A DNA stretch of 44,918 nucleotides. It comes from a virus. Each line of letters begins with the position of its first letter. Positions within the stretch are counted from its first letter, which is position 1. Below the pieces are notes generated by a model. That model did not search any database. It saw only the letters and a program-made list of their open reading frames with translations, and was not told the DNA's origin. Positions 1 to 44,918 of this stretch are shown here, in pieces. The stretch covers positions 1 to 44,918 of the IMG/VR virus record IMGVR_UViG_3300043640_000249. One strand, 5' to 3'. The position numbers and the translations under genes were made by a program.

Positions 1-1165
1 GCTTGCCGTTGATGAAGTAGTCGGCGTGGCTGTTGGAGACCTGCACGTCGATGCCGCGGCGCGTGGTGAGCTCGGTGAAGCTGGTGTCGAGGACGAGGCC
101 GGTGTTCTGGGTGAGTCCGTCGGACTGAGCGACCGGCAGACCCCAGATACGCGCCGGGCCGGCCTCGGAGGGGCTGCCCCAGATGTAGATGCCGTCAGCG
201 GTGCGCAGCAGACGCACGTCCTGCCAGTCCATCGGGTGCATGACCACGGCGTTCGGCATCGCGCGGCCGTTGACCTGGATCAACACCATCGCCTTGTAGA
301 CCGCGTCCGGGACCGGGTCGGCGCCCTTCGCCTGCGTCTGGATCCCGGAGGTGTTCAGGAACCCGCGCAGGTTCGGCGCGGTGCCGTTGCCGACCAGGAT
401 CTGCGAGTCCAGGCGCTGCCGCAGCATGAACGGCAGCCGGTTGTTGACGTACCCGCGGGCCTGAGCGACGTCCTCGAGCTGCTCGTCGGTGATCGACAGG
501 TACGTGGTGATCTTCCGGACCGGGCTCGACTTCTCCGTCAGGCCGAGAGCCGACTCCGGGTACTGCGCGGCCTCGTCGGTCTCCGCCGCGTTGTTGGCGT
601 ACGTCGTCTCCTCCATGTAGACGACCGCGGCCTGACCCGTGGTGTTCGGGGGGATCAGGTCGATGATCTGGATCGGACGGGTCGCGAACTCGACCAGCTT
701 CCCGGTACGGGTCGTCTCCGGTGGCCAGCCGCCCGCCGTGGTCATCAGCGTCTTCACCTCGACGTCGAGGTGCGCCTCCGGCCCCTGGGTGCCCTTCTTG
801 AGCTTGAACGCGTCGGACTCGGTGAACAGGTCACCGACCGACTTCGCCTCGTGCTCGACCTTGCCCTTGCTGCCGTCACCGGACTCGGCGCCGCGCGCCT
901 TGGCCTCGGCCTCGGTCTCGGCGGCCTTCACGCCCGCGGCGGCCTTGGCGACCACCTCGAGGCCCTCGACCGTCTTGGCGTGCTCGTCGATCTCGGCGTT
1001 CTTCGTGCGGATCCACTCGACCTTCGCGGCCGAGTCGCCGTCGACGGACTTGACCTTGGCCATGTCCAGTTCGGTGCCGGCCTCATCGAAGACGCTCTTC
1101 AGCGCCTTCCGGGCCGTGTCCAGCTTGCCCCGTGCTTCATCGAGCGCGGGAAACGTGAGCGGCAT
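1..1165 (-). CDS. Major capsid protein, HK97-type (3' end cut by window edge)
   Basis: This gene encodes the main shell protein of the icosahedral head. It is read from an ATG at 1165 with an AAGGAG ribosome site a few bases upstream, and about 388 codons are present before the window edge removes the C-terminus. Residues 1 to about 120 are charged, Ala/Lys/Glu-rich and probably coiled, as expected for the scaffolding (delta) domain that the protease removes. The HK97-fold part follows, with recognisable stretches such as TTAGGWPPE and PNAVVMHPMDWQDV. It follows portal and protease in the standard HK97 order. The missing C-terminus (about 26 codons) is present in a second, slightly different copy at the other end of the window. 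I am confident of the family. Confidence 0.93.
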   Translation of the reverse strand, partial: MPLTFPALDEARGKLDTARKALKSVFDEAGTELDMAKVKSVDGDSAAKVEWIRTKNAEIDEHAKTVEGLEVVAKAAAGVKAAETEAEAKARGAESGDGSKGKVEHEAKSVGDLFTESDAFKLKKGTQGPEAHLDVEVKTLMTTAGGWPPETTRTGKLVEFATRPIQIIDLIPPNTTGQAAVVYMEETTYANNAAETDEAAQYPESALGLTEKSSPVRKITTYLSITDEQLEDVAQARGYVNNRLPFMLRQRLDSQILVGNGTAPNLRGFLNTSGIQTQAKGADPVPDAVYKAMVLIQVNGRAMPNAVVMHPMDWQDVRLLRTADGIYIWGSPSEAGPARIWGLPVAQSDGLTQNTGLVLDTSFTELTTRRGIDVQVSNSHADYFINGK

Positions 1166-1179
1166 GCTCGTCTCCTTGG

Positions 1180-1887
1180 TTATGCGACGTTCCGACGGAT
1201 CGACCGCAGCCATTCGTGGGTCGCCTCATCGGTGATGGCCGGCTCGTGGCTCGGCTCGGTGAGGACCGCGGCGAGCCGCTTCAGCTCCGCCTCGATCTGC
1301 TCGAGCAGCCCGGACGATTCCGGACTCAGCCCCTTGCCCTTCTCACGCCGCATCGCCATGACGTCCGCGGCTCTCACACCGAACTGGGTCAGGGCGGCCA
1401 GGACCGCCTCACCCTCGTCGGCGAACTTCAGGTGGCTCTTGGCGGACAGCGTCCGCGTACCGACCCCGGCGCCGAGCAGCACCGGGGAGACCTCGTGGAC
1501 CTTCAGCTCCTCGAGGAAGCGGACCTGCTTCCCCTCGTGCTCGCCGAAGGAGTACTTGGTGGCGTCGTAGCCGTAGGACCACTGGCCGAGTTCGCCGAGC
1601 TCCTTGACGGCCTCGAACGTGTCCTTGCCGGCGGCGGTGTTCATGAAGAACGTGCCGTCGAACACGGCTTCCTTCGTGCCGGCCCGGATGACGCCCTTGC
1701 CGACCGGTAGCGCACCACCCCAGGAGGCGTGCCCGTACGCAGAGATCAGCGCGGGCGCGCCGTCGGTAAACGCCCCGGCCTTCGTGACGTCGCCGTCGGA
1801 GTCGATCACGCCGATCGTTGAGAACACGGCTGTGACCTCGCCCTTCGCGGCGTCCTTCACCTCCACGCGGAGGCTCTTGGTGTCCAT
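1180..1887 (-). CDS. Prohead protease, HK97-type (peptidase U35 family)
   Basis: This is a 235-aa maturation protease that trims the scaffolding domain of the capsid protein inside the prohead. The early DSDGDV...GAF segment (residues 29-40), a histidine in YGHASWGG (His53) and a serine in GQWSYGY (Ser104) fit the catalytic pattern of this family. The C-terminal third is charged and looks like a self-cleaved tail. The ATG at 1887 has a strong GGAGGG site and overlaps the portal stop by one base (TGATG), so the two genes are probably translationally coupled. It lies 14 bp upstream of the capsid gene. Confidence 0.9.
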   Translation of the reverse strand: MDTKSLRVEVKDAAKGEVTAVFSTIGVIDSDGDVTKAGAFTDGAPALISAYGHASWGGALPVGKGVIRAGTKEAVFDGTFFMNTAAGKDTFEAVKELGELGQWSYGYDATKYSFGEHEGKQVRFLEELKVHEVSPVLLGAGVGTRTLSAKSHLKFADEGEAVLAALTQFGVRAADVMAMRREKGKGLSPESSGLLEQIEAELKRLAAVLTEPSHEPAITDEATHEWLRSIRRNVA

Positions 1888-3260
1888 CACTGCCCTCCTG
1901 CGGGTGGTGGTTTCGGTGGTGCCGGAAGCGCGGCCGGCGGCGGAGCGTTCGGATCCGGCGGCGGCTGCAACTGCACGGAGAACAGCCCGGAGTGGTTGCC
2001 GGTCAGCAGGCCGAGGTCTTCGGCCTGGATCGCTGCAATGACGGCATCCGGCTCCCAGCCCGCATCCAGCAGGTTCCGGATCGTCTGCGCGCGCATCTGC
2101 TCGATCTCGGCGGCGTCCTTGCGGTCCTCGCGCAAGAACGCGATATCGCGGTCGTCGTACCAGAGCTCGGCGCCGGCCGGGTTCGGGATCAACGCGGCCA
2201 GCGACCCGGCCGCGTTCCGCCACAGCGGGCGGAGCGTGCCGTCCGCCATGCGGCGCCGTGAGCTGGCGTAGTTCCCGGCGTTCAGCGAGCTGCCCTGTAG
2301 ACCCTCACTGAAGCCCACGATGACGCTCGGCACGCCGGCGGCCGCGGCCAGCCTGCTCTCGCCGGCGCCCTGGGTGGCTTTGAAGTCGATTTGTTTCAGG
2401 TCCGCGCCCACGACGTTCGCCGACGCGCCGCCGCCGACGTACAGCGTCTTGTACGCGTTCTCAACGCCCTTGTGTCCCTGATCCATCGCCGCGACGAACC
2501 GCTTGAAGTCGTCGGGCTTCACCGAGGCATCCAGCGACATGACGACCTGCGGGGTGGCGCCGTTCTCGAAGAACTTCGCCTTGTGCTCCGTCGCCGCCAG
2601 GTCCGCGCCGATCTCCCGCAGCACCGGCGTCAGCCAGCTCATCCCGCGCCAGTTCATCAGCGGATCCGGATACGGCGCGAAGTGTGCGACCTTGTCCGGA
2701 GTCAGGATCGTGCCCTGATCCGTGCCGGGCGTCCGCGGGCTGTAGATGTAGCCCAGCAGCTCCGCATCCAGTGCCGCGCCGAACAGGTCCGGCTCCAGCC
2801 TCGAGCCGGAGATGATCGTGACCCAGTCCGGCCGGAGCCGCCGGATCCGGCCGTTGACGACGGTCAGGTAGCAGTTCCCCGCCAGGTCCGCATCAGCGAT
2901 CATCCGCGTCAGCAGGTCACCTGTCGTCGCGTTCGGCCACGGGTGCTCGAGCAGCGCGAGATCCGCGTTACCGAACAGCTCACCCGGGCGGCCAGAGCGC
3001 ATCTGCCGCCACTGGAAACGGGCCTCGGAGAACACCATCTGGCGGACGAACATCAGCGCCGCGACGGCGCCGTTCCGCTTGTAGATGCCCTCGACGTAGC
3101 CCTCGAAGTCGTTCTCGATCAGCTCGGTGTCCGAACGCAGCGACGACGAACTGATCAGCGGATGCCGGAGCTGTTCGAGGTCCCACAGGTTCAGCTCGGT
3201 GAACTGCTTGCGGCCGACGACCGTGCGCCGAGTCTTCGCGACGCGCTCGAGCAGGCCCAT
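1887..3260 (-). CDS. Portal protein (HK97-type)
   Basis: This 457-aa protein should form the 12-subunit ring at the head vertex through which DNA enters and leaves. The call rests on length, on position between terminase and protease, and on family-like segments: NLWDLEQLRHPLI near the N-terminus, the DADLAGNCYL region near residue 125, the GMSWLTPVLREI helix near residue 215, and the AGVPSVIVGFSEG region near residue 310. The C-terminus is a Pro/Ala-rich tail. The start codon at 3260 shares one base with the stop of the preceding small membrane protein gene. Confidence 0.92.
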   Translation of the reverse strand: MGLLERVAKTRRTVVGRKQFTELNLWDLEQLRHPLISSSSLRSDTELIENDFEGYVEGIYKRNGAVAALMFVRQMVFSEARFQWRQMRSGRPGELFGNADLALLEHPWPNATTGDLLTRMIADADLAGNCYLTVVNGRIRRLRPDWVTIISGSRLEPDLFGAALDAELLGYIYSPRTPGTDQGTILTPDKVAHFAPYPDPLMNWRGMSWLTPVLREIGADLAATEHKAKFFENGATPQVVMSLDASVKPDDFKRFVAAMDQGHKGVENAYKTLYVGGGASANVVGADLKQIDFKATQGAGESRLAAAAGVPSVIVGFSEGLQGSSLNAGNYASSRRRMADGTLRPLWRNAAGSLAALIPNPAGAELWYDDRDIAFLREDRKDAAEIEQMRAQTIRNLLDAGWEPDAVIAAIQAEDLGLLTGNHSGLFSVQLQPPPDPNAPPPAALPAPPKPPPAGGQ

Positions 3261-3496
3261 CAGCCGCCGTCATCCCCGGCGCCGTACGCCGTCCGCCAGC
3301 CCACCACCATGGCGGCCAGCAGCCAGGAGACCACCGCCCAGCAAGTCCGTACGATCTGCGCGGCCAGCCAGCCGAGCATGAACGGAACCAGCGCCAGCAC
3401 GGTCAGCAGCAGCTTCGCCGCGTCGATGCGCTGCGCTTCGTCGCGCACCTGATCGGCCACCACGCTCGCGCGCAGCAGCATCGTCGGGGTCGTCAC
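3260..3496 (-). CDS. Small membrane protein between terminase and portal
   Basis: This 78-aa protein starts at a GTG that overlaps the terminase stop in a GTGA junction. A charged N-terminal helix (residues 1-28) is followed by two hydrophobic segments, about residues 28-45 and 52-67, so it is probably a two-helix membrane protein. No function can be assigned. Tight packing between two virion genes suggests it is made late. The longer open frame upstream lies antisense to nothing useful and overlaps terminase, so I chose the coupled GTG start. Confidence 0.6.
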   Translation of the reverse strand: MTTPTMLLRASVVADQVRDEAQRIDAAKLLLTVLALVPFMLGWLAAQIVRTCWAVVSWLLAAMVVGWRTAYGAGDDGG

Positions 3497-5046
3497 AGGT
3501 ACACCGCCCACGGCTCCATGGACTCCTCCTCGACGTAAGTCGCGAGCCCATGCCGGGCCAACGTGATCGCCACCAGCGGCGAGATATCCACCGACGGGCT
3601 GCGCCGGTCCCACTTCTGTCCATCGCCGAGCGGCTTCGTCACCGCGCCGGCCACCGCCGCATCGAGCGCCGGGTTCGGGATGTACCGGAACGTCGCATCG
3701 TCACCCTCGGCCGCGCCCGTGCCCGCGATCAGCGAGCCAGTCGCGTCCGCCACGTCCCCGGCCGAGGTGCGAATCACTTCGACACCCGCTTCCTCGAGGT
3801 CCGCGATCAGGAACCCTGCCGGGCCCTTCGGGTCGACCACGAACGGCGCGCCGTGTCGCTCCTTGAGCGCAACCGCGCGGTCCACAACCCAGCCCGTACC
3901 GCGGCGGTGGTCAACGACCTCCAGGTGACCGAGCCCGTCCTCGCGGACGCCAGCCACGCCGACTACCGCATGCGTACCGCCCGGGGTCGCGTCAATGGCG
4001 AACACGACCCGGCCGACCCGACGTGAGGTCGGATCGGCGAGTGACAGCCAGGTGTCCTTGTCGATGACAACCCAGTCCGGCCGAAGGTCCGGCACCCGCT
4101 GGCAGAGACACTCCGTGCGGTACACGGCATCCGGGTCGGTGGTGAGCGCCGAGTCGAGCGCCTCGACCGCCATCGTGTACCCGAGCGCCGGGTTCGCCTG
4201 CGCCCTGACCACGGGGTCCCGTAGTCGACAGGTCGGCGTGTGGATGTTGTCCGGCCGGCCGCACGTGCACTTCACGTCGTCGGGCGCGCTCCACTCGAAC
4301 AGGCCCAGCGTCTGGTCAGCGGTCTCCGGGTGCTCGGCCGCGGCGCGGCCCTGCTCGAGTAGAGCGTTCAACACGATCGACTTGTCATCGCCCGCGTTCG
4401 AGAACGCCCAGATCTGCGGGTTCGGTCGCGCCATCGTGGTCTTGGTGACCGCGCCCCACGAATCCCAGTTCTGATGCTCGCGGAGCTCGTCGAGGTTGAC
4501 GTCATCGCCGGACAGGCCACGGCCGCCGCGTCGGGATGCCGCTGCGATCTTCCACCGGGAGCCGTTGGTCAGCTTCAGGGCCTTCTTGCCGTTGGTCTTG
4601 TCGACCTTGGCGATCTCGGCCTTCAGCTCCGGGATCGACTCGACAATGTCAACGGCGTGGTCCCAGGACTCCTCGGACAGGTCCAGGTTCTGGGCCGTGC
4701 CGATCACGAGGCGAACCTGGAGGACGAACATCTTCCACAGGTTCTTGCCCTCGACGATCGTCGTCTTGCCGTTCTGTCTGGCCACCAGCACGACGACCGT
4801 ACGGAATCGGAACCGTCCGTCCGGGCGGAGCTCGTGCGCGTGGATCATCAGCCAGCGCTGCCACGGCAGCGGGTCGATACCGAGCGGGTCCTTGAAGAAC
4901 TCCAGCGCGGAGAAGCCGAGCGACGTCGCCGGCGTCAGCGCGCAGCCACATCCGCACGGGCCCGGCCGCCCAGTGACGAGCGGCGGAGTGAAAATCCTAG
5001 GAGTCGTGCTCCCCAGCAGGACTGGCGCCGGCGCGTAGCTGAGCAA
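3493..5046 (-). CDS. Terminase large subunit
   Basis: This 517-aa protein is the ATP-driven DNA packaging motor and nuclease. It has a Walker A-like VARQNGKTT (residues 88-96), a Walker B VNLDEL (183-188, Asp186/Glu187), a coupling-type SNAGDD segment near residue 215, and a nuclease-domain acidic site in AIDATPGG near residue 340. Two Cys clusters, CGCGC near residue 31 and CTCGRPDN...TPTC near residue 262, may form a small metal knob and are worth noting. The start is a TTG at 5046, overlapping the small subunit by 50 bp. I accept it because the segment PRIFTPPL and the motif PWQRWL that follow are typical of actinophage terminases, and there is no better start before them. Confidence 0.92.
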   Translation of the reverse strand: MLSYAPAPVLLGSTTPRIFTPPLVTGRPGPCGCGCALTPATSLGFSALEFFKDPLGIDPLPWQRWLMIHAHELRPDGRFRFRTVVVLVARQNGKTTIVEGKNLWKMFVLQVRLVIGTAQNLDLSEESWDHAVDIVESIPELKAEIAKVDKTNGKKALKLTNGSRWKIAAASRRGGRGLSGDDVNLDELREHQNWDSWGAVTKTTMARPNPQIWAFSNAGDDKSIVLNALLEQGRAAAEHPETADQTLGLFEWSAPDDVKCTCGRPDNIHTPTCRLRDPVVRAQANPALGYTMAVEALDSALTTDPDAVYRTECLCQRVPDLRPDWVVIDKDTWLSLADPTSRRVGRVVFAIDATPGGTHAVVGVAGVREDGLGHLEVVDHRRGTGWVVDRAVALKERHGAPFVVDPKGPAGFLIADLEEAGVEVIRTSAGDVADATGSLIAGTGAAEGDDATFRYIPNPALDAAVAGAVTKPLGDGQKWDRRSPSVDISPLVAITLARHGLATYVEEESMEPWAVYL

Positions 5047-5425
5047 GGCGACCCCCCACCGGCTTATCGGGCTTCATCGCCGCACGCGCGGCCGGCGCAC
5101 CACCCAGATCGCGGAGCACACCCTGCAACTGCGGGCCGAGCCAGCCCACGACCTTCGTCGCATCGCACATCGACTGGAGCTTCTCCAGCCGCTTGTACAT
5201 CCCGGCGTCCCCGGCAAAGTCGCTCATGACCTGCTCGAGCAGCTCGGAACGGTCGACGGCCTGCTCGATTTCGTCGGCCTGACGGAGCGCCAGCGTCTTC
5301 ATGGCCTCATCGGCGTCGGTCAGCCACGTCATCGACTGGATCGCCGTCTCGACCGCATCACGCAGGTCCGGCGCCCGCTTCCGCGGCTTGTCACTGACCG
5401 TCTTCAGATTCCGGCGAGGTGGCAC
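4997..5425 (-). CDS. Terminase small subunit (putative)
   Basis: This 142-aa, mainly helical and charged protein lies directly upstream of the large terminase, the normal place for the DNA-recognition subunit. It begins at GTG 5425 behind a GGAGG site. The middle (about residues 20-100) resembles the helical small-terminase type common in actinophages, with a basic N-terminus. The call depends mainly on position and length. It is the first gene of the packaging/head block downstream of a probable promoter at 5574-5602. Confidence 0.75.
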   Translation of the reverse strand: MPPRRNLKTVSDKPRKRAPDLRDAVETAIQSMTWLTDADEAMKTLALRQADEIEQAVDRSELLEQVMSDFAGDAGMYKRLEKLQSMCDATKVVGWLGPQLQGVLRDLGGAPAARAAMKPDKPVGGRLAQLRAGASPAGEHDS

Positions 5426-5636
5426 GCCCTACCTCCGTCCGAGCAGGGGTACGGCCGAAGCCGGGGGGAGATTTTTGGAGACGTGGTGGCGGGTCTCCGT
5501 ATGGTCACGCTTTGCGTGCGGGAGCCGCCCCCCCACCCCTGCGCTGACCTGCGCATATGTGGCGTGGATAGCGTTTATGCGTTTGAGCTGCATGAATGTC
5601 AATCACGATGCGTGACTTGCGCTTGGTTGCTCTCTG
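5426..5636. other. Non-coding stretch between HNH and terminase genes; likely cos/pac region
   Basis: About 210 bp without a convincing gene. It holds the minus-strand promoter at 5574-5602, a short CACGC-TTT-GCGTG hairpin near 5508-5520, and two poly-G/C runs (near 5460 and 5528). In HNH-terminase phages the packaging cut site usually lies close to these genes, so this is where I would look for cos, but no overhang sequence can be defined by eye. Confidence 0.4.
5574..5602 (-). promoter_or_regulatory. Probable promoter for terminase/late operon
   Basis: On the minus strand a perfect -35 TTGACA (5602-5597) is followed after 17 bp by CATAAA (5579-5574), which matches four of six -10 positions. 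Transcription would start near 5567, giving a leader of about 140 nt before the small terminase GTG at 5425. It is well placed to drive packaging and head genes. Confidence 0.5.
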
Positions 5637-5936
5637 CTACCAAGCCTCGGATGCCATTGGGGTGGGGTGCCCTGCCCCTGCGCCCTTGGACTGGTTGCAG
5701 CAGCGACCACACGTGGTGCATCTGCTGAGTGATCCATGTGCTGGGCGTAGGTACTCCAGGTCACATGGGTCTAGGCCGAGGGCTTCCAGTACGGGCAGGG
5801 GTGGCTCATGGTCCACGTCACCAGCACCGTCGTGTCCACACAGCCAGCACACACGTGATGTGTCGAGTACCTGCTTGCGTGCCATGCGCCAGCGGTGGCC
5901 TGTGCGCCCTGGGCTTCTGGGCATGGCCACCCCCAC
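5637..5936 (-). CDS. HNH endonuclease
   Basis: This is an HNH nuclease of up to 99 aa. It shows the signature CWLCGHDG...DVDHEPPL followed by AHGSLSRCTTCGRCCNQSKG, that is a Cys-X2-Cys knuckle, the DH catalytic pair and a second Cys set ending in the HNH asparagine. Such proteins sit next to terminase in many cos-type phages and are needed with terminase for specific genome cutting. The start is uncertain: ATG codons at 5936, 5924 and 5885 are all in frame. The conserved part begins just after the last one. Confidence 0.82.
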   Translation of the reverse strand: MGVAMPRSPGRTGHRWRMARKQVLDTSRVCWLCGHDGAGDVDHEPPLPVLEALGLDPCDLEYLRPAHGSLSRCTTCGRCCNQSKGAGAGHPTPMASEAW

Positions 5937-6008
5937 AGGATGCGACCCGGGGTGTTTCTGTGGTCCCCCGCTATCGACCTGCCCGGACGTCTGAGCGATG
6001 CTGCCCGT

Positions 6009-6161
6009 ATGGCGAGGGCGTTCGTGGAGTTGCCGTATGGGTGGGGTCCGCAGCGGCTGATCTTGGTGGCGTGGCGGAACGCGGGCTACAGCGTGGATCG
6101 GCTGGTGTGTGGGCCGCCGGATCCGGATCTACTGATCTTCGACGGTGTCCGTCCGGACTGA
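6009..6161 (+). CDS. Possible small plus-strand gene (50 aa)
   Basis: This is an isolated 50-aa reading frame opposite to its neighbours, overlapping the end of the HTH gene at 6129-6344 by 33 bp. The translation has a balanced composition (for example ELPYGWGPQRLILVAWRN) that looks more protein-like than the usual GC-driven shadow frames. There is no clear ribosome site and no family was recognised. It may be a small accessory gene or chance. Confidence 0.25.
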   Translation: MARAFVELPYGWGPQRLILVAWRNAGYSVDRLVCGPPDPDLLIFDGVRPD

Positions 6162-6344
6162 GGAGCGGTTGCGCCGGCCGGTCTGTTCGGACAGCTTCGC
6201 GGCTTGGACGATGTCCACGAGGACGCGGTCGCCGTCGCGCTGTACGGGGATGCGTTGCTGGCGTGCCCAGGTCTGGATGGTGCGGTAGGGCCGTTCGGTG
6301 GCGAGGGCGACGTCGGCGATGGGCCGCATGCGGGTGAGGGCCAC
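6129..6344 (-). CDS. Small helix-turn-helix DNA-binding protein
   Basis: This 71-aa protein starts at GTG 6344 behind an AGGGGG site. Residues 5-50 read as a compact helix-turn-helix of the MerR/excisionase type (IADVALATERPYRTIQTWAR, then a short wing ending VLVDIVQAAKL). It is the last gene of the early block and lies just upstream of HNH and terminase, with its own probable promoter at 6422-6451. That position fits a late-gene activator or an early-to-late switch protein, which is inference only. Confidence 0.65.
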   Translation of the reverse strand: MALTRMRPIADVALATERPYRTIQTWARQQRIPVQRDGDRVLVDIVQAAKLSEQTGRRNRSSVRTDTVEDQ

Positions 6345-6421
6345 GAAGCACCCCCTGGAATGAGTGAACCCCGGGTCGCTGTGGTGCGTTTCCCGGGGTG
6401 TGAGCATAGCTCCGCACTCAG

Positions 6422-6451
6422 ATGATGATTTAAGAGCTGTGATCTTGTCAA
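6422..6451 (-). promoter_or_regulatory. Probable promoter for HTH gene and HNH
   Basis: A perfect -35 TTGACA (6451-6446, overlapping the stop of the upstream gene) and CATCAT (6427-6422) are 18 bp apart on the minus strand. An interrupted dyad of two CCCGGG blocks lies downstream at about 6370-6400 and could be an operator. Transcription would start about 70 nt before the GTG at 6344. Confidence 0.45.
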
Positions 6452-6663
6452 CTAGGCGCGCGGGGGGCGGGCTCCCGCTCGACACGCTCGGTCTTCCAGG
6501 TGGCCGCACAGCGAGGGCACTCCAATGCGACCGGCTGGTTGTTCTCCAGTACGACGCGGAAGGAGGCGTGCCCCATCATGCAGGCGAACGCCGCGAACGG
6601 TGACGGTGTGATCCGGCGGACCTCGGTGACGTCCTGGGTCGTGGTCTTCGCTGCGACGCTCAT
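6448..6663 (-). CDS. Small zinc-ribbon-like protein
   Basis: This 71-aa protein starts in an ATGA overlap with the preceding gene. Four potential metal ligands occur as CMMGH (about residues 28-32) and CPRC (about 50-53), followed by a basic, Pro-rich tail. The layout suggests a single zinc ribbon. Function is unknown. It ends the continuous overlapping run of early genes. Confidence 0.6.
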   Translation of the reverse strand: MSVAAKTTTQDVTEVRRITPSPFAAFACMMGHASFRVVLENNQPVALECPRCAATWKTERVEREPAPRAPS

Positions 6664-7346
6664 CCCGTCATCCTTTCCTCTTCGGTGGCCTGTTCCAGCA
6701 GTTTCACCCATGACCCGCGCGGCCAGTTCGCGCCGCACCGCTGATGCCCGATCGGCCACTGCCCGTCCTCGGTCACAGCAGGCCCGTGGACCGGCAGGAC
6801 AGCCGCGCACCACACCGCCGAGGAGGCGTCCGCGCGGACGTGGAGGCTGCCACCGCAGTGCACGCAGTGCATGTCCCGCAGTGGCACCACGGGCGCGTCG
6901 TAGTGCAGGACGATGCGGGCGTGGTGCACGACGGCGCGGAGCCGGGCGACGATCCGTTTCCCGAGCTGCTCATCGGCGAGGGCCGCGTCCATGAGCGTGA
7001 CGTGGCCGGCCACGCGAACCTCTTCGACGAGCGCCGTGAGGGTGCGCTGGTATTCCTCGGGCAGGTGGAACGCGTCGGTGACGGGTTCGGCACTCTCGAA
7101 GCTGCCGGATGTGCCGATGGGTGACAGTGCCCCGTCGGCGTCCCAGCCGGCTGATCCTGCGGGTACGGCGGCGGTGCGGGCTTGGGCGATGAGTCCGACG
7201 TGGCGGGTGCGGTGGATGACGAAGTCGGGGATGCCGACGTCGCGGCGGCCGCGGCGGACGGTGCGGTAGCGGAGGATGCTTTCCTCGGTGCGGACTTCGT
7301 CGTCGAGTTCGCGGAACAGTGCGGCGATCTGCTCGGCCGGGGTCAC
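6660..7346 (-). CDS. Conserved-looking phage protein with C-terminal zinc ribbon, unknown function
   Basis: This 228-aa protein starts at GTG 7346 in a GTGA overlap. It has a helical N-terminal half (an ELDDEVRTEESI helix, then a basic strand with RYRTVRRGRRD) and a C-terminal CVHCGG...C...C...C cysteine set around residues 165-205. The arrangement resembles early proteins seen in many Streptomyces phages that have no known role. I do not assign a function. Confidence 0.6.
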   Translation of the reverse strand: MTPAEQIAALFRELDDEVRTEESILRYRTVRRGRRDVGIPDFVIHRTRHVGLIAQARTAAVPAGSAGWDADGALSPIGTSGSFESAEPVTDAFHLPEEYQRTLTALVEEVRVAGHVTLMDAALADEQLGKRIVARLRAVVHHARIVLHYDAPVVPLRDMHCVHCGGSLHVRADASSAVWCAAVLPVHGPAVTEDGQWPIGHQRCGANWPRGSWVKLLEQATEEERMTG

Positions 7347-8218
7347 TCGCCACCGTCCGTGCGGTCGGCCTCGGCCATGAGCGCCACGTAGTCGTCGCGG
7401 TGTGCGCCGTCGGTCAGCTCGAGAATGTCGCGCTCTTCGGGCTCGACCGAGTGGGCGGTGCACCAGCGGGCGTACGCGCGGAGCTGATCGAGCCTGGCCT
7501 GGAGCGCGTCCCGCTCAGCCGAGGCTGAACTTGAAAGGATTTCTTTGGAGTCCAGGGCGCGCAGTGCCGGGGCGTCCAAGGCTGCATCGAGCTGCCCGGT
7601 GATCTCTCGGCGTGTGAGCCGTTTAGCGCCGGTCGCGAGGGTTTCCCGTAGGTCGCGAAGCGCAGTGATCGCGGCGTCGGCTTCGTCGGCCCGCGTCTTG
7701 TGGAGCCACGCTTCTTGGCGCTGAGCCTTGAGGTGGATGCGAAGTCGGCCTGCCTCGGCGAGCCGGTCTTGGGTGACCTGGTGTTCGCCCTCGGCGTGCT
7801 CGGCGCGGCGCTCGGCATCGCCAACGCGGGCGGCGAGGTGCGCGGAGTGCTCCCAGCGGACGGACAGGGCGGCGTCGGCAAGGGTGCCGTAGCTGACCAT
7901 CTGCGGGAGCCGGTCGGCGGTCCCGTGTGCGTTGTAGGCGGCTCGGAGCGCGCTGGCCATCCGGTCACGCGGGTTGCCGGGGTCCTCCAGGAGCACGGCC
8001 ATCACGGCGTCGGCCCGGCAGGGGAAGCATGCCGCGCCGGTGATCGTGTGTCCGCAGACGGTGTTCGCGAGCGCCACGGCAATCGCGTCACGCAATCCGG
8101 GCGCGGTGCTGTGACAGCCGTGCTCGCATAGTCCGCCGACGCAGGATCCGCACTTCCCGTCACGGCAGTCGGGGTCGAGCAGCGGCTCGGGTGCGGTGGG
8201 GTTAGGCATCGTCACCAC
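7343..8218 (-). CDS. Cys-rich, coiled-coil early protein, unknown function
   Basis: This 291-aa protein starts with GTG GTG just at the end of the preceding gene. Residues 15-75 contain a dense set of Cys/His (CRDGKCGSCVGGLCEHGCH, then CGHTITGAACFPC) that could bind two metals. Residues about 110-210 form a long charged helix rich in Glu/Arg/Ala, probably coiled-coil. The C-terminus is helical and acidic. It may be a scaffold or DNA-associated factor; no family was recognised. Confidence 0.6.
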   Translation of the reverse strand: MVTMPNPTAPEPLLDPDCRDGKCGSCVGGLCEHGCHSTAPGLRDAIAVALANTVCGHTITGAACFPCRADAVMAVLLEDPGNPRDRMASALRAAYNAHGTADRLPQMVSYGTLADAALSVRWEHSAHLAARVGDAERRAEHAEGEHQVTQDRLAEAGRLRIHLKAQRQEAWLHKTRADEADAAITALRDLRETLATGAKRLTRREITGQLDAALDAPALRALDSKEILSSSASAERDALQARLDQLRAYARWCTAHSVEPEERDILELTDGAHRDDYVALMAEADRTDGGE

Positions 8219-8421
8219 AAGTTCCCTTCATCATCGGCGAAATCGATCGTCGCCTGCTGCTTCGGCCGGGGCAGGCACGCGGTGCAGCCGAAGTGCGGCC
8301 GCTCGTCGATGCTCCACGTGCCGGGCGTCAGGGCCTTGCCGCAGCGGGTGCGGTCCTCGCGTGTGTCGTCGCGTGTATGGCCGAGGTCGGGGCGGTCCTG
8401 GAACACGATGTGTTCAGCCAC
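8212..8421 (-). CDS. Small Cys-containing protein, unknown function
   Basis: This 69-aa protein starts at GTG 8421. It has an acidic and basic N-terminal half, the pattern GKALTPG and later CTACLPRP, and an acidic C-terminus. CGKA with CTACL gives three to four possible metal ligands. It overlaps the next gene by 7 bp. No function recognised. Confidence 0.5.
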   Translation of the reverse strand: MAEHIVFQDRPDLGHTRDDTREDRTRCGKALTPGTWSIDERPHFGCTACLPRPKQQATIDFADDEGNLW

Positions 8422-8467
8422 GGTGGTTCTCCTCGGTGTCGATCCAGGTGATCTCGCTGTCGGTCAC
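8414..8467 (-). CDS. Possible 17-aa leader/coupling peptide
   Basis: A 17-codon frame starts at a GTG overlapping the stop of the upstream gene (GTGA) and ends 7 bp inside the start of the next gene. It may exist only to carry ribosomes from one gene to the next, or be a spacer. The overlaps on both sides are the only support. Confidence 0.3.
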   Translation of the reverse strand: MTDSEITWIDTEENHRG

Positions 8468-9000
8468 GCGGCCGGCTCCGCGTTCCGGCGGGTGGCCTCG
8501 TCGAAGATCTCGACCAGCGCCACACGTCTCGGTGAGTCGTTGTGTTCGCCGTTGAACGTCTCGGGTGGGATGCCGCCGTTCCACTGATCGGGCCGGGGGA
8601 AGTTCAGGGGTTCCTCGGTGAGGCGCTTGGCGAGGTCGGGGTGCGCGAGGACCGCGGCCTTGCGGTCTCGCATCCGGGTGGCCGCGTCGCGGAGTGCGGG
8701 CTGCCACAGCCGGTCGACGTCGGCGTACGCGCCATGGTCGACCTGCTTGGGCGGCATGAGCTTGGCGATCGTGCTGGATCTGGCGGCCTTGACCCGCTTG
8801 AGGATGTGCGCGGGCATGACGAACTCGGTGGATTCCTGGTGGTGCATGATCACGGCGTCGATGCACTCGGTGAGGCCGAGGTTCGGCACGCGCAGGTCGT
8901 CGAGCACGCGGTACCAGGCGTCTACGTCGGACTCGCCGACGGTGCGGCGGTCGTAGCCGGAGACGACGGTGAGCAGGTCCCCGACCTCTTCGGGTGTCAT
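8464..9000 (-). CDS. Putative replication accessory / helicase-loader-like protein
   Basis: This 178-aa protein starts in an ATGA overlap with the replication-initiator-like gene. The N-terminal half matches a pattern common in actinophages next to DnaD-like initiators: VDAWYRVLDDLRV, then AVIMHHQEST and PAHILKRVKAAR. The second half is less ordered and ends in an Ala-rich tail. A role in loading helicase or assisting the initiator is suggested by position only. Confidence 0.5.
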   Translation of the reverse strand: MTPEEVGDLLTVVSGYDRRTVGESDVDAWYRVLDDLRVPNLGLTECIDAVIMHHQESTEFVMPAHILKRVKAARSSTIAKLMPPKQVDHGAYADVDRLWQPALRDAATRMRDRKAAVLAHPDLAKRLTEEPLNFPRPDQWNGGIPPETFNGEHNDSPRRVALVEIFDEATRRNAEPAA

Positions 9001-9905
9001 GCGATCTCCCCGGGGATGGTGCGCGGCCGGTGGCCGGTGCGTTCGAAGATCTCGGCGAGGGTGGATGCCTGGCCTGGGCCTTTGAGGGCTTGGGCTTGGG
9101 CGACGCGCAGGTCGGTCGTCGAAGGCTTGGCCTGCGGTGAGGCGCGGTTGCGCTGGGACTTGGCTTGCAGGCTGAGCTGGTCGTACTTGTCGCGGAGCTT
9201 CGGCATCGACAGCACATTGGCGCGCCAGAACTCGCTGTCTTGGCACCAGTCGATGGCCTGGTGCACGGCAGCTTCGGGCCGGTCGTCGGCATCGAGCATG
9301 AGCCGGGCTGCGTCCCGCCAGCGCTTCGTGACGGTGGGACGTTTCGCGCCGTTGCCGGCGATGCGGTCGGCGAGGTGCTCGCAGAGCCGTTCGACGTCAG
9401 CTCTTGCCACGGAAAGATCGCGCGTCGGCATCGCCGACGTGTTGTTGTTCTTTTCCTCTACTCTCCTATCCCCTCCTATCCCATACTGCGGAGAGTCAGG
9501 GGGAGGCTCGGTGTGGCTCGCGGGAGTCTCGGGGAGGCTCGGTGAGTCCGGCGGCGGCTCGGTCGGCTCGGATTCCACCGCACAGAATGGGCATTTCGAT
9601 GACCAGCGCGGGTCCAGTTTCTGGTGATCGGCAAGGCGCACGATGTGCAGGAATTGGCGGCCGTCAGAAGTGGTGCGCCGGATGAATCGGCCGAGCTTTA
9701 CAAGCTCATCGACAAGTTCGTAAGGGTCCACCTGGTCAGCCGGTAGGACCTTGAGTTTCAGTCCCATCGGGTCATCGGGCAAATGGCCGCGATCGCACAG
9801 CGCGAAATTCCAGCTGCCGATGTACAGCAGCCGCGCAAAGGCGCTCAGCCGGACCATATTTCCATCAGTCCAAAACTCCGGCTTTACGCTGCGGATCCGT
9901 GCCAT
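8997..9905 (-). CDS. Putative replication initiator (DnaD/replisome-organiser-like)
   Basis: This is a 302-aa protein. Residues 1-110 look like a winged-helix start typical of phage replication proteins (RIRSVKPEFWTDG..., later RFIRRTTSDGRQFLHI). A disordered Pro/Ser/Glu-rich linker (about 112-160) follows, then a helical DnaD-like region (about 170-250, with QAIDWCQDSEFWRANVLS) and a basic tail. Two Cys in KCPFCAVE sit at the end of the first domain. It should bind the origin and recruit helicase. The origin is often inside or near such genes, but I saw no iterons here. Confidence 0.65.
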   Translation of the reverse strand: MARIRSVKPEFWTDGNMVRLSAFARLLYIGSWNFALCDRGHLPDDPMGLKLKVLPADQVDPYELVDELVKLGRFIRRTTSDGRQFLHIVRLADHQKLDPRWSSKCPFCAVESEPTEPPPDSPSLPETPASHTEPPPDSPQYGIGGDRRVEEKNNNTSAMPTRDLSVARADVERLCEHLADRIAGNGAKRPTVTKRWRDAARLMLDADDRPEAAVHQAIDWCQDSEFWRANVLSMPKLRDKYDQLSLQAKSQRNRASPQAKPSTTDLRVAQAQALKGPGQASTLAEIFERTGHRPRTIPGEIA

Positions 9906-9935
9906 CTACGTCTTCTTTCTGGTGGGGCCGGTGTG

Positions 9936-9966
9936 CGGCCGTCCCGGGTGACGGGCGGGACGGCCG
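9936..9966 (-). terminator. Strong hairpin between early genes
   Basis: In the 83-bp gap between 9905 and 9989 there is a perfect 10-bp stem, CGGCCGTCCC with GGGACGGCCG and an 11-base loop. There is no T-run. It may attenuate transcription ahead of the replication genes or stabilise processed mRNA. It is one of the few gaps in the early operon. Confidence 0.5.
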
Positions 9967-9988
9967 CTCGAGAGCGTGGGGCGGTCGG

Positions 9989-10504
9989 TCACTCGTCGGT
10001 GTCGGCGGTCTCGCGGGCGGGGTGGAGGACGGCCTGGAGGCCCTTCTTGATCCGCTCGACCTCGTGGCGGATCTCGCCGTCGAGGAGCGTGGGGGTCGCG
10101 GCGACGCGGGCCATCTCGGTGGTCCACCGCTCGAGGCCGGCGCGGAGGCGGGCGGCCTCGGTGTAGCTGAGGGAGTCGCCGAGGAGCCGGAGGGTGTCCT
10201 CGCTGAACTGGATTTGGCCGTCTTCGGTGAGGGTGCCGCGGGCCGTACGGGCGAGGTACAGGGCCTTCTGCGCCTCGCGGATCAGCTCTTCCTGGTCGCG
10301 GTTGGCGATCTCCAGGGCGGCGATGCGCAGGCCCACGGTGGGCTTCTTGTCCTCGCCGGGGCCGGGCGTGAGCCGGTGAGCGGAGCGGAACTCGACGATG
10401 CCGACACGGGTGGAGCCGAGCCGGTCGTACAGGGGCCGGGCGTGCTCGCCGATCGCCTCGTCGGCGCCGGAGGGGAGCTTGCCTTCGATCTTGATCTCGG
10501 TCAC
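9989..10504 (-). CDS. Helical early protein, unknown function
   Basis: This 171-aa protein starts at GTG 10504 in a GTGA overlap with the Lsr2-like gene. It is largely helical and charged, with a C-terminal Glu/Arg-rich helix (ILDGEIRHEVERIKKG-type composition) that may be coiled. Its close linkage to the Lsr2-like gene suggests joint expression. No family was recognised. Confidence 0.55.
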   Translation of the reverse strand: MTEIKIEGKLPSGADEAIGEHARPLYDRLGSTRVGIVEFRSAHRLTPGPGEDKKPTVGLRIAALEIANRDQEELIREAQKALYLARTARGTLTEDGQIQFSEDTLRLLGDSLSYTEAARLRAGLERWTTEMARVAATPTLLDGEIRHEVERIKKGLQAVLHPARETADTDE

Positions 10505-11157
10505 GCGTTCTCCTTGATTTCGTGGGCCTCGACGTAGGCGTCGACGACGTTCTTGGGGATCCGCCCGTTGGCCGGGCAGGTCAGGCCGGCGCCGGTCGCC
10601 CAGGTGCGGACGTCCTTGGAGACCAGGCCGGGCGGCAGGGTCGAGGGCCGCGACGACTTGGCCGTCTTGGTGGCCGAGCCGGGCAGCTTCTGCTTCGCGG
10701 CGGCGAGCTTGGCCTCCAGCTCTGCGATCTCGGCGAGGACCCTGCGCTCGACCTCCTCTGCGGAGATCCGGGTGCGCAGTTCCTCGACGGCGCTGCGGGC
10801 GCGTTCCGCCGCCTTCCGCGTGCGGGGCGAGTCGGACTTCTCGCCGCGGCGGATCAGTGACTCCAGGTTCGAGAGTGGCTCCTGCTCGATGGGTGTCATG
10901 GCGATGACCTTCGCTTCGGTGTCGTCGTGGTCGGTCTCGGTGCCGCCGTCCCGGAAGATGTGGGCGGTGTCGCGGGTGGCGTCGACGAGCCAGCCGGGCG
11001 TCTGGTCGATCAGGGCCCTGATGCGCGTGCGGGGCCAGCCGTAGGCGTCGGCGCACCACTGGATCGTTCGGCCCTCGGTGAGCGCCCTGCGGATCTTCGG
11101 GGTGTCGTCGCTGGTGGGGCGCGGCATTGTGGCCGTCTGCTGGGCGGCGGCCATCAC
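10501..11157 (-). CDS. Lsr2-like DNA-binding protein with N-terminal HTH
   Basis: This is a 218-aa protein. The C-terminal 35 residues (WATGAGLTCPANGRIPKNVV...AYVEAH) match the DNA-binding domain of Lsr2, including the turn normally written RGR, here NGRIP, that inserts into the minor groove of AT-rich DNA. Upstream are a basic, probably disordered linker with Ser/Thr/Lys (about 155-180), a long coiled-coil helix (about 110-155) and an N-terminal helix-turn-helix (about 20-60, ...QWCADAYGWPRTRIRALID). Bacterial Lsr2 is only about 110 aa with a beta-type dimerisation domain; here that part is replaced. Related phage proteins (for example CgpS of a Corynebacterium prophage) silence foreign genes. 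A silencing or anti-silencing role is inferred. Confidence 0.7.
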   Translation of the reverse strand: MMAAAQQTATMPRPTSDDTPKIRRALTEGRTIQWCADAYGWPRTRIRALIDQTPGWLVDATRDTAHIFRDGGTETDHDDTEAKVIAMTPIEQEPLSNLESLIRRGEKSDSPRTRKAAERARSAVEELRTRISAEEVERRVLAEIAELEAKLAAAKQKLPGSATKTAKSSRPSTLPPGLVSKDVRTWATGAGLTCPANGRIPKNVVDAYVEAHEIKENA

Positions 11158-11540
11158 TCACTCACCGCCAGGTCGAACAGCGCGCCCTCGTCGTCCTGGG
11201 CGATCTGAGCGGTCGCCTTTCGCCTCGGGACGGCCGATGACGACGCGGCCTGTTCGTCGTCCTGGCCGTCGGCGCGCTGGCGCTCGCGTGCCGTCTGGCC
11301 TTCGGGGCTGGCCTTCCAGGCGGCGAGCATGGTCCGGCCGAGGTCGGTGAGGACCACTCCGTCTGGGCTGTCGGCGAGGAGACCCATCCAGATGCAGGCG
11401 ACCGCGTTGTTGGGGATGCCGTGGATGGGGTACTGCCGCCGGTTGTGCTTCAGGCATCCGGCCTCAGCTCGCAGCATGAAGGGCACGTGATACCAGGTCA
11501 GGTGCTCGGGAGGCTCGTCGTAACGGCGGTACGCGGCCAT
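11154..11540 (-). CDS. Early protein, possible winged-helix region, unknown function
   Basis: This 128-aa protein starts at ATG 11540, sharing one base with the RusA stop (TAATG). The N-terminal 75 residues contain conserved-looking segments (TWYHVPFMLRAEAGCLKH, GIPNNAVACIWMGLL, VVLTDLGRTMLA) that read like a helix-loop-strand fold. The remainder is polar and acidic. No function assigned. Confidence 0.55.
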   Translation of the reverse strand: MAAYRRYDEPPEHLTWYHVPFMLRAEAGCLKHNRRQYPIHGIPNNAVACIWMGLLADSPDGVVLTDLGRTMLAAWKASPEGQTARERQRADGQDDEQAASSSAVPRRKATAQIAQDDEGALFDLAVSE

Positions 11541-12109
11541 TACGCGGTCACCTCCCACACGCGAATCACGGCGCCGGGCACAGCGAGCGGCGCGGCCAGG
11601 TCGTCGGTGAAGACCTTGTCGGCGACGATGCGCACGACCTGGGAGTCGTCCTTGAAGACGCCGGCGTCGGTGAGCGCGTCGAGGAGCGCGCGCTGGAGCT
11701 TGTCGACGTCGCCGCTGGACCGGGTGATCGGCCACGTACGGCGCCGCTTCGGCGCGCTTTTGGGCTTGTCGAAGCAGAAGACGACCTCGACCCGTACGGG
11801 GGCGTCCTCGATACGCGTACGGCCGTCCATCGCGTCCAGGGCCGCGGCCTTCACGGCCTCGCGCCAGGTCTTGTGCTTCTCCTTCGACGATTCGACCTGT
11901 GCGACGCGGCCGGTGAAGACCTTGGCGTCACCGCGGCCTTTGTAGATCGGGCGGGCTTGCTTGCTGCCTTGGGTGGCCGGCTGGCCGTAGACGGTGATGG
12001 CGATGGCCGTGCCCCCCGCGGCACCATGAACCGCGGGGGGCCGGCTGCCCGGGTGCGCGGAGGCAGGGCGCACGCCGGGCGTCTGGGGGGTGAACAGGGC
12101 TTCGGTCAT
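11540..12109 (-). CDS. RusA-like Holliday junction resolvase
   Basis: This is a 189-aa protein whose C-terminal 130 residues match RusA: a start strand TVYGQPATQGSKQ, a basic middle (FCFDKPKSAPKRRR), and the catalytic acidic block GDVDKLQRALLDAL...FKDDSQVV, in which the spaced Asp residues bind metal. It cuts branched DNA made during recombination and replication. It acts alongside the RecE/RecT-like pair encoded upstream in the same operon. The N-terminal 45 residues are a Pro/Gly-rich extension. A later start near residue 35 is possible. Confidence 0.85.
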   Translation of the reverse strand: MTEALFTPQTPGVRPASAHPGSRPPAVHGAAGGTAIAITVYGQPATQGSKQARPIYKGRGDAKVFTGRVAQVESSKEKHKTWREAVKAAALDAMDGRTRIEDAPVRVEVVFCFDKPKSAPKRRRTWPITRSSGDVDKLQRALLDALTDAGVFKDDSQVVRIVADKVFTDDLAAPLAVPGAVIRVWEVTA

Positions 12110-12384
12110 GCGGCACGCCCGGTGCACTGGTGGTCGGCGGGGAGCGTCTGCCGGCACCGCCCGCATGCCTCGACGCGTACGCCGACGGCGCGCGTTCCAG
12201 CTTCCGAGCCGACGAGCCAGGCGGGCACCGGCTCGGAGGTGTGGAAGGGCGTCACGCCGTCCAGGTCGACGGTCGTGGGGTCCTGCCGCTCGGCCCCGGC
12301 AGCGAACAGCAGGCCGACGATGACGGCGCCTTCGATCAGCGCGATAACGCAGAGGCCGCCGAAGAGGGCCAGTAGCCAGATCAC
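12106..12384 (-). CDS. Small membrane protein with C-terminal Cys cluster
   Basis: This 92-aa protein starts at GTG 12384 in a GTGA overlap. One long hydrophobic helix (about residues 2-30) is followed by a soluble part ending in CGRCRQTLPADHQC, a plausible four-ligand metal site. It is one of several small single-helix proteins in this part of the early operon. Function unknown. Confidence 0.5.
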   Translation of the reverse strand: MIWLLALFGGLCVIALIEGAVIVGLLFAAGAERQDPTTVDLDGVTPFHTSEPVPAWLVGSEAGTRAVGVRVEACGRCRQTLPADHQCTGRAA

Positions 12385-12512
12385 CGGCCACCTCCGGAGC
12401 GGTCGAGGCGGCGGCCCTGCCGGAACGAGCGGACCCACCAGATGACGGCGGCCGCTCCGGCGACCGGGAGGGCAATGCACGCGGAGATGCCGATGGCGAG
12501 TGCGACGATCAC
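12381..12512 (-). CDS. Very small membrane protein (43 aa)
   Basis: This short frame links two overlapping genes: GTG 12512 overlaps the upstream stop, and its own stop overlaps the next GTG. A hydrophobic helix (about residues 1-27, ending VIWWV) is followed by a basic tail rich in Arg, so the tail would face the cytoplasm. Both junctions are GTGA, which supports real translation. Function unknown. Confidence 0.5.
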   Translation of the reverse strand: MIVALAIGISACIALPVAGAAAVIWWVRSFRQGRRLDRSGGGR

Positions 12513-12907
12513 GACTCACCTCGTGGGATACGCGGCTCAATGTGCGTGCGGCCCCGGTTGTAGTGCGGGACCGGGTCGGCGCCGGGGATGAAGACCCAGC
12601 TCGTGTGGGTCAGCTCCTCGCCGTCCCAAAAGAAGACGTCGGGGTCCTCCTCGGACTCCGTGACTCCGGCAAGCTTCAGCTGCCGGTCGGTGCAGTCCTG
12701 GATGTACTGCCACGTGCCGGCCGTGACCTTGTAGCCGTCGGCCTGGGGGATGTGCCTGAAGGCGTCGCTGAGTTCGTCCATGAGCCGGACGAACCGGTCC
12801 TGCCACTCGGGGGGCATTGACTGCAGGAGGGTGCGCGGGGCGATGGCGTAGTTGCTGTAGGAGAGGCTGAACCAGGTGTGGACGTCTCTTTCGTGTTCGC
12901 CTGTCAC
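12509..12907 (-). CDS. Early protein, unknown function
   Basis: This is a 132-aa soluble protein starting at GTG 12907. It has well-spaced aromatic residues (WFSLSYSNYAIAPRTLLQSM, PPEWQDRFVRLMDEL, TWQYIQDC, ILDGEELTHTSWVF-like end), suggesting a compact fold. I do not recognise a family. It is overlapped on both sides by 4 bp. Confidence 0.55.
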   Translation of the reverse strand: MTGEHERDVHTWFSLSYSNYAIAPRTLLQSMPPEWQDRFVRLMDELSDAFRHIPQADGYKVTAGTWQYIQDCTDRQLKLAGVTESEEDPDVFFWDGEELTHTSWVFIPGADPVPHYNRGRTHIEPRIPRGES

Positions 12908-13251
12908 AGTCCGCTCCGCTCGTGGTCGTAGACGTCACGGCTGGGCGCGTGCTCAGGGCATGGCTCGGACTCGACGGGGAACCCGCAGATGCCGCCGGGG
13001 AGGCCGAGCGAGGGGGCGGCGCAGACGAGGCCGCCGGGCGCTACTGCGTCGCTCCAGAGCGTGGGGGCGCCGCCGTTGAAGTCGCGGTCCTGGGTGAACT
13101 GCCCGTCGCTGTGGTCGACCTCGGTGAGACCGAGAGCGCCTCGCCATCCGTCGTTGTAGCGGCGTTCGCCGTACCGGTAGGTGGCGAGGACACCGAGGGC
13201 GGAGATGACACAGGCGGCGAGGATCGCGCCGACGGTGATCGCGAGGTCCAT
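12904..13251 (-). CDS. Single-helix membrane protein, unknown function
   Basis: This 115-aa protein has an N-terminal membrane helix (about residues 3-25, ITVGAILAACVISALGVLA), then a basic stop-transfer segment (YRYGERRYNDGWRG) and a Gly/Pro-rich soluble part with three Cys. It shares one base with the preceding stop (TGATG). Function unknown. Confidence 0.5.
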   Translation of the reverse strand: MDLAITVGAILAACVISALGVLATYRYGERRYNDGWRGALGLTEVDHSDGQFTQDRDFNGGAPTLWSDAVAPGGLVCAAPSLGLPGGICGFPVESEPCPEHAPSRDVYDHERSGL

Positions 13252-13883
13252 CAGCCCTCACCGCCGGGCAGCTCGGTGGGGGCGTCGCTGCGGATCCGGG
13301 CGAGGGTGCGGGCGCGGGTCTCGTCACGCTGGGCGGCGAGCAGGTCGACCATCGCGTCGGACAGGTCGGGGTGCGCGTCGGCGGTCAGGAAGTCGCTGCC
13401 GACGATCCCGTACCAGCGTCGCCACAGCTCGTGCGCGGCCTTCTCGCGCTTCGTCGCGGCGTGGGCGGCCGACCAGGAGTACATGACGCAGAGGTCCTCG
13501 GCGGCCTTCAGGCGGGCGGTCAGTCGCTCCAGCTCGGCCCGCGTCTCGTGGTATGCCCGGATCGCGCCGCACACGGGGCAGTCCGCGTGGACGCCGTCGT
13601 AGTTCGCGGGGTTGCCGTCGTAGCAGGTGCACGTTTCGGTCAGCTCGCGCAGGCGCTCGTTCTCGGCGAGCAGCGCGGGCACGTCGGTGCGGGCGGCGAT
13701 GATGAACGCCGTGTCCTCCGGCGCGATGATCCCGCCGTCCTCGTAGTCGTAGTTACCTGCGACCACAACGCAGTTGACGTCTTGGATCACGTGATCCGGC
13801 TCGCCTGCGTACGCGTTCCACGGGCCAGGCGATGCCGCCTCGGCACGGGCCTTGATCTCGGCGAGCTGTTCGGGCGTCAGCAT
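13251..13883 (-). CDS. Ead/Ea22-like protein, copy 1
   Basis: This is a 210-aa protein. The N-terminus carries the ASPGPW motif (about residues 16-21) and then TAFIIAARTDVPALLAENERLREL, the hallmark of Ead/Ea22-like early phage proteins, a family of uncertain function. A Cys cluster (CTCYDG...CPVCGA) follows, and a long helical C-terminus. A shorter paralogue lies at 18245-18601. The ATG at 13883 overlaps the upstream gene by 7 bp. Confidence 0.65.
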   Translation of the reverse strand: MLTPEQLAEIKARAEAASPGPWNAYAGEPDHVIQDVNCVVVAGNYDYEDGGIIAPEDTAFIIAARTDVPALLAENERLRELTETCTCYDGNPANYDGVHADCPVCGAIRAYHETRAELERLTARLKAAEDLCVMYSWSAAHAATKREKAAHELWRRWYGIVGSDFLTADAHPDLSDAMVDLLAAQRDETRARTLARIRSDAPTELPGGEG

Positions 13884-14095
13884 GCGGTCCTCGCGGTGGT
13901 CGTGATGTGGATGCGCACCGACGCGAGCCGCCGCATCGCGAGCCGGACGCGGTGGGCGAGCGTGGGCCGGGCGTGGCTGCGCGCGTGGGTGTAGCGGTGC
14001 CGGTGGTACGTCGCCTTGCGGTGCCGTTCGGCGCACCAGGCCAGGAGGAACAGGGCGGCGAGGATGACGGGGAGGGCGGGCAGCGCGTACCTCAT
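13877..14095 (-). CDS. Small membrane protein with very basic tail
   Basis: This 72-aa protein has an N-terminal hydrophobic helix (about residues 4-21) followed by an extremely basic stretch rich in Arg and His, with no acidic residues other than one Glu near residue 23. It would sit in the membrane with the tail inside, or bind nucleic acid. The start ATG at 14095 overlaps the upstream stop. Function unknown. Confidence 0.5.
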   Translation of the reverse strand: MRYALPALPVILAALFLLAWCAERHRKATYHRHRYTHARSHARPTLAHRVRLAMRRLASVRIHITTTARTAC

Positions 14096-14370
14096 GCCTG
14101 CTCACCGCCCAGCGTCCGGGCTTCCTTGACGACGTCGACGTAGGCGTCGATGTGGCCGCACGGATTCGTCCAGACATCGACGGAGTAATGCGCGCCGTCT
14201 TCGGCCTGGTTTAGGTTCTGCGGCTTGCCGCGCTCGCCCCCGCACTTCGGGCAGGTCGCTGAGATGGTGATGGTGCGGACGCACGGATCGGTGAACCCGA
14301 CGCCCCACGGCTTCTCTGAGCCACGGTCGCGTACGCGCACGGTCATGGTCTCGGTGGGCGTCTCAGGCAT
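14092..14370 (-). CDS. Zinc-ribbon protein, unknown function
   Basis: This 92-aa protein has a classic CPKCGG knuckle near residue 40 and a second ligand pair in WTNPCGHID near residue 73, so one zinc ribbon is likely. The N-terminus is polar with a short beta-like segment TMTVRVRDRG. It overlaps the coiled-coil gene upstream by 8 bp. Confidence 0.55.
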   Translation of the reverse strand: MPETPTETMTVRVRDRGSEKPWGVGFTDPCVRTITISATCPKCGGERGKPQNLNQAEDGAHYSVDVWTNPCGHIDAYVDVVKEARTLGGEQA

Positions 14371-14863
14371 CGCGGGCCCCCGAGGCGTCGAGCTGCCCGT
14401 CCGTGAGCGTCTCCCGGACACTCGGCAGGCCCGCGTGCTCGGCCTCCTCGGCCGCCAGCCCCGACCAGTACCGCTCGCTCTTGACCTCGGCGTCCCGCTC
14501 CGTCCGGATCACCGCCGCCTGCCCCTGAGCCGCCTGCAGCTCCGCCGCGGCCTTCTCCTCCGCCGCGGCCACGTCCGCGTCCGCCTGCGCCTTGGCCTGG
14601 CGGACCATCTCCGCCGCCGTCTCCTGCGCCTTCGCGACGTACGCGGCGGCGTTCTCCTTCGCCTCGTTGACGACCTGGCTGGTGACGTCCGCGGCGTTCC
14701 GCTCAACCTGCGCGGCGGCCTGCTCGTGGCCGGCGGCGCGGTTGCGGTGCATGGCGGCCTTGTCGTGCATCTCCCGGATCGCGGTCTCGCTCGCGTACGG
14801 GCGCTGCGGGGCGGCGGTGCCGTTCTCGTTGCTACGGTTTCGCATGGCGGGTGGTCCCTTCAC
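14363..14863 (-). CDS. Coiled-coil protein, unknown function
   Basis: This 166-aa protein is dominated by a continuous Ala/Glu/Lys/Gln-rich helix (about residues 35-135), with heptad-like spacing and no Pro, clearly coiled-coil. It starts at a GTG overlapping the upstream stop; an internal ATG six codons later is also possible. Such proteins are often structural spacers or binding partners. No family was recognised. Confidence 0.55.
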   Translation of the reverse strand: MKGPPAMRNRSNENGTAAPQRPYASETAIREMHDKAAMHRNRAAGHEQAAAQVERNAADVTSQVVNEAKENAAAYVAKAQETAAEMVRQAKAQADADVAAAEEKAAAELQAAQGQAAVIRTERDAEVKSERYWSGLAAEEAEHAGLPSVRETLTDGQLDASGARDA

Positions 14864-15093
14864 TCGCTGTTGTCCGCAGCCTTCGGCCCTTGCCGGCCGG
14901 GGGCTGCGCTGGTCTTCGGTTTCCGCAGCTCGGTGAGCGCGCGGGCGTACCCCTCGGCTCGCTGCACGCTGATCTGCATGCGGGGAGCGATCTCGTACGG
15001 CGCGTAGCCGAGGTCGCGGTAGGCCGCATACCGGTCGAGTTCCGCGAGGACGGCGGCGACCGCCTGAGGCCAGGTGAGGGTGCGCTCAGCCAT
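14860..15093 (-). CDS. Small helix-turn-helix-like protein
   Basis: This is a 77-aa protein. Residues 8-58 (LTWPQAVAAVLAELDRYAAY, GYAPYEIAPRMQISVQRAEG) look like a HTH that recognises DNA, with a basic tail containing RKPKTS. It overlaps both neighbours. It may be a small regulator; no family was identified. Confidence 0.5.
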   Translation of the reverse strand: MAERTLTWPQAVAAVLAELDRYAAYRDLGYAPYEIAPRMQISVQRAEGYARALTELRKPKTSAAPGRQGPKAADNSE

Positions 15094-15316
15094 CGGAGCT
15101 CCCGTTGAACCGCTCGTAGAAGTTCAGGAGCTCAGCCATCGCCGAGCGCCAGGCGAGTCCGCGTTCGAGCGCCTCGTCAGCACGCGCCACCCAGGCCGGA
15201 TCGACTTCGGTGGTCAGGAACAGGGCGAACCGCTCGGCGAACCGCTGGTCGTCCTCGTCGAACGGGCCGTACGCGACGAGGACGTCGTCGCCGGCGTCGA
15301 GCAGGACGGCGAGCAT
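15086..15316 (-). CDS. Small acidic protein after RecT-like gene
   Basis: This 76-aa acidic, helical protein (AVLLDAGDDVLVAYGPFDED start) begins one base inside the recombinase stop (TGATG), so it is probably translated with it. Function unknown. Confidence 0.5.
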   Translation of the reverse strand: MLAVLLDAGDDVLVAYGPFDEDDQRFAERFALFLTTEVDPAWVARADEALERGLAWRSAMAELLNFYERFNGSSDG

Positions 15317-16212
15317 CAGCCCTCACCGCCCGGCTGCTCGGTCCAGGACTGCTCGGCGGCCTGCTGCCGGGCCTCGACGTCCGGGTCGTGCGGCTTCTCG
15401 GCGGGCTTCGGCCGGGCGGCGATCTCCTCGTTCGTCACGCGCGGCGGCGGAAACTCGTCATCCTTCGTCACTTCGCCAGAGGCGATGGACCGGGCGATGA
15501 TCCGCAGCTGCGCCACGTCGTGGTCGGTCCACTTGTTCCGGGCCCGGCCGAGCTTCGTCTCGAGCTGGTCGACGCTGACGCCTTCCTTGTCATACGTCTG
15601 GATCGCGGTCGCGATGCGCTGCGGGAGCGGCACGCCGCCGCCGTCTTTGAGGGTCTTGTTGCACAGGTCCTCGGCCTGGACCTTCAGCCACGGCGGCAGG
15701 ATGCTGAAGATCGCCTCGCGGAGTCGGCGGGCGCCGTTGTTGGCGTTGTTCTCGTAGATGTCCCGCATGTCGACGAGGGCCTTCGGGCCGCCCTTCTGGT
15801 CGCGCTTGTGCGGGACGATGAAGGTCGAGGACACGCGCGAGTTGGTCTGCACGTCCCAGGCGAACGCCTGCATCTCGGACTGGCCGTACTCGTCGTCGCG
15901 GCGCATTTCGACGATGCCGTACTGCACGTTCCCCCAGCAGCGGGCCAGCTCCCGTGCGAGGTGCACGGTCGAGCCGGAGACCGTCTGGCCGGCGCGCGGG
16001 AATCGGTAGAAGGCGCGCTCGGCGAGGGCGGGCTGCTCACACGACTGCGTCATGGCGGCGAGGGCGGCTTGGACGTCGCGGGGGCACTGCTGGGCGACGA
16101 GGATCGCGGCGTGGACCTCGGCGACCGCGCGGGACTGCTCGACGGCGGTGCCCTGGCCGACGCGGGTCGGCGCCGGGAGTTGCGGCATTGCCGCGTGTTC
16201 GATGTTGGTCAT
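15316..16212 (-). CDS. RecT-like single-strand annealing protein (putative)
   Basis: This is a 298-aa protein of the type annotated in actinophages as RecT-like. Distinct segments include AMTQSCEQPALAERAFYRFP, TVSGSTVHLARELARCWGN and NANNGARRLREAIFSILPPW, with a basic middle (FIVPHKRDQKGG) and a disordered acidic C-terminus. It would anneal complementary strands during phage recombination. A PD-(D/E)XK nuclease lies just upstream, separated by one small gene, which matches the usual RecE/RecT pairing and strengthens the call. The ATG at 16212 is nine bp downstream of the small gene stop. Confidence 0.75.
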   Translation of the reverse strand: MTNIEHAAMPQLPAPTRVGQGTAVEQSRAVAEVHAAILVAQQCPRDVQAALAAMTQSCEQPALAERAFYRFPRAGQTVSGSTVHLARELARCWGNVQYGIVEMRRDDEYGQSEMQAFAWDVQTNSRVSSTFIVPHKRDQKGGPKALVDMRDIYENNANNGARRLREAIFSILPPWLKVQAEDLCNKTLKDGGGVPLPQRIATAIQTYDKEGVSVDQLETKLGRARNKWTDHDVAQLRIIARSIASGEVTKDDEFPPPRVTNEEIAARPKPAEKPHDPDVEARQQAAEQSWTEQPGGEG

Positions 16213-16220
16213 GGCGCGCC

Positions 16221-16451
16221 TCAGCAGTTGAAGAGGATGTGTCGGTGGGTGTCCGCCATGTCTTCGCACGGCGTCGGGTTCGGCTCGCCGGACGCGAACG
16301 TCGGGTCGGTCGAGATGGCCCACGGGCTGTCGATGCCGGTGGGGTGCTCCGCATTCATCCGCTCGACGGTCTGCTCATCCGTGAGGGCCGTGCAGACGCT
16401 GGCCGTGCAGATGCCGACCGCGTACGCCTGGAAGTCGTAGGGCGCCGTCAT
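16221..16451 (-). CDS. Small protein between nuclease and RecT-like genes
   Basis: This is a 76-aa protein with four Cys, two of them close together (GICTASVC, about residues 14-19), and acidic and polar stretches. It starts in an ATGA overlap with the nuclease. Its placement inside the recombination pair suggests a cofactor or inhibitor of host nuclease, but nothing in the sequence proves it. Confidence 0.55.
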   Translation of the reverse strand: MTAPYDFQAYAVGICTASVCTALTDEQTVERMNAEHPTGIDSPWAISTDPTFASGEPNPTPCEDMADTHRHILFNC

Positions 16452-17323
16452 GATGCGATCTCCTCGAGCCAGCGGTTCACGGTCCATGGCGGCAGCGGGG
16501 TGAGCACGACGTCATCGGCATATCCAGGCCACCGGCCGGACGCGACGCACTCGGCGTACAGCTCGATCGCCTCGCGGTTGCGGGCGTGGGCGATCCGGAT
16601 CGCCATCGCGTCCGGCTCGATCACGGTGACGATGTACGGCGGGGTCTTCTCCTGGGCGATCAGGAGGAATGCGGCGTCCTCGCCGGCCAGGCCGAGCGCG
16701 CGGACGGCGTCGAGGTACCAAGCGCCCTGGCAGTGGTAGCCGTAGGTGTCCATGGCCTTGGCGAGCGCGTCCGGTTCTGCTGACGCGCAGCTCTTGTAGT
16801 CCGGCAGCAGCATGCGGCGGCCGTCGTTGAACGCCGGGAGCCAGTCGAGGCGGGCGCGGCGCCGTACGCCGGTCGGTTGGTCGGTCCAGAACAGGGACTG
16901 CTCGGCGTGGCCGGTGCCCGGCTCGAACAGCCGGGCGGCCTCGTGCTCGCGCAGCGCGGCCGCCATCGCCTTGACCTTGTCGAACTCGGCGCGCTTCAGC
17001 GGTATGTCGCCGCGCTCACGAATGTCGGCGACCTCGGCCTTGATGACCTTGGTGTCCCACCGCTCCGCGTCGACCAGGACCGGCTTGGCTCCGGCGCCGA
17101 GCACCATGCGGTGCGCGGCGTGGCCGAGGTCGAAGGTCTTCTTCGGCGGGGGCGGGTTGTCCTGCTCGTACCGATACAGCGCCGGGCAGCTGGGCGCGAG
17201 CAGCTTCCGCGCGCCGGAGGAGGACAGCGACCCGCCGGGGACGGGGTCGAGGTGATAATCCTCGGCCGGAATGTCGAAGACACCGGGCTGGGTGATGGTC
17301 AGCGGCTCGGTCGGGGCGCTCAT
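16448..17323 (-). CDS. PD-(D/E)XK exonuclease (RecE-like)
   Basis: This is a 291-aa nuclease. The fold motifs appear in order: GHAAHRMVLG (His71), an acidic AEQSLFW near residue 141, RARLDWLP with the catalytic Asp160, LPDYKSC with the EXK-equivalent DYK (175-177), and YHCQGAWY (Gln199) on the following helix. This pattern is that of RecE/YqaJ-type 5'-3' exonucleases, which make single-stranded DNA for an annealing partner, here the RecT-like protein at 15316-16212. The ATG at 17323 was chosen because it overlaps the upstream stop; the longer frame is very Arg-rich and not plausible. Confidence 0.82.
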   Translation of the reverse strand: MSAPTEPLTITQPGVFDIPAEDYHLDPVPGGSLSSSGARKLLAPSCPALYRYEQDNPPPPKKTFDLGHAAHRMVLGAGAKPVLVDAERWDTKVIKAEVADIRERGDIPLKRAEFDKVKAMAAALREHEAARLFEPGTGHAEQSLFWTDQPTGVRRRARLDWLPAFNDGRRMLLPDYKSCASAEPDALAKAMDTYGYHCQGAWYLDAVRALGLAGEDAAFLLIAQEKTPPYIVTVIEPDAMAIRIAHARNREAIELYAECVASGRWPGYADDVVLTPLPPWTVNRWLEEIAS

Positions 17324-17781
17324 GGGCCGCACCCGTCGTAGCAGTTGTCCTCGCACGGCCGACCGCTGGCCATCCGCACCATGGCCGGGTCGGTCGGCCA
17401 GTCCAGGCCGAAGCCGGCGGCGAACGCGGCGACCTTCGGCGCCCCGTACTGCGGGTACTCGGCGGCCTCCATCGCGGCGACCACGTCGTCGCGGCCGAGC
17501 AGCCACGCGAACTCAGTCAGCTTCTCGACGGACCGGTTGGCGCTGATCCCCCGGTGACCCTCGATCTTCTCGAGCGCGAACGTGTAGTAGCTCCGGGCCG
17601 CCGCGTCAAAGTCATCGACGCGGGCCTCCTCCCACTCTTCGGCGGTCGCGCCCGCGATGAGGAATGGCTTGGCGTGCTCGAAGTCGAGGGCGTCGACGAG
17701 GACCTCGCGGCGGAAGCCGAACATGTCCTCGTCGGTGGCATCTTCGATCCGGGCGACGATCTCGTCCTGGGTGCGGTTCAC
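17320..17781 (-). CDS. Early protein, unknown function
   Basis: This 153-aa soluble protein starts at GTG 17781. It is acidic, helical, and ends in a cluster of Cys (CEDNCYDGCGP). A basic core was not seen. The segment LTEFAWLLGRDDVVAAMEAAEYPQYG suggests a compact helical fold. It is located upstream of the exonuclease with a 4-bp overlap. I do not recognise the family. Confidence 0.55.
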   Translation of the reverse strand: MNRTQDEIVARIEDATDEDMFGFRREVLVDALDFEHAKPFLIAGATAEEWEEARVDDFDAAARSYYTFALEKIEGHRGISANRSVEKLTEFAWLLGRDDVVAAMEAAEYPQYGAPKVAAFAAGFGLDWPTDPAMVRMASGRPCEDNCYDGCGP

Positions 17782-18248
17782 AGGTCCACCCCGACGATCC
17801 GGCGCAGGGCCTCGTCGATGCGGTGTTCCTGTGCGGCCACCAGCGCCTCACGGTCCGCGTCCTCCGGCAGCGGCCCGTCCTCGGCCTCCCGGTGCGCCCG
17901 GATCGCGACGACGACGCGCCAGAACTCCTTGGCCCGGCCGGGCATGTCTTCGCTGCCGAGCCAGTCGGTCAGCCGCACGCCTACGGCCGCTTCGGCGAGC
18001 TGGTTATCGGCGTACGCCTCGGCGAGGTGGCGGACGGCGGCGGGCAGCCCGGCCGGGTCGACGCTCCACTCGGGCACGGCGCGGGTGACGGGCTCCATGA
18101 TGGTGACGCCCTGGCCGGCGAGGGTGTCCATGACCGCGTGGGCGCAGTCGAGGTCGTCGCAGCCGGTGACGCGCGGCGTGGTCTCGCCGGGCCAGGTGTA
18201 GCGGACGCCGTGCTCGACGACGGTGGTCGCCTCGGTCGTGGCGGTCAT
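17778..18248 (-). CDS. Early protein, unknown function
   Basis: This 156-aa protein has a beta-rich N-terminus (TTVVEHGVRYTWPGETTPRV) with a Cys pair, then a helical region of acidic character. It overlaps both neighbours by 4 bp. No function recognised. Confidence 0.55.
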   Translation of the reverse strand: MTATTEATTVVEHGVRYTWPGETTPRVTGCDDLDCAHAVMDTLAGQGVTIMEPVTRAVPEWSVDPAGLPAAVRHLAEAYADNQLAEAAVGVRLTDWLGSEDMPGRAKEFWRVVVAIRAHREAEDGPLPEDADREALVAAQEHRIDEALRRIVGVDL

Positions 18249-18601
18249 GAGGCACCGCCGCCCTGGGCGATCTGCATCGCGGCGGCGTTCGCCTTGATCA
18301 GCTCGGCCTGAAGCTCCCGGATCTCGGTAAGCAGTGCGGGTACATCGGCACGGGCGTGAGCGATGAAGTCGGCGTCCGCCTTGACCGTGCCGAGCTTGAT
18401 GCGGAACTGGTTCGGGTTGTGAGTCAGGTCATCGAGCCGGTCGCTCTCGGTCGTGACCTGGGCGAGTGCAACGTCGTACGAGTGCCCGACGCCGATCTTC
18501 TCGACGCCGATGCCGATCTCGTCGTCGCCAATGAGGTCCCACTGGCCGGGCGTGGCCGCGTTGGCGCGGTCCTCGATCGTCTTCAGCTCTCCGGGGGTCA
18601 T
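18245..18601 (-). CDS. Ead/Ea22-like protein, copy 2
   Basis: This 118-aa protein has the same plan as the protein at 13251-13883: ATPGQW near residue 16, then ADADFIAHARADVPALLTEIRELQAEL. This marks the Ead/Ea22-like early family, of unclear role. It lacks the Cys cluster and the long helical tail of copy 1, so the two are diverged paralogues or separately acquired. Confidence 0.65.
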   Translation of the reverse strand: MTPGELKTIEDRANAATPGQWDLIGDDEIGIGVEKIGVGHSYDVALAQVTTESDRLDDLTHNPNQFRIKLGTVKADADFIAHARADVPALLTEIRELQAELIKANAAAMQIAQGGGAS

Positions 18602-18801
18602 CGGGTTTCCTCTTCCTTGGCGAGCCATAGCGCGTACGCCGCCCGCATGTCGGCGGCCAGGTCCGCCAGCGACTCGGCGGCGTTGTCTCCGGCGAGGTCG
18701 TTCACGCCGGTCGCGGCGGCACCGTGGGCTCCGCCGTAGATGCCGTCCGTCACGGCACAGCGCGCCACGACCGAGGCGGGCAGCGGGTGGAGGGCGGTCA
18801 T
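18598..18801 (-). CDS. Small early protein, unknown function
   Basis: This 67-aa protein starts in an ATGA overlap with the upstream gene. It is Ala/Asp-rich, mostly helical (DNAAESLADLAADMRAAYAL) and ends with a basic-acidic tail. No function recognised. Confidence 0.45.
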   Translation of the reverse strand: MTALHPLPASVVARCAVTDGIYGGAHGAAATGVNDLAGDNAAESLADLAADMRAAYALWLAKEEETR

Positions 18802-19049
18802 CGCAGCCACTCCGCCCGCTCGTCGGCCACCGTGGCGATCAGGTCTTCCATGCGCCACGCATCGATCTGGGAGATGTTGAGCAGCTCGGCAGCGCCTTCG
18901 ACCGTCAGGCCCTGAAGGCGGGCCTCGTGGAACCGGTAGACGCGGCGGAGTAGCTTCGCGCTGTTCGGGCTGTTGGTTCCGGTCTGGCGGCGACGCCCGC
19001 GCCGGTCGCGGCGGGACTCCTTACGCCAGACGTTCGACTCGGGCCTCAC
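18798..19049 (-). CDS. Small basic protein with HTH-like region
   Basis: This 83-aa protein has a very basic N-terminus (RKESRRDRRGRRRQ, residues 9-22) and then a helical segment (RVYRFHEARLQGL, EGAAELLNISQIDAWRMEDL) that resembles a helix-turn-helix. It starts at GTG 19049 in an overlap with the BldC-like gene. It may bind nucleic acid; specific function unknown. Confidence 0.5.
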   Translation of the reverse strand: MRPESNVWRKESRRDRRGRRRQTGTNSPNSAKLLRRVYRFHEARLQGLTVEGAAELLNISQIDAWRMEDLIATVADERAEWLR

Positions 19050-19465
19050 TCGGCACCACCGATCGCGATCTTGAGCTGCCGCATCGCCTCGGCCAGCGCC
19101 ACCGCCCGGTCCGCGTCCTCGACCGTCACGAACCCATGGGCGCTCGTGTAGACATTCACCCGATAGCGCGTCGGCGTACGGTCCTCGGCCCGCTCCAAGA
19201 CGGTGACGCGCACGGCGTCAGCGGTACGCAGCGCCTCGGCGAGCAGATGGTCGAAGGCGCTGGTGTGCGGCCGGCCGACGGCCAGCAGCGCGCGCATCTC
19301 ATCCGGACGGAACCGCCAGTGTCCGCCCGGCGTACACGTGCCAGGGATCAGGCTCTCGGTCGCCCAGCGGTGCACGGTCTTGCGGTCGACGCTGAACATC
19401 TCGGCGACCTCGCGCGGGTAGAGCAGCCGCTCGACCGGCGCCGACTCGGTATCGTTGTCCTGCAC
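19046..19465 (-). CDS. BldC-like MerR-type DNA-binding protein
   Basis: This is a 139-aa protein. Residues 13-62 match the Streptomyces developmental regulator BldC closely in pattern: LLYPREVAEMFSVDRKTVHRWA (helix-turn-helix), then PGGHWRFRPDEMRALL (wing and recognition). Unlike BldC (about 68 aa) it has a C-terminal half with a beta-like segment (RYRVNVYTSAHGFVTVED), probably a dimer or sensor part. It may be an excisionase-like or early gene regulator. A second BldC-like protein is at 26715-27062. It is the first gene after the strong hairpin at 19506. Confidence 0.75.
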   Translation of the reverse strand: MQDNDTESAPVERLLYPREVAEMFSVDRKTVHRWATESLIPGTCTPGGHWRFRPDEMRALLAVGRPHTSAFDHLLAEALRTADAVRVTVLERAEDRTPTRYRVNVYTSAHGFVTVEDADRAVALAEAMRQLKIAIGGAE

Positions 19466-19505
19466 GGTTCTTGCCTCTCGTGAGGTGTAGGTGGGGGTCG
19501 TGTGC

Positions 19506-19531
19506 GGGCCCGCGGTGCACGCCGCGGGCCC
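19506..19531. terminator. GC hairpin between early genes, T-run on the plus strand
   Basis: A perfect 10-bp stem, GGGCCCGCGG/CCGCGGGCCC with loop TGCACG, is followed by CTTTTCG on the plus strand. It therefore reads as an intrinsic terminator for plus-strand (antisense) transcription, and as a plain hairpin for the minus-strand operon that crosses it. It lies in the 76-bp gap between 19465 and 19542. Confidence 0.55.
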
Positions 19532-19541
19532 CTTTTCGTGA

Positions 19542-19697
19542 TCAGGCCGCGGTGTCGCGGCGCACGTACGGCCGCCACAGCACGGCGAGCCGCGCGATCT
19601 GCGCGTCGGTGAGGGGCGGGTCGTCGGCGCCGTCGTCCCAGCCGGCCTGGAAGCACTCCTCAGGCGTCCGGCACAGGCGACGCTTGGCGGCCGCCAT
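19542..19697 (-). CDS. Small early protein (51 aa)
   Basis: It starts at ATG 19697, one base inside the preceding stop. The sequence AKRRLCRTPEECFQAGWDDG, then PLTDAQIARLAVLWRPYVRR, looks like a small helical domain. Proteins of this sort, with PLT..Q..RLA.L..P, are common in actinobacterial mobile elements, without known function. Confidence 0.5.
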   Translation of the reverse strand: MAAAKRRLCRTPEECFQAGWDDGADDPPLTDAQIARLAVLWRPYVRRDTAA

Positions 19698-19846
19698 CAG
19701 AACCGCGTCCCGCAGCCGATGCAGGTCGTACGGTCCGGCTCGTTCGAGGTGCCGCATCCGCAGACCTTCAACGGCGGGCGCGGGGGGTTGGCGAGCAGGA
19801 TGGCGGCTACGAGCACGACGGCGGCCTTGCCGAGGGCGGCCCTCAT
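19697..19846 (-). CDS. Small membrane/zinc-ribbon protein (49 aa)
   Basis: This short gene is fitted exactly between the Cro-like gene (ATGA overlap) and the next one (one-base overlap). An N-terminal hydrophobic helix (about residues 4-19) is followed by CGCGTSNEPDRTTCIGCG, a four-Cys zinc-ribbon pattern. It is probably membrane-anchored with a cytoplasmic ribbon. Function unknown. Confidence 0.55.
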   Translation of the reverse strand: MRAALGKAAVVLVAAILLANPPRPPLKVCGCGTSNEPDRTTCIGCGTRF

Positions 19847-20061
19847 GCGGATACCTGCTTCCGCTCAAGGACGACCACCGGGCAGTTCATCGCCTTCGCC
19901 AGCTTGATCAGCATCTCCGGCGTCGCGTTGCGGCGGCCCGCCTCGATGTCGCTGATCAGTGGCTGCCCGCAACCGACGAGCTTCGCGAGCTGCGTCTGTG
20001 TGAGACCCGAGCGTCGTCGTGCGTACCGCACTGCCTCGGGTTCGTGGTTGTTGTTGGCCAT
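19843..20061 (-). CDS. Cro-like XRE-family repressor, first early gene
   Basis: This 72-aa protein is a single XRE helix-turn-helix domain (residues 10-60: ARRRSGLTQTQLAKLVGCGQ, PLISDIEAGRRNATPEMLIKLAKAM), so it is Cro-sized. It is the first gene of the early minus-strand operon and diverges from the larger HTH gene at 20231. The start at 20061 is supported by a -10 TATGTT (20073-20068) ending six bases before the ATG, a leaderless arrangement, with TTGCTC (20097-20092) 18 bp further up. Operator O1 lies between -35 and -10. Confidence 0.78.
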   Translation of the reverse strand: MANNNHEPEAVRYARRRSGLTQTQLAKLVGCGQPLISDIEAGRRNATPEMLIKLAKAMNCPVVVLERKQVSA

Positions 20062-20067
20062 GCCGAG

Positions 20068-20222
20068 AACATATCGCGATGGTTCGCGATTGAGCAAGAT
20101 GTTCTTGAGAACCTTCGCGCGAACATCGCACACTTGTGCGAAGCCAAGTTGCTACATGTCCATGTCCAGCAGTGGTTGACATGCAAACCTGACTTGGCGT
20201 TCGCGATGGTTTGCGATATTTC
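20068..20222. promoter_or_regulatory. Lysis-lysogeny operator region with three TCGC-N8-GCGA sites
   Basis: The gap between the two divergent HTH genes carries three 16-bp dyads of one form, TCGC-N8-GCGA. O1 is at 20074-20089, O2 at 20126-20141 (a perfect TCGCACA-CT-TGTGCGA inverted repeat) and O3 at 20201-20216. O1 and O3 share the core TCGCGATGGTTYGCGA. A further TTCGCGCGAA half-site pair is at 20114-20123. O1 lies inside the spacer of the leftward promoter (TTGCTC-18-TATGTT). O3 lies inside the spacer of a likely rightward promoter (TTGGCG 20194-20199, 17 bp, TATTTC 20217-20222). This layout resembles lambda OR. Confidence 0.65.
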
Positions 20223-20230
20223 TTAGGTCC

Positions 20231-20671
20231 ATGGAGACCCCAGGGGATCCGCCCCCCGAAGGGCGGATCATCGAAGAGGCGCGCGAGAAGCGCCGCCTCT
20301 CGCAGAACAAGGCCGCCGAGCGGGCCGGCTTGAGCGGTACGAGGTGGCGGCAGATCGTCACCGGGACCGCCAGCGGCGGCAAGGGGATTCAGATCCCCGT
20401 ACGTGGGCGCGCTGAGACCGTGGCCCGGATGGCACAGGTCGTGGGCGTCATGCCGGAGCAGCTCGCCCAGGCCGACAGGGAAGACGCCGCCGAAGAGCTA
20501 CGCGGGCTCGCTCCGCCGGAAAGCCCGAAGCGCCCGCCCGTCGAGGGACTGCGCGAGTTGAGGGACCGGTTTGACCGCATCCTGGCCGACGGTGATCCCG
20601 GAGACGTGCAGGCGCTCGACAAGTTCACCCGCGCCATCGACCCCGGCAACAACGGCAGCCAGACCGGTTGA
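20231..20671 (+). CDS. XRE-family regulator, probable lysogeny repressor
   Basis: This is a 146-aa protein. Residues 10-80 form an XRE-type helix-turn-helix (IIEEAREKRRLSQNKAAERA, later WRQIVTG and AETVARMAQVVGVMPEQLA). An acidic helical tail of about 65 residues follows, long enough for dimerisation but with no peptidase domain of the LexA/CI type. It diverges from the Cro-like gene across the three-operator region and sits on the integrase side, the position expected for the prophage repressor. The ATG at 20231 has no clear ribosome site, so it may be leaderless or nearly so. Confidence 0.7.
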   Translation: METPGDPPPEGRIIEEAREKRRLSQNKAAERAGLSGTRWRQIVTGTASGGKGIQIPVRGRAETVARMAQVVGVMPEQLAQADREDAAEELRGLAPPESPKRPPVEGLRELRDRFDRILADGDPGDVQALDKFTRAIDPGNNGSQTG

Positions 20672-20854
20672 CACCGCTATCAGACATCCCGTCAGTAACA
20701 GAACACTATCTTTACAGGTCGTAGCGATCCGATCGCTTAGTGCGCAAAATCGGTCATCCGTAACGACACGGGACGATCGACGAGGATGCAGCACCGCCCC
20801 GGTGCATCCTCCAGGGGTGCAGCGATCGCACAGTCAGCGATCAGGGGAGGGCGT
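20672..20854. other. 183-bp intergenic region with dyads
   Basis: No gene is visible. It holds a perfect 15-bp dyad AGCGAT-CCG-ATCGCT (20723-20737), repeats of AGCGATC near 20821 and 20836, and a 9-bp stem GAGGATGCA...TGCATCCTC (20782-20811) without a T-run. These probably form the promoter/operator of the membrane protein gene at 20855. Confidence 0.4.
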
Positions 20855-21253
20855 ATGACGCAGGTCAACGACGACCACGAAGGAGCCCATGGACGACCAG
20901 CGGTGGTAGATAAGTTCCGAACCCAGGCGTGGCAATCGATGGGAGTCGGCGTCATATTCGGGGCCATCGGCGCCCTGATGATCGTCGTCTCGGTCGGTGA
21001 CATCCCAGGCCCGCTCGCGACCTACATCGGCGGATGCGCATTCGGCCTCGCCTCCGTCATCATGATCATCGGATGGGGCGCCGCGTGGGGCCACGCCGAA
21101 CTTGCCGAGCACGCGACCAGCGACCATCGGCAGATGTATGCCCGGATCGACGGCCGCGTGGGAGACGTCGAAGAGTTCGAGCGCGAGCAGTGCGACCTGC
21201 TCGGCGGTCTCGTGGACCAGGTCGGCGCGGCCAGGCGCCGGCGAGAGAACTAA
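20855..21253 (+). CDS. Two-helix membrane protein, possible superinfection exclusion
   Basis: This is a 132-aa protein behind a good AGGGGAGG site. Two hydrophobic helices (about residues 29-47 and 55-78, GVGVIFGAIGALMIVVSV and TYIGGCAFGLASVIMIIGWG) are followed by a charged, probably coiled C-terminus (HRQMYARIDGRVGDVEEFE). It lies next to the repressor and is likely expressed in the lysogen. Such prophage membrane proteins often block superinfecting phages; here that is inference from position and topology only. Confidence 0.55.
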   Translation: MTQVNDDHEGAHGRPAVVDKFRTQAWQSMGVGVIFGAIGALMIVVSVGDIPGPLATYIGGCAFGLASVIMIIGWGAAWGHAELAEHATSDHRQMYARIDGRVGDVEEFEREQCDLLGGLVDQVGAARRRREN

Positions 21254-21266
21254 AGGCCCGCAGGCT

Positions 21267-21291
21267 CCGTCCCGGCCCGCCCCCGGGACGG
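21267..21291. terminator. Convergent terminator hairpin
   Basis: A perfect 9-bp GC stem (CCGTCCCGG with CCGGGACGG, 7-base loop) lies between the stop of the plus-strand membrane gene and the stop of the minus-strand integrase. There is no T-run, as is common in actinobacteria. Confidence 0.6.
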
Positions 21292-21294
21292 CCC

Positions 21295-22716
21295 TCAGGT
21301 CTCCATCGGCTCCAGCCGCACAGATGCCGGATCGAACCCCGGTCCCCGCCATGTCGCGGGCAGGACCGTCACCCGGAACACCGCCGCGACCGTCGCCGAC
21401 CGCACATCGATCGGCGTCGCCTCCCACGCCTCCTCCGAGATTCCCGCCATCCGCCTCAGCAGCCGCGCCCGCTCGGACGTGGCGAGCTGATTCCGCTTCT
21501 CCGCGATCTTCTTGTCGAACGAGGCCAGCGACCGCGCCAGGATCCCGGCGTCCAACTCCGGGAAGTCCGCGAAGTTCTCCAGCTGATCCTTCGTCGTCGC
21601 CTTGCGGCGTTCGAGCGTGGCGATCTCAGCGGCGACCGCGGGCTTGCCGCCCTCGGAGTGCAGCGCCTCGAGCAGCTGGGGATCGTTCAGTCGCCGCACC
21701 ACACGGCCGGTCACATACCGATCGAGGTGCTCAACGTTCCGGCTCACTCGCGTCTTGCAGCCCGGCGTGCGACACCAGTACAGGCGCGCGTTCTTGCGGT
21801 TCCGGCCGCCGACCGGCTTGGTGTGCAGCCCGTGGCCGCTCGGGCAGACCGCGACGTTCGTCAGCAGATACCGGCGCTCCCGGCCCGGGTACGGGTTCTC
21901 GGCGGACGACTTCGCATACAGCGCCTTCAGGTCCTCCCAGATCTCCCGGGCCCGGTCACGGTCCGGGTCGAGCACGGGCGGCCACACCGACTCGTACAGG
22001 ACGCCCTCATGCTCGACCAGCCCGGCGGTCCGCGGCGCGAGGAGGATTTGCTTGAGCGCCTTCGGGTTCGACGCCCACCGGTTCCCCATCGATGTCGTGG
22101 ACCGTTCATCCATCCAGCGGATCGCGCCGCCGTGGGACAGGCCGGCCAACCGCATCTCGGCGACCTCGGCAAGGAGCTTCGCTTCGGACTCACGAAGAGT
22201 GTGGAGGTTCTCAAACGCGAACGGGCGCTTCCCGCCGCCACTCGCGTGGCCCTTCTTTGCCCGGGCCGCCCAGCCGCGGCGTACGCGCCGGGACGTGTCG
22301 TCGCTGGACTTGCACGCCTGCGCGGCCTCGATCCGCAAGATGAACTGGTCATCGGGATTGTCGAGGTCACGCGTACCGGACGGAGACGCCAGACGGATGC
22401 CCTTTTCTCGGGCTATGTTGAGCAGCAGCTCCAGATCCCACGGCTGTCGGATCAGCCGGTCGCCGTGATAGACGATGATCGCGTCGATCTCGCCGGCCTC
22501 GATCGCGGCGAGCATCCGATCCCAGGCGGGTCGCTTCCTGTTCCGCTGCCATGCCGATCGGGAGTTGTCGCAGAAGATGTGCGCCTCGGAGATTGGCCAG
22601 CCGAGTCCTTCACCGAGGTGGCGACTGTCGCCTTCCTGGCGTTCGACCTTCTCCAGCGAACCGTCGGGGGCGTAGCTGAGGCGGCAGTAGATGCCTGCGA
22701 GCCGGGGAACACTCAT
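21295..22716 (-). CDS. int: Large serine recombinase (integrase)
   Basis: This is a 473-aa protein that should recombine attP with a host attB and insert the phage. The N-terminal catalytic domain has YCRLS with Arg12 and nucleophile Ser14, then HGDRLIRQPWDLE (Arg87, Arg90). A recombinase domain follows (about 150-290), then a zinc ribbon with CPSGHGLH and YWCRTPGC, and a coiled-coil (about 380-440) before the C-terminus. It is near the lower end of the length range for phage integrases (phiC31 about 600 aa). The start at 22716 has no ribosome site but a TATACT -10 six bases before the ATG, so it is probably leaderless. A symmetric attP-like site lies immediately upstream. Confidence 0.93.
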   Translation of the reverse strand: MSVPRLAGIYCRLSYAPDGSLEKVERQEGDSRHLGEGLGWPISEAHIFCDNSRSAWQRNRKRPAWDRMLAAIEAGEIDAIIVYHGDRLIRQPWDLELLLNIAREKGIRLASPSGTRDLDNPDDQFILRIEAAQACKSSDDTSRRVRRGWAARAKKGHASGGGKRPFAFENLHTLRESEAKLLAEVAEMRLAGLSHGGAIRWMDERSTTSMGNRWASNPKALKQILLAPRTAGLVEHEGVLYESVWPPVLDPDRDRAREIWEDLKALYAKSSAENPYPGRERRYLLTNVAVCPSGHGLHTKPVGGRNRKNARLYWCRTPGCKTRVSRNVEHLDRYVTGRVVRRLNDPQLLEALHSEGGKPAVAAEIATLERRKATTKDQLENFADFPELDAGILARSLASFDKKIAEKRNQLATSERARLLRRMAGISEEAWEATPIDVRSATVAAVFRVTVLPATWRGPGFDPASVRLEPMET

Positions 22717-22723
22717 GGACCGA

Positions 22724-22777
22724 GTATAGGTGTTCGCTTGACATTGGCCTCACCCAATGCCTAAATAACACCTACAC
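22724..22777. other. Candidate attP with overlapping promoter
   Basis: Directly upstream of the integrase start is a nested inverted repeat with one exact centre at 22750/22751: TAGGTGTT (22727-22734) with AACACCTA (22767-22774), and CATTGG (22742-22747) with CCAATG (22754-22759). The arms are 8 and 6 bp, and total length is 48 bp, the size of serine-integrase attP sites. The central dinucleotide is TC, which is non-palindromic as required for directional joining. A plus-strand promoter, TTGACA (22738-22743), 18 bp, TAAATA (22762-22767), overlaps it and points to the gene at 22803. Confidence 0.6.
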
Positions 22778-22802
22778 ACCACGGGCTACGCAAGGCTGAT
22801 CG

Positions 22803-22928
22803 ATGAACGACACCGCTCCACCACTCCCACCAGCGCTCTGCCCCGTCTGCGGGCACGGCGACTGCGGCTTCCTGCGCCTGGTCGGCATCACCCGGGCCAC
22901 CGCCACACCGCCAGTAGGCCAGCGATGA
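22803..22928 (+). CDS. Tiny zinc-knuckle protein (41 aa)
   Basis: This short frame is followed by an ATGA overlap with the next gene. It contains CPVCGHGDC (about residues 13-21), three Cys and one His that could bind one zinc, preceded by a Pro-rich start. It is the first gene of a four-gene plus-strand unit that could be driven by the promoter in the attP region. Function unknown. Confidence 0.5.
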   Translation: MNDTAPPLPPALCPVCGHGDCGFLRLVGITRATATPPVGQR

Positions 22929-23518
22929 CCGCCGCGGCACTGACGCCCGCCGCTGTCGGCGACGACCTCCTTGGCGAGCTGCGCGGCCTCCTGGACCGCC
23001 ACGACAAGGCGGGCACGATCGACGAGCTCCGCGAGATCGCCGACGAGCTGACGGGCGTCCTCCGCCGTACGCGCGGCCGGCTGACCCGCCTGGCCCGCAA
23101 GGCCGAGCCCAAGAAGACCGAGACGCCCGCGGAGCCGAAGGCGGAGGCCGTACGCGAGACCGAGCAGGTGCCGCGCTTCACGCTGCCGCGCCCCCAGGAC
23201 GCGCCGCCGCTGAGCGCCTTCCGGGTGTCTCCGCTCGAGGACGCCGCGTTCCTTCAGGGGCGCAAGGAGGGGTCGTACCGCGACTACCAGAACACCGTTC
23301 TGTGCTGCGAGCTCGGGTCGCGGGCGTACGGGGCGCTGAGCACTCCAGAGCGGACCGCGCCGGTTCTGCCGGGGGTCGTGCCTGTGCCGCGTCAGGTCGG
23401 CGCCGTGCGGTACGTACTCGGGTCGGTCGCCGTGCTCACGCGGCGAGCCGGGCGCCGGATCACGAAGGCCGTACGACGCGCGTACGGTGCGCTCGCCATG
23501 GCGGTGAGCGCGCGATGA
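22925..23518 (+). CDS. Unknown protein, helical N-terminus, possible hydrophobic C-terminus
   Basis: This 197-aa protein has an N-terminal region (residues 1-60) with acidic helices (DDLLGELRGLLDRHDKAG, DELREIADELTGVLRR). A linker rich in Lys/Glu/Pro follows, then an ordered-looking segment with LSAFRVSPLEDAAFLQGRK and DYQNTVLCCELG. The C-terminus is basic with a moderately hydrophobic stretch. It overlaps both neighbours by 4 bp. I do not recognise it. Confidence 0.5.
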   Translation: MTAAALTPAAVGDDLLGELRGLLDRHDKAGTIDELREIADELTGVLRRTRGRLTRLARKAEPKKTETPAEPKAEAVRETEQVPRFTLPRPQDAPPLSAFRVSPLEDAAFLQGRKEGSYRDYQNTVLCCELGSRAYGALSTPERTAPVLPGVVPVPRQVGAVRYVLGSVAVLTRRAGRRITKAVRRAYGALAMAVSAR

Positions 23519-23724
23519 GCGAGGTATCGGCTGCGGTCGCCTGGCTGGAGCGCGGCTACGACGAACCGGGCGCGTTCCGGTGCTGGGACGACGTCTGGAC
23601 CCCCCGGGGCCTCTTCCAGATCAAGCCGGACCACGCGGCGGGCTGCCCGTGCGCGAGCCCCCGTCATGGCGGGCTCTGGACGCATACCGATGTGGCTGCG
23701 AAGTGGAGAGCGAGCGTCCGATGA
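23515..23724 (+). CDS. Small protein, unknown function
   Basis: This 69-aa protein has conserved-looking Trp/Cys residues (AAVAWLERGYDEPGAFRCWD, later AAGCPCASP and GLWTHTDVAAKW). Starts and ends in ATGA overlaps, as part of the four-gene unit at 22803-23960. Function unknown. Confidence 0.5.
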   Translation: MSEVSAAVAWLERGYDEPGAFRCWDDVWTPRGLFQIKPDHAAGCPCASPRHGGLWTHTDVAAKWRASVR

Positions 23725-23960
23725 GCCGCTTCGAACGCGCCGTCCGCCGCGAGATGCGCACGATCGTCAAGGAGCGGGCCGGGCGCCCCTCGCACCTCAT
23801 GGACTACGGCGAGGACTGGCCGCCGAAGCCTGCGCCGCCGGTCGTCCGCCGCCCTCGCCTCCCCCTGTGGCAGAAGTGCGTCGCTGCCGTCGTGGGCTAT
23901 GCCCTGGTGTGGGCGCTCGGCGAGGTCGTCCTCCAGATCGCCCAGGTCGCCCGCCACTAA
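23721..23960 (+). CDS. Small membrane protein with C-terminal helix
   Basis: This 79-aa protein has a basic, amphipathic N-terminal half (RFERAVRREMRTIVKERAGR) and one C-terminal hydrophobic helix (about residues 53-75, CVAAVVGYALVWALGEVVLQ). It is probably a tail-anchored membrane protein. It ends the plus-strand unit before a strong hairpin. Function unknown. Confidence 0.5.
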   Translation: MSRFERAVRREMRTIVKERAGRPSHLMDYGEDWPPKPAPPVVRRPRLPLWQKCVAAVVGYALVWALGEVVLQIAQVARH

Positions 23961-23964
23961 GACT

Positions 23965-24000
23965 CCGGGCCCGCCCTCTCGAGGGACGGGGCGGGCCCGG
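23965..24000 (+). terminator. GC hairpin after four-gene unit
   Basis: A 12-bp stem, CCGGGCCCGCCC with GGGCGGGCCCGG and a loop of about 12 bases, lies just after the stop at 23960. It should end or weaken transcription before the secreted-protein gene at 24046. Confidence 0.55.
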
Positions 24001-24045
24001 CCCCGCACGATCGCTCCCTCATCCCCTGCGGAAACGAGATCCCGA

Positions 24046-24723
24046 ATGAAGATCGCCATCCTCACCGCCGCCGTCGGCTTCGGCCTGCTGGCCGTCCCCG
24101 TGGCCGCCTCGGCGCACACCGGCTCGACGGTCACGTGCCGGGCCACGCTGTCCGGCCACCCGGAGAACGCCAGTCCCGTGTGGGCCTACGACACGTTCGT
24201 GCGCGTCACGAAGTTGACGCCGGCGGGTGAGGGCACCTGGAAGGCGCATATCACCGACCTCGGACACTTCACGACGGTGCCGGGCGCTACGTCCGACTCC
24301 GGCGACACGATCGCCCACAAGGTCACCGGAGTGTTCACGGGCCGCGGCGACTACACGGTCACCTCGGCCTCGAGGCCGCACTGCATCGGCGGCGAGCACT
24401 ACACCGGCAGCGCCGGGCCGACGACCGGCCAGTGGCCCGTGCACTACTTCGCCCAGGGCGCGATCACGACCGGCATCGACCCGTGGCACTGGGACTACCG
24501 GACGTGCCGCGAGCACATGAGCGAGGACAGTGTCGCGGGTACGAGCGGGCACATGGCCGGGCTGGCGTGCCGGATCTACCACCGGCGGCCGACGCATACC
24601 CCGAGCGCGCCTGCGACCCACACGCCGCCGGCGTCGCCCACGCCCACGCCGGGCGGCACGTCGGCTCCCGGTGAGGCTCCGATGCCGACCCCGGTGAACA
24701 GCGACCTGCCCGTCACCGGCTGA
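24046..24723 (+). CDS. Secreted protein ending in LPVTG (lysogenic-conversion candidate)
   Basis: This is a 225-aa protein with a clear signal peptide (residues 1-23, KIAILTAAVGFGLLAV...ASA, cleavage near AHTG). The mature part (about 24-180) is Gly/Thr/His-rich with several Cys and looks extracellular. Then comes a Thr/Pro linker (about 185-215: THTPPASPTPTPGG). The protein ends with LPVTG and then stop. LPXTG is the sortase signal, but a sorting signal should continue with a membrane helix and basic tail, and here both are missing. It may be a truncated wall protein, now secreted. It is flanked by hairpins, so it is probably a separate unit expressed by the lysogen. Confidence 0.65.
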   Translation: MKIAILTAAVGFGLLAVPVAASAHTGSTVTCRATLSGHPENASPVWAYDTFVRVTKLTPAGEGTWKAHITDLGHFTTVPGATSDSGDTIAHKVTGVFTGRGDYTVTSASRPHCIGGEHYTGSAGPTTGQWPVHYFAQGAITTGIDPWHWDYRTCREHMSEDSVAGTSGHMAGLACRIYHRRPTHTPSAPATHTPPASPTPTPGGTSAPGEAPMPTPVNSDLPVTG

Positions 24724-24738
24724 CCCGAGGTGCTCAAC

Positions 24739-24773
24739 GCAGGCCCGTCTACCCGCCAGGGAGGCGGGCCTGC
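24739..24773. terminator. Convergent terminator hairpin
   Basis: GCAGGCCCG pairs with CGGGCCTGC (9 bp) around an inner CCCGCC/GGCGGG alternative stem. It lies between the plus-strand secreted gene and the minus-strand GntR gene. Confidence 0.6.
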
Positions 24774-24814
24774 CGCATCCGGCCAAGATCCGCGGTGACC
24801 CGGGCTGCCTGTAG

Positions 24815-25567
24815 TTACTCGCCTTCGACGGGGATGACGTACAGCAGCTCGTACCGGTCGACGGGGATCACGATGTCCGCGGTCTCCACCGGCCGGTCGC
24901 TGGTCCAGTACGTCCGCTGGATCACCATGACGATCGTGCCCGCCGACACTCCCAGCCGATCCGCCTCGCCCTGCATCACCGGACGCGCCGTCACCACCTC
25001 GGTGGCCGTGACGATCCGCTGATCGATGCTCGCCATCCGATCCGTCACCCCGCGGCCGGCCATCGGCCCGCGCTCGGGCAGCATGACCGGTGTGCCGTGG
25101 GTGATGTCCAGCGGTTCATAGCTCGTCGAGAGCATCACCGGCGTGTCGTCGGCGGTGAACACGTATTCGGTGCGCATGACCCGAGTGCCGGCCGCGATCT
25201 GGAGGCGTTCGGCGATGGCCGGCGGCGGGTCCGCGGTGGCCGAGCGCGCCTTCCAGTCCGCCGCCTTGCCCTGCGCTTTCATGTCCGCGCGGAACGGGGA
25301 GCCGCCGCGCTGCTCGCGGTACCAGGAGCGGGTGAGGCGCCGAACGTCCGGACGGGGACGCACGGTCGGCCGCGCGCCGGTACGGGTCTCGATCAGACCC
25401 TCGGACATCAGGATGTCCACGGCGCGCCGTACGACGTTCTCGCTGACGTGGTGCTGCTCGGCGAGCTTCGCGCGTGAAGGTAGCCGCGCGCCGGCGGCAA
25501 GGGTTCCGTCGATGATCTGGCGGCGTAGGTCGTCCACGACCTTGAGGTAGAGCAGTTCGCCCGACAC
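24815..25567 (-). CDS. GntR-family (HutC/UTRA) transcription regulator
   Basis: This is a 250-aa protein. Residues 1-70 are the winged helix (LYLKVVDDLRRQIIDG, PSRAKLAEQHHVSENVVRRA, EGLIETRTG), and the rest is a UTRA ligand-binding domain (TRVMRTEYVFTADDTPVMLS). The start GTG at 25567 follows an AAGGGGGG site; the longer frame would run through the operator. Regulators of this kind control transfer genes in Streptomyces plasmids and integrating elements (for example KorSA), and sit on prophages too. It diverges from the ATPase at 25705 across two kinds of operator-like dyads, so it is probably autoregulated and may be relieved by a small molecule. Confidence 0.85.
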   Translation of the reverse strand: MSGELLYLKVVDDLRRQIIDGTLAAGARLPSRAKLAEQHHVSENVVRRAVDILMSEGLIETRTGARPTVRPRPDVRRLTRSWYREQRGGSPFRADMKAQGKAADWKARSATADPPPAIAERLQIAAGTRVMRTEYVFTADDTPVMLSTSYEPLDITHGTPVMLPERGPMAGRGVTDRMASIDQRIVTATEVVTARPVMQGEADRLGVSAGTIVMVIQRTYWTSDRPVETADIVIPVDRYELLYVIPVEGE

Positions 25568-25579
25568 TCCCGACCCCCC

Positions 25580-25657
25580 TTCCCTATCGACACATGTGTC
25601 GATCATAGGGAAAGCCTTGACATCCTGGAATCCAGGAAGCAACCTGGATTCCAGGTT
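25580..25657. promoter_or_regulatory. Divergent operator region: ACACATGTGT dyad plus two CCTGGA-N-TCCAGG sites
   Basis: A perfect 18-bp palindrome ATCGACACATGTGTCGAT (25586-25603) is framed by TTCCCT and AGGGAA (25580-25585, 25607-25612). Two copies of the 13-bp palindrome CCTGGA-N-TCCAGG lie at 25624-25636 and 25643-25655, with centres 19 bp apart, about two helical turns. A -10 TATGAT (25607-25602) for the GntR gene overlaps the first dyad. A plus-strand TTGACA (25617-25622) precedes the second pair. Confidence 0.65.
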
Positions 25658-25704
25658 TTCCGGTGGTGTACCGCACACACCGGGTCACAGCAGGAGGCAG
25701 CGAG

Positions 25705-26088
25705 ATGGACGAATGGACGGTGGATCTACCAGGGTCGCCGTCCATTGTGCCCCTCGCACGCCAATGGGTGGGGCAGGTTCTCAAGGATTTCCCCGCTCTC
25801 GTCGAAGACATGAAGCTGATCGCGAGCGAGTTCGTCACGAACTGCGTACGGCACTCCGTCGCAGCCGAAGGCGAAACCGTCCACCTGCGTATCAAGCGCC
25901 GCGAGGGTTGGCTCCGCCTAGAGGTCGAAGACGGCGGCGAGCGAGACAGCCCGGAGGGTGGCTGGACCGGCGCGGATGCTGCCGACTTCGGCCGCGGCCT
26001 GGCGATCGTCGCGGACACCGCAGACGTCATGGGCGATGACACCACCAAAGCGGGCGGCCGGCTCGCATGGGCGGAGCTGAAGATATGA
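25705..26088 (+). CDS. RsbW/SpoIIAB-type ATP-binding protein (anti-sigma-like)
   Basis: This is a 127-aa protein of the GHKL ATPase fold. N-box LIASEFVTNCVRHS (Glu42, Asn46), G1 box EVEDGGERD (Asp76), G2 box FGRGLAIV (Gly96-Gly98). The AGGAGG site eight bases before ATG 25705 fixes the start. Proteins of this type are sigma-factor inhibitors or kinases, and in Streptomyces they often occur beside XRE-type regulators and DUF397 proteins in AbaA/WhiJ-type clusters. Here it is 436 bp from a DUF397-like mini-gene. Its target is unknown. Confidence 0.85.
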   Translation: MDEWTVDLPGSPSIVPLARQWVGQVLKDFPALVEDMKLIASEFVTNCVRHSVAAEGETVHLRIKRREGWLRLEVEDGGERDSPEGGWTGADAADFGRGLAIVADTADVMGDDTTKAGGRLAWAELKI

Positions 26089-26321
26089 GCGACGAGCCGG
26101 ATGAGGTGCCGGTCCTTCGGGGCTACACGGTCACCTGGGATGGCGACGGCTGGGTGGCCAGGTCGAACAGCAGCGGCACCTTCGTGCTGCGCGGCCAAGA
26201 CCAGAACGAGCTGAACGCCGAACGTCACCGCGTGTACTCCGCCGAGCTGATGGGGATGCGGAGCGCCCTGAGCGGCGTGGACCCATCCGGCTACCGGAAG
26301 GCCGACATTCCCGACCCGTGA
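26085..26321 (+). CDS. Small protein after the ATPase, unknown function
   Basis: This 78-aa protein starts in an ATGA overlap with the ATPase, so the two are made together. It has a beta-like core (GYTVTWDGDGWVARSNSSGTF) followed by a helical part (QNELNAERHRVYSAELMGM). It may be a partner of the ATPase. No family was recognised. Confidence 0.5.
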   Translation: MSDEPDEVPVLRGYTVTWDGDGWVARSNSSGTFVLRGQDQNELNAERHRVYSAELMGMRSALSGVDPSGYRKADIPDP

Positions 26322-26333
26322 CCCCCCCCAGAC

Positions 26334-26499
26334 GGGGCGCGGTCCTAGGCGGGTCCCGCGCCCCTGGCCGCCGGGTGAGCGAGCATGCAGCCCTGCAGCG
26401 CTCCCCGGCGGCCCCCCAGATGTCCCGGCGGGCTGGCACCCCTCCCGCCGGGGCCCGGAGCTGTGTCCCCCGGGGCTGCGATGTCCCGGGGGCGCAGCC
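26334..26499 (+). other. Structured non-coding region with three hairpins and a possible pseudoknot
   Basis: This 200-bp gap holds a 9-bp stem GGGGCGCGG/CCGCGCCCC (26334-26364), a 9-bp stem CCCGGCGGG/CCCGCCGGG (26424-26452), and a compound element at 26467-26499. In the latter, CCCCCGGG (26467-26474) pairs with CCCGGGGG (26485-26492), while GCTGCG (26475-26480) pairs with CGCAGC (26493-26498), an H-type pseudoknot layout or two exclusive hairpins. The AAGGAGAGGGGAGGG ribosome site of the next gene follows at once, so it is a plausible leader-RNA control. Confidence 0.4.
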
Positions 26500-26523
26500 G
26501 TCAAGGAGAGGGGAGGGAAGCAG

Positions 26524-26628
26524 ATGACCACCTGGCGAACGTCCACCTTCAGCGGTACCGGCGATGAGCAGGGCGGCGGTAACTGCGTGCAGGTCGCCGA
26601 GTTCGACGCCGGCATCAACGGGTCCTAG
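26524..26628 (+). CDS. DUF397-like mini-protein (34 aa), truncated
   Basis: The protein starts TTWRTSTFSGTGDEQGGG and goes on NCVQVAEFDAG, matching the first half of DUF397 (W-x-S-S-x-S-G ... C-V-E-V-A). The family normally runs to about 60 aa with a VRDSK...F...W second half, which is absent: a stop follows after INGS. A strong ribosome site precedes ATG 26524, and a terminator-like 14-bp hairpin follows. DUF397 proteins accompany XRE regulators in Streptomyces and act in developmental or sigma-factor control. This is either a functional short form or a remnant. Confidence 0.6.
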   Translation: MTTWRTSTFSGTGDEQGGGNCVQVAEFDAGINGS

Positions 26629-26643
26629 ACCCCACCCGATAGG

Positions 26644-26684
26644 GCCGCGGCCCCGGCAGAGCGCACGGCAGCCGGGGCCGCGGC
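26644..26684 (+). terminator. 14-bp perfect hairpin after DUF397-like gene
   Basis: GCCGCGGCCCCGGC (26644-26657) pairs perfectly with GCCGGGGCCGCGGC (26671-26684) across a 13-base loop. It is the strongest hairpin seen here, 15 bp after the DUF397-like stop. No T-run. Confidence 0.6.
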
Positions 26685-26714
26685 TCCACACCGAGAGACA
26701 CGGGCCTCCTCACT

Positions 26715-27062
26715 GTGACCTCGCCAGACCCAGACGACCACCTCCTCCGCCCCCGGGAGGCAGCGCAGATGTTCGGCATCCGCCCGCAGACGCTCGCCCG
26801 CTATGCCCGCGAGGGACGACTGACGCCCTACCTCACTCCCGGCGGCCACCGCCGCTACCGCTTATCGGAGCTCCGGAGCATCCTGGCCAGCGCGGAGCCC
26901 AGCGACGAGGAACAGCAGCAGGCCATGGACGCCGTCCGGCTTTACGAGCAGGGCTGGTCGATCATGCAGGTCGCCGCCAAGTTCGGTCTCAGCTACCCCG
27001 TGATGCGGCGGATCCTGATGGGGCGCACGACCCTGCGGGATCGCGGAGGCAGCAGGAAGTAG
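26715..27062 (+). CDS. BldC-like protein with second helix-turn-helix
   Basis: This 115-aa protein starts at GTG 26715. Residues 9-58 match the BldC pattern (LLRPREAAQMFGIRPQTLAR, TPGGHRRYRLSELRSIL). A C-terminal segment (about 68-105) adds a second HTH-like helix pair: LYEQGWSIMQVAAKFGLSYP, VMRRILMG. Two DNA-binding parts on a single chain could bridge sites. It is the last plus-strand gene before the late region and faces the holin genes across a bidirectional hairpin. Confidence 0.72.
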   Translation: MTSPDPDDHLLRPREAAQMFGIRPQTLARYAREGRLTPYLTPGGHRRYRLSELRSILASAEPSDEEQQQAMDAVRLYEQGWSIMQVAAKFGLSYPVMRRILMGRTTLRDRGGSRK

Positions 27063-27075
27063 CCCGCGCACGACG

Positions 27076-27117
27076 AAGTGGCCCCCGCCCTCCCGAAGGA
27101 GAGCGAGGGCCACTTCC
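27076..27117. terminator. Bidirectional terminator between cargo and lysis genes
   Basis: GAAGTGGCC (27076-27084) pairs with GGCCACTTC (27109-27117), with an inner GCCCTC/GAGGGC extension. It lies between the convergent BldC-like and holin-like genes. The 89 bp on to 27206 hold no other feature I can see. Confidence 0.55.
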
Positions 27118-27206
27118 ACGTCTTCAGGCCAGGGTCACCTTTCGGTTCGCCGCCTTCGGTGCACCTCCGGACAGACCGCTTGCGCGCCCCGAACCCGGCC
27201 TCCAGA

Positions 27207-27551
27207 CTATGCGGCCTTGCGCCCGGCCGGCACCGGAACCGGCGAGACGTTCTGACGCAGCAGCAGCCCGAACACCAGCATCGCGGCCGTGACCATCAGG
27301 CTGATCTGGTGGTCGGTGACCGGCAGGCCGAACGCCGCGAACCCGGTCAGTACCGAGATCATGATTCCGGACAGGCCGGACACGATGCGCGGCTTGGTCG
27401 TCCACCAGATGATGGCGGCGGCGAGGCCGGTGGCGATCGTCTCGGTCGCCTTGGTCTGGTCGAGGGACAGCGGCAGGCCGAAGCCCACCAGGAGCGCCAC
27501 GAGGGCGTTCACGGTCGCGACGATCTTGACGGGCTCATAGCCGAAGATCAT
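27207..27551 (-). CDS. Holin-like membrane protein
   Basis: This is a 114-aa protein with three to four hydrophobic helices (about residues 10-25, 38-55, 62-78, 84-99) and a basic, Pro-rich C-terminus (LLRQNVSPVPVPAGRK). Size, topology and position at the end of the lysis region fit a phage holin, which makes pores that release the lysins. No enzyme motif. RBS AGGGG lies on the 3' side of the gene above. It is the last gene of the late operon. Confidence 0.6.
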   Translation of the reverse strand: MIFGYEPVKIVATVNALVALLVGFGLPLSLDQTKATETIATGLAAAIIWWTTKPRIVSGLSGIMISVLTGFAAFGLPVTDHQISLMVTAAMLVFGLLLRQNVSPVPVPAGRKAA

Positions 27552-27588
27552 GAGGGGTCTCCTTGCATAGAAGTCGGCCGCGGTCGTC

Positions 27589-27738
27589 TCACACCCCGGC
27601 ATCGAGGAACGCGTTGATCAGGTGCGGCAGAACCGCGAACGCCAGACCCAGGGCCAGCAGGTTGATGCGGGCCTGGATGTTGCAGGTGGCCAGCAGGAAC
27701 AGCACCAGGGCCACGAGGTAGCAGATGAGACCGATCAC
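27589..27738 (-). CDS. Small two-helix membrane protein (49 aa)
   Basis: This is not a long frame, but starts at GTG 27738, just after the upstream stop, and consists almost entirely of two hydrophobic helices (IGLICYLVALVLFLLA and LLALGLAFAVLPHLI). It may be a second holin or antiholin. Small proteins of this kind are common in actinophage lysis cassettes. Confidence 0.5.
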   Translation of the reverse strand: MIGLICYLVALVLFLLATCNIQARINLLALGLAFAVLPHLINAFLDAGV

Positions 27739-27740
27739 GG

Positions 27741-27971
27741 TCAGACCCGCTCCGGCCAGTGCCAGGTGCCGCCAGCCTTGGTCTCCTCGTCATGCACGAC
27801 GGTCCGGTTGAAGAACATGCCGGTCGGGTTCAGGACGGCGAGACCGACCGTGTCTGAGGTGTTGGTCTCGGTGATGATCGCGGCGCGGCATTCGCTGGCG
27901 TACTCGCCGCCGGGCGTGCCGTACGACACGTAGTGGACGATCCGGCCCACGCTCGGCTTCTGGTCAGACAT
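27741..27971 (-). CDS. Conserved-type phage protein, unknown function
   Basis: This is a 76-aa soluble protein. Segments VGRIVHYVSYGTPGGEYAS and NPTGMFFNRTVVHDE, ending GGTWHWPE, are of a kind often found near lysis genes in streptomycete phages. It looks like a small beta domain. Role unknown. Confidence 0.6.
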   Translation of the reverse strand: MSDQKPSVGRIVHYVSYGTPGGEYASECRAAIITETNTSDTVGLAVLNPTGMFFNRTVVHDEETKAGGTWHWPERV

Positions 27972-27991
27972 CGGACTCCAGGTATGCGAAA

Positions 27992-28014
27992 GCCCCGGCC
28001 ATCAGGTCCGGGGC
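27992..28014 (-). terminator. Minus-strand terminator after lysozyme gene
   Basis: On the minus strand GCCCCGG and CCGGGGC (7-bp stem, 9-base loop) are followed by TTTCGC. This would partly terminate late mRNA after the lysozyme, reducing expression of the last three small genes. Confidence 0.5.
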
Positions 28015-28030
28015 GTCGGGGGTAGGAGGG

Positions 28031-28966
28031 TCAGCTCATGTCCCAGCCGACGGGGTCCTTGCCCTCGTCGACCCGGGTGAGGCTGACCCAGTCGCCGTCG
28101 GCCGGAGTCTTGAACGACTGGACCGTCTTGGCCGGCCACGTGTCGGTGGCGGTGCGGGGCCCGCCGACCTTCAACGTGAAGACCTCGCCGGAACCGGCCT
28201 TGTGGTGGAACGCCACCCGGACCTCGGCGATCTCCGGGGAGTCGTAGACGAGCCCGATGGCCTTCATCGATCCGCGAGGGAACGAGACGTTGGCGCGCGC
28301 GCCGGCTCCCGCGGGGAGCTGTCCTCCGTAAGGCATGTCTTCCTCCAGTGGGGTTGCCTGCCCGCCGGCGGCGAGCTGGTCGAGAGTGAGAGTCGAGACG
28401 TTGGCGTCATAGGCGCCGCGGAACACGCTGCTGAACTGCCAGATGTGCGGGGCCTTCCAGCCGCACGTGAGACCGCCAGGCAGCCACGGCGAGAACGAGC
28501 CGGGCCATGTCGAGGTGGACTTGCTGCTCGGGTACTGCGGGTACCACCACAGGTCGTAGTGATCGGCCAGGCCGCGGCCGGTGCCGTTGCTGGCATAGCC
28601 CGAGCCCATGTAGATGACCCGCATGTTGCCGCGCGCCTTCTCCTTCAGGCGCGCGGCGAACGCGATCGCCCAGGCGTTCGTCTTGGGCTGGGTCAGGTCG
28701 GACGCTTCGAGGTCCAGGCAGAGCAGGTCGTCCGGGCCCGGCTTCGCGACCGCGAGGAACCGGTCCGCCTGCGAGGCGGCGCTGGAGGACTCCGGCCGGG
28801 CGAAGTGGTACATGCCGACGACCGCAGCGTGGGCGCGCGCGCTGGCGATCTGCGCGGTGTACTTGGCGTTCGTGTACGAACTGCCCTCGGTCGCCTTGAC
28901 GAACACGAAGTCGGCGGCCGGGGCACTGCTGCCCTGGTAGGCCGAGATGTCAAAGCCGTGAAGCAT
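28031..28966 (-). CDS. Endolysin: GH25 (Chalaropsis-type) lysozyme
   Basis: This is a 311-aa protein. The GH25 catalytic domain (residues 1-200) has GFDISAYQG with Asp6, FVFVKATEG, GMYHFARP and LLCLDLEAS with Asp85/Glu87 on the third strand, all at the expected positions. It hydrolyses the MurNAc-GlcNAc bond of peptidoglycan. The C-terminal 110 residues are a beta-rich domain, probably for wall binding. There is no signal peptide, so it needs a holin. The CHAP-like peptidase gene lies immediately upstream. Confidence 0.88.
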   Translation of the reverse strand: MLHGFDISAYQGSSAPAADFVFVKATEGSSYTNAKYTAQIASARAHAAVVGMYHFARPESSSAASQADRFLAVAKPGPDDLLCLDLEASDLTQPKTNAWAIAFAARLKEKARGNMRVIYMGSGYASNGTGRGLADHYDLWWYPQYPSSKSTSTWPGSFSPWLPGGLTCGWKAPHIWQFSSVFRGAYDANVSTLTLDQLAAGGQATPLEEDMPYGGQLPAGAGARANVSFPRGSMKAIGLVYDSPEIAEVRVAFHHKAGSGEVFTLKVGGPRTATDTWPAKTVQSFKTPADGDWVSLTRVDEGKDPVGWDMS

Positions 28967-28969
28967 GGC

Positions 28970-29488
28970 TCACCCCATCCAGCAGGAGTCATCGACCAGA
29001 GAGGCCGGGATCGGGATCCTGATGAACGCGAGGGTCTGAGAGACCGAGCGCTCGCGTTCCCACACGCCGTACGGGCCGCCGGAAGGCTTCGGGACCGTGT
29101 TGAACTCGACGGTCGGGTACGTGCCACCGTGCGCCGGGCCCATGGCCATGACGACGTGGTTCGGAACCCTGTTCGGCTCGAAGTCGAGGAACGCCAGGAT
29201 GAGCTCGCCCGCGTGCTCGACCTCCCAGCCCTGCGCCTGGAGGTGCTTCAGCCAGGACGGGACCCACGCCCAGTCCTTGTCGATGCCGCCGTACAGCTTG
29301 AGTAGTTCGGGCGAGACCTGAGCGGCCGCCCAGATCTGCCCCATGGCGCACGAGTTGCCGGTCCGGTAGTCCGGATCGCCGACCTGCTGGGCGAACCAGG
29401 AGCCGTACTTGGTGACGCCGCTGGCCGGGTACTTGGTCCCGACCTCGCCGAGCAGCACCTTCTTCAGGGCCGCGCGAGGATCGCTCAT
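28970..29488 (-). CDS. CHAP-like cysteine peptidase/amidase (second lysin)
   Basis: This is a 172-aa protein. A likely nucleophile is Cys47 in GNSCAMGQIWAA and the His partner His111 in NHVVMAMG, then a beta segment GTYPTVEFNT, which is the CHAP/NlpC layout. It would cut the peptide part of peptidoglycan while the GH25 lysozyme cuts the glycan. Its start was chosen at MSDPRA (29488) in overlap with the upstream holin-like gene. Confidence 0.65.
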   Translation of the reverse strand: MSDPRAALKKVLLGEVGTKYPASGVTKYGSWFAQQVGDPDYRTGNSCAMGQIWAAAQVSPELLKLYGGIDKDWAWVPSWLKHLQAQGWEVEHAGELILAFLDFEPNRVPNHVVMAMGPAHGGTYPTVEFNTVPKPSGGPYGVWERERSVSQTLAFIRIPIPASLVDDSCWMG

Positions 29489-29790
29489 CGATCCCTCCTC
29501 CTCCTTGGTCGGATCTGGATCTTGTAGAGCAACAGCAGCTGCCAGCCCAGGACGAACGGCAGACCCGCGAACGCGACCAGCCGCGCCACCTGGAACCACG
29601 TCGCATCCGCGCCCGCCAAAACCCCGGCCGACCACAAATCCAGCAGCACCGCGAGCTCCGCCGTGAACGCCATGACGTGCCGGCCCTGCCGAGACGTCCA
29701 CCACCGCGCCGACAGGTGGTAGATCACGCAGAACGTCGTGGCCTCGGCCGCGCACGTCATGATCAGGAGGCTGCCGAGCAAGCGGATCAA
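29485..29790 (-). CDS. Holin-like three-helix membrane protein
   Basis: This 101-aa protein has about three hydrophobic segments (IRLLGSLLIMTCAAEATTF, FTAELAVLLDLWSAGVLAG, RLVAFAGLPFVLGWQLLLLY) and ends in a very basic tail RPRRRRDR, the standard holin topology. It lies immediately before the CHAP-like lysin. Confidence 0.6.
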   Translation of the reverse strand: MIRLLGSLLIMTCAAEATTFCVIYHLSARWWTSRQGRHVMAFTAELAVLLDLWSAGVLAGADATWFQVARLVAFAGLPFVLGWQLLLLYKIQIRPRRRRDR

Positions 29791-29978
29791 CGCGAGTCCC
29801 TGAAGGCGTGGCCGATCGCGTCGGCAAAATGGTTGTGCCGGCGGAGCTGGCGGTGGAGCTCCGCGACTCGCTCGGTCTCCGGGCGCATCTGCTTCGCCTT
29901 CTCGTACCGCTCCTCGGCCGCCGCGAGCGCCTCGTCGACCGGCTTGTCGTCGTCGCGCTTACTCCAGGGCCACCGCAT
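29787..29978 (-). CDS. Small charged helical protein
   Basis: This 63-aa protein starts with RWPWSKRDDD and continues as one charged helix (EALAAAEERYEKAKQMRP, then ELHRQLRRHNHFADAIG). Such small proteins often sit near holins in Streptomyces phages. Function unknown. Confidence 0.55.
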   Translation of the reverse strand: MRWPWSKRDDDKPVDEALAAAEERYEKAKQMRPETERVAELHRQLRRHNHFADAIGHAFRDSR

Positions 29979-30274
29979 CAGGCCGGGTCCTTGTCGCGCG
30001 GACGGTCGGCCGCCGTGACGATCGAGCGCATCAGCGCTTCCGTAGTACGGCCAACCTCGACGAGGATGACGACCTGCTCGACCAGCTCCCGCTCGGTCGA
30101 TTGCGACAGCTTCGCCAAGGCTTCCCATTTGTCGCGCTCCTTTTGTGCGTCCTTCAGGGCGCGGCGCGGCACCAGCCATCCGCCGAGAATGAGGCCGACA
30201 GCGATGGCCAGCAGGCCGGTCGCGCCGAGCTGCGACCAGGGCAGAGCGCCCAAGTTCCACGCTCCTTCGTTCAT
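29978..30274 (-). CDS. Single-helix membrane protein near lysis genes
   Basis: This 98-aa protein has one N-terminal membrane helix (about residues 14-34, LGATGLLAIAVGLILGGWLV) and a long charged, coiled-looking cytoplasmic part (KDAQKERDKWEALAKLSQST). It resembles class-III holins or spanin-like helpers. Confidence 0.55.
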   Translation of the reverse strand: MNEGAWNLGALPWSQLGATGLLAIAVGLILGGWLVPRRALKDAQKERDKWEALAKLSQSTERELVEQVVILVEVGRTTEALMRSIVTAADRPRDKDPA

Positions 30275-30278
30275 ACGG

Positions 30279-30803
30279 TCAGGAGATCCGCAGCGCGCGG
30301 GCCCACGAGCCGCCACCCATGCGAGTCGCCGCGGCATTCGAGCTGCCCTGCGTCCACGAGATCGCGCACGTACCCGCCGTCGTCGTGGTGACCAGCGCCG
30401 TCTCCTCGGCAATGGACTGGTTCAAGCTGCCGACACCACGGTTGCCGTACAGGACCGCGGTGGCGTAGGCGTGCACACCCGAGCGCATCGAGATGTTGTT
30501 GGAGTTCGCATCCGTCGCCGTGCTGCCCGGCCCCATCGCCGACCGGTTCCCGGTCGCCCCGGCCGGCACCGTCCACTTCGTCTGCATCAGGCCCGTGTTG
30601 CCCGCGTAGAACAGGTAGAACTCGACGATGTAGATCGCGGACGCGGCCAGGGAGAACGTCAGCTCCGGGTCGTCGGAGAACGTCGTCGTCGAGGACCGGT
30701 CCGTCGACGCGGTCTTGTAGGCGATCAGGGACTGCCCAGCGGCCAGGTCGGCGGCGGTGAGCTCCTGTCCGGCTGTCCAGAACGGCCAAATCGATGTGAG
30801 CAT
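30279..30803 (-). CDS. Minor tail / fibre-like structural protein
   Basis: This 174-aa protein begins MLTSIWPFWTAGQELTAADLA, a typical start for actinophage tail-fibre segments. The rest is Ser/Thr/Gly-rich and beta-like with ALYGNRGVGSLNQS, and it ends in GGSWARALRIS. It follows the large minor tail protein. It probably forms part of the tail tip or a side fibre. Confidence 0.65.
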   Translation of the reverse strand: MLTSIWPFWTAGQELTAADLAAGQSLIAYKTASTDRSSTTTFSDDPELTFSLAASAIYIVEFYLFYAGNTGLMQTKWTVPAGATGNRSAMGPGSTATDANSNNISMRSGVHAYATAVLYGNRGVGSLNQSIAEETALVTTTTAGTCAISWTQGSSNAAATRMGGGSWARALRIS

Positions 30804-30811
30804 GGGCTACC

Positions 30812-33592
30812 TCATTGGGCCAGGATCGGGGGCAGGGCGAGCGCGACAGGCTCGTTCGCCGCGTGGGTCTTGATCACGCCGTTGATGCTGCGGGTGACCG
30901 TGAAGGTCTGCGGTGAACTGCCGCCGGTGACGTTGGTGACGGTCATGACCTCACCGCCGATGACGACATCGAACGGCCGGTCACCGGCGTCGATGGACCA
31001 CAACGGCCCCGACGTCGTCTTCACGCTCAAGCTGGTGCCGGTGGTCGTGACGCTGGAGTTCAGCGCGGACCCGGCCGAGGCGAGGCGCCCGAGGACTGTG
31101 TCGTCGAGGCGGATGACCTTCCACGGTTTGCCCGGTGAGCAGTTCGGGATGGCGACCCAGCTGACGGTGTCGATGGTCTCGGTGTAGCCCTCCACGAATA
31201 CGTCGACCTGCCCGGGCGGTAGATCCCGCCCGGGGTTGGTGATCGCCGCGGCGGAGCCGACGTCAGCGGCCGCCCAGTCGGTGATCAGGGACGGCTGGCC
31301 GTTCAGGTTCGGCGTGATCGCCGAATACCGCAGGTCGTCGGCCGTGCCGAGGTGCACACGCCACCCGGCCTGGTGCGGTAGCTGAATGTCGCCTGCGACG
31401 TTGACCGTGCCGGAGTCGGCGTACTCCCCGACCTCATCGATGTGTGCCTGGTCGAGGACACGCGCCGCACTGCCGCCGTTCGCGCGGGAAGCGGTGAAGT
31501 CGTTGCGGAGGTGCTGGTCGTCGTCGGTGGGTTCGAGCGGCGGGGCGACGTCCCCGGCTGCGTAGTCGAGAGTGAAGGTCGGCGTGGCGTTGTAGCGTCC
31601 CGCGCGGGCCTGGTAGGCGAGGCGGCCATCGCGGCGCTCGAACAGGACCCCGCCGTCGGCGGCTTCGCAGTCGCGCAAAATGTCGAGGAAGTCGTTGATG
31701 GGCTGCGGGCCCATCGGCTCAGAACGGCCACCATCACCGACGATCAGGACAGGGATGTTCGCCTCGCTGCTGACCCGCCGGATCCGGTCGGTCGCGCGCT
31801 CTCCAGGGTGCCCCGCGCCGGCATCGAGCAGCCAAGCCAGCGACGCGGCGAAGGCGGTGTTGCTGATGCCCGGGTCGGCGACGCTGATGAACAGGTGGCT
31901 GACCGTGCCCTGAATGTCATGCGGAGTGACGAAGTTGAGGTTGTTCACACCCGCCGTGGTCACCGGGGCGGCAACATCGCCGGGTACGACCTCGGTGGCG
32001 TCCAGGACGCCATTGACGAAGATGTAATAGATCATGTCGCTACCGGAGTTGATAGCGCGCACGGTGACCTGAACCGGGCCCTTGCCGCGAATGTCGACGG
32101 TCCCAATCAGCTGATGACCCAGAAGCGCGAAATGCTCGGTTACCTCGACGGTGACCAGGCCGGTATCCGCATATCCGTTCCACCTTCCGTAGAAGGAGTT
32201 CGGCGTCAACCATCGGATAACGGGTGAGACATCTGTCGCACCCTCGGGCTGTTCTAGCCACCAGGAGACCTGCCAGCCGCCCGTTGACGCCATTCCCTGC
32301 ACGATCGAGAACGTCGAAGATCCGTATGGTGCGGTCAGCGCCCCCGCCGAGCCGGGCGGTCCGCCATCTCCGAAGGACGTAGCGCCCCGCGTCACCATGG
32401 CCGGCCTGTCGAGCAGGCCTGATGATCCGTCCGATTCCAGCGGCCAGTAGGCGTCTGCCTCGCCACGTGAGGTGATCGCCTTGCGCAACGGCGAGTTCAG
32501 CACCCGGCCGCGCGCGAGCCGCCGCGTGATCCCGGCCGCCTCGATCGGCATGTGCTCATCGACTTGGCCGCCCCGGGACTTCGGCGGGAACTCCGACACG
32601 AACCCCCGGTAGCGAAGCCGCCACCCGTCGCCGACGTCGATCCAGTTCTGGATGGGCGTGTTCTTGCTCAACAACCCGTAGTACGGCCCGTTCGGGTTCA
32701 GGCGGACGTACCGGCCCGCGCTGTTGTCCAGCGTCAGGCCCGTCATCGACGACGGGCCCACCGTTGACGTCTCATCCGCGCGGCCGAGTTTGATCGCCAC
32801 ACCGCCATCACGGGGCTGCGCGTCATCGCTGATATCCGTCCACAGGCCCGCCCAGAACGCCGGATCCTGGTTCGGGTTGGCGCCCAACGCCAGCTCGGTC
32901 TTCATCCGCAGCGGCGTCTGCGGGAACGTCACCGAACCGACCGCCGGCTGACGCACCGCAATGGACACCGCAGCCCAGGGAGCGCCAACGGACACCGTCG
33001 CCGTACGCGAGCTCGGGCCGGCCGAACTCAACGTCTGCTCACCCGTCCGGGTGGTGCTGAACGCCCCATCGAGCTCGGCCCGCATGGTCAGCCCGCCGAG
33101 CGTGGTGAAGTTGCCCAGCGCCCCCGACAGCCACGAGCCGATCAGCAGCTCCGTGCCGTCCACCGAATACAGCGGCAGCGGCTGAGCCGTGCCCGCGGTC
33201 GCGGAGGTTGACGCGCCGACACTGAAAACCTCGGCCGCATCCTCACCGTCACGCGTGCCGGAGAGGAAGTACAGGTGCGAGTGGCTCTCGGCGCCGACCC
33301 TGCTGTCGTTGGGCAGCACGATGTGCCGGGTGTCGGTGTCGTGGAACTTGGTCGCCCATACGCGCATGTGTGTCAGGCCATCGCCCGTGTCGGCCTGCGT
33401 GAGCAGTTGGAACGCCCCGACCGGCCAGCCGCCATCGAACGCGCCCGGGTCCGGGCCCATGTTGGCGGCACTCCCGCCGCACATGGCGTGGACGACGATC
33501 ATCCAGCCGTCCAGGTCGCCGCTGATGCCGTTCCAGACGATCTGGTCGGCGCTGGAGACGGTCGAGACGTAGACAGTGACCGTGGCGGCCAT
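30812..33592 (-). CDS. Large minor tail protein (tail tip)
   Basis: This is a 926-aa protein directly after the tape measure and begins one base from its end. The N-terminal region (1-230) is beta-rich and ends in AWAAVSIAVRQ. The middle (240-400) resembles a distal tail or baseplate core (MKTELALGANPNQDPAFW..., ITRRLARGRVLNSPLRKAI). A Gly/Thr/Ser-rich region with LamG-like features (PYGSSTFSIVQGMASTGGWQVS..., FYGRWNGYADTGLVTVEV) lies at about 440-620. The end (700-926) has a strand-rich domain. It should form the tail tip and perhaps bind a receptor. Confidence 0.72.
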   Translation of the reverse strand: MAATVTVYVSTVSSADQIVWNGISGDLDGWMIVVHAMCGGSAANMGPDPGAFDGGWPVGAFQLLTQADTGDGLTHMRVWATKFHDTDTRHIVLPNDSRVGAESHSHLYFLSGTRDGEDAAEVFSVGASTSATAGTAQPLPLYSVDGTELLIGSWLSGALGNFTTLGGLTMRAELDGAFSTTRTGEQTLSSAGPSSRTATVSVGAPWAAVSIAVRQPAVGSVTFPQTPLRMKTELALGANPNQDPAFWAGLWTDISDDAQPRDGGVAIKLGRADETSTVGPSSMTGLTLDNSAGRYVRLNPNGPYYGLLSKNTPIQNWIDVGDGWRLRYRGFVSEFPPKSRGGQVDEHMPIEAAGITRRLARGRVLNSPLRKAITSRGEADAYWPLESDGSSGLLDRPAMVTRGATSFGDGGPPGSAGALTAPYGSSTFSIVQGMASTGGWQVSWWLEQPEGATDVSPVIRWLTPNSFYGRWNGYADTGLVTVEVTEHFALLGHQLIGTVDIRGKGPVQVTVRAINSGSDMIYYIFVNGVLDATEVVPGDVAAPVTTAGVNNLNFVTPHDIQGTVSHLFISVADPGISNTAFAASLAWLLDAGAGHPGERATDRIRRVSSEANIPVLIVGDGGRSEPMGPQPINDFLDILRDCEAADGGVLFERRDGRLAYQARAGRYNATPTFTLDYAAGDVAPPLEPTDDDQHLRNDFTASRANGGSAARVLDQAHIDEVGEYADSGTVNVAGDIQLPHQAGWRVHLGTADDLRYSAITPNLNGQPSLITDWAAADVGSAAAITNPGRDLPPGQVDVFVEGYTETIDTVSWVAIPNCSPGKPWKVIRLDDTVLGRLASAGSALNSSVTTTGTSLSVKTTSGPLWSIDAGDRPFDVVIGGEVMTVTNVTGGSSPQTFTVTRSINGVIKTHAANEPVALALPPILAQ

Positions 33593-36210
33593 CAGGAAGT
33601 GCCGCCGAGCGCGACCTGCACGTCACCGCCGCCATCGACGCGCACGATCTTCTGCATGACCTTCTTCAGCTCACCGTTGCCCTGGCCCCAGTCGAACCAC
33701 ACGCGCACCGTGCCGCCACCCGACCGGCCCGCCGCGGCCACGCCCGCCGGCGCGTTCGCCGCCATACGCACACCGGCCGGACCGGTGCTCGGCGTGGCCA
33801 GGGGCGTGGTGGCGATCTGGCTCGATACGCCTCCGAGCGCGTGCTTCAGCATCGGCAGCTGGGAGGTGATGCCGGTGACCAGGCCGCCCATGATCGCGGC
33901 ACCGGACGGCGTCAGGAGCTTGCGGTCGACGTCCATCGGGCCCTTCCACGAAGGGATCAGCGACGTCACCCACGACAGGTTCGACTTCAGCCAGCCGATC
34001 ATCGACTTGATGCCGTTGACGAGGCCGTTGATGATCGACTGGCCTGCGCCGTACAAGAAGGACCCGGCACCAGAGAAGGTGGACTTGATCGACTTCGGGA
34101 TGCCCTTGGCGTAGCTGAGCAGCGACTTGACCTTGTTGATCGCGCCGGTAGCCAAGCCGGAGAAGATCGAGATCACGCGGCTCGGCAGCGACCCGAACCA
34201 GCCGATGATGCCGTTGACGATGTCCGGGATCACGGAGTGCCCCAAGAGCACATCGAAGAGCCAGCGGAACAGCCCGAAGATCGCGTTCAGTCCAGCGCCG
34301 ATCACGCCGACCACGAGGTTCACGCTCGACCCCAAGTTGGATGCCAGCGCCGTGGAGATCTGCAAGATCATGGACAGGATCGGGACCATGATCGGCGTCC
34401 ACTGCACCATCAGATTGATCAGCTCGATCAGTGCCGGCAGCAGCTGCGGGAGGGCCTGCGCCAGGTTCTCCGCGATCACCACAGCGAGCTCGATGATCTG
34501 CGGCAACAGTGGCGTGATCGCCACCAGCAGCTGGATCATCGCGGGCACGAGCCCATTCAGCAGCTGCGGGATCATCGCCGCGAACTGCGGCAGCACCCGC
34601 GCCAGCGCCTGGCCGAGTTGCTGGCCGAGCAGACCCGCAACCGGCACCAGTGCGGCGGCCCACAGCGCGAACGCCGCTGTGATCTGCGGCATGATCGGCA
34701 CCAGAGCGCCCGCGATCGCGGTGATCACCGGGCCGAGCACCGCCGTCAGCTCCAGAAGGGCTGCCGACAGCTGCTGCGCGAGCAGCGCGGCGAGCTGCGC
34801 TGCCAGAGGCAGTAGCGGAGCCAGCGCGACGACCGCTTGGGCGACCAGCGGCAGGACCGGGGCGAGCGCCACGGCGATCTGTGAGATCGCCTGACCGATC
34901 AGCGGCAGCACCGGCGCCAGGACCTGGACCGCAGCACCCAGACCAGCGAATACGGCGCGCAGGCCGGGCTCCAGTGCGGCCAGCGCGGGCGCCAAGGCGT
35001 TGATCGCGTCGGTCAGGATCGGGCCGAGCACCTGCGCCAACCGGCCCACCGGACCAGCCAGGGTGCCGAGACCCGTGACCAGGGCAGCGATCACCGGGCC
35101 AAGTGCCTCCCCGGCCGCGGCGAGCCCCTGGAAGATCGAGACGAGCGCAGATTTGCCGGCCGCCGTCTTGAGGAACGCGTTGAGTTTCCCGAGCGCGGCA
35201 CCGAGCACGCCGAGGAACCCTGAGCCCGCGGCCGATGCGGCGCTGAACACCGACGACAAGATCCCGCCGACGCTCTTCAGGACCCCGCCGAGCTGCGTCA
35301 ACGTGTCGAAGAAGTTGTTGATCCACTTCGTGGCCTGGCCGGACTTGACCATCTGCTGGAGCCACTCGCCGAACCGCTTACCGATCGTCCCGATCGCAGT
35401 GCCGATCCGTGGCAGGAAGCTGAGCCCTTCGGTGGCCAGCGCGCGGAACCCCTTCAGCAGCGGATCCAGGGCAGGCATGATGTTCTTGATGGCCTGCTGC
35501 GTCTGCCCGAATGCGGCTTTGACCAGCTCGACGCTTTTGGACTGCCGCGCGAACTCGGCGATCTTGCGTCCAGCAATACCGAACTGGGCCGCCACCGCGG
35601 CGGCACCCGTCTTGATCGGGCCGCCGAGCGTCTTGGCCAATGCGGTCAGCTGACCGACCAGCGGCTTGAACAGTGCCTGCTGAGCGGCGTTCCTGATCCC
35701 CAGCAGCGTCGGCCGGAGCGCGAACAGCTCCTTCGCCGTATCTCGCGCCGCCGGCGCCAGATCCTTGAGGGCGTCCTTCAGCTTCCCTGCGTCGCCGGCC
35801 AAGGCCGCCTTGAACGCGTCGCCGGTCCCGGACGTCGCCAGCTTGAGCGTGCCCATGGCCGCCGCTGCCGACACGGCCACGGCCGGAAGCAGCGCGAGCC
35901 CGCCCAGAAGCGGCGCGAGCGCCCCACCGGCCTGTACGACCGTATTCAGGGACGCGGCAGCGGCACCGACGGCGAGGATGCCGACCGCGGCCTTCTTGCT
36001 GCCCGCCGCGACCGCCGACAGGCCCCGGGTGAGGCCGGTCATGGAGGTGCGGCCGAGCTTGGACAGGGTGCCGCCGAACCGGCTGGAGCCCTTGTCTGCC
36101 TGGTCGATCTCCCGGTTCGTTTCCCGGAGGCTGGTCGTGACCTTCCGGATGCCCTTGCTGGTGTTCTCCGTGACGGAGATCCGGACGATCAGGTTACGAA
36201 TCGTCGCCAT
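33592..36210 (-). CDS. Tail tape-measure protein
   Basis: This is an 872-aa protein. Length, position after the GT chaperone gene and composition make this the tape measure that sets tail length. A long helical N-terminus is followed by a hydrophobic central region (about 80-135 and 400-560) with repeated ALAPVLPLxxQA blocks and several possible membrane helices, used at DNA injection. A C-terminal Gly/Ser/Thr part follows. With the usual 0.15 nm per residue the tail would be about 130 nm. The ATG at 36210 overlaps the end of the GT product. Confidence 0.92.
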   Translation of the reverse strand: MATIRNLIVRISVTENTSKGIRKVTTSLRETNREIDQADKGSSRFGGTLSKLGRTSMTGLTRGLSAVAAGSKKAAVGILAVGAAAASLNTVVQAGGALAPLLGGLALLPAVAVSAAAAMGTLKLATSGTGDAFKAALAGDAGKLKDALKDLAPAARDTAKELFALRPTLLGIRNAAQQALFKPLVGQLTALAKTLGGPIKTGAAAVAAQFGIAGRKIAEFARQSKSVELVKAAFGQTQQAIKNIMPALDPLLKGFRALATEGLSFLPRIGTAIGTIGKRFGEWLQQMVKSGQATKWINNFFDTLTQLGGVLKSVGGILSSVFSAASAAGSGFLGVLGAALGKLNAFLKTAAGKSALVSIFQGLAAAGEALGPVIAALVTGLGTLAGPVGRLAQVLGPILTDAINALAPALAALEPGLRAVFAGLGAAVQVLAPVLPLIGQAISQIAVALAPVLPLVAQAVVALAPLLPLAAQLAALLAQQLSAALLELTAVLGPVITAIAGALVPIMPQITAAFALWAAALVPVAGLLGQQLGQALARVLPQFAAMIPQLLNGLVPAMIQLLVAITPLLPQIIELAVVIAENLAQALPQLLPALIELINLMVQWTPIMVPILSMILQISTALASNLGSSVNLVVGVIGAGLNAIFGLFRWLFDVLLGHSVIPDIVNGIIGWFGSLPSRVISIFSGLATGAINKVKSLLSYAKGIPKSIKSTFSGAGSFLYGAGQSIINGLVNGIKSMIGWLKSNLSWVTSLIPSWKGPMDVDRKLLTPSGAAIMGGLVTGITSQLPMLKHALGGVSSQIATTPLATPSTGPAGVRMAANAPAGVAAAGRSGGGTVRVWFDWGQGNGELKKVMQKIVRVDGGGDVQVALGGTS

Positions 36211-36963
36211 CGTCTGACCCCCTCATGAGCTCCGGCCAGTCCGGATAGAACTTGGAGAACGGCAGCTCTTTTTGGCTGGCAGAGTTCGCGACGGTGGTGG
36301 CGATCAGCGCGGCGAGGTAGTCGTCACGACGGCCACCGAGCGGCCCGTAGAGGTTCTCGAACGCCCTCCATTCGCTCAGTTCGTGGGAGCTGATCCCGGC
36401 CAGGAGCTGGGCGACGGAACCGGCACCGAGGTGGGCGGCGAGACGGAAGTAGAAGGCCCGCTGTTCGCGGGCTCGGAATTTCCCTCCAGAGCCTCCACGT
36501 CCTCATCGGTGATGCCGGACAGGCGGCAGGCGACGTCGAACAGGCGGGACAGGGCGGCACCGGAGCGCTTGGCCAGGGCGGCCACCTCGTTCTGCTCGAA
36601 CAGCGATGAGCCGTCCTCGTTGACCGCCGCGAGGGCGACGAGGCGAGCACGGAAGTTGCGCATGTCGCGGACGGGCTTGCCGTTGACGACCTTCTCCATC
36701 GACGCCTCGTAGGCGTCCCGCTCGGTGCCGTTCAGGCCGCGCACGCGTACGGTGCCGCCCCACTCGGGAACTTCGACGTCCTCGAATACGCGGTCGTCGG
36801 CGGCGAAGATCTCGTTCTTGGAGAGCAGGGTCATTCGTCCCCCATGGACGGAGTTGGAATCTTGGAGCGCCGCGATGATGTGCGGCAGGCCCTCGGCCGC
36901 CTCGCGAGCGACCGCGCGTGCCGCCGCCAGATGCGGCGGCACTGGGACGGGCCAATCGCTCAC
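36194..36963 (-). CDS. Tail assembly chaperone GT (-1 frameshift product)
   Basis: The G frame can shift -1 at GGGAAAT (36484-36478), written G GGA AAT in the G frame. After the shift the frame reads KFRAREQRAFYFRLAAHL, then SSHELSEWRAFENLYGPLGG and RRDDYLAALIATTVANSA, the typical T-domain of actinophage chaperones, and ends at TAA 36194 inside the start of the tape measure. The fused product is about 256 aa (213 aa from the internal ATG at 36834), and the base count agrees with a -1 shift. GT coats the tape measure while the tail tube polymerises. Confidence 0.82.
36376..36963 (-). CDS. Tail assembly chaperone G
   Basis: This is a 195-aa unshifted product. The conserved part begins at ATG 36834, after GGGGGA, with TLLSKNEIFAADDRVFEDVE and later KVVNGKPVRDMRNFRAR. 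The frame stays open upstream to GTG 36963, which overlaps the tail tube stop in a GTGA junction, adding 43 residues. The choice between the starts is unsettled. The last about 30 residues after the slip site are Ser/Pro-rich and unstructured, as expected if the normal stop is just by-product of the shift system. Confidence 0.8.
   Translation of the reverse strand: MSDWPVPVPPHLAAARAVAREAAEGLPHIIAALQDSNSVHGGRMTLLSKNEIFAADDRVFEDVEVPEWGGTVRVRGLNGTERDAYEASMEKVVNGKPVRDMRNFRARLVALAAVNEDGSSLFEQNEVAALAKRSGAALSRLFDVACRLSGITDEDVEALEGNSEPANSGPSTSVSPPTSVPVPSPSSWPGSAPTN
36478..36484 (-). promoter_or_regulatory. Slippery heptamer GGGAAAT (-1 frameshift)
   Basis: On the minus strand the codons GAG GGA AAT contain G GGA AAT, an X XXY YYZ heptamer. 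It differs by one base from the lambda G-T site GGGAAAG. It lies just where the G and T frames cross over. Confidence 0.78.
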
Positions 36964-37445
36964 GGGATGGTGATGTTCTCGGCGGGCTGGTCGGTGATGC
37001 TGAAGGCGATCTCGACCTGCGCCGCGTCCGTGCCCTCGACGCTGCGCTCCTTGCCGTGCGAGGCCACCCGCACCGGGAAAACGTCCATCTTCCGACCGGT
37101 GACGTCGCCGCCATCGAGCCAGACGATGAACCCGTTCGAGTCGACGGCCATGAGCTGCCGGGCGTCCGTACCGCCCAGGTCCATGTACATCGTGATGCTG
37201 CTGTCGTCCGCGCTGATCCGACCGGGAATCTTCGAGGTGAACCGGCTCGCCATGTTCGGCGTCTCGACCTGATCGCTGGTGGTCTTCCAGCCGTCGGCCG
37301 CCGAGTTCTCGTTGACGAGGTTCGTGCCCGCATTCAGCTCACCGCGCGTGGGCGCGGCCTTGTTCGAGATCGACGGCACCCAGTAGACCGCCGTGGTCCC
37401 GACGTTGATGTAGCGCGTCGCCGAGGCGATGTTCGCTGCGACCAT
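36960..37445 (-). CDS. Major tail tube protein
   Basis: This is a 161-aa protein immediately before the chaperone genes, the normal position. Segments VGTTAVYWVPSISNKAAPTR, later ITMYMDLGGTDARQ and VEIAFSITDQPAENITIP form a beta-rich fold of the tube protein type. It stacks as hexamers around the tape measure. Starts at ATG 37445 overlapping the upstream TAA by one base. Confidence 0.82.
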   Translation of the reverse strand: MVAANIASATRYINVGTTAVYWVPSISNKAAPTRGELNAGTNLVNENSAADGWKTTSDQVETPNMASRFTSKIPGRISADDSSITMYMDLGGTDARQLMAVDSNGFIVWLDGGDVTGRKMDVFPVRVASHGKERSVEGTDAAQVEIAFSITDQPAENITIP

Positions 37446-37723
37446 TAGTTGCTCTCCTTGTCGCTGGTCGCGCGCGGCGCGCGCGGTGTCTTCGGCTTGT
37501 TCTCGCCGGACTCCCCGGCGGGCTTGTCGTCCTGCGGCTCCTTGGCGGCCTCGAGTGCCTCAGTCGCGGCCCTCTCACGCTCGGCAGCAGCCGCGAACAG
37601 CTCCGGGGCCTCGGGCTCGGTGACCCAGCCCGTCATGCGGAGCATCGACGCCTGCTCTTCGCTGACCGCCTCGTACGAGCCGTCCACACGCGGGTGGCGC
37701 ATCGTGGGCATGACGTCCCCCAT
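37445..37723 (-). CDS. Small protein of tail/neck module, unknown function
   Basis: This 92-aa protein has a short N-terminal part of structural type (HPRVDGSYEAVSEEQASMLR, then MTGWVTEPEA) resembling small proteins near capsid or neck genes. A long Lys/Glu/Pro-rich, disordered C-terminus follows. Role unknown. Confidence 0.55.
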   Translation of the reverse strand: MGDVMPTMRHPRVDGSYEAVSEEQASMLRMTGWVTEPEAPELFAAAAERERAATEALEAAKEPQDDKPAGESGENKPKTPRAPRATSDKESN

Positions 37724-38229
37724 CAGGCCGAGCTGCCGACGATGACGACGTCGTACGTCACGCCGGTCGTACCGCCGGAGTTCGTGACCTTCAGCAGGTC
37801 ACCCGTGGACGCCGTCACCGCATACGCGACCGCATCCGGGGCGAACGAGCAGATCAGGCCACCCGGGCGGACCGTGAGGACGTCCGTGGTGTCGCCGACC
37901 CAGTTGATGAACCCGTTCGAGGCGGCGCCACCGACCAGGACGTTGTTGGTGTTCGCCGGCGCCGCGTAGACGATCAGGCCCTTGATCCGGGCGAACGTCA
38001 GCGTCGCGCCGAACGCGTCGATCAGCGTGCCGGCCAGGTCGAGGTTCTCCGTCGCCGACGCGGTCAGCGTGCGCGTGTCGTGGAAGATCCTGTCGGCCTG
38101 GTTCGCGCCAGTGCCGGACGCCAGGTTGATCTGCCGGGTGAAGTTGAGAGTGTTCTCCGTCGTCGACAGGTCCAGCGGACTCGTGTAGTCCGCATCGAAG
38201 TCGAGCAGCAGCCTGCTTGTCAGGGGCAT
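37723..38229 (-). CDS. Structural protein of neck/tail module, unknown function
   Basis: This 168-aa protein has a beta-rich sequence with a Thr/Asn-rich start (LDLSTTENTLNFTRQINLAS), LTFARIKGLIVYAAPANTNN and a Gly-rich C-terminal end (SNGFINWVGDTTDVLTVRPG). A GGAAGGG site eight bp upstream supports ATG 38229. It lies between the gp10-like and tail tube genes and may be a decoration or a tail-tube variant. Confidence 0.6.
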   Translation of the reverse strand: MPLTSRLLLDFDADYTSPLDLSTTENTLNFTRQINLASGTGANQADRIFHDTRTLTASATENLDLAGTLIDAFGATLTFARIKGLIVYAAPANTNNVLVGGAASNGFINWVGDTTDVLTVRPGGLICSFAPDAVAYAVTASTGDLLKVTNSGGTTGVTYDVVIVGSSA

Positions 38230-38266
38230 GAGGTAGTTCCCTTCCACGGCCCCACGGCCGCGCTCA

Positions 38267-38683
38267 TCAGTGGAAACCCGCGTCGCGGGTCGTCTCGTCT
38301 ACGGCGTCTGCGATCAGGCGTCCGGCCTCGTCTTGCTTCGCCGCGAGCGCCGGGGCCAGGAACGGACGTGCCGTCTGGTCGAACCAGTGCCGGCGGTCAC
38401 CCCAGCGCGGATGCCGGAACTTGCCCGGCTCGCCGCCATGCTCGTACGGGCGCGCGTGCGGCGCCTTGTTCTTGTTGACGATCACGGACACGCCCGGGCG
38501 GCGACCGGTGAACGAGGTACTCACCCGGATCGCCCGCGGGATGCGGGTCGACCAGGAGGCGCGGAGCTTCGCGTCGTCGGCGACGACACGGCCAGCGATA
38601 CGGAGGCGCGGCCGGAGCTGCTTCTTCAGGTCCTTGGGGATGCGCCCCATGTCCCGGATGAGGCGCTCGATCTCATCGGCCAT
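38267..38683 (-). CDS. HK97 gp10-like tail completion protein
   Basis: This is a 138-aa protein of the HK97-gp10 family: N-terminal IERLIRDMGRIPKDLKKQLR helix, the basic middle, then APHARPYEHGGEPGKFRHPR and HWFDQTARPFLAPALAAK. The HArPyEhGg signature is typical. It should join head and tail during maturation. Confidence 0.8.
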   Translation of the reverse strand: MADEIERLIRDMGRIPKDLKKQLRPRLRIAGRVVADDAKLRASWSTRIPRAIRVSTSFTGRRPGVSVIVNKNKAPHARPYEHGGEPGKFRHPRWGDRRHWFDQTARPFLAPALAAKQDEAGRLIADAVDETTRDAGFH

Positions 38684-39150
38684 CAGTTCCGCCGGGTGAA
38701 CGCGTCCACGCTGATGACGACCTGCACGTCAGCTGACGCGCCGCCGTCGGACAGGTACTGCGTCAGGTTCCCGCTCGTCAGCCGAGCCGACAGGACACGC
38801 CTGCCGAGGGTCTGATCACGAGCCAGCTCGGCAGCCATCACGCCGACGAGCTCGTACGCGCGGGCTCGGGCGGCCGCGATGGCCGCCGCGTCATCCTCGG
38901 AACCGTGCCAGCCCGACACGAGGCTGATCACGTCGTACTGCTCATGGTCCGGGCTGCTGGCCATCTGCGCGCGGTCCCGCGTCTCGGTGACCGACGCTTC
39001 ACCGGGTGTGCCGGTGAAGCCGACCATGATGTAGTCGTCGGCGTTGTTCGTCGGCTGCCCGTCGCTGACCTCGGCATCCGGGGCGGCCAGCGCGAACAGC
39101 CGCACCAGCTCGGTGAGGATGGCCGGGACGGTGGAGACGGTGGCGCCCAT
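38683..39150 (-). CDS. Putative tail terminator / neck protein
   Basis: This 155-aa protein has a conserved-type segment NNADDYIMVGFTGTPGEAS and an acidic helix with DAAAIAAARARAYELVG, ending in a strand VQVVISVDAF. Position between the connector and gp10-like protein fits the tail terminator that stops tube growth. Family assignment is positional. Confidence 0.6.
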   Translation of the reverse strand: MGATVSTVPAILTELVRLFALAAPDAEVSDGQPTNNADDYIMVGFTGTPGEASVTETRDRAQMASSPDHEQYDVISLVSGWHGSEDDAAAIAAARARAYELVGVMAAELARDQTLGRRVLSARLTSGNLTQYLSDGGASADVQVVISVDAFTRRN

Positions 39151-39998
39151 CAGCCGACCAGCACATCAGCGGTCGGGTTCTTCCCGAGGCCGAGCAGCTC
39201 ACGCACACGGTTCGGCAGCGCGTACGCGGCGCCCGCGATGACGATGTCATCGCCGCCGGCCACCGGAGGGCGGCCGCCCGAGCCGTTCAGCTTGATCGTG
39301 CGCCACAGGTGCGCGGTGAGCTCGAGTGCGGCAAGGCGGACCTTGGCCGGGACTGGCGTACGACCGGCGCGGTAGGTGACCCGGACCCGTCCGGCCGGCC
39401 ACGACAACGAGTGCGAGAGGAGGCCGGGGCCGGGGTCGAGCTCCCAGCCCTGCACGTCGTTGTCGAGGTCGGCCTGGATGATCGCGTCACCGCCGACCAC
39501 CGCGACCGACGTGATCGAGATGACGGGGTGCTGGTCGAGGACGATCGGGCCGCGGCACCAGCGACGGGGCGTCGTGTCCACGCATGTCGTCGGAGCGACC
39601 GGGCCGATCAGCTCGACGATCTTTTCGCAGCTCGCTGCGATGAACCCGGCCAGCTCGGCATCGTCAGAGGTCTTGACCAGGTCCTTCTTCTGGTGGACCT
39701 TCTGCTCGTGCAGGGAGATGAACGCGCCGTTGTCGGTGGCCTCGACAGTGAACGCGTCGTCGTACGCGCTCGCGTTCGTGCCGGTAGCTACCCAGCGCAC
39801 GGCGTGCGCGCCGGCCTGCACGGTTACGTAGTCGTGGTTGTAGACGCCGACATTGGTTGAGGCGATGGGTCCGGTCACGACCGTCGTGGCGTCCGGGAGC
39901 GCCACCGTCAGCATCACCGCGGTGGCGTCAGCGAGGTTGCCGCCGGCGTCTGTGACCGTCACCGACAGGGGGACGACGTCACCGAGCTGAAAAGTCAT
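39150..39998 (-). CDS. Head-tail connector with N-terminal Ig-like domain
   Basis: This is a 282-aa protein. The first about 100 residues are an Ig-like beta fold (VVPLSVTVTDAGGNLADATA..., ALPDATTVVTGPIAST, HAVRWVATGTNASAYDD). The rest is gp6-like: KKDLVKTSDDAELAGFIAAS, VELIGPVAPTTC, QHPVISITSV, and LAALELTAHLWRTI. The second part makes a ring under the portal; such an Ig fusion is unusual. The ATG at 39998 overlaps the upstream stop (ATGA). Confidence 0.7.
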   Translation of the reverse strand: MTFQLGDVVPLSVTVTDAGGNLADATAVMLTVALPDATTVVTGPIASTNVGVYNHDYVTVQAGAHAVRWVATGTNASAYDDAFTVEATDNGAFISLHEQKVHQKKDLVKTSDDAELAGFIAASCEKIVELIGPVAPTTCVDTTPRRWCRGPIVLDQHPVISITSVAVVGGDAIIQADLDNDVQGWELDPGPGLLSHSLSWPAGRVRVTYRAGRTPVPAKVRLAALELTAHLWRTIKLNGSGGRPPVAGGDDIVIAGAAYALPNRVRELLGLGKNPTADVLVG

Positions 39999-41038
39999 GA
40001 CCCTCCCATCGACGCACCGGCGCGTGTCCGGTTCGTGGTCTGTGCTCCGCGCCGGTCGGCGCCCTGAAGCTGTGATCCCGTACGGACCGCCGCGAGCGTG
40101 TCCGGTGCTGTCCGGTAGACCGCGCCCATCGACCCGCGGGTCACCGGGATCGCAGTCGAGTGCGCCGCGACGATGACCGCCGGGATGGCGCCGGTCGCGG
40201 CCCTCCGCTTGCGCGCGGCGGCCGTGGTGGTCGGCAGGAGCACGCTGAGGCCGGTGACGGCCTGAACGAGGACTCCTGTCCGGTAGGAGGTCGCTACGCC
40301 CGCCGTACGGCCCATGGCGGCCGTGAGCTTGCGCGCCATGCCTGTCGGCACGGCGCCGCCCGCCGCCCTGGTGATGACTGGCAGGACGTGCCGGCCGGTC
40401 GCCTGCGCTGCTGTCGCGCCGGTCGAGGTGGCGATCGCCTTGGTCGTCTTCCTGGCCGCCGCGGTGGCGGTAGCCGGGACGGACGCCTGGGCGGCAACGG
40501 CACGGACCTGCACGCCGGAGTGCCGGGCTGTGGCAGCCGCCGGCGCGCTGCCTGTCGCGGGCGCGCGCTTGGCCGCCGTGCTGTATGCCGCGCCGGAGCC
40601 GGTGCCGCGCGCGGTCGGGGTGAGGACGTGCCGGGCGGTGCCGTACGCGCATCCCGCTGCCCGGCTCGCTGCGGTGGCCGGCGCGGCCTTCCTCGCCGCG
40701 GCGGACGACGTCCCGGCCGCGTAGCCGGTGCCCGAGCCCGACGCCACCTTTCGGGCGGCGCCGGAGGGCGTTCCGGTGAGGGCCGAGCGGGCGGACGCTG
40801 CCGTGGTCCTCTGCGTGGCCGAGGTGGCTGCCAGTGCGGCGCAGGACCGAGACGCGGTCACGGCCGCCTTGCGCGCGGATGCCGTGGCGGCTCCTGCCGC
40901 CGTGCACCGCGCCGTGATCGTTGCGACCTTGCGGACGGTGCTGCTCGAGGTGACTACGGATACGGATCGGCCGGTGTCGGCGCGGGCTTCGGGCGCCCAG
41001 CCGAGACGTGCGGGGATGCCGCTGACCATCGTCGGCAT
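39995..41038 (-). CDS. Ala/Thr/Arg-rich protein of 20-residue repeats, unknown function
   Basis: This 347-aa protein has an exact 20-residue period over about 14 units (residues about 36-315). Many units begin RK or RH and contain TA, SA or AG repeats, for example RKVATITARCTAAGAATASA and RKAAPATAASRAAGCAYGTA. The reading frame fits the operon: it starts a few bases after the SGNH stop and overlaps the connector start. Composition is very basic with few acidic residues. Possible roles are a head-surface fibre, a DNA-condensing core protein or a spacer. Nothing in known families is recognised. Confidence 0.6.
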   Translation of the reverse strand: MPTMVSGIPARLGWAPEARADTGRSVSVVTSSSTVRKVATITARCTAAGAATASARKAAVTASRSCAALAATSATQRTTAASARSALTGTPSGAARKVASGSGTGYAAGTSSAAARKAAPATAASRAAGCAYGTARHVLTPTARGTGSGAAYSTAAKRAPATGSAPAAATARHSGVQVRAVAAQASVPATATAAARKTTKAIATSTGATAAQATGRHVLPVITRAAGGAVPTGMARKLTAAMGRTAGVATSYRTGVLVQAVTGLSVLLPTTTAAARKRRAATGAIPAVIVAAHSTAIPVTRGSMGAVYRTAPDTLAAVRTGSQLQGADRRGAQTTNRTRAGASMGGS

Positions 41039-41042
41039 CAGG

Positions 41043-43061
41043 TCACATCTTCAGGATCGCCAGCTTGGGGCAGGTCCCGGAGACCGTCGCTCCCGCTGGG
41101 AAGTTGCCAGGAAATCCGCCGGTTCCCTGCGACGTCAACAGGTAGGCGATCGGCGTGGTGTTCGACGTAAGCGTGGACGACACCCACGGCATGATGCAGG
41201 TCATGTCCGGGCCGGCCAGCATGTCGAACGTCTGGGATGCGCCTGCGATGATCTGCTTCCACACGATCCACCACAGGCCCGGGTCGAGCGTCCACGTGAA
41301 CGCCCCGGCCGTGGACTGCACGAGCCCAGTCGTCGTACCAACGCTGAACGCGCCGCCGACCGTCGGTTCATCCACGAGGGATTGCGGGTAGCCGGTCCAT
41401 CCCGGGTCATCGAACAGGGCAACTCGGATGGTGCTGGCCGTGGCGGCGCTGGCGGCCAGGCGAAGGGCGAACCGGTTGTACATCTCCCGGCCCTCGGTGA
41501 CCAGGAACGGCATGGCGTACATGCTCTGTGCGGCAGGTAGCGCGGCCGTCGCCGTGGCGGATGCCGCGACGGTGTAGTACTGGGTGCCACCGCCGATCCG
41601 CGGGATACGCGCGGGCCCTGCCTGTGGGGCGGACTGGGCCGTGGAGACCTCGGGTGCTGCCGGGTCTGTCGGAACGAGCTTCGAAATCGCGTTCTTAATC
41701 GCGCGGCCGCAGTATCGGGCGCCGTCCTCGTTCGGGTGCAGGCCATCGGAGGCGAAGCGGGCGGTGGTCTTGTTGAGGGCACCGTCCAGGTCAGCGATCT
41801 GGACCATGCCGGTGCCGCCATCGAACTCTCCGACCACGCTGGCGATCGCGGTGTTCAGGTTCGCGACGTCGGTGTCACCGATGCCGTTCGCGTAGCCCGC
41901 ATACCCGGCGGTGAGCAGGCGCGGCACATTGCAGACGATGACCGGCGCCGGGATCAGGCTCTCCAGCCACCAGCAGTCGAAAATGACCGTGCCGCCCGCG
42001 TCGAACGAGGTGGCGGTGACGACGATGGTCTGTCCCGCGTTCGAGCTGGTGAGGTTCGTGATCCGCTTGACCACCGGAAGGTGCGAGTTCGGCGTGGCCG
42101 GCGCAACGCCGGTCAGGGCGAGCGTGCCGGTGATCCCGGCAGTACCGGAGAACGTCACGGTACCGCCGAGCGTGCCGGGCATCGCAGAGAACTGAATGCT
42201 GACCGGCTCGCCCTTGTAATCGGATGGCAGGGTGATCGTCAGGTTTGCGTTCGTCGTCGACGTTGCCTGCCGGACCGTGCTGCCCGAGCTGAAGTCCTGG
42301 GTGCTGGTGACCTGCGTGAATCCGGCACCGTAGGAGGGCACACCGCCGACGGTGCTGTTGTCCTCGTACACCACCGACGAGCGGGCACGGGAGATCACAG
42401 CGCGGAGAGCATGTTGGAACGCCAGACGGAGCGCGGTCTGCGTTCCGGAGACACCACCGATGTCGTTGATGCCCCACGCGAGGATCGCGCCGCCACCATC
42501 GGAGAAGTACGGGGAGCCGTGGATGTTCGTGCCCGCCGGCGGCGTGCGGGTGAGGGTCTGCATGACCCGGGCCCAGCCGCCCGTCCACACACCCTGAATG
42601 ATCAGGTTCGAGCCGGCGACCGCGTAGTTGGTCCAGTTGGTGTACTCGATATCGAGCATCATCCGCAGGTACGCGTCTGTGCGTCCTGTGGTCCACACGG
42701 TGCCGACGCCCCGTGCGAAGTACGAATGCCCGTACAGCGTCCAGCGGCCTGGAATCACATCAGGCGTGTAGTCGCGGGCTGAGGTGCCGTGGTCGACGGT
42801 CGCGCCGATCGCGTGCGCGACCGCGCTCGTGCCGTCCTGGCCGCGGAGCACGGTCAGGTGCGTGCCGTCGGGGCGGGCCGTGACGGTGACGACCTCTTGG
42901 TCGACCTTCCCCATGTTGATCACCGCGCCGTACGGGAACTGGCCGTCGAGCGCGGAGAACTTCGTACTGTCGACGACGGCCAGCGACAGGCCGCCCGTAC
43001 CGGGGTCGGCCGTCAGTGTCGTCTGGCCCGTCGCCGAGGAGTACGACCGCCCGCCGGGCAT
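41043..43061 (-). CDS. SGNH/GDSL hydrolase structural protein
   Basis: This is a 672-aa protein. N-terminal 100 residues are a beta attachment domain. The SGNH domain follows: block I LYGHSYF with Ser113, block III GINDIGG with Asn199, and block V SDGLHPN with Asp/His near 438. An inserted beta domain (about 235-370) splits the enzyme. A C-terminal beta domain of about 170 residues (ARIPRIGGGTQYYTVAASAT onward) ends the chain. Such enzymes on phage particles remove acetyl groups from surface or wall glycans. The gene lies in the head module, not the tail-tip region, which is unusual. Confidence 0.8.
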   Translation of the reverse strand: MPGGRSYSSATGQTTLTADPGTGGLSLAVVDSTKFSALDGQFPYGAVINMGKVDQEVVTVTARPDGTHLTVLRGQDGTSAVAHAIGATVDHGTSARDYTPDVIPGRWTLYGHSYFARGVGTVWTTGRTDAYLRMMLDIEYTNWTNYAVAGSNLIIQGVWTGGWARVMQTLTRTPPAGTNIHGSPYFSDGGGAILAWGINDIGGVSGTQTALRLAFQHALRAVISRARSSVVYEDNSTVGGVPSYGAGFTQVTSTQDFSSGSTVRQATSTTNANLTITLPSDYKGEPVSIQFSAMPGTLGGTVTFSGTAGITGTLALTGVAPATPNSHLPVVKRITNLTSSNAGQTIVVTATSFDAGGTVIFDCWWLESLIPAPVIVCNVPRLLTAGYAGYANGIGDTDVANLNTAIASVVGEFDGGTGMVQIADLDGALNKTTARFASDGLHPNEDGARYCGRAIKNAISKLVPTDPAAPEVSTAQSAPQAGPARIPRIGGGTQYYTVAASATATAALPAAQSMYAMPFLVTEGREMYNRFALRLAASAATASTIRVALFDDPGWTGYPQSLVDEPTVGGAFSVGTTTGLVQSTAGAFTWTLDPGLWWIVWKQIIAGASQTFDMLAGPDMTCIMPWVSSTLTSNTTPIAYLLTSQGTGGFPGNFPAGATVSGTCPKLAILKM

Positions 43062-43736
43062 CTACACCCCGGTCAGGTCGAGGGTGAGAGCCGAGATGGC
43101 CACGGTGATCTGCCCCGGGCTCGCGAACACCTCAGGGATGACCTTCTGGAAGTACAGCTCGCCCTGGGCGGTGATGTTGATCGCCGAGCCGCCCGAGCTC
43201 GAGGCCACCTGGAACGTATCGGTGGCCGCGCCGACGACGAAGTACACCGCGCCCTCGGCGAGCCCGGTCGGGATGGACTCGGCGAAGACGTTGAAGACCA
43301 TCACGCGGTCGGTGTTGACGAGGCCGTGCGCCGAGCTGGTGATCGTGTCGTTCGTGACGTCCGTCGAGTCGACCTCACCGAAGCCCTTCACCGACCCGTT
43401 GATCGGCGCGTACCCCCGGTACTGCGTGCCGGTGTTGCCGGTGGACGCGTTCCAAAAGCTCAAGAAGGCGTAGGTTCCGGCCGGCACATCGAACGTCAGC
43501 GCCCCGCTGTTCGCCTTCTGGCCGGAGCTCGCCGCACCCCAGGTGACGGCCTGCCGGGCGTACGCCGGGCTGCCGCCGGTGGCCTCCGTCGAAGCGGCGG
43601 TGGCGCCGGTACCCGGCGTGCCGTCCGACGGAGGCGCGGTGACCAGCGTGTTCACGCCGATGTGCGTGATGCCCGCACCGATGGACTCATCGAGACCGTC
43701 GAGCGCGGCGTTCTTCGCCAGGTCATTGAACGGCAT
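43062..43736 (-). CDS. Fibre-like virion structural protein
   Basis: This is a 224-aa protein. Start DLAKNAALDGLDESIGAGIT, then Thr/Ala-rich beta segments, FLSFWNASTGNTGTQYRGYA and a C-terminal part with DTITSSAHGLVNTDRVMVFN and AVYFVVGAATDTFQVASSSG. This is the fold of phage tail-fibre or head-fibre segments. It starts one base after the preceding stop region and ends directly before the SGNH gene. Confidence 0.65.
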   Translation of the reverse strand: MPFNDLAKNAALDGLDESIGAGITHIGVNTLVTAPPSDGTPGTGATAASTEATGGSPAYARQAVTWGAASSGQKANSGALTFDVPAGTYAFLSFWNASTGNTGTQYRGYAPINGSVKGFGEVDSTDVTNDTITSSAHGLVNTDRVMVFNVFAESIPTGLAEGAVYFVVGAATDTFQVASSSGGSAINITAQGELYFQKVIPEVFASPGQITVAISALTLDLTGV

Positions 43737-43737
43737 G

Positions 43738-43950
43738 TCAGCCCTTCGACTGCTTGTTCGCGGCCGGGCGCCGCGACTTGTCGGCCGGCTTGGGCTCCTG
43801 CTTGGACTCAGCGCCGGGCACCTTGCCCTCGTCGGCCGCCGCGATCTCGTCGCCGGCGGCGTAGGCGAGGGTGGCGGCGTCCGGGTCGCCGTCGAGTACG
43901 AGGCCCTGGCCGTCGCGGGTGCGCCACAGTCGCTCCTGTGCCCGCATCAT
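43738..43950 (-). CDS. Small head-module protein, unknown function
   Basis: This 70-aa protein has an ordered N-terminus (MRAQERLWRTRDGQGLVLDG, then DPDAATLAYAAGDEIAAADE) resembling small head proteins of actinophages, and a Lys/Pro-rich disordered tail. Its ATG overlaps the upstream stop. Confidence 0.55.
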   Translation of the reverse strand: MMRAQERLWRTRDGQGLVLDGDPDAATLAYAAGDEIAAADEGKVPGAESKQEPKPADKSRRPAANKQSKG

Positions 43951-44129
43951 GTCTGCGTCCCGACCTTGGTCCACGTCGTGGACGCCAGCGTGCCGGTGTT
44001 GACGTAGAGGATCCCGTTCGTGGAATCGGTGGCCAGGTCGCCCTTGTTCGCGACTCCGTTGAAGTCGCCGCCGGCGAGCGCACCCGCCTTGATCAGCGGG
44101 CGCGGGCGTGCGCCCTCGATCACAGCCAT
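43947..44129 (-). CDS. Small virion protein, head-fibre-like
   Basis: This 60-aa protein starts at ATG 44129. The second half (KGDLATDSTNGILYVNTGTL, then TWTKVG) is a motif common in phage fibre or head-fibre tips. It probably attaches to the capsid or a fibre. Small size and position after the capsid gene support a decoration role. Confidence 0.55.
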   Translation of the reverse strand: MAVIEGARPRPLIKAGALAGGDFNGVANKGDLATDSTNGILYVNTGTLASTTWTKVGTQT

Positions 44130-44139
44130 GTCAGCCTCC

Positions 44140-44553
44140 TCAGTCCGGCAGGACGATGTAGAACAGGACCACGTCCGCCGCACCGGCCGTCAGCGCGCCG
44201 GTCGCGATCGTGGCCTGCATGGTGCGCGCCACCGTGGTCTTGACCGTGGTGGCGCCCGTGAAGACCGGGACGACGCTCTTGCGGCCGGTCGTCGACCACG
44301 GCGCACCGGAGACGATGGCCGCGGCCACGATGTCCCCCGCACCCTCGACGTTGACCGCGAGGGTGCCCGAGGCGCTGGTGGTGAACGCGGTGTCGACCTC
44401 GACGAACCCGCCGAGGATGACGGCGTTCGCCGGGATGACGTTGACGCCGCTCATGTTCGTCGAGCCGACCGCGCCGCCGTCGACTGCGAAGTCGTACCGG
44501 CCGCGCACCGTCTGGATCGCGGTGGCCGACGGAAATCCGCCCGTGTAAGGCAT
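44140..44553 (-). CDS. Probable head decoration protein
   Basis: This is a 137-aa protein. A beta-rich sequence (ATAIQTVRGRYDFAVDGGAV, NVIPANAVILGGFVEVD, ...ADVVLFYIVLPD) with almost no helix, immediately after the major capsid gene. Decoration proteins normally occupy this place, so capsid surface binding is likely. No family was recognised by eye. Confidence 0.55.
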   Translation of the reverse strand: MPYTGGFPSATAIQTVRGRYDFAVDGGAVGSTNMSGVNVIPANAVILGGFVEVDTAFTTSASGTLAVNVEGAGDIVAAAIVSGAPWSTTGRKSVVPVFTGATTVKTTVARTMQATIATGALTAGAADVVLFYIVLPD

Positions 44554-44566
44554 GTTCGCTGTCCTC

Positions 44567-44918
44567 TCAGATTCCGGTGACGGTGCAGATCGCGGTCGGG
44601 CGGTAGACGACCAGCGCGACGCGCATGTCGGCCCTGACCGCCTGCTTGCCGTTGATGAAGTAGTCGGCGTGGCTGTTGGAGACCTGCACGTCGATGCCGC
44701 GCCGCGTGGCCAGCTCCGTGAAGCTGGTGTCGAGCACGAGGCCGGTGTTCTGGGTGAGACCGTCGGACTGCGCGACCGGCAGGCCCCAGATGCGCGCCGG
44801 GCCGGCCTCGGAGGGGCTGCCCCAGATGTAGATGCCGTCAGCGGTGCGCAGCAGACGCACGTCCTGCCAGTCCATCGGGTGCATGACCACGGCGTTCGGC
44901 ATCGCGCGGCCGTTGACC
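44567..44918 (-). CDS. Major capsid protein, second copy of 3' part (5' end cut by window edge)
   Basis: This is the C-terminal part of the same capsid gene that starts at 1165: it enters from the window edge and stops at 44567, contributing about 117 codons. The overlap with 1-275 is 275 bp with 9 mismatches, one of which changes the protein (Thr to Ala in TELxTRRG). It is best read as the other end of one circular genome, with variation between phage strains in the sample. Confidence 0.9.
   Translation of the reverse strand, partial: VNGRAMPNAVVMHPMDWQDVRLLRTADGIYIWGSPSEAGPARIWGLPVAQSDGLTQNTGLVLDTSFTELATRRGIDVQVSNSHADYFINGKQAVRADMRVALVVYRPTAICTVTGI
44644..44918. repeat. Terminal near-repeat of 1-275 (contig end overlap)
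   Basis: 44644-44918 aligns without gaps to 1-275. Mismatches are at positions 59, 67, 68, 74, 92, 116, 128, 140 and 149 of the left copy; 150-275 (126 bp) are identical. An identical block close to an assembler k-mer size, preceded by coding-type differences, points to circular assembly with strain variants rather than real terminal repeats. Confidence 0.85.

Follow-up and report, generated by a model that had tools for sequence, protein, structure and literature searches.

The window analysed here is the whole of one IMG/VR virus record (IMGVR_UViG_3300043640_000249), a stretch of 44,918 nucleotides that ends within the C-terminal part of a major capsid protein gene (phrog_10). The genes lying downstream in the window are siphoviral, and include those for a major tail protein, a tail assembly chaperone and a tape measure protein. 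The tape measure gene is followed by a gene for a 926-aa protein (30812-33592) matching phrog_5313 and, in part, phrog_24476 (phosphodiesterase), which is a possible second enzyme-bearing tail protein, and two endolysin-type genes lie side by side at 28031-28966 and 28970-29827. The Gp80-like, SGNH-like and repeat-protein genes form one abutting operon (Table 1). The repeat ORF starts with an ATG at 41038, 5 nt past the stop of the SGNH-like gene, and finishes with a TGA at 39997-39995 on the minus strand, overlapping the ATG of the head-tail adaptor gene. It thus sits between an SGNH-like gene and the connector, as the original prediction had placed it.

Table 1. Features of the repeat-protein locus in the window
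Feature	Position	Strand	Extent	Basis and remarks
Head-tail adaptor (phrog_442)	39150..39998	(-)		Directly downstream of the repeat gene, 4-nt overlap
Repeat-protein gene	39995..41038	(-)	347 aa	ORF; 20/40/60-residue autocorrelation; codon-position-resolved periodicity
Basic C-terminal tail	39998..40093	(-)	Residues 316-347	Motif RxGAQxxxRxRAGAxMGG, conserved with actinobacterial syntenic relatives
About 14 ungapped units of 20 residues	40094..40933	(-)	Residues 36-315	Autocorrelation; AlphaFold
Unit consensus (rough)			20 residues	RK(V/A/T)A-A-A/V-T-(A/G)-R-S-A-A-A-G-T-A-T-A-(A/T)-A
SGNH/GDSL-like hydrolase	41043..43061	(-)	672 aa	PF13472; N-terminal domain similar to tail-fibre phrog_38058
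Gp80-like fibre protein	43062..43736	(-)	224 aa	PF23140; no gap to the SGNH-like gene

The encoded protein is extreme in composition (27% Ala, GC2 0.76) and, as had been noted from the sequence, strongly basic, with a net charge of +38 and regularly spaced RK pairs. In the ORF, GC content at the three codon positions is 0.65/0.76/0.86, and in the neighbouring genes too GC3 exceeds the other two. Autocorrelation of BLOSUM scores was compared with shuffled sequences, with the significance level (3.9) set so that only 1% of shuffles had a higher maximum across the 69 lags. Peaks were obtained at lags 20, 40 and 60 (z 6.1, 8.0 and 4.4), which bears out the claim of a strict, gapless 20-residue period and gives the peak by which that claim was to be judged. 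The low unit identity reported with it was also found, the degenerate units agreeing at about 20% of positions at lag 20 and 24% at lag 40. R is the first residue in 9/14 units. The strict feature of this protein is its period and not its sequence. Secondary lags of 8, 12, 28, 32, 36 and 52 are all multiples of 4, as expected from an alternating strand-like sequence.

The same period was resolved by codon position in the DNA. Against shuffled codons, identity at a lag of 60 nt was in excess at codon positions 1 (z 3.4) and 2 (z 6.0) and not at position 3 (z 0.15), and the same pattern was seen at lag 120. Because the periodicity is confined to the first two codon positions, the units must have arisen by old duplications that have since diverged under protein-level selection, and the predicted coding frame is right. 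The alternative frames over the ORF have weaker periodicity, and most contain stops.

Homology searches with the repeat protein were negative. No model matched in Pfam or PHROGs, tblastn in phages and viral contigs gave no matches, and no PDB chain matched either the repeat protein or its BcepMigl counterpart by sequence. A search with P0001 in four related bacterial genomes also gave none. An AlphaFold model of the window protein, made with five ARK-type relatives (repeats with 20-residue-spaced RK pairs), predicts two 8-residue beta strands per unit with 2-residue turns between them, which agrees in substance with the earlier suggestion that each unit adds one structural turn. The window model, in which the C-terminal tail is unmodelled, has a pLDDT of 76-88 at residues 51-150 and a mean of 61.8. 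An unrelated repeat (L042) was again predicted with two strands per unit, at low confidence (mean pLDDT 54.4). Foldseek found nothing significant in the PDB and only weak matches in BFVD, while VIA-align returned beta-helix proteins with Z up to 10.6 at an rmsd near 9, which gives no fold assignment.

Relatives were found with the adaptor as the query instead of the low-complexity repeat protein, which yielded more than 60 viral loci and some 30 matches in bacterial genomes. In most loci the gene ending at the adaptor start encodes a repeat protein, with periods of 18, 20, 21 or 24 residues (about 18-24 for the degenerate repeats overall, mostly 20), and its stop lies within a few bases of that start. 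The motifs are mutually unrelated, for example GSATMAGAGALSAAATQ, LADAGAGADALAVAAAVP, TGSGSISLVGSATDSLTFP and KTRTLGQAVETDTAASITR. Four loci (L047, L048, L050 and L092) have a short non-repetitive protein at this position, and in one Streptomyces and one Kitasatospora genome (L110, L111) the open frame just upstream of the distant homologue of the adaptor has an extreme content of His, Arg and Lys and may be an out-of-frame ORF. The window protein fits the adaptor-upstream class by its lags of 20 and 40, by its stop overlapping the adaptor ATG and by its tail (p 5e-5, L040 and L105). The original prediction knew of no phage family with this pattern and proposed a candidate for an undescribed component. 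Neither statement holds in kind, since genes upstream of the adaptor often carry degenerate repeats of about 20 residues, proteins of the same period share this gene position in many phages, including the Streptomyces phages Hiyaa and Galactica, and others stand beside Gp80-type fibre genes in Microbacterium, Gordonia, Mycobacterium, Burkholderia, Pseudomonas and rhizobial phages.

Selection and length change were measured in ten pairs of close relatives; the window is in none of these pairs, having no close relative among the sequences compared. In these pairs dN/dS was 0.16-0.54, indicating purifying selection; this was the check on the frame that had been proposed with the prediction. Gaps of at least 10 residues (n=10) measured 18, 18, 20, 20, 20, 21, 39, 40, 59 and 81 residues, and 10/10 lie within one residue of whole units. 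The repeat proteins of these relatives thus change in length by whole units.

Conservation of the C-terminal tail was assessed by C-terminal-anchored permutation tests, in which the window tail was identical to L040 at 12/20 and to L105 at 9/20 positions (p 5e-5 against shuffles). The window was missed by an HMM built from C-terminal tails, for which composition correction is the probable reason. The final MGG codons (ATGGGAGGG) overlap the apparent ribosome-binding site of the adaptor gene, which looks to dictate this ending in part. Tails of the window protein (39998-40093) and of L053, L272 and L274 look like a further basic repeat with a shorter unit, about 10 residues long, e.g. RVGATMNPNKTLRIGSTILARIRTG, RGMRVDRENRTLRVPRPQR and ENRFVGVPEVERVVSVGDSDRSVAV, which is possibly a virion anchor.

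The genes upstream of the repeat gene were then compared across loci. The SGNH-like protein matches PF13472 with 28.5 bits (E 2.6e-6), below the curated cut-off of 32.9 bits, and homologues 37-48% identical to it lie directly upstream of repeat genes in L262, L042, L043, L127 and L202. In the bacterial genome L262 (G181) the order is that of the window: major capsid protein, Gp80-like, (small genes), SGNH, ARK repeat and adaptor. Further ARK-type proteins were found by scanning for three RK pairs, each 20 residues from the next, which at the correct motif spacing (54 N) gave at least 120 stretches. Of the ARK-type loci with upstream sequence, 8/8 have a Gp80-like gene upstream of the ARK gene. 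None was present in 0/38 control loci, a rough control made of stretches from a scan with a motif spacing of 52 N. Two large viral contigs (L266, L267) have the Gp80-like, SGNH and ARK genes together upstream of terminase and portal, and no adaptor of the window's family was detected there. The cassette therefore moves as a unit, independently of the adaptor, which is thus a neighbour of the repeat gene and not a necessary partner. The enzyme beside or fused to the repeats varies, being SGNH-like in the window, L262, L042, L043, L127 and L202, a fused PhoD phosphatase in L040 and L107, and a GDPD phosphodiesterase in ValentiniPuff gp77 and Magritte gp27. Such swapping suggests that the enzymes are a payload on a common scaffold.

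The Gp80-like protein probably links the cassette to a fibre of known structure. It matches PF23140 ('Podophage GP4 fiber I protein gp80') with 25.5 bits (E 1.8e-5), slightly below the cut-off of 27, and its orthologue in L267 scores above it (28.5 bits). Where it aligns with Magritte gp26, which itself scores 51.2 bits against PF23140, the identity is 37%, and the short Microbacterium and Gordonia phage proteins that align with it score 41-51 bits. Magritte gp26 alone matches PDB chain 8jou_a (E 3.9e-6), which is present as ten chains, and a profile built from nine homologues, the window protein among them, gives a match at 9.5e-9. This match came with the short homologues added; neither the window protein alone in a PDB sequence search nor a profile of window-type Gp80 sequences alone matched 8JOU. 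Towards its C-terminus the window protein carries about 90 aa more, an extra domain which on its own has weak matches to the tail-fibre-type phrog_7765 and phrog_9370 and to Microbacterium and Rhizobium tail proteins.

Using the GP4 segment of the 8jou_a alignment as the query, Gp80 homologues were collected from isolate phages. The gene directly downstream has a 20-residue period in 11/11 isolates examined, with best local z of 3.9-10.2, compared with a maximum of 3.3 among 90 control genes of the same loci; the rank test p of 3.5e-8 overstates this, as several of the 11 are related podophages and not independent. Two of the repeat proteins (BcepIL02 gp56 and POI1126 gp16) have basic pairs at the unit start, as in the window. 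Gp80 directly abuts the repeat gene in L083, L088 and L095, and tail and lysis genes surround the pair in Getalong, CELFI and Suerte. Magritte (L271, 7522-8231) has two Gp80-like genes side by side, gp25 and gp26, ahead of its enzyme-repeat gene, and by this arrangement the fibres may be heteromeric.

Several described systems resemble the cassette. In the Ralstonia podophage GP4, gp80 dimers are reportedly linked by an elongated 'rope' protein. The window Gp80-like protein falls within PF23140, the Pfam family of GP4 fibre I (PDB 8JOU; J Mol Biol 2023, 435:168258), or at its edge. In the Lessieviruses, whose Gp80 is the closest found to that of GP4, the gene after gp80 has 20-residue repeats. 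The window differs from GP4 in being a siphovirus, in having the SGNH gene between the Gp80-like and repeat genes, in its extra Gp80-like domain and in an unrelated repeat motif. In the Microbacterium phages ValentiniPuff (gp76-gp77) and Magritte (gp26-gp27), Gp80 (42.8 and 51.2 bits) is followed by the GDPD enzyme with repeats of 40/42 residues (2 x 20/21); unlike in the window, enzyme and repeat are fused in one protein, and the pair lies after a lysin gene or near capsid genes. Hiyaa gp13 and Galactica gp11, annotated as minor tail proteins, have repeats of about 20 residues with basic unit starts as in the window, but their N-terminal domains and motif differ, and the Hiyaa neighbours tested gave no match to Gp80.

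The 'extra structural module' of the Alishewanella siphophage LSH1 (gp34-gp36) consists of three proteins always found together: a fibril protein resembling Gp80/8JOU, an enzyme-like payload whose beta-helical C-terminal part is poorly predicted, and another protein of beta structure (PMC13243795). It resembles the proposed window cassette of Gp80-like protein, enzyme payload and beta protein, but its payload is like a polysaccharide lyase, not an SGNH enzyme, and no 20-residue repeat was recognised by the authors (PMC13243795). The turrets of HFTV1 are capsid appendages bearing an enzyme that acts on host glycans (PMC12494034). They offer a functional analogy only, having a deacetylase, a hexamer base and a trimer head, and no repeat rope (PMC12494034).

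Taken together, it is moderately likely that the repeat ORF encodes the elongated backbone, or 'rope', of a Gp80-type virion fibre that bears an enzyme. As the models predict, every unit of 20 residues would form two short beta strands, and n units would give a rod or tape whose length is proportional to n, lengthened or shortened by whole units. The Gp80-like protein would decorate or string along this backbone, the SGNH-like hydrolase would be a payload acting on host surface glycans or esters during adsorption, and the short basic C-terminal tail would anchor the backbone to the virion or to Gp80. This reading is based on the repeat proteins with unrelated motifs at homologous adaptor loci, the purifying selection and whole-unit gaps in relatives, the gene order recurring in L262 and beside terminase in L266 and L267, the upstream Gp80-like genes of the ARK-type loci and the downstream period in the isolates. 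The match of Gp80 homologues to 8jou_a, the name of their family ('GP4 fiber I') and the two strands per unit predicted for two unrelated repeat types also argue for it. So does the detection of the Gp80 homologue gp53 by mass spectrometry in virions of phage JC1 (PMC9144972). The absence from the same list of gp54, the repeat gene product beside it, is either a point against the backbone reading or the result of low copy number. Counted against it are also the sub-threshold PF23140 score, the lack of a PDB match to the repeat, the moderate-to-low model confidence, and the detection of a Gp80-like gene in 25/74 adaptor loci, some of them truncated; many GQAxETD-type repeat proteins and Hiyaa gp13 have no recognisable Gp80 neighbour. 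From these comparisons we infer the physical contact with Gp80, the enzyme activity and payload role of the SGNH-like protein, the virion location of the repeat protein and its attachment at the head or neck. Attachment to the capsid, as a decoration or head fibre, would suit the position of the repeat gene between the major capsid protein and adaptor genes in the window; the cassette lies elsewhere in other phages.

Limited credence is given to a self-standing fibre or stalk, e.g. an oligomeric beta-solenoid, that carries the SGNH enzyme while Gp80 is merely a co-transferred neighbour in an appendage operon. It would account for the two predicted strands per unit and the weak beta-helix resemblance, the conserved SGNH adjacency, the many repeat proteins with no detectable Gp80 neighbour and the direct fusions of repeats to enzymes (L040, L107, ValentiniPuff gp77 and Magritte gp27), but not readily for the repeat gene just after Gp80 in all 11 isolates, even with no SGNH gene between, or for the abutting pairs of L083, L088 and L095. 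Quite improbable is a neck or connector accessory, such as a collar or whisker, bound to the head-tail adaptor, where adjacency would reflect a binding partner. The gene does end within a few bases of the adaptor start in most adaptor loci, and the tail is conserved among actinobacterial members, yet the L266 and L267 cassettes stand upstream of terminase with no adaptor detected near them, and the Getalong, CELFI and Suerte pairs lie among tail and lysis genes.

The original prediction had offered a capsid fibre, a spacer or a DNA-packing internal protein; the first two fit best. A basic internal or DNA-condensing head protein, suggested by the charge of +38 and the regular RK pairs, was rejected as very hard to credit, since syntenic proteins have body net charges between -49 and +34 and positive charge is thus not conserved, and since the predicted fold is beta and the gene is coupled to extracellular-type enzymes. 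That the frame is a non-coding or out-of-frame artefact of high-GC DNA, as its extreme composition and absence from databases might suggest, is scarcely conceivable and was rejected in substance on the codon-position and synteny evidence, together with the tight overlaps with both neighbours and dN/dS <1 in relatives.

An extension of the backbone reading, tentative and rather unlikely as it stands, is that the 20-residue unit is a molecular ruler, in which each unit is the docking site for a single Gp80 dimer or for a set fraction of a fibre repeat, so that unit number sets fibre length and copy number. If true, phages would swap unit sequence and enzyme while the spacing is kept, and this would be a general modular architecture of enzyme-bearing virion fibres, common to podophages and siphophages. 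Such proteins are annotated as hypothetical or as 'minor tail protein', and they escape searches because the period alone is conserved. Through the link to Gp80-type fibres, many structural genes that lack annotation gain a function that can be tested, and the link may explain the poorly predicted tether in phage LSH1. It also suggests how phages vary fibre length and swap enzymes with the scaffold unchanged.
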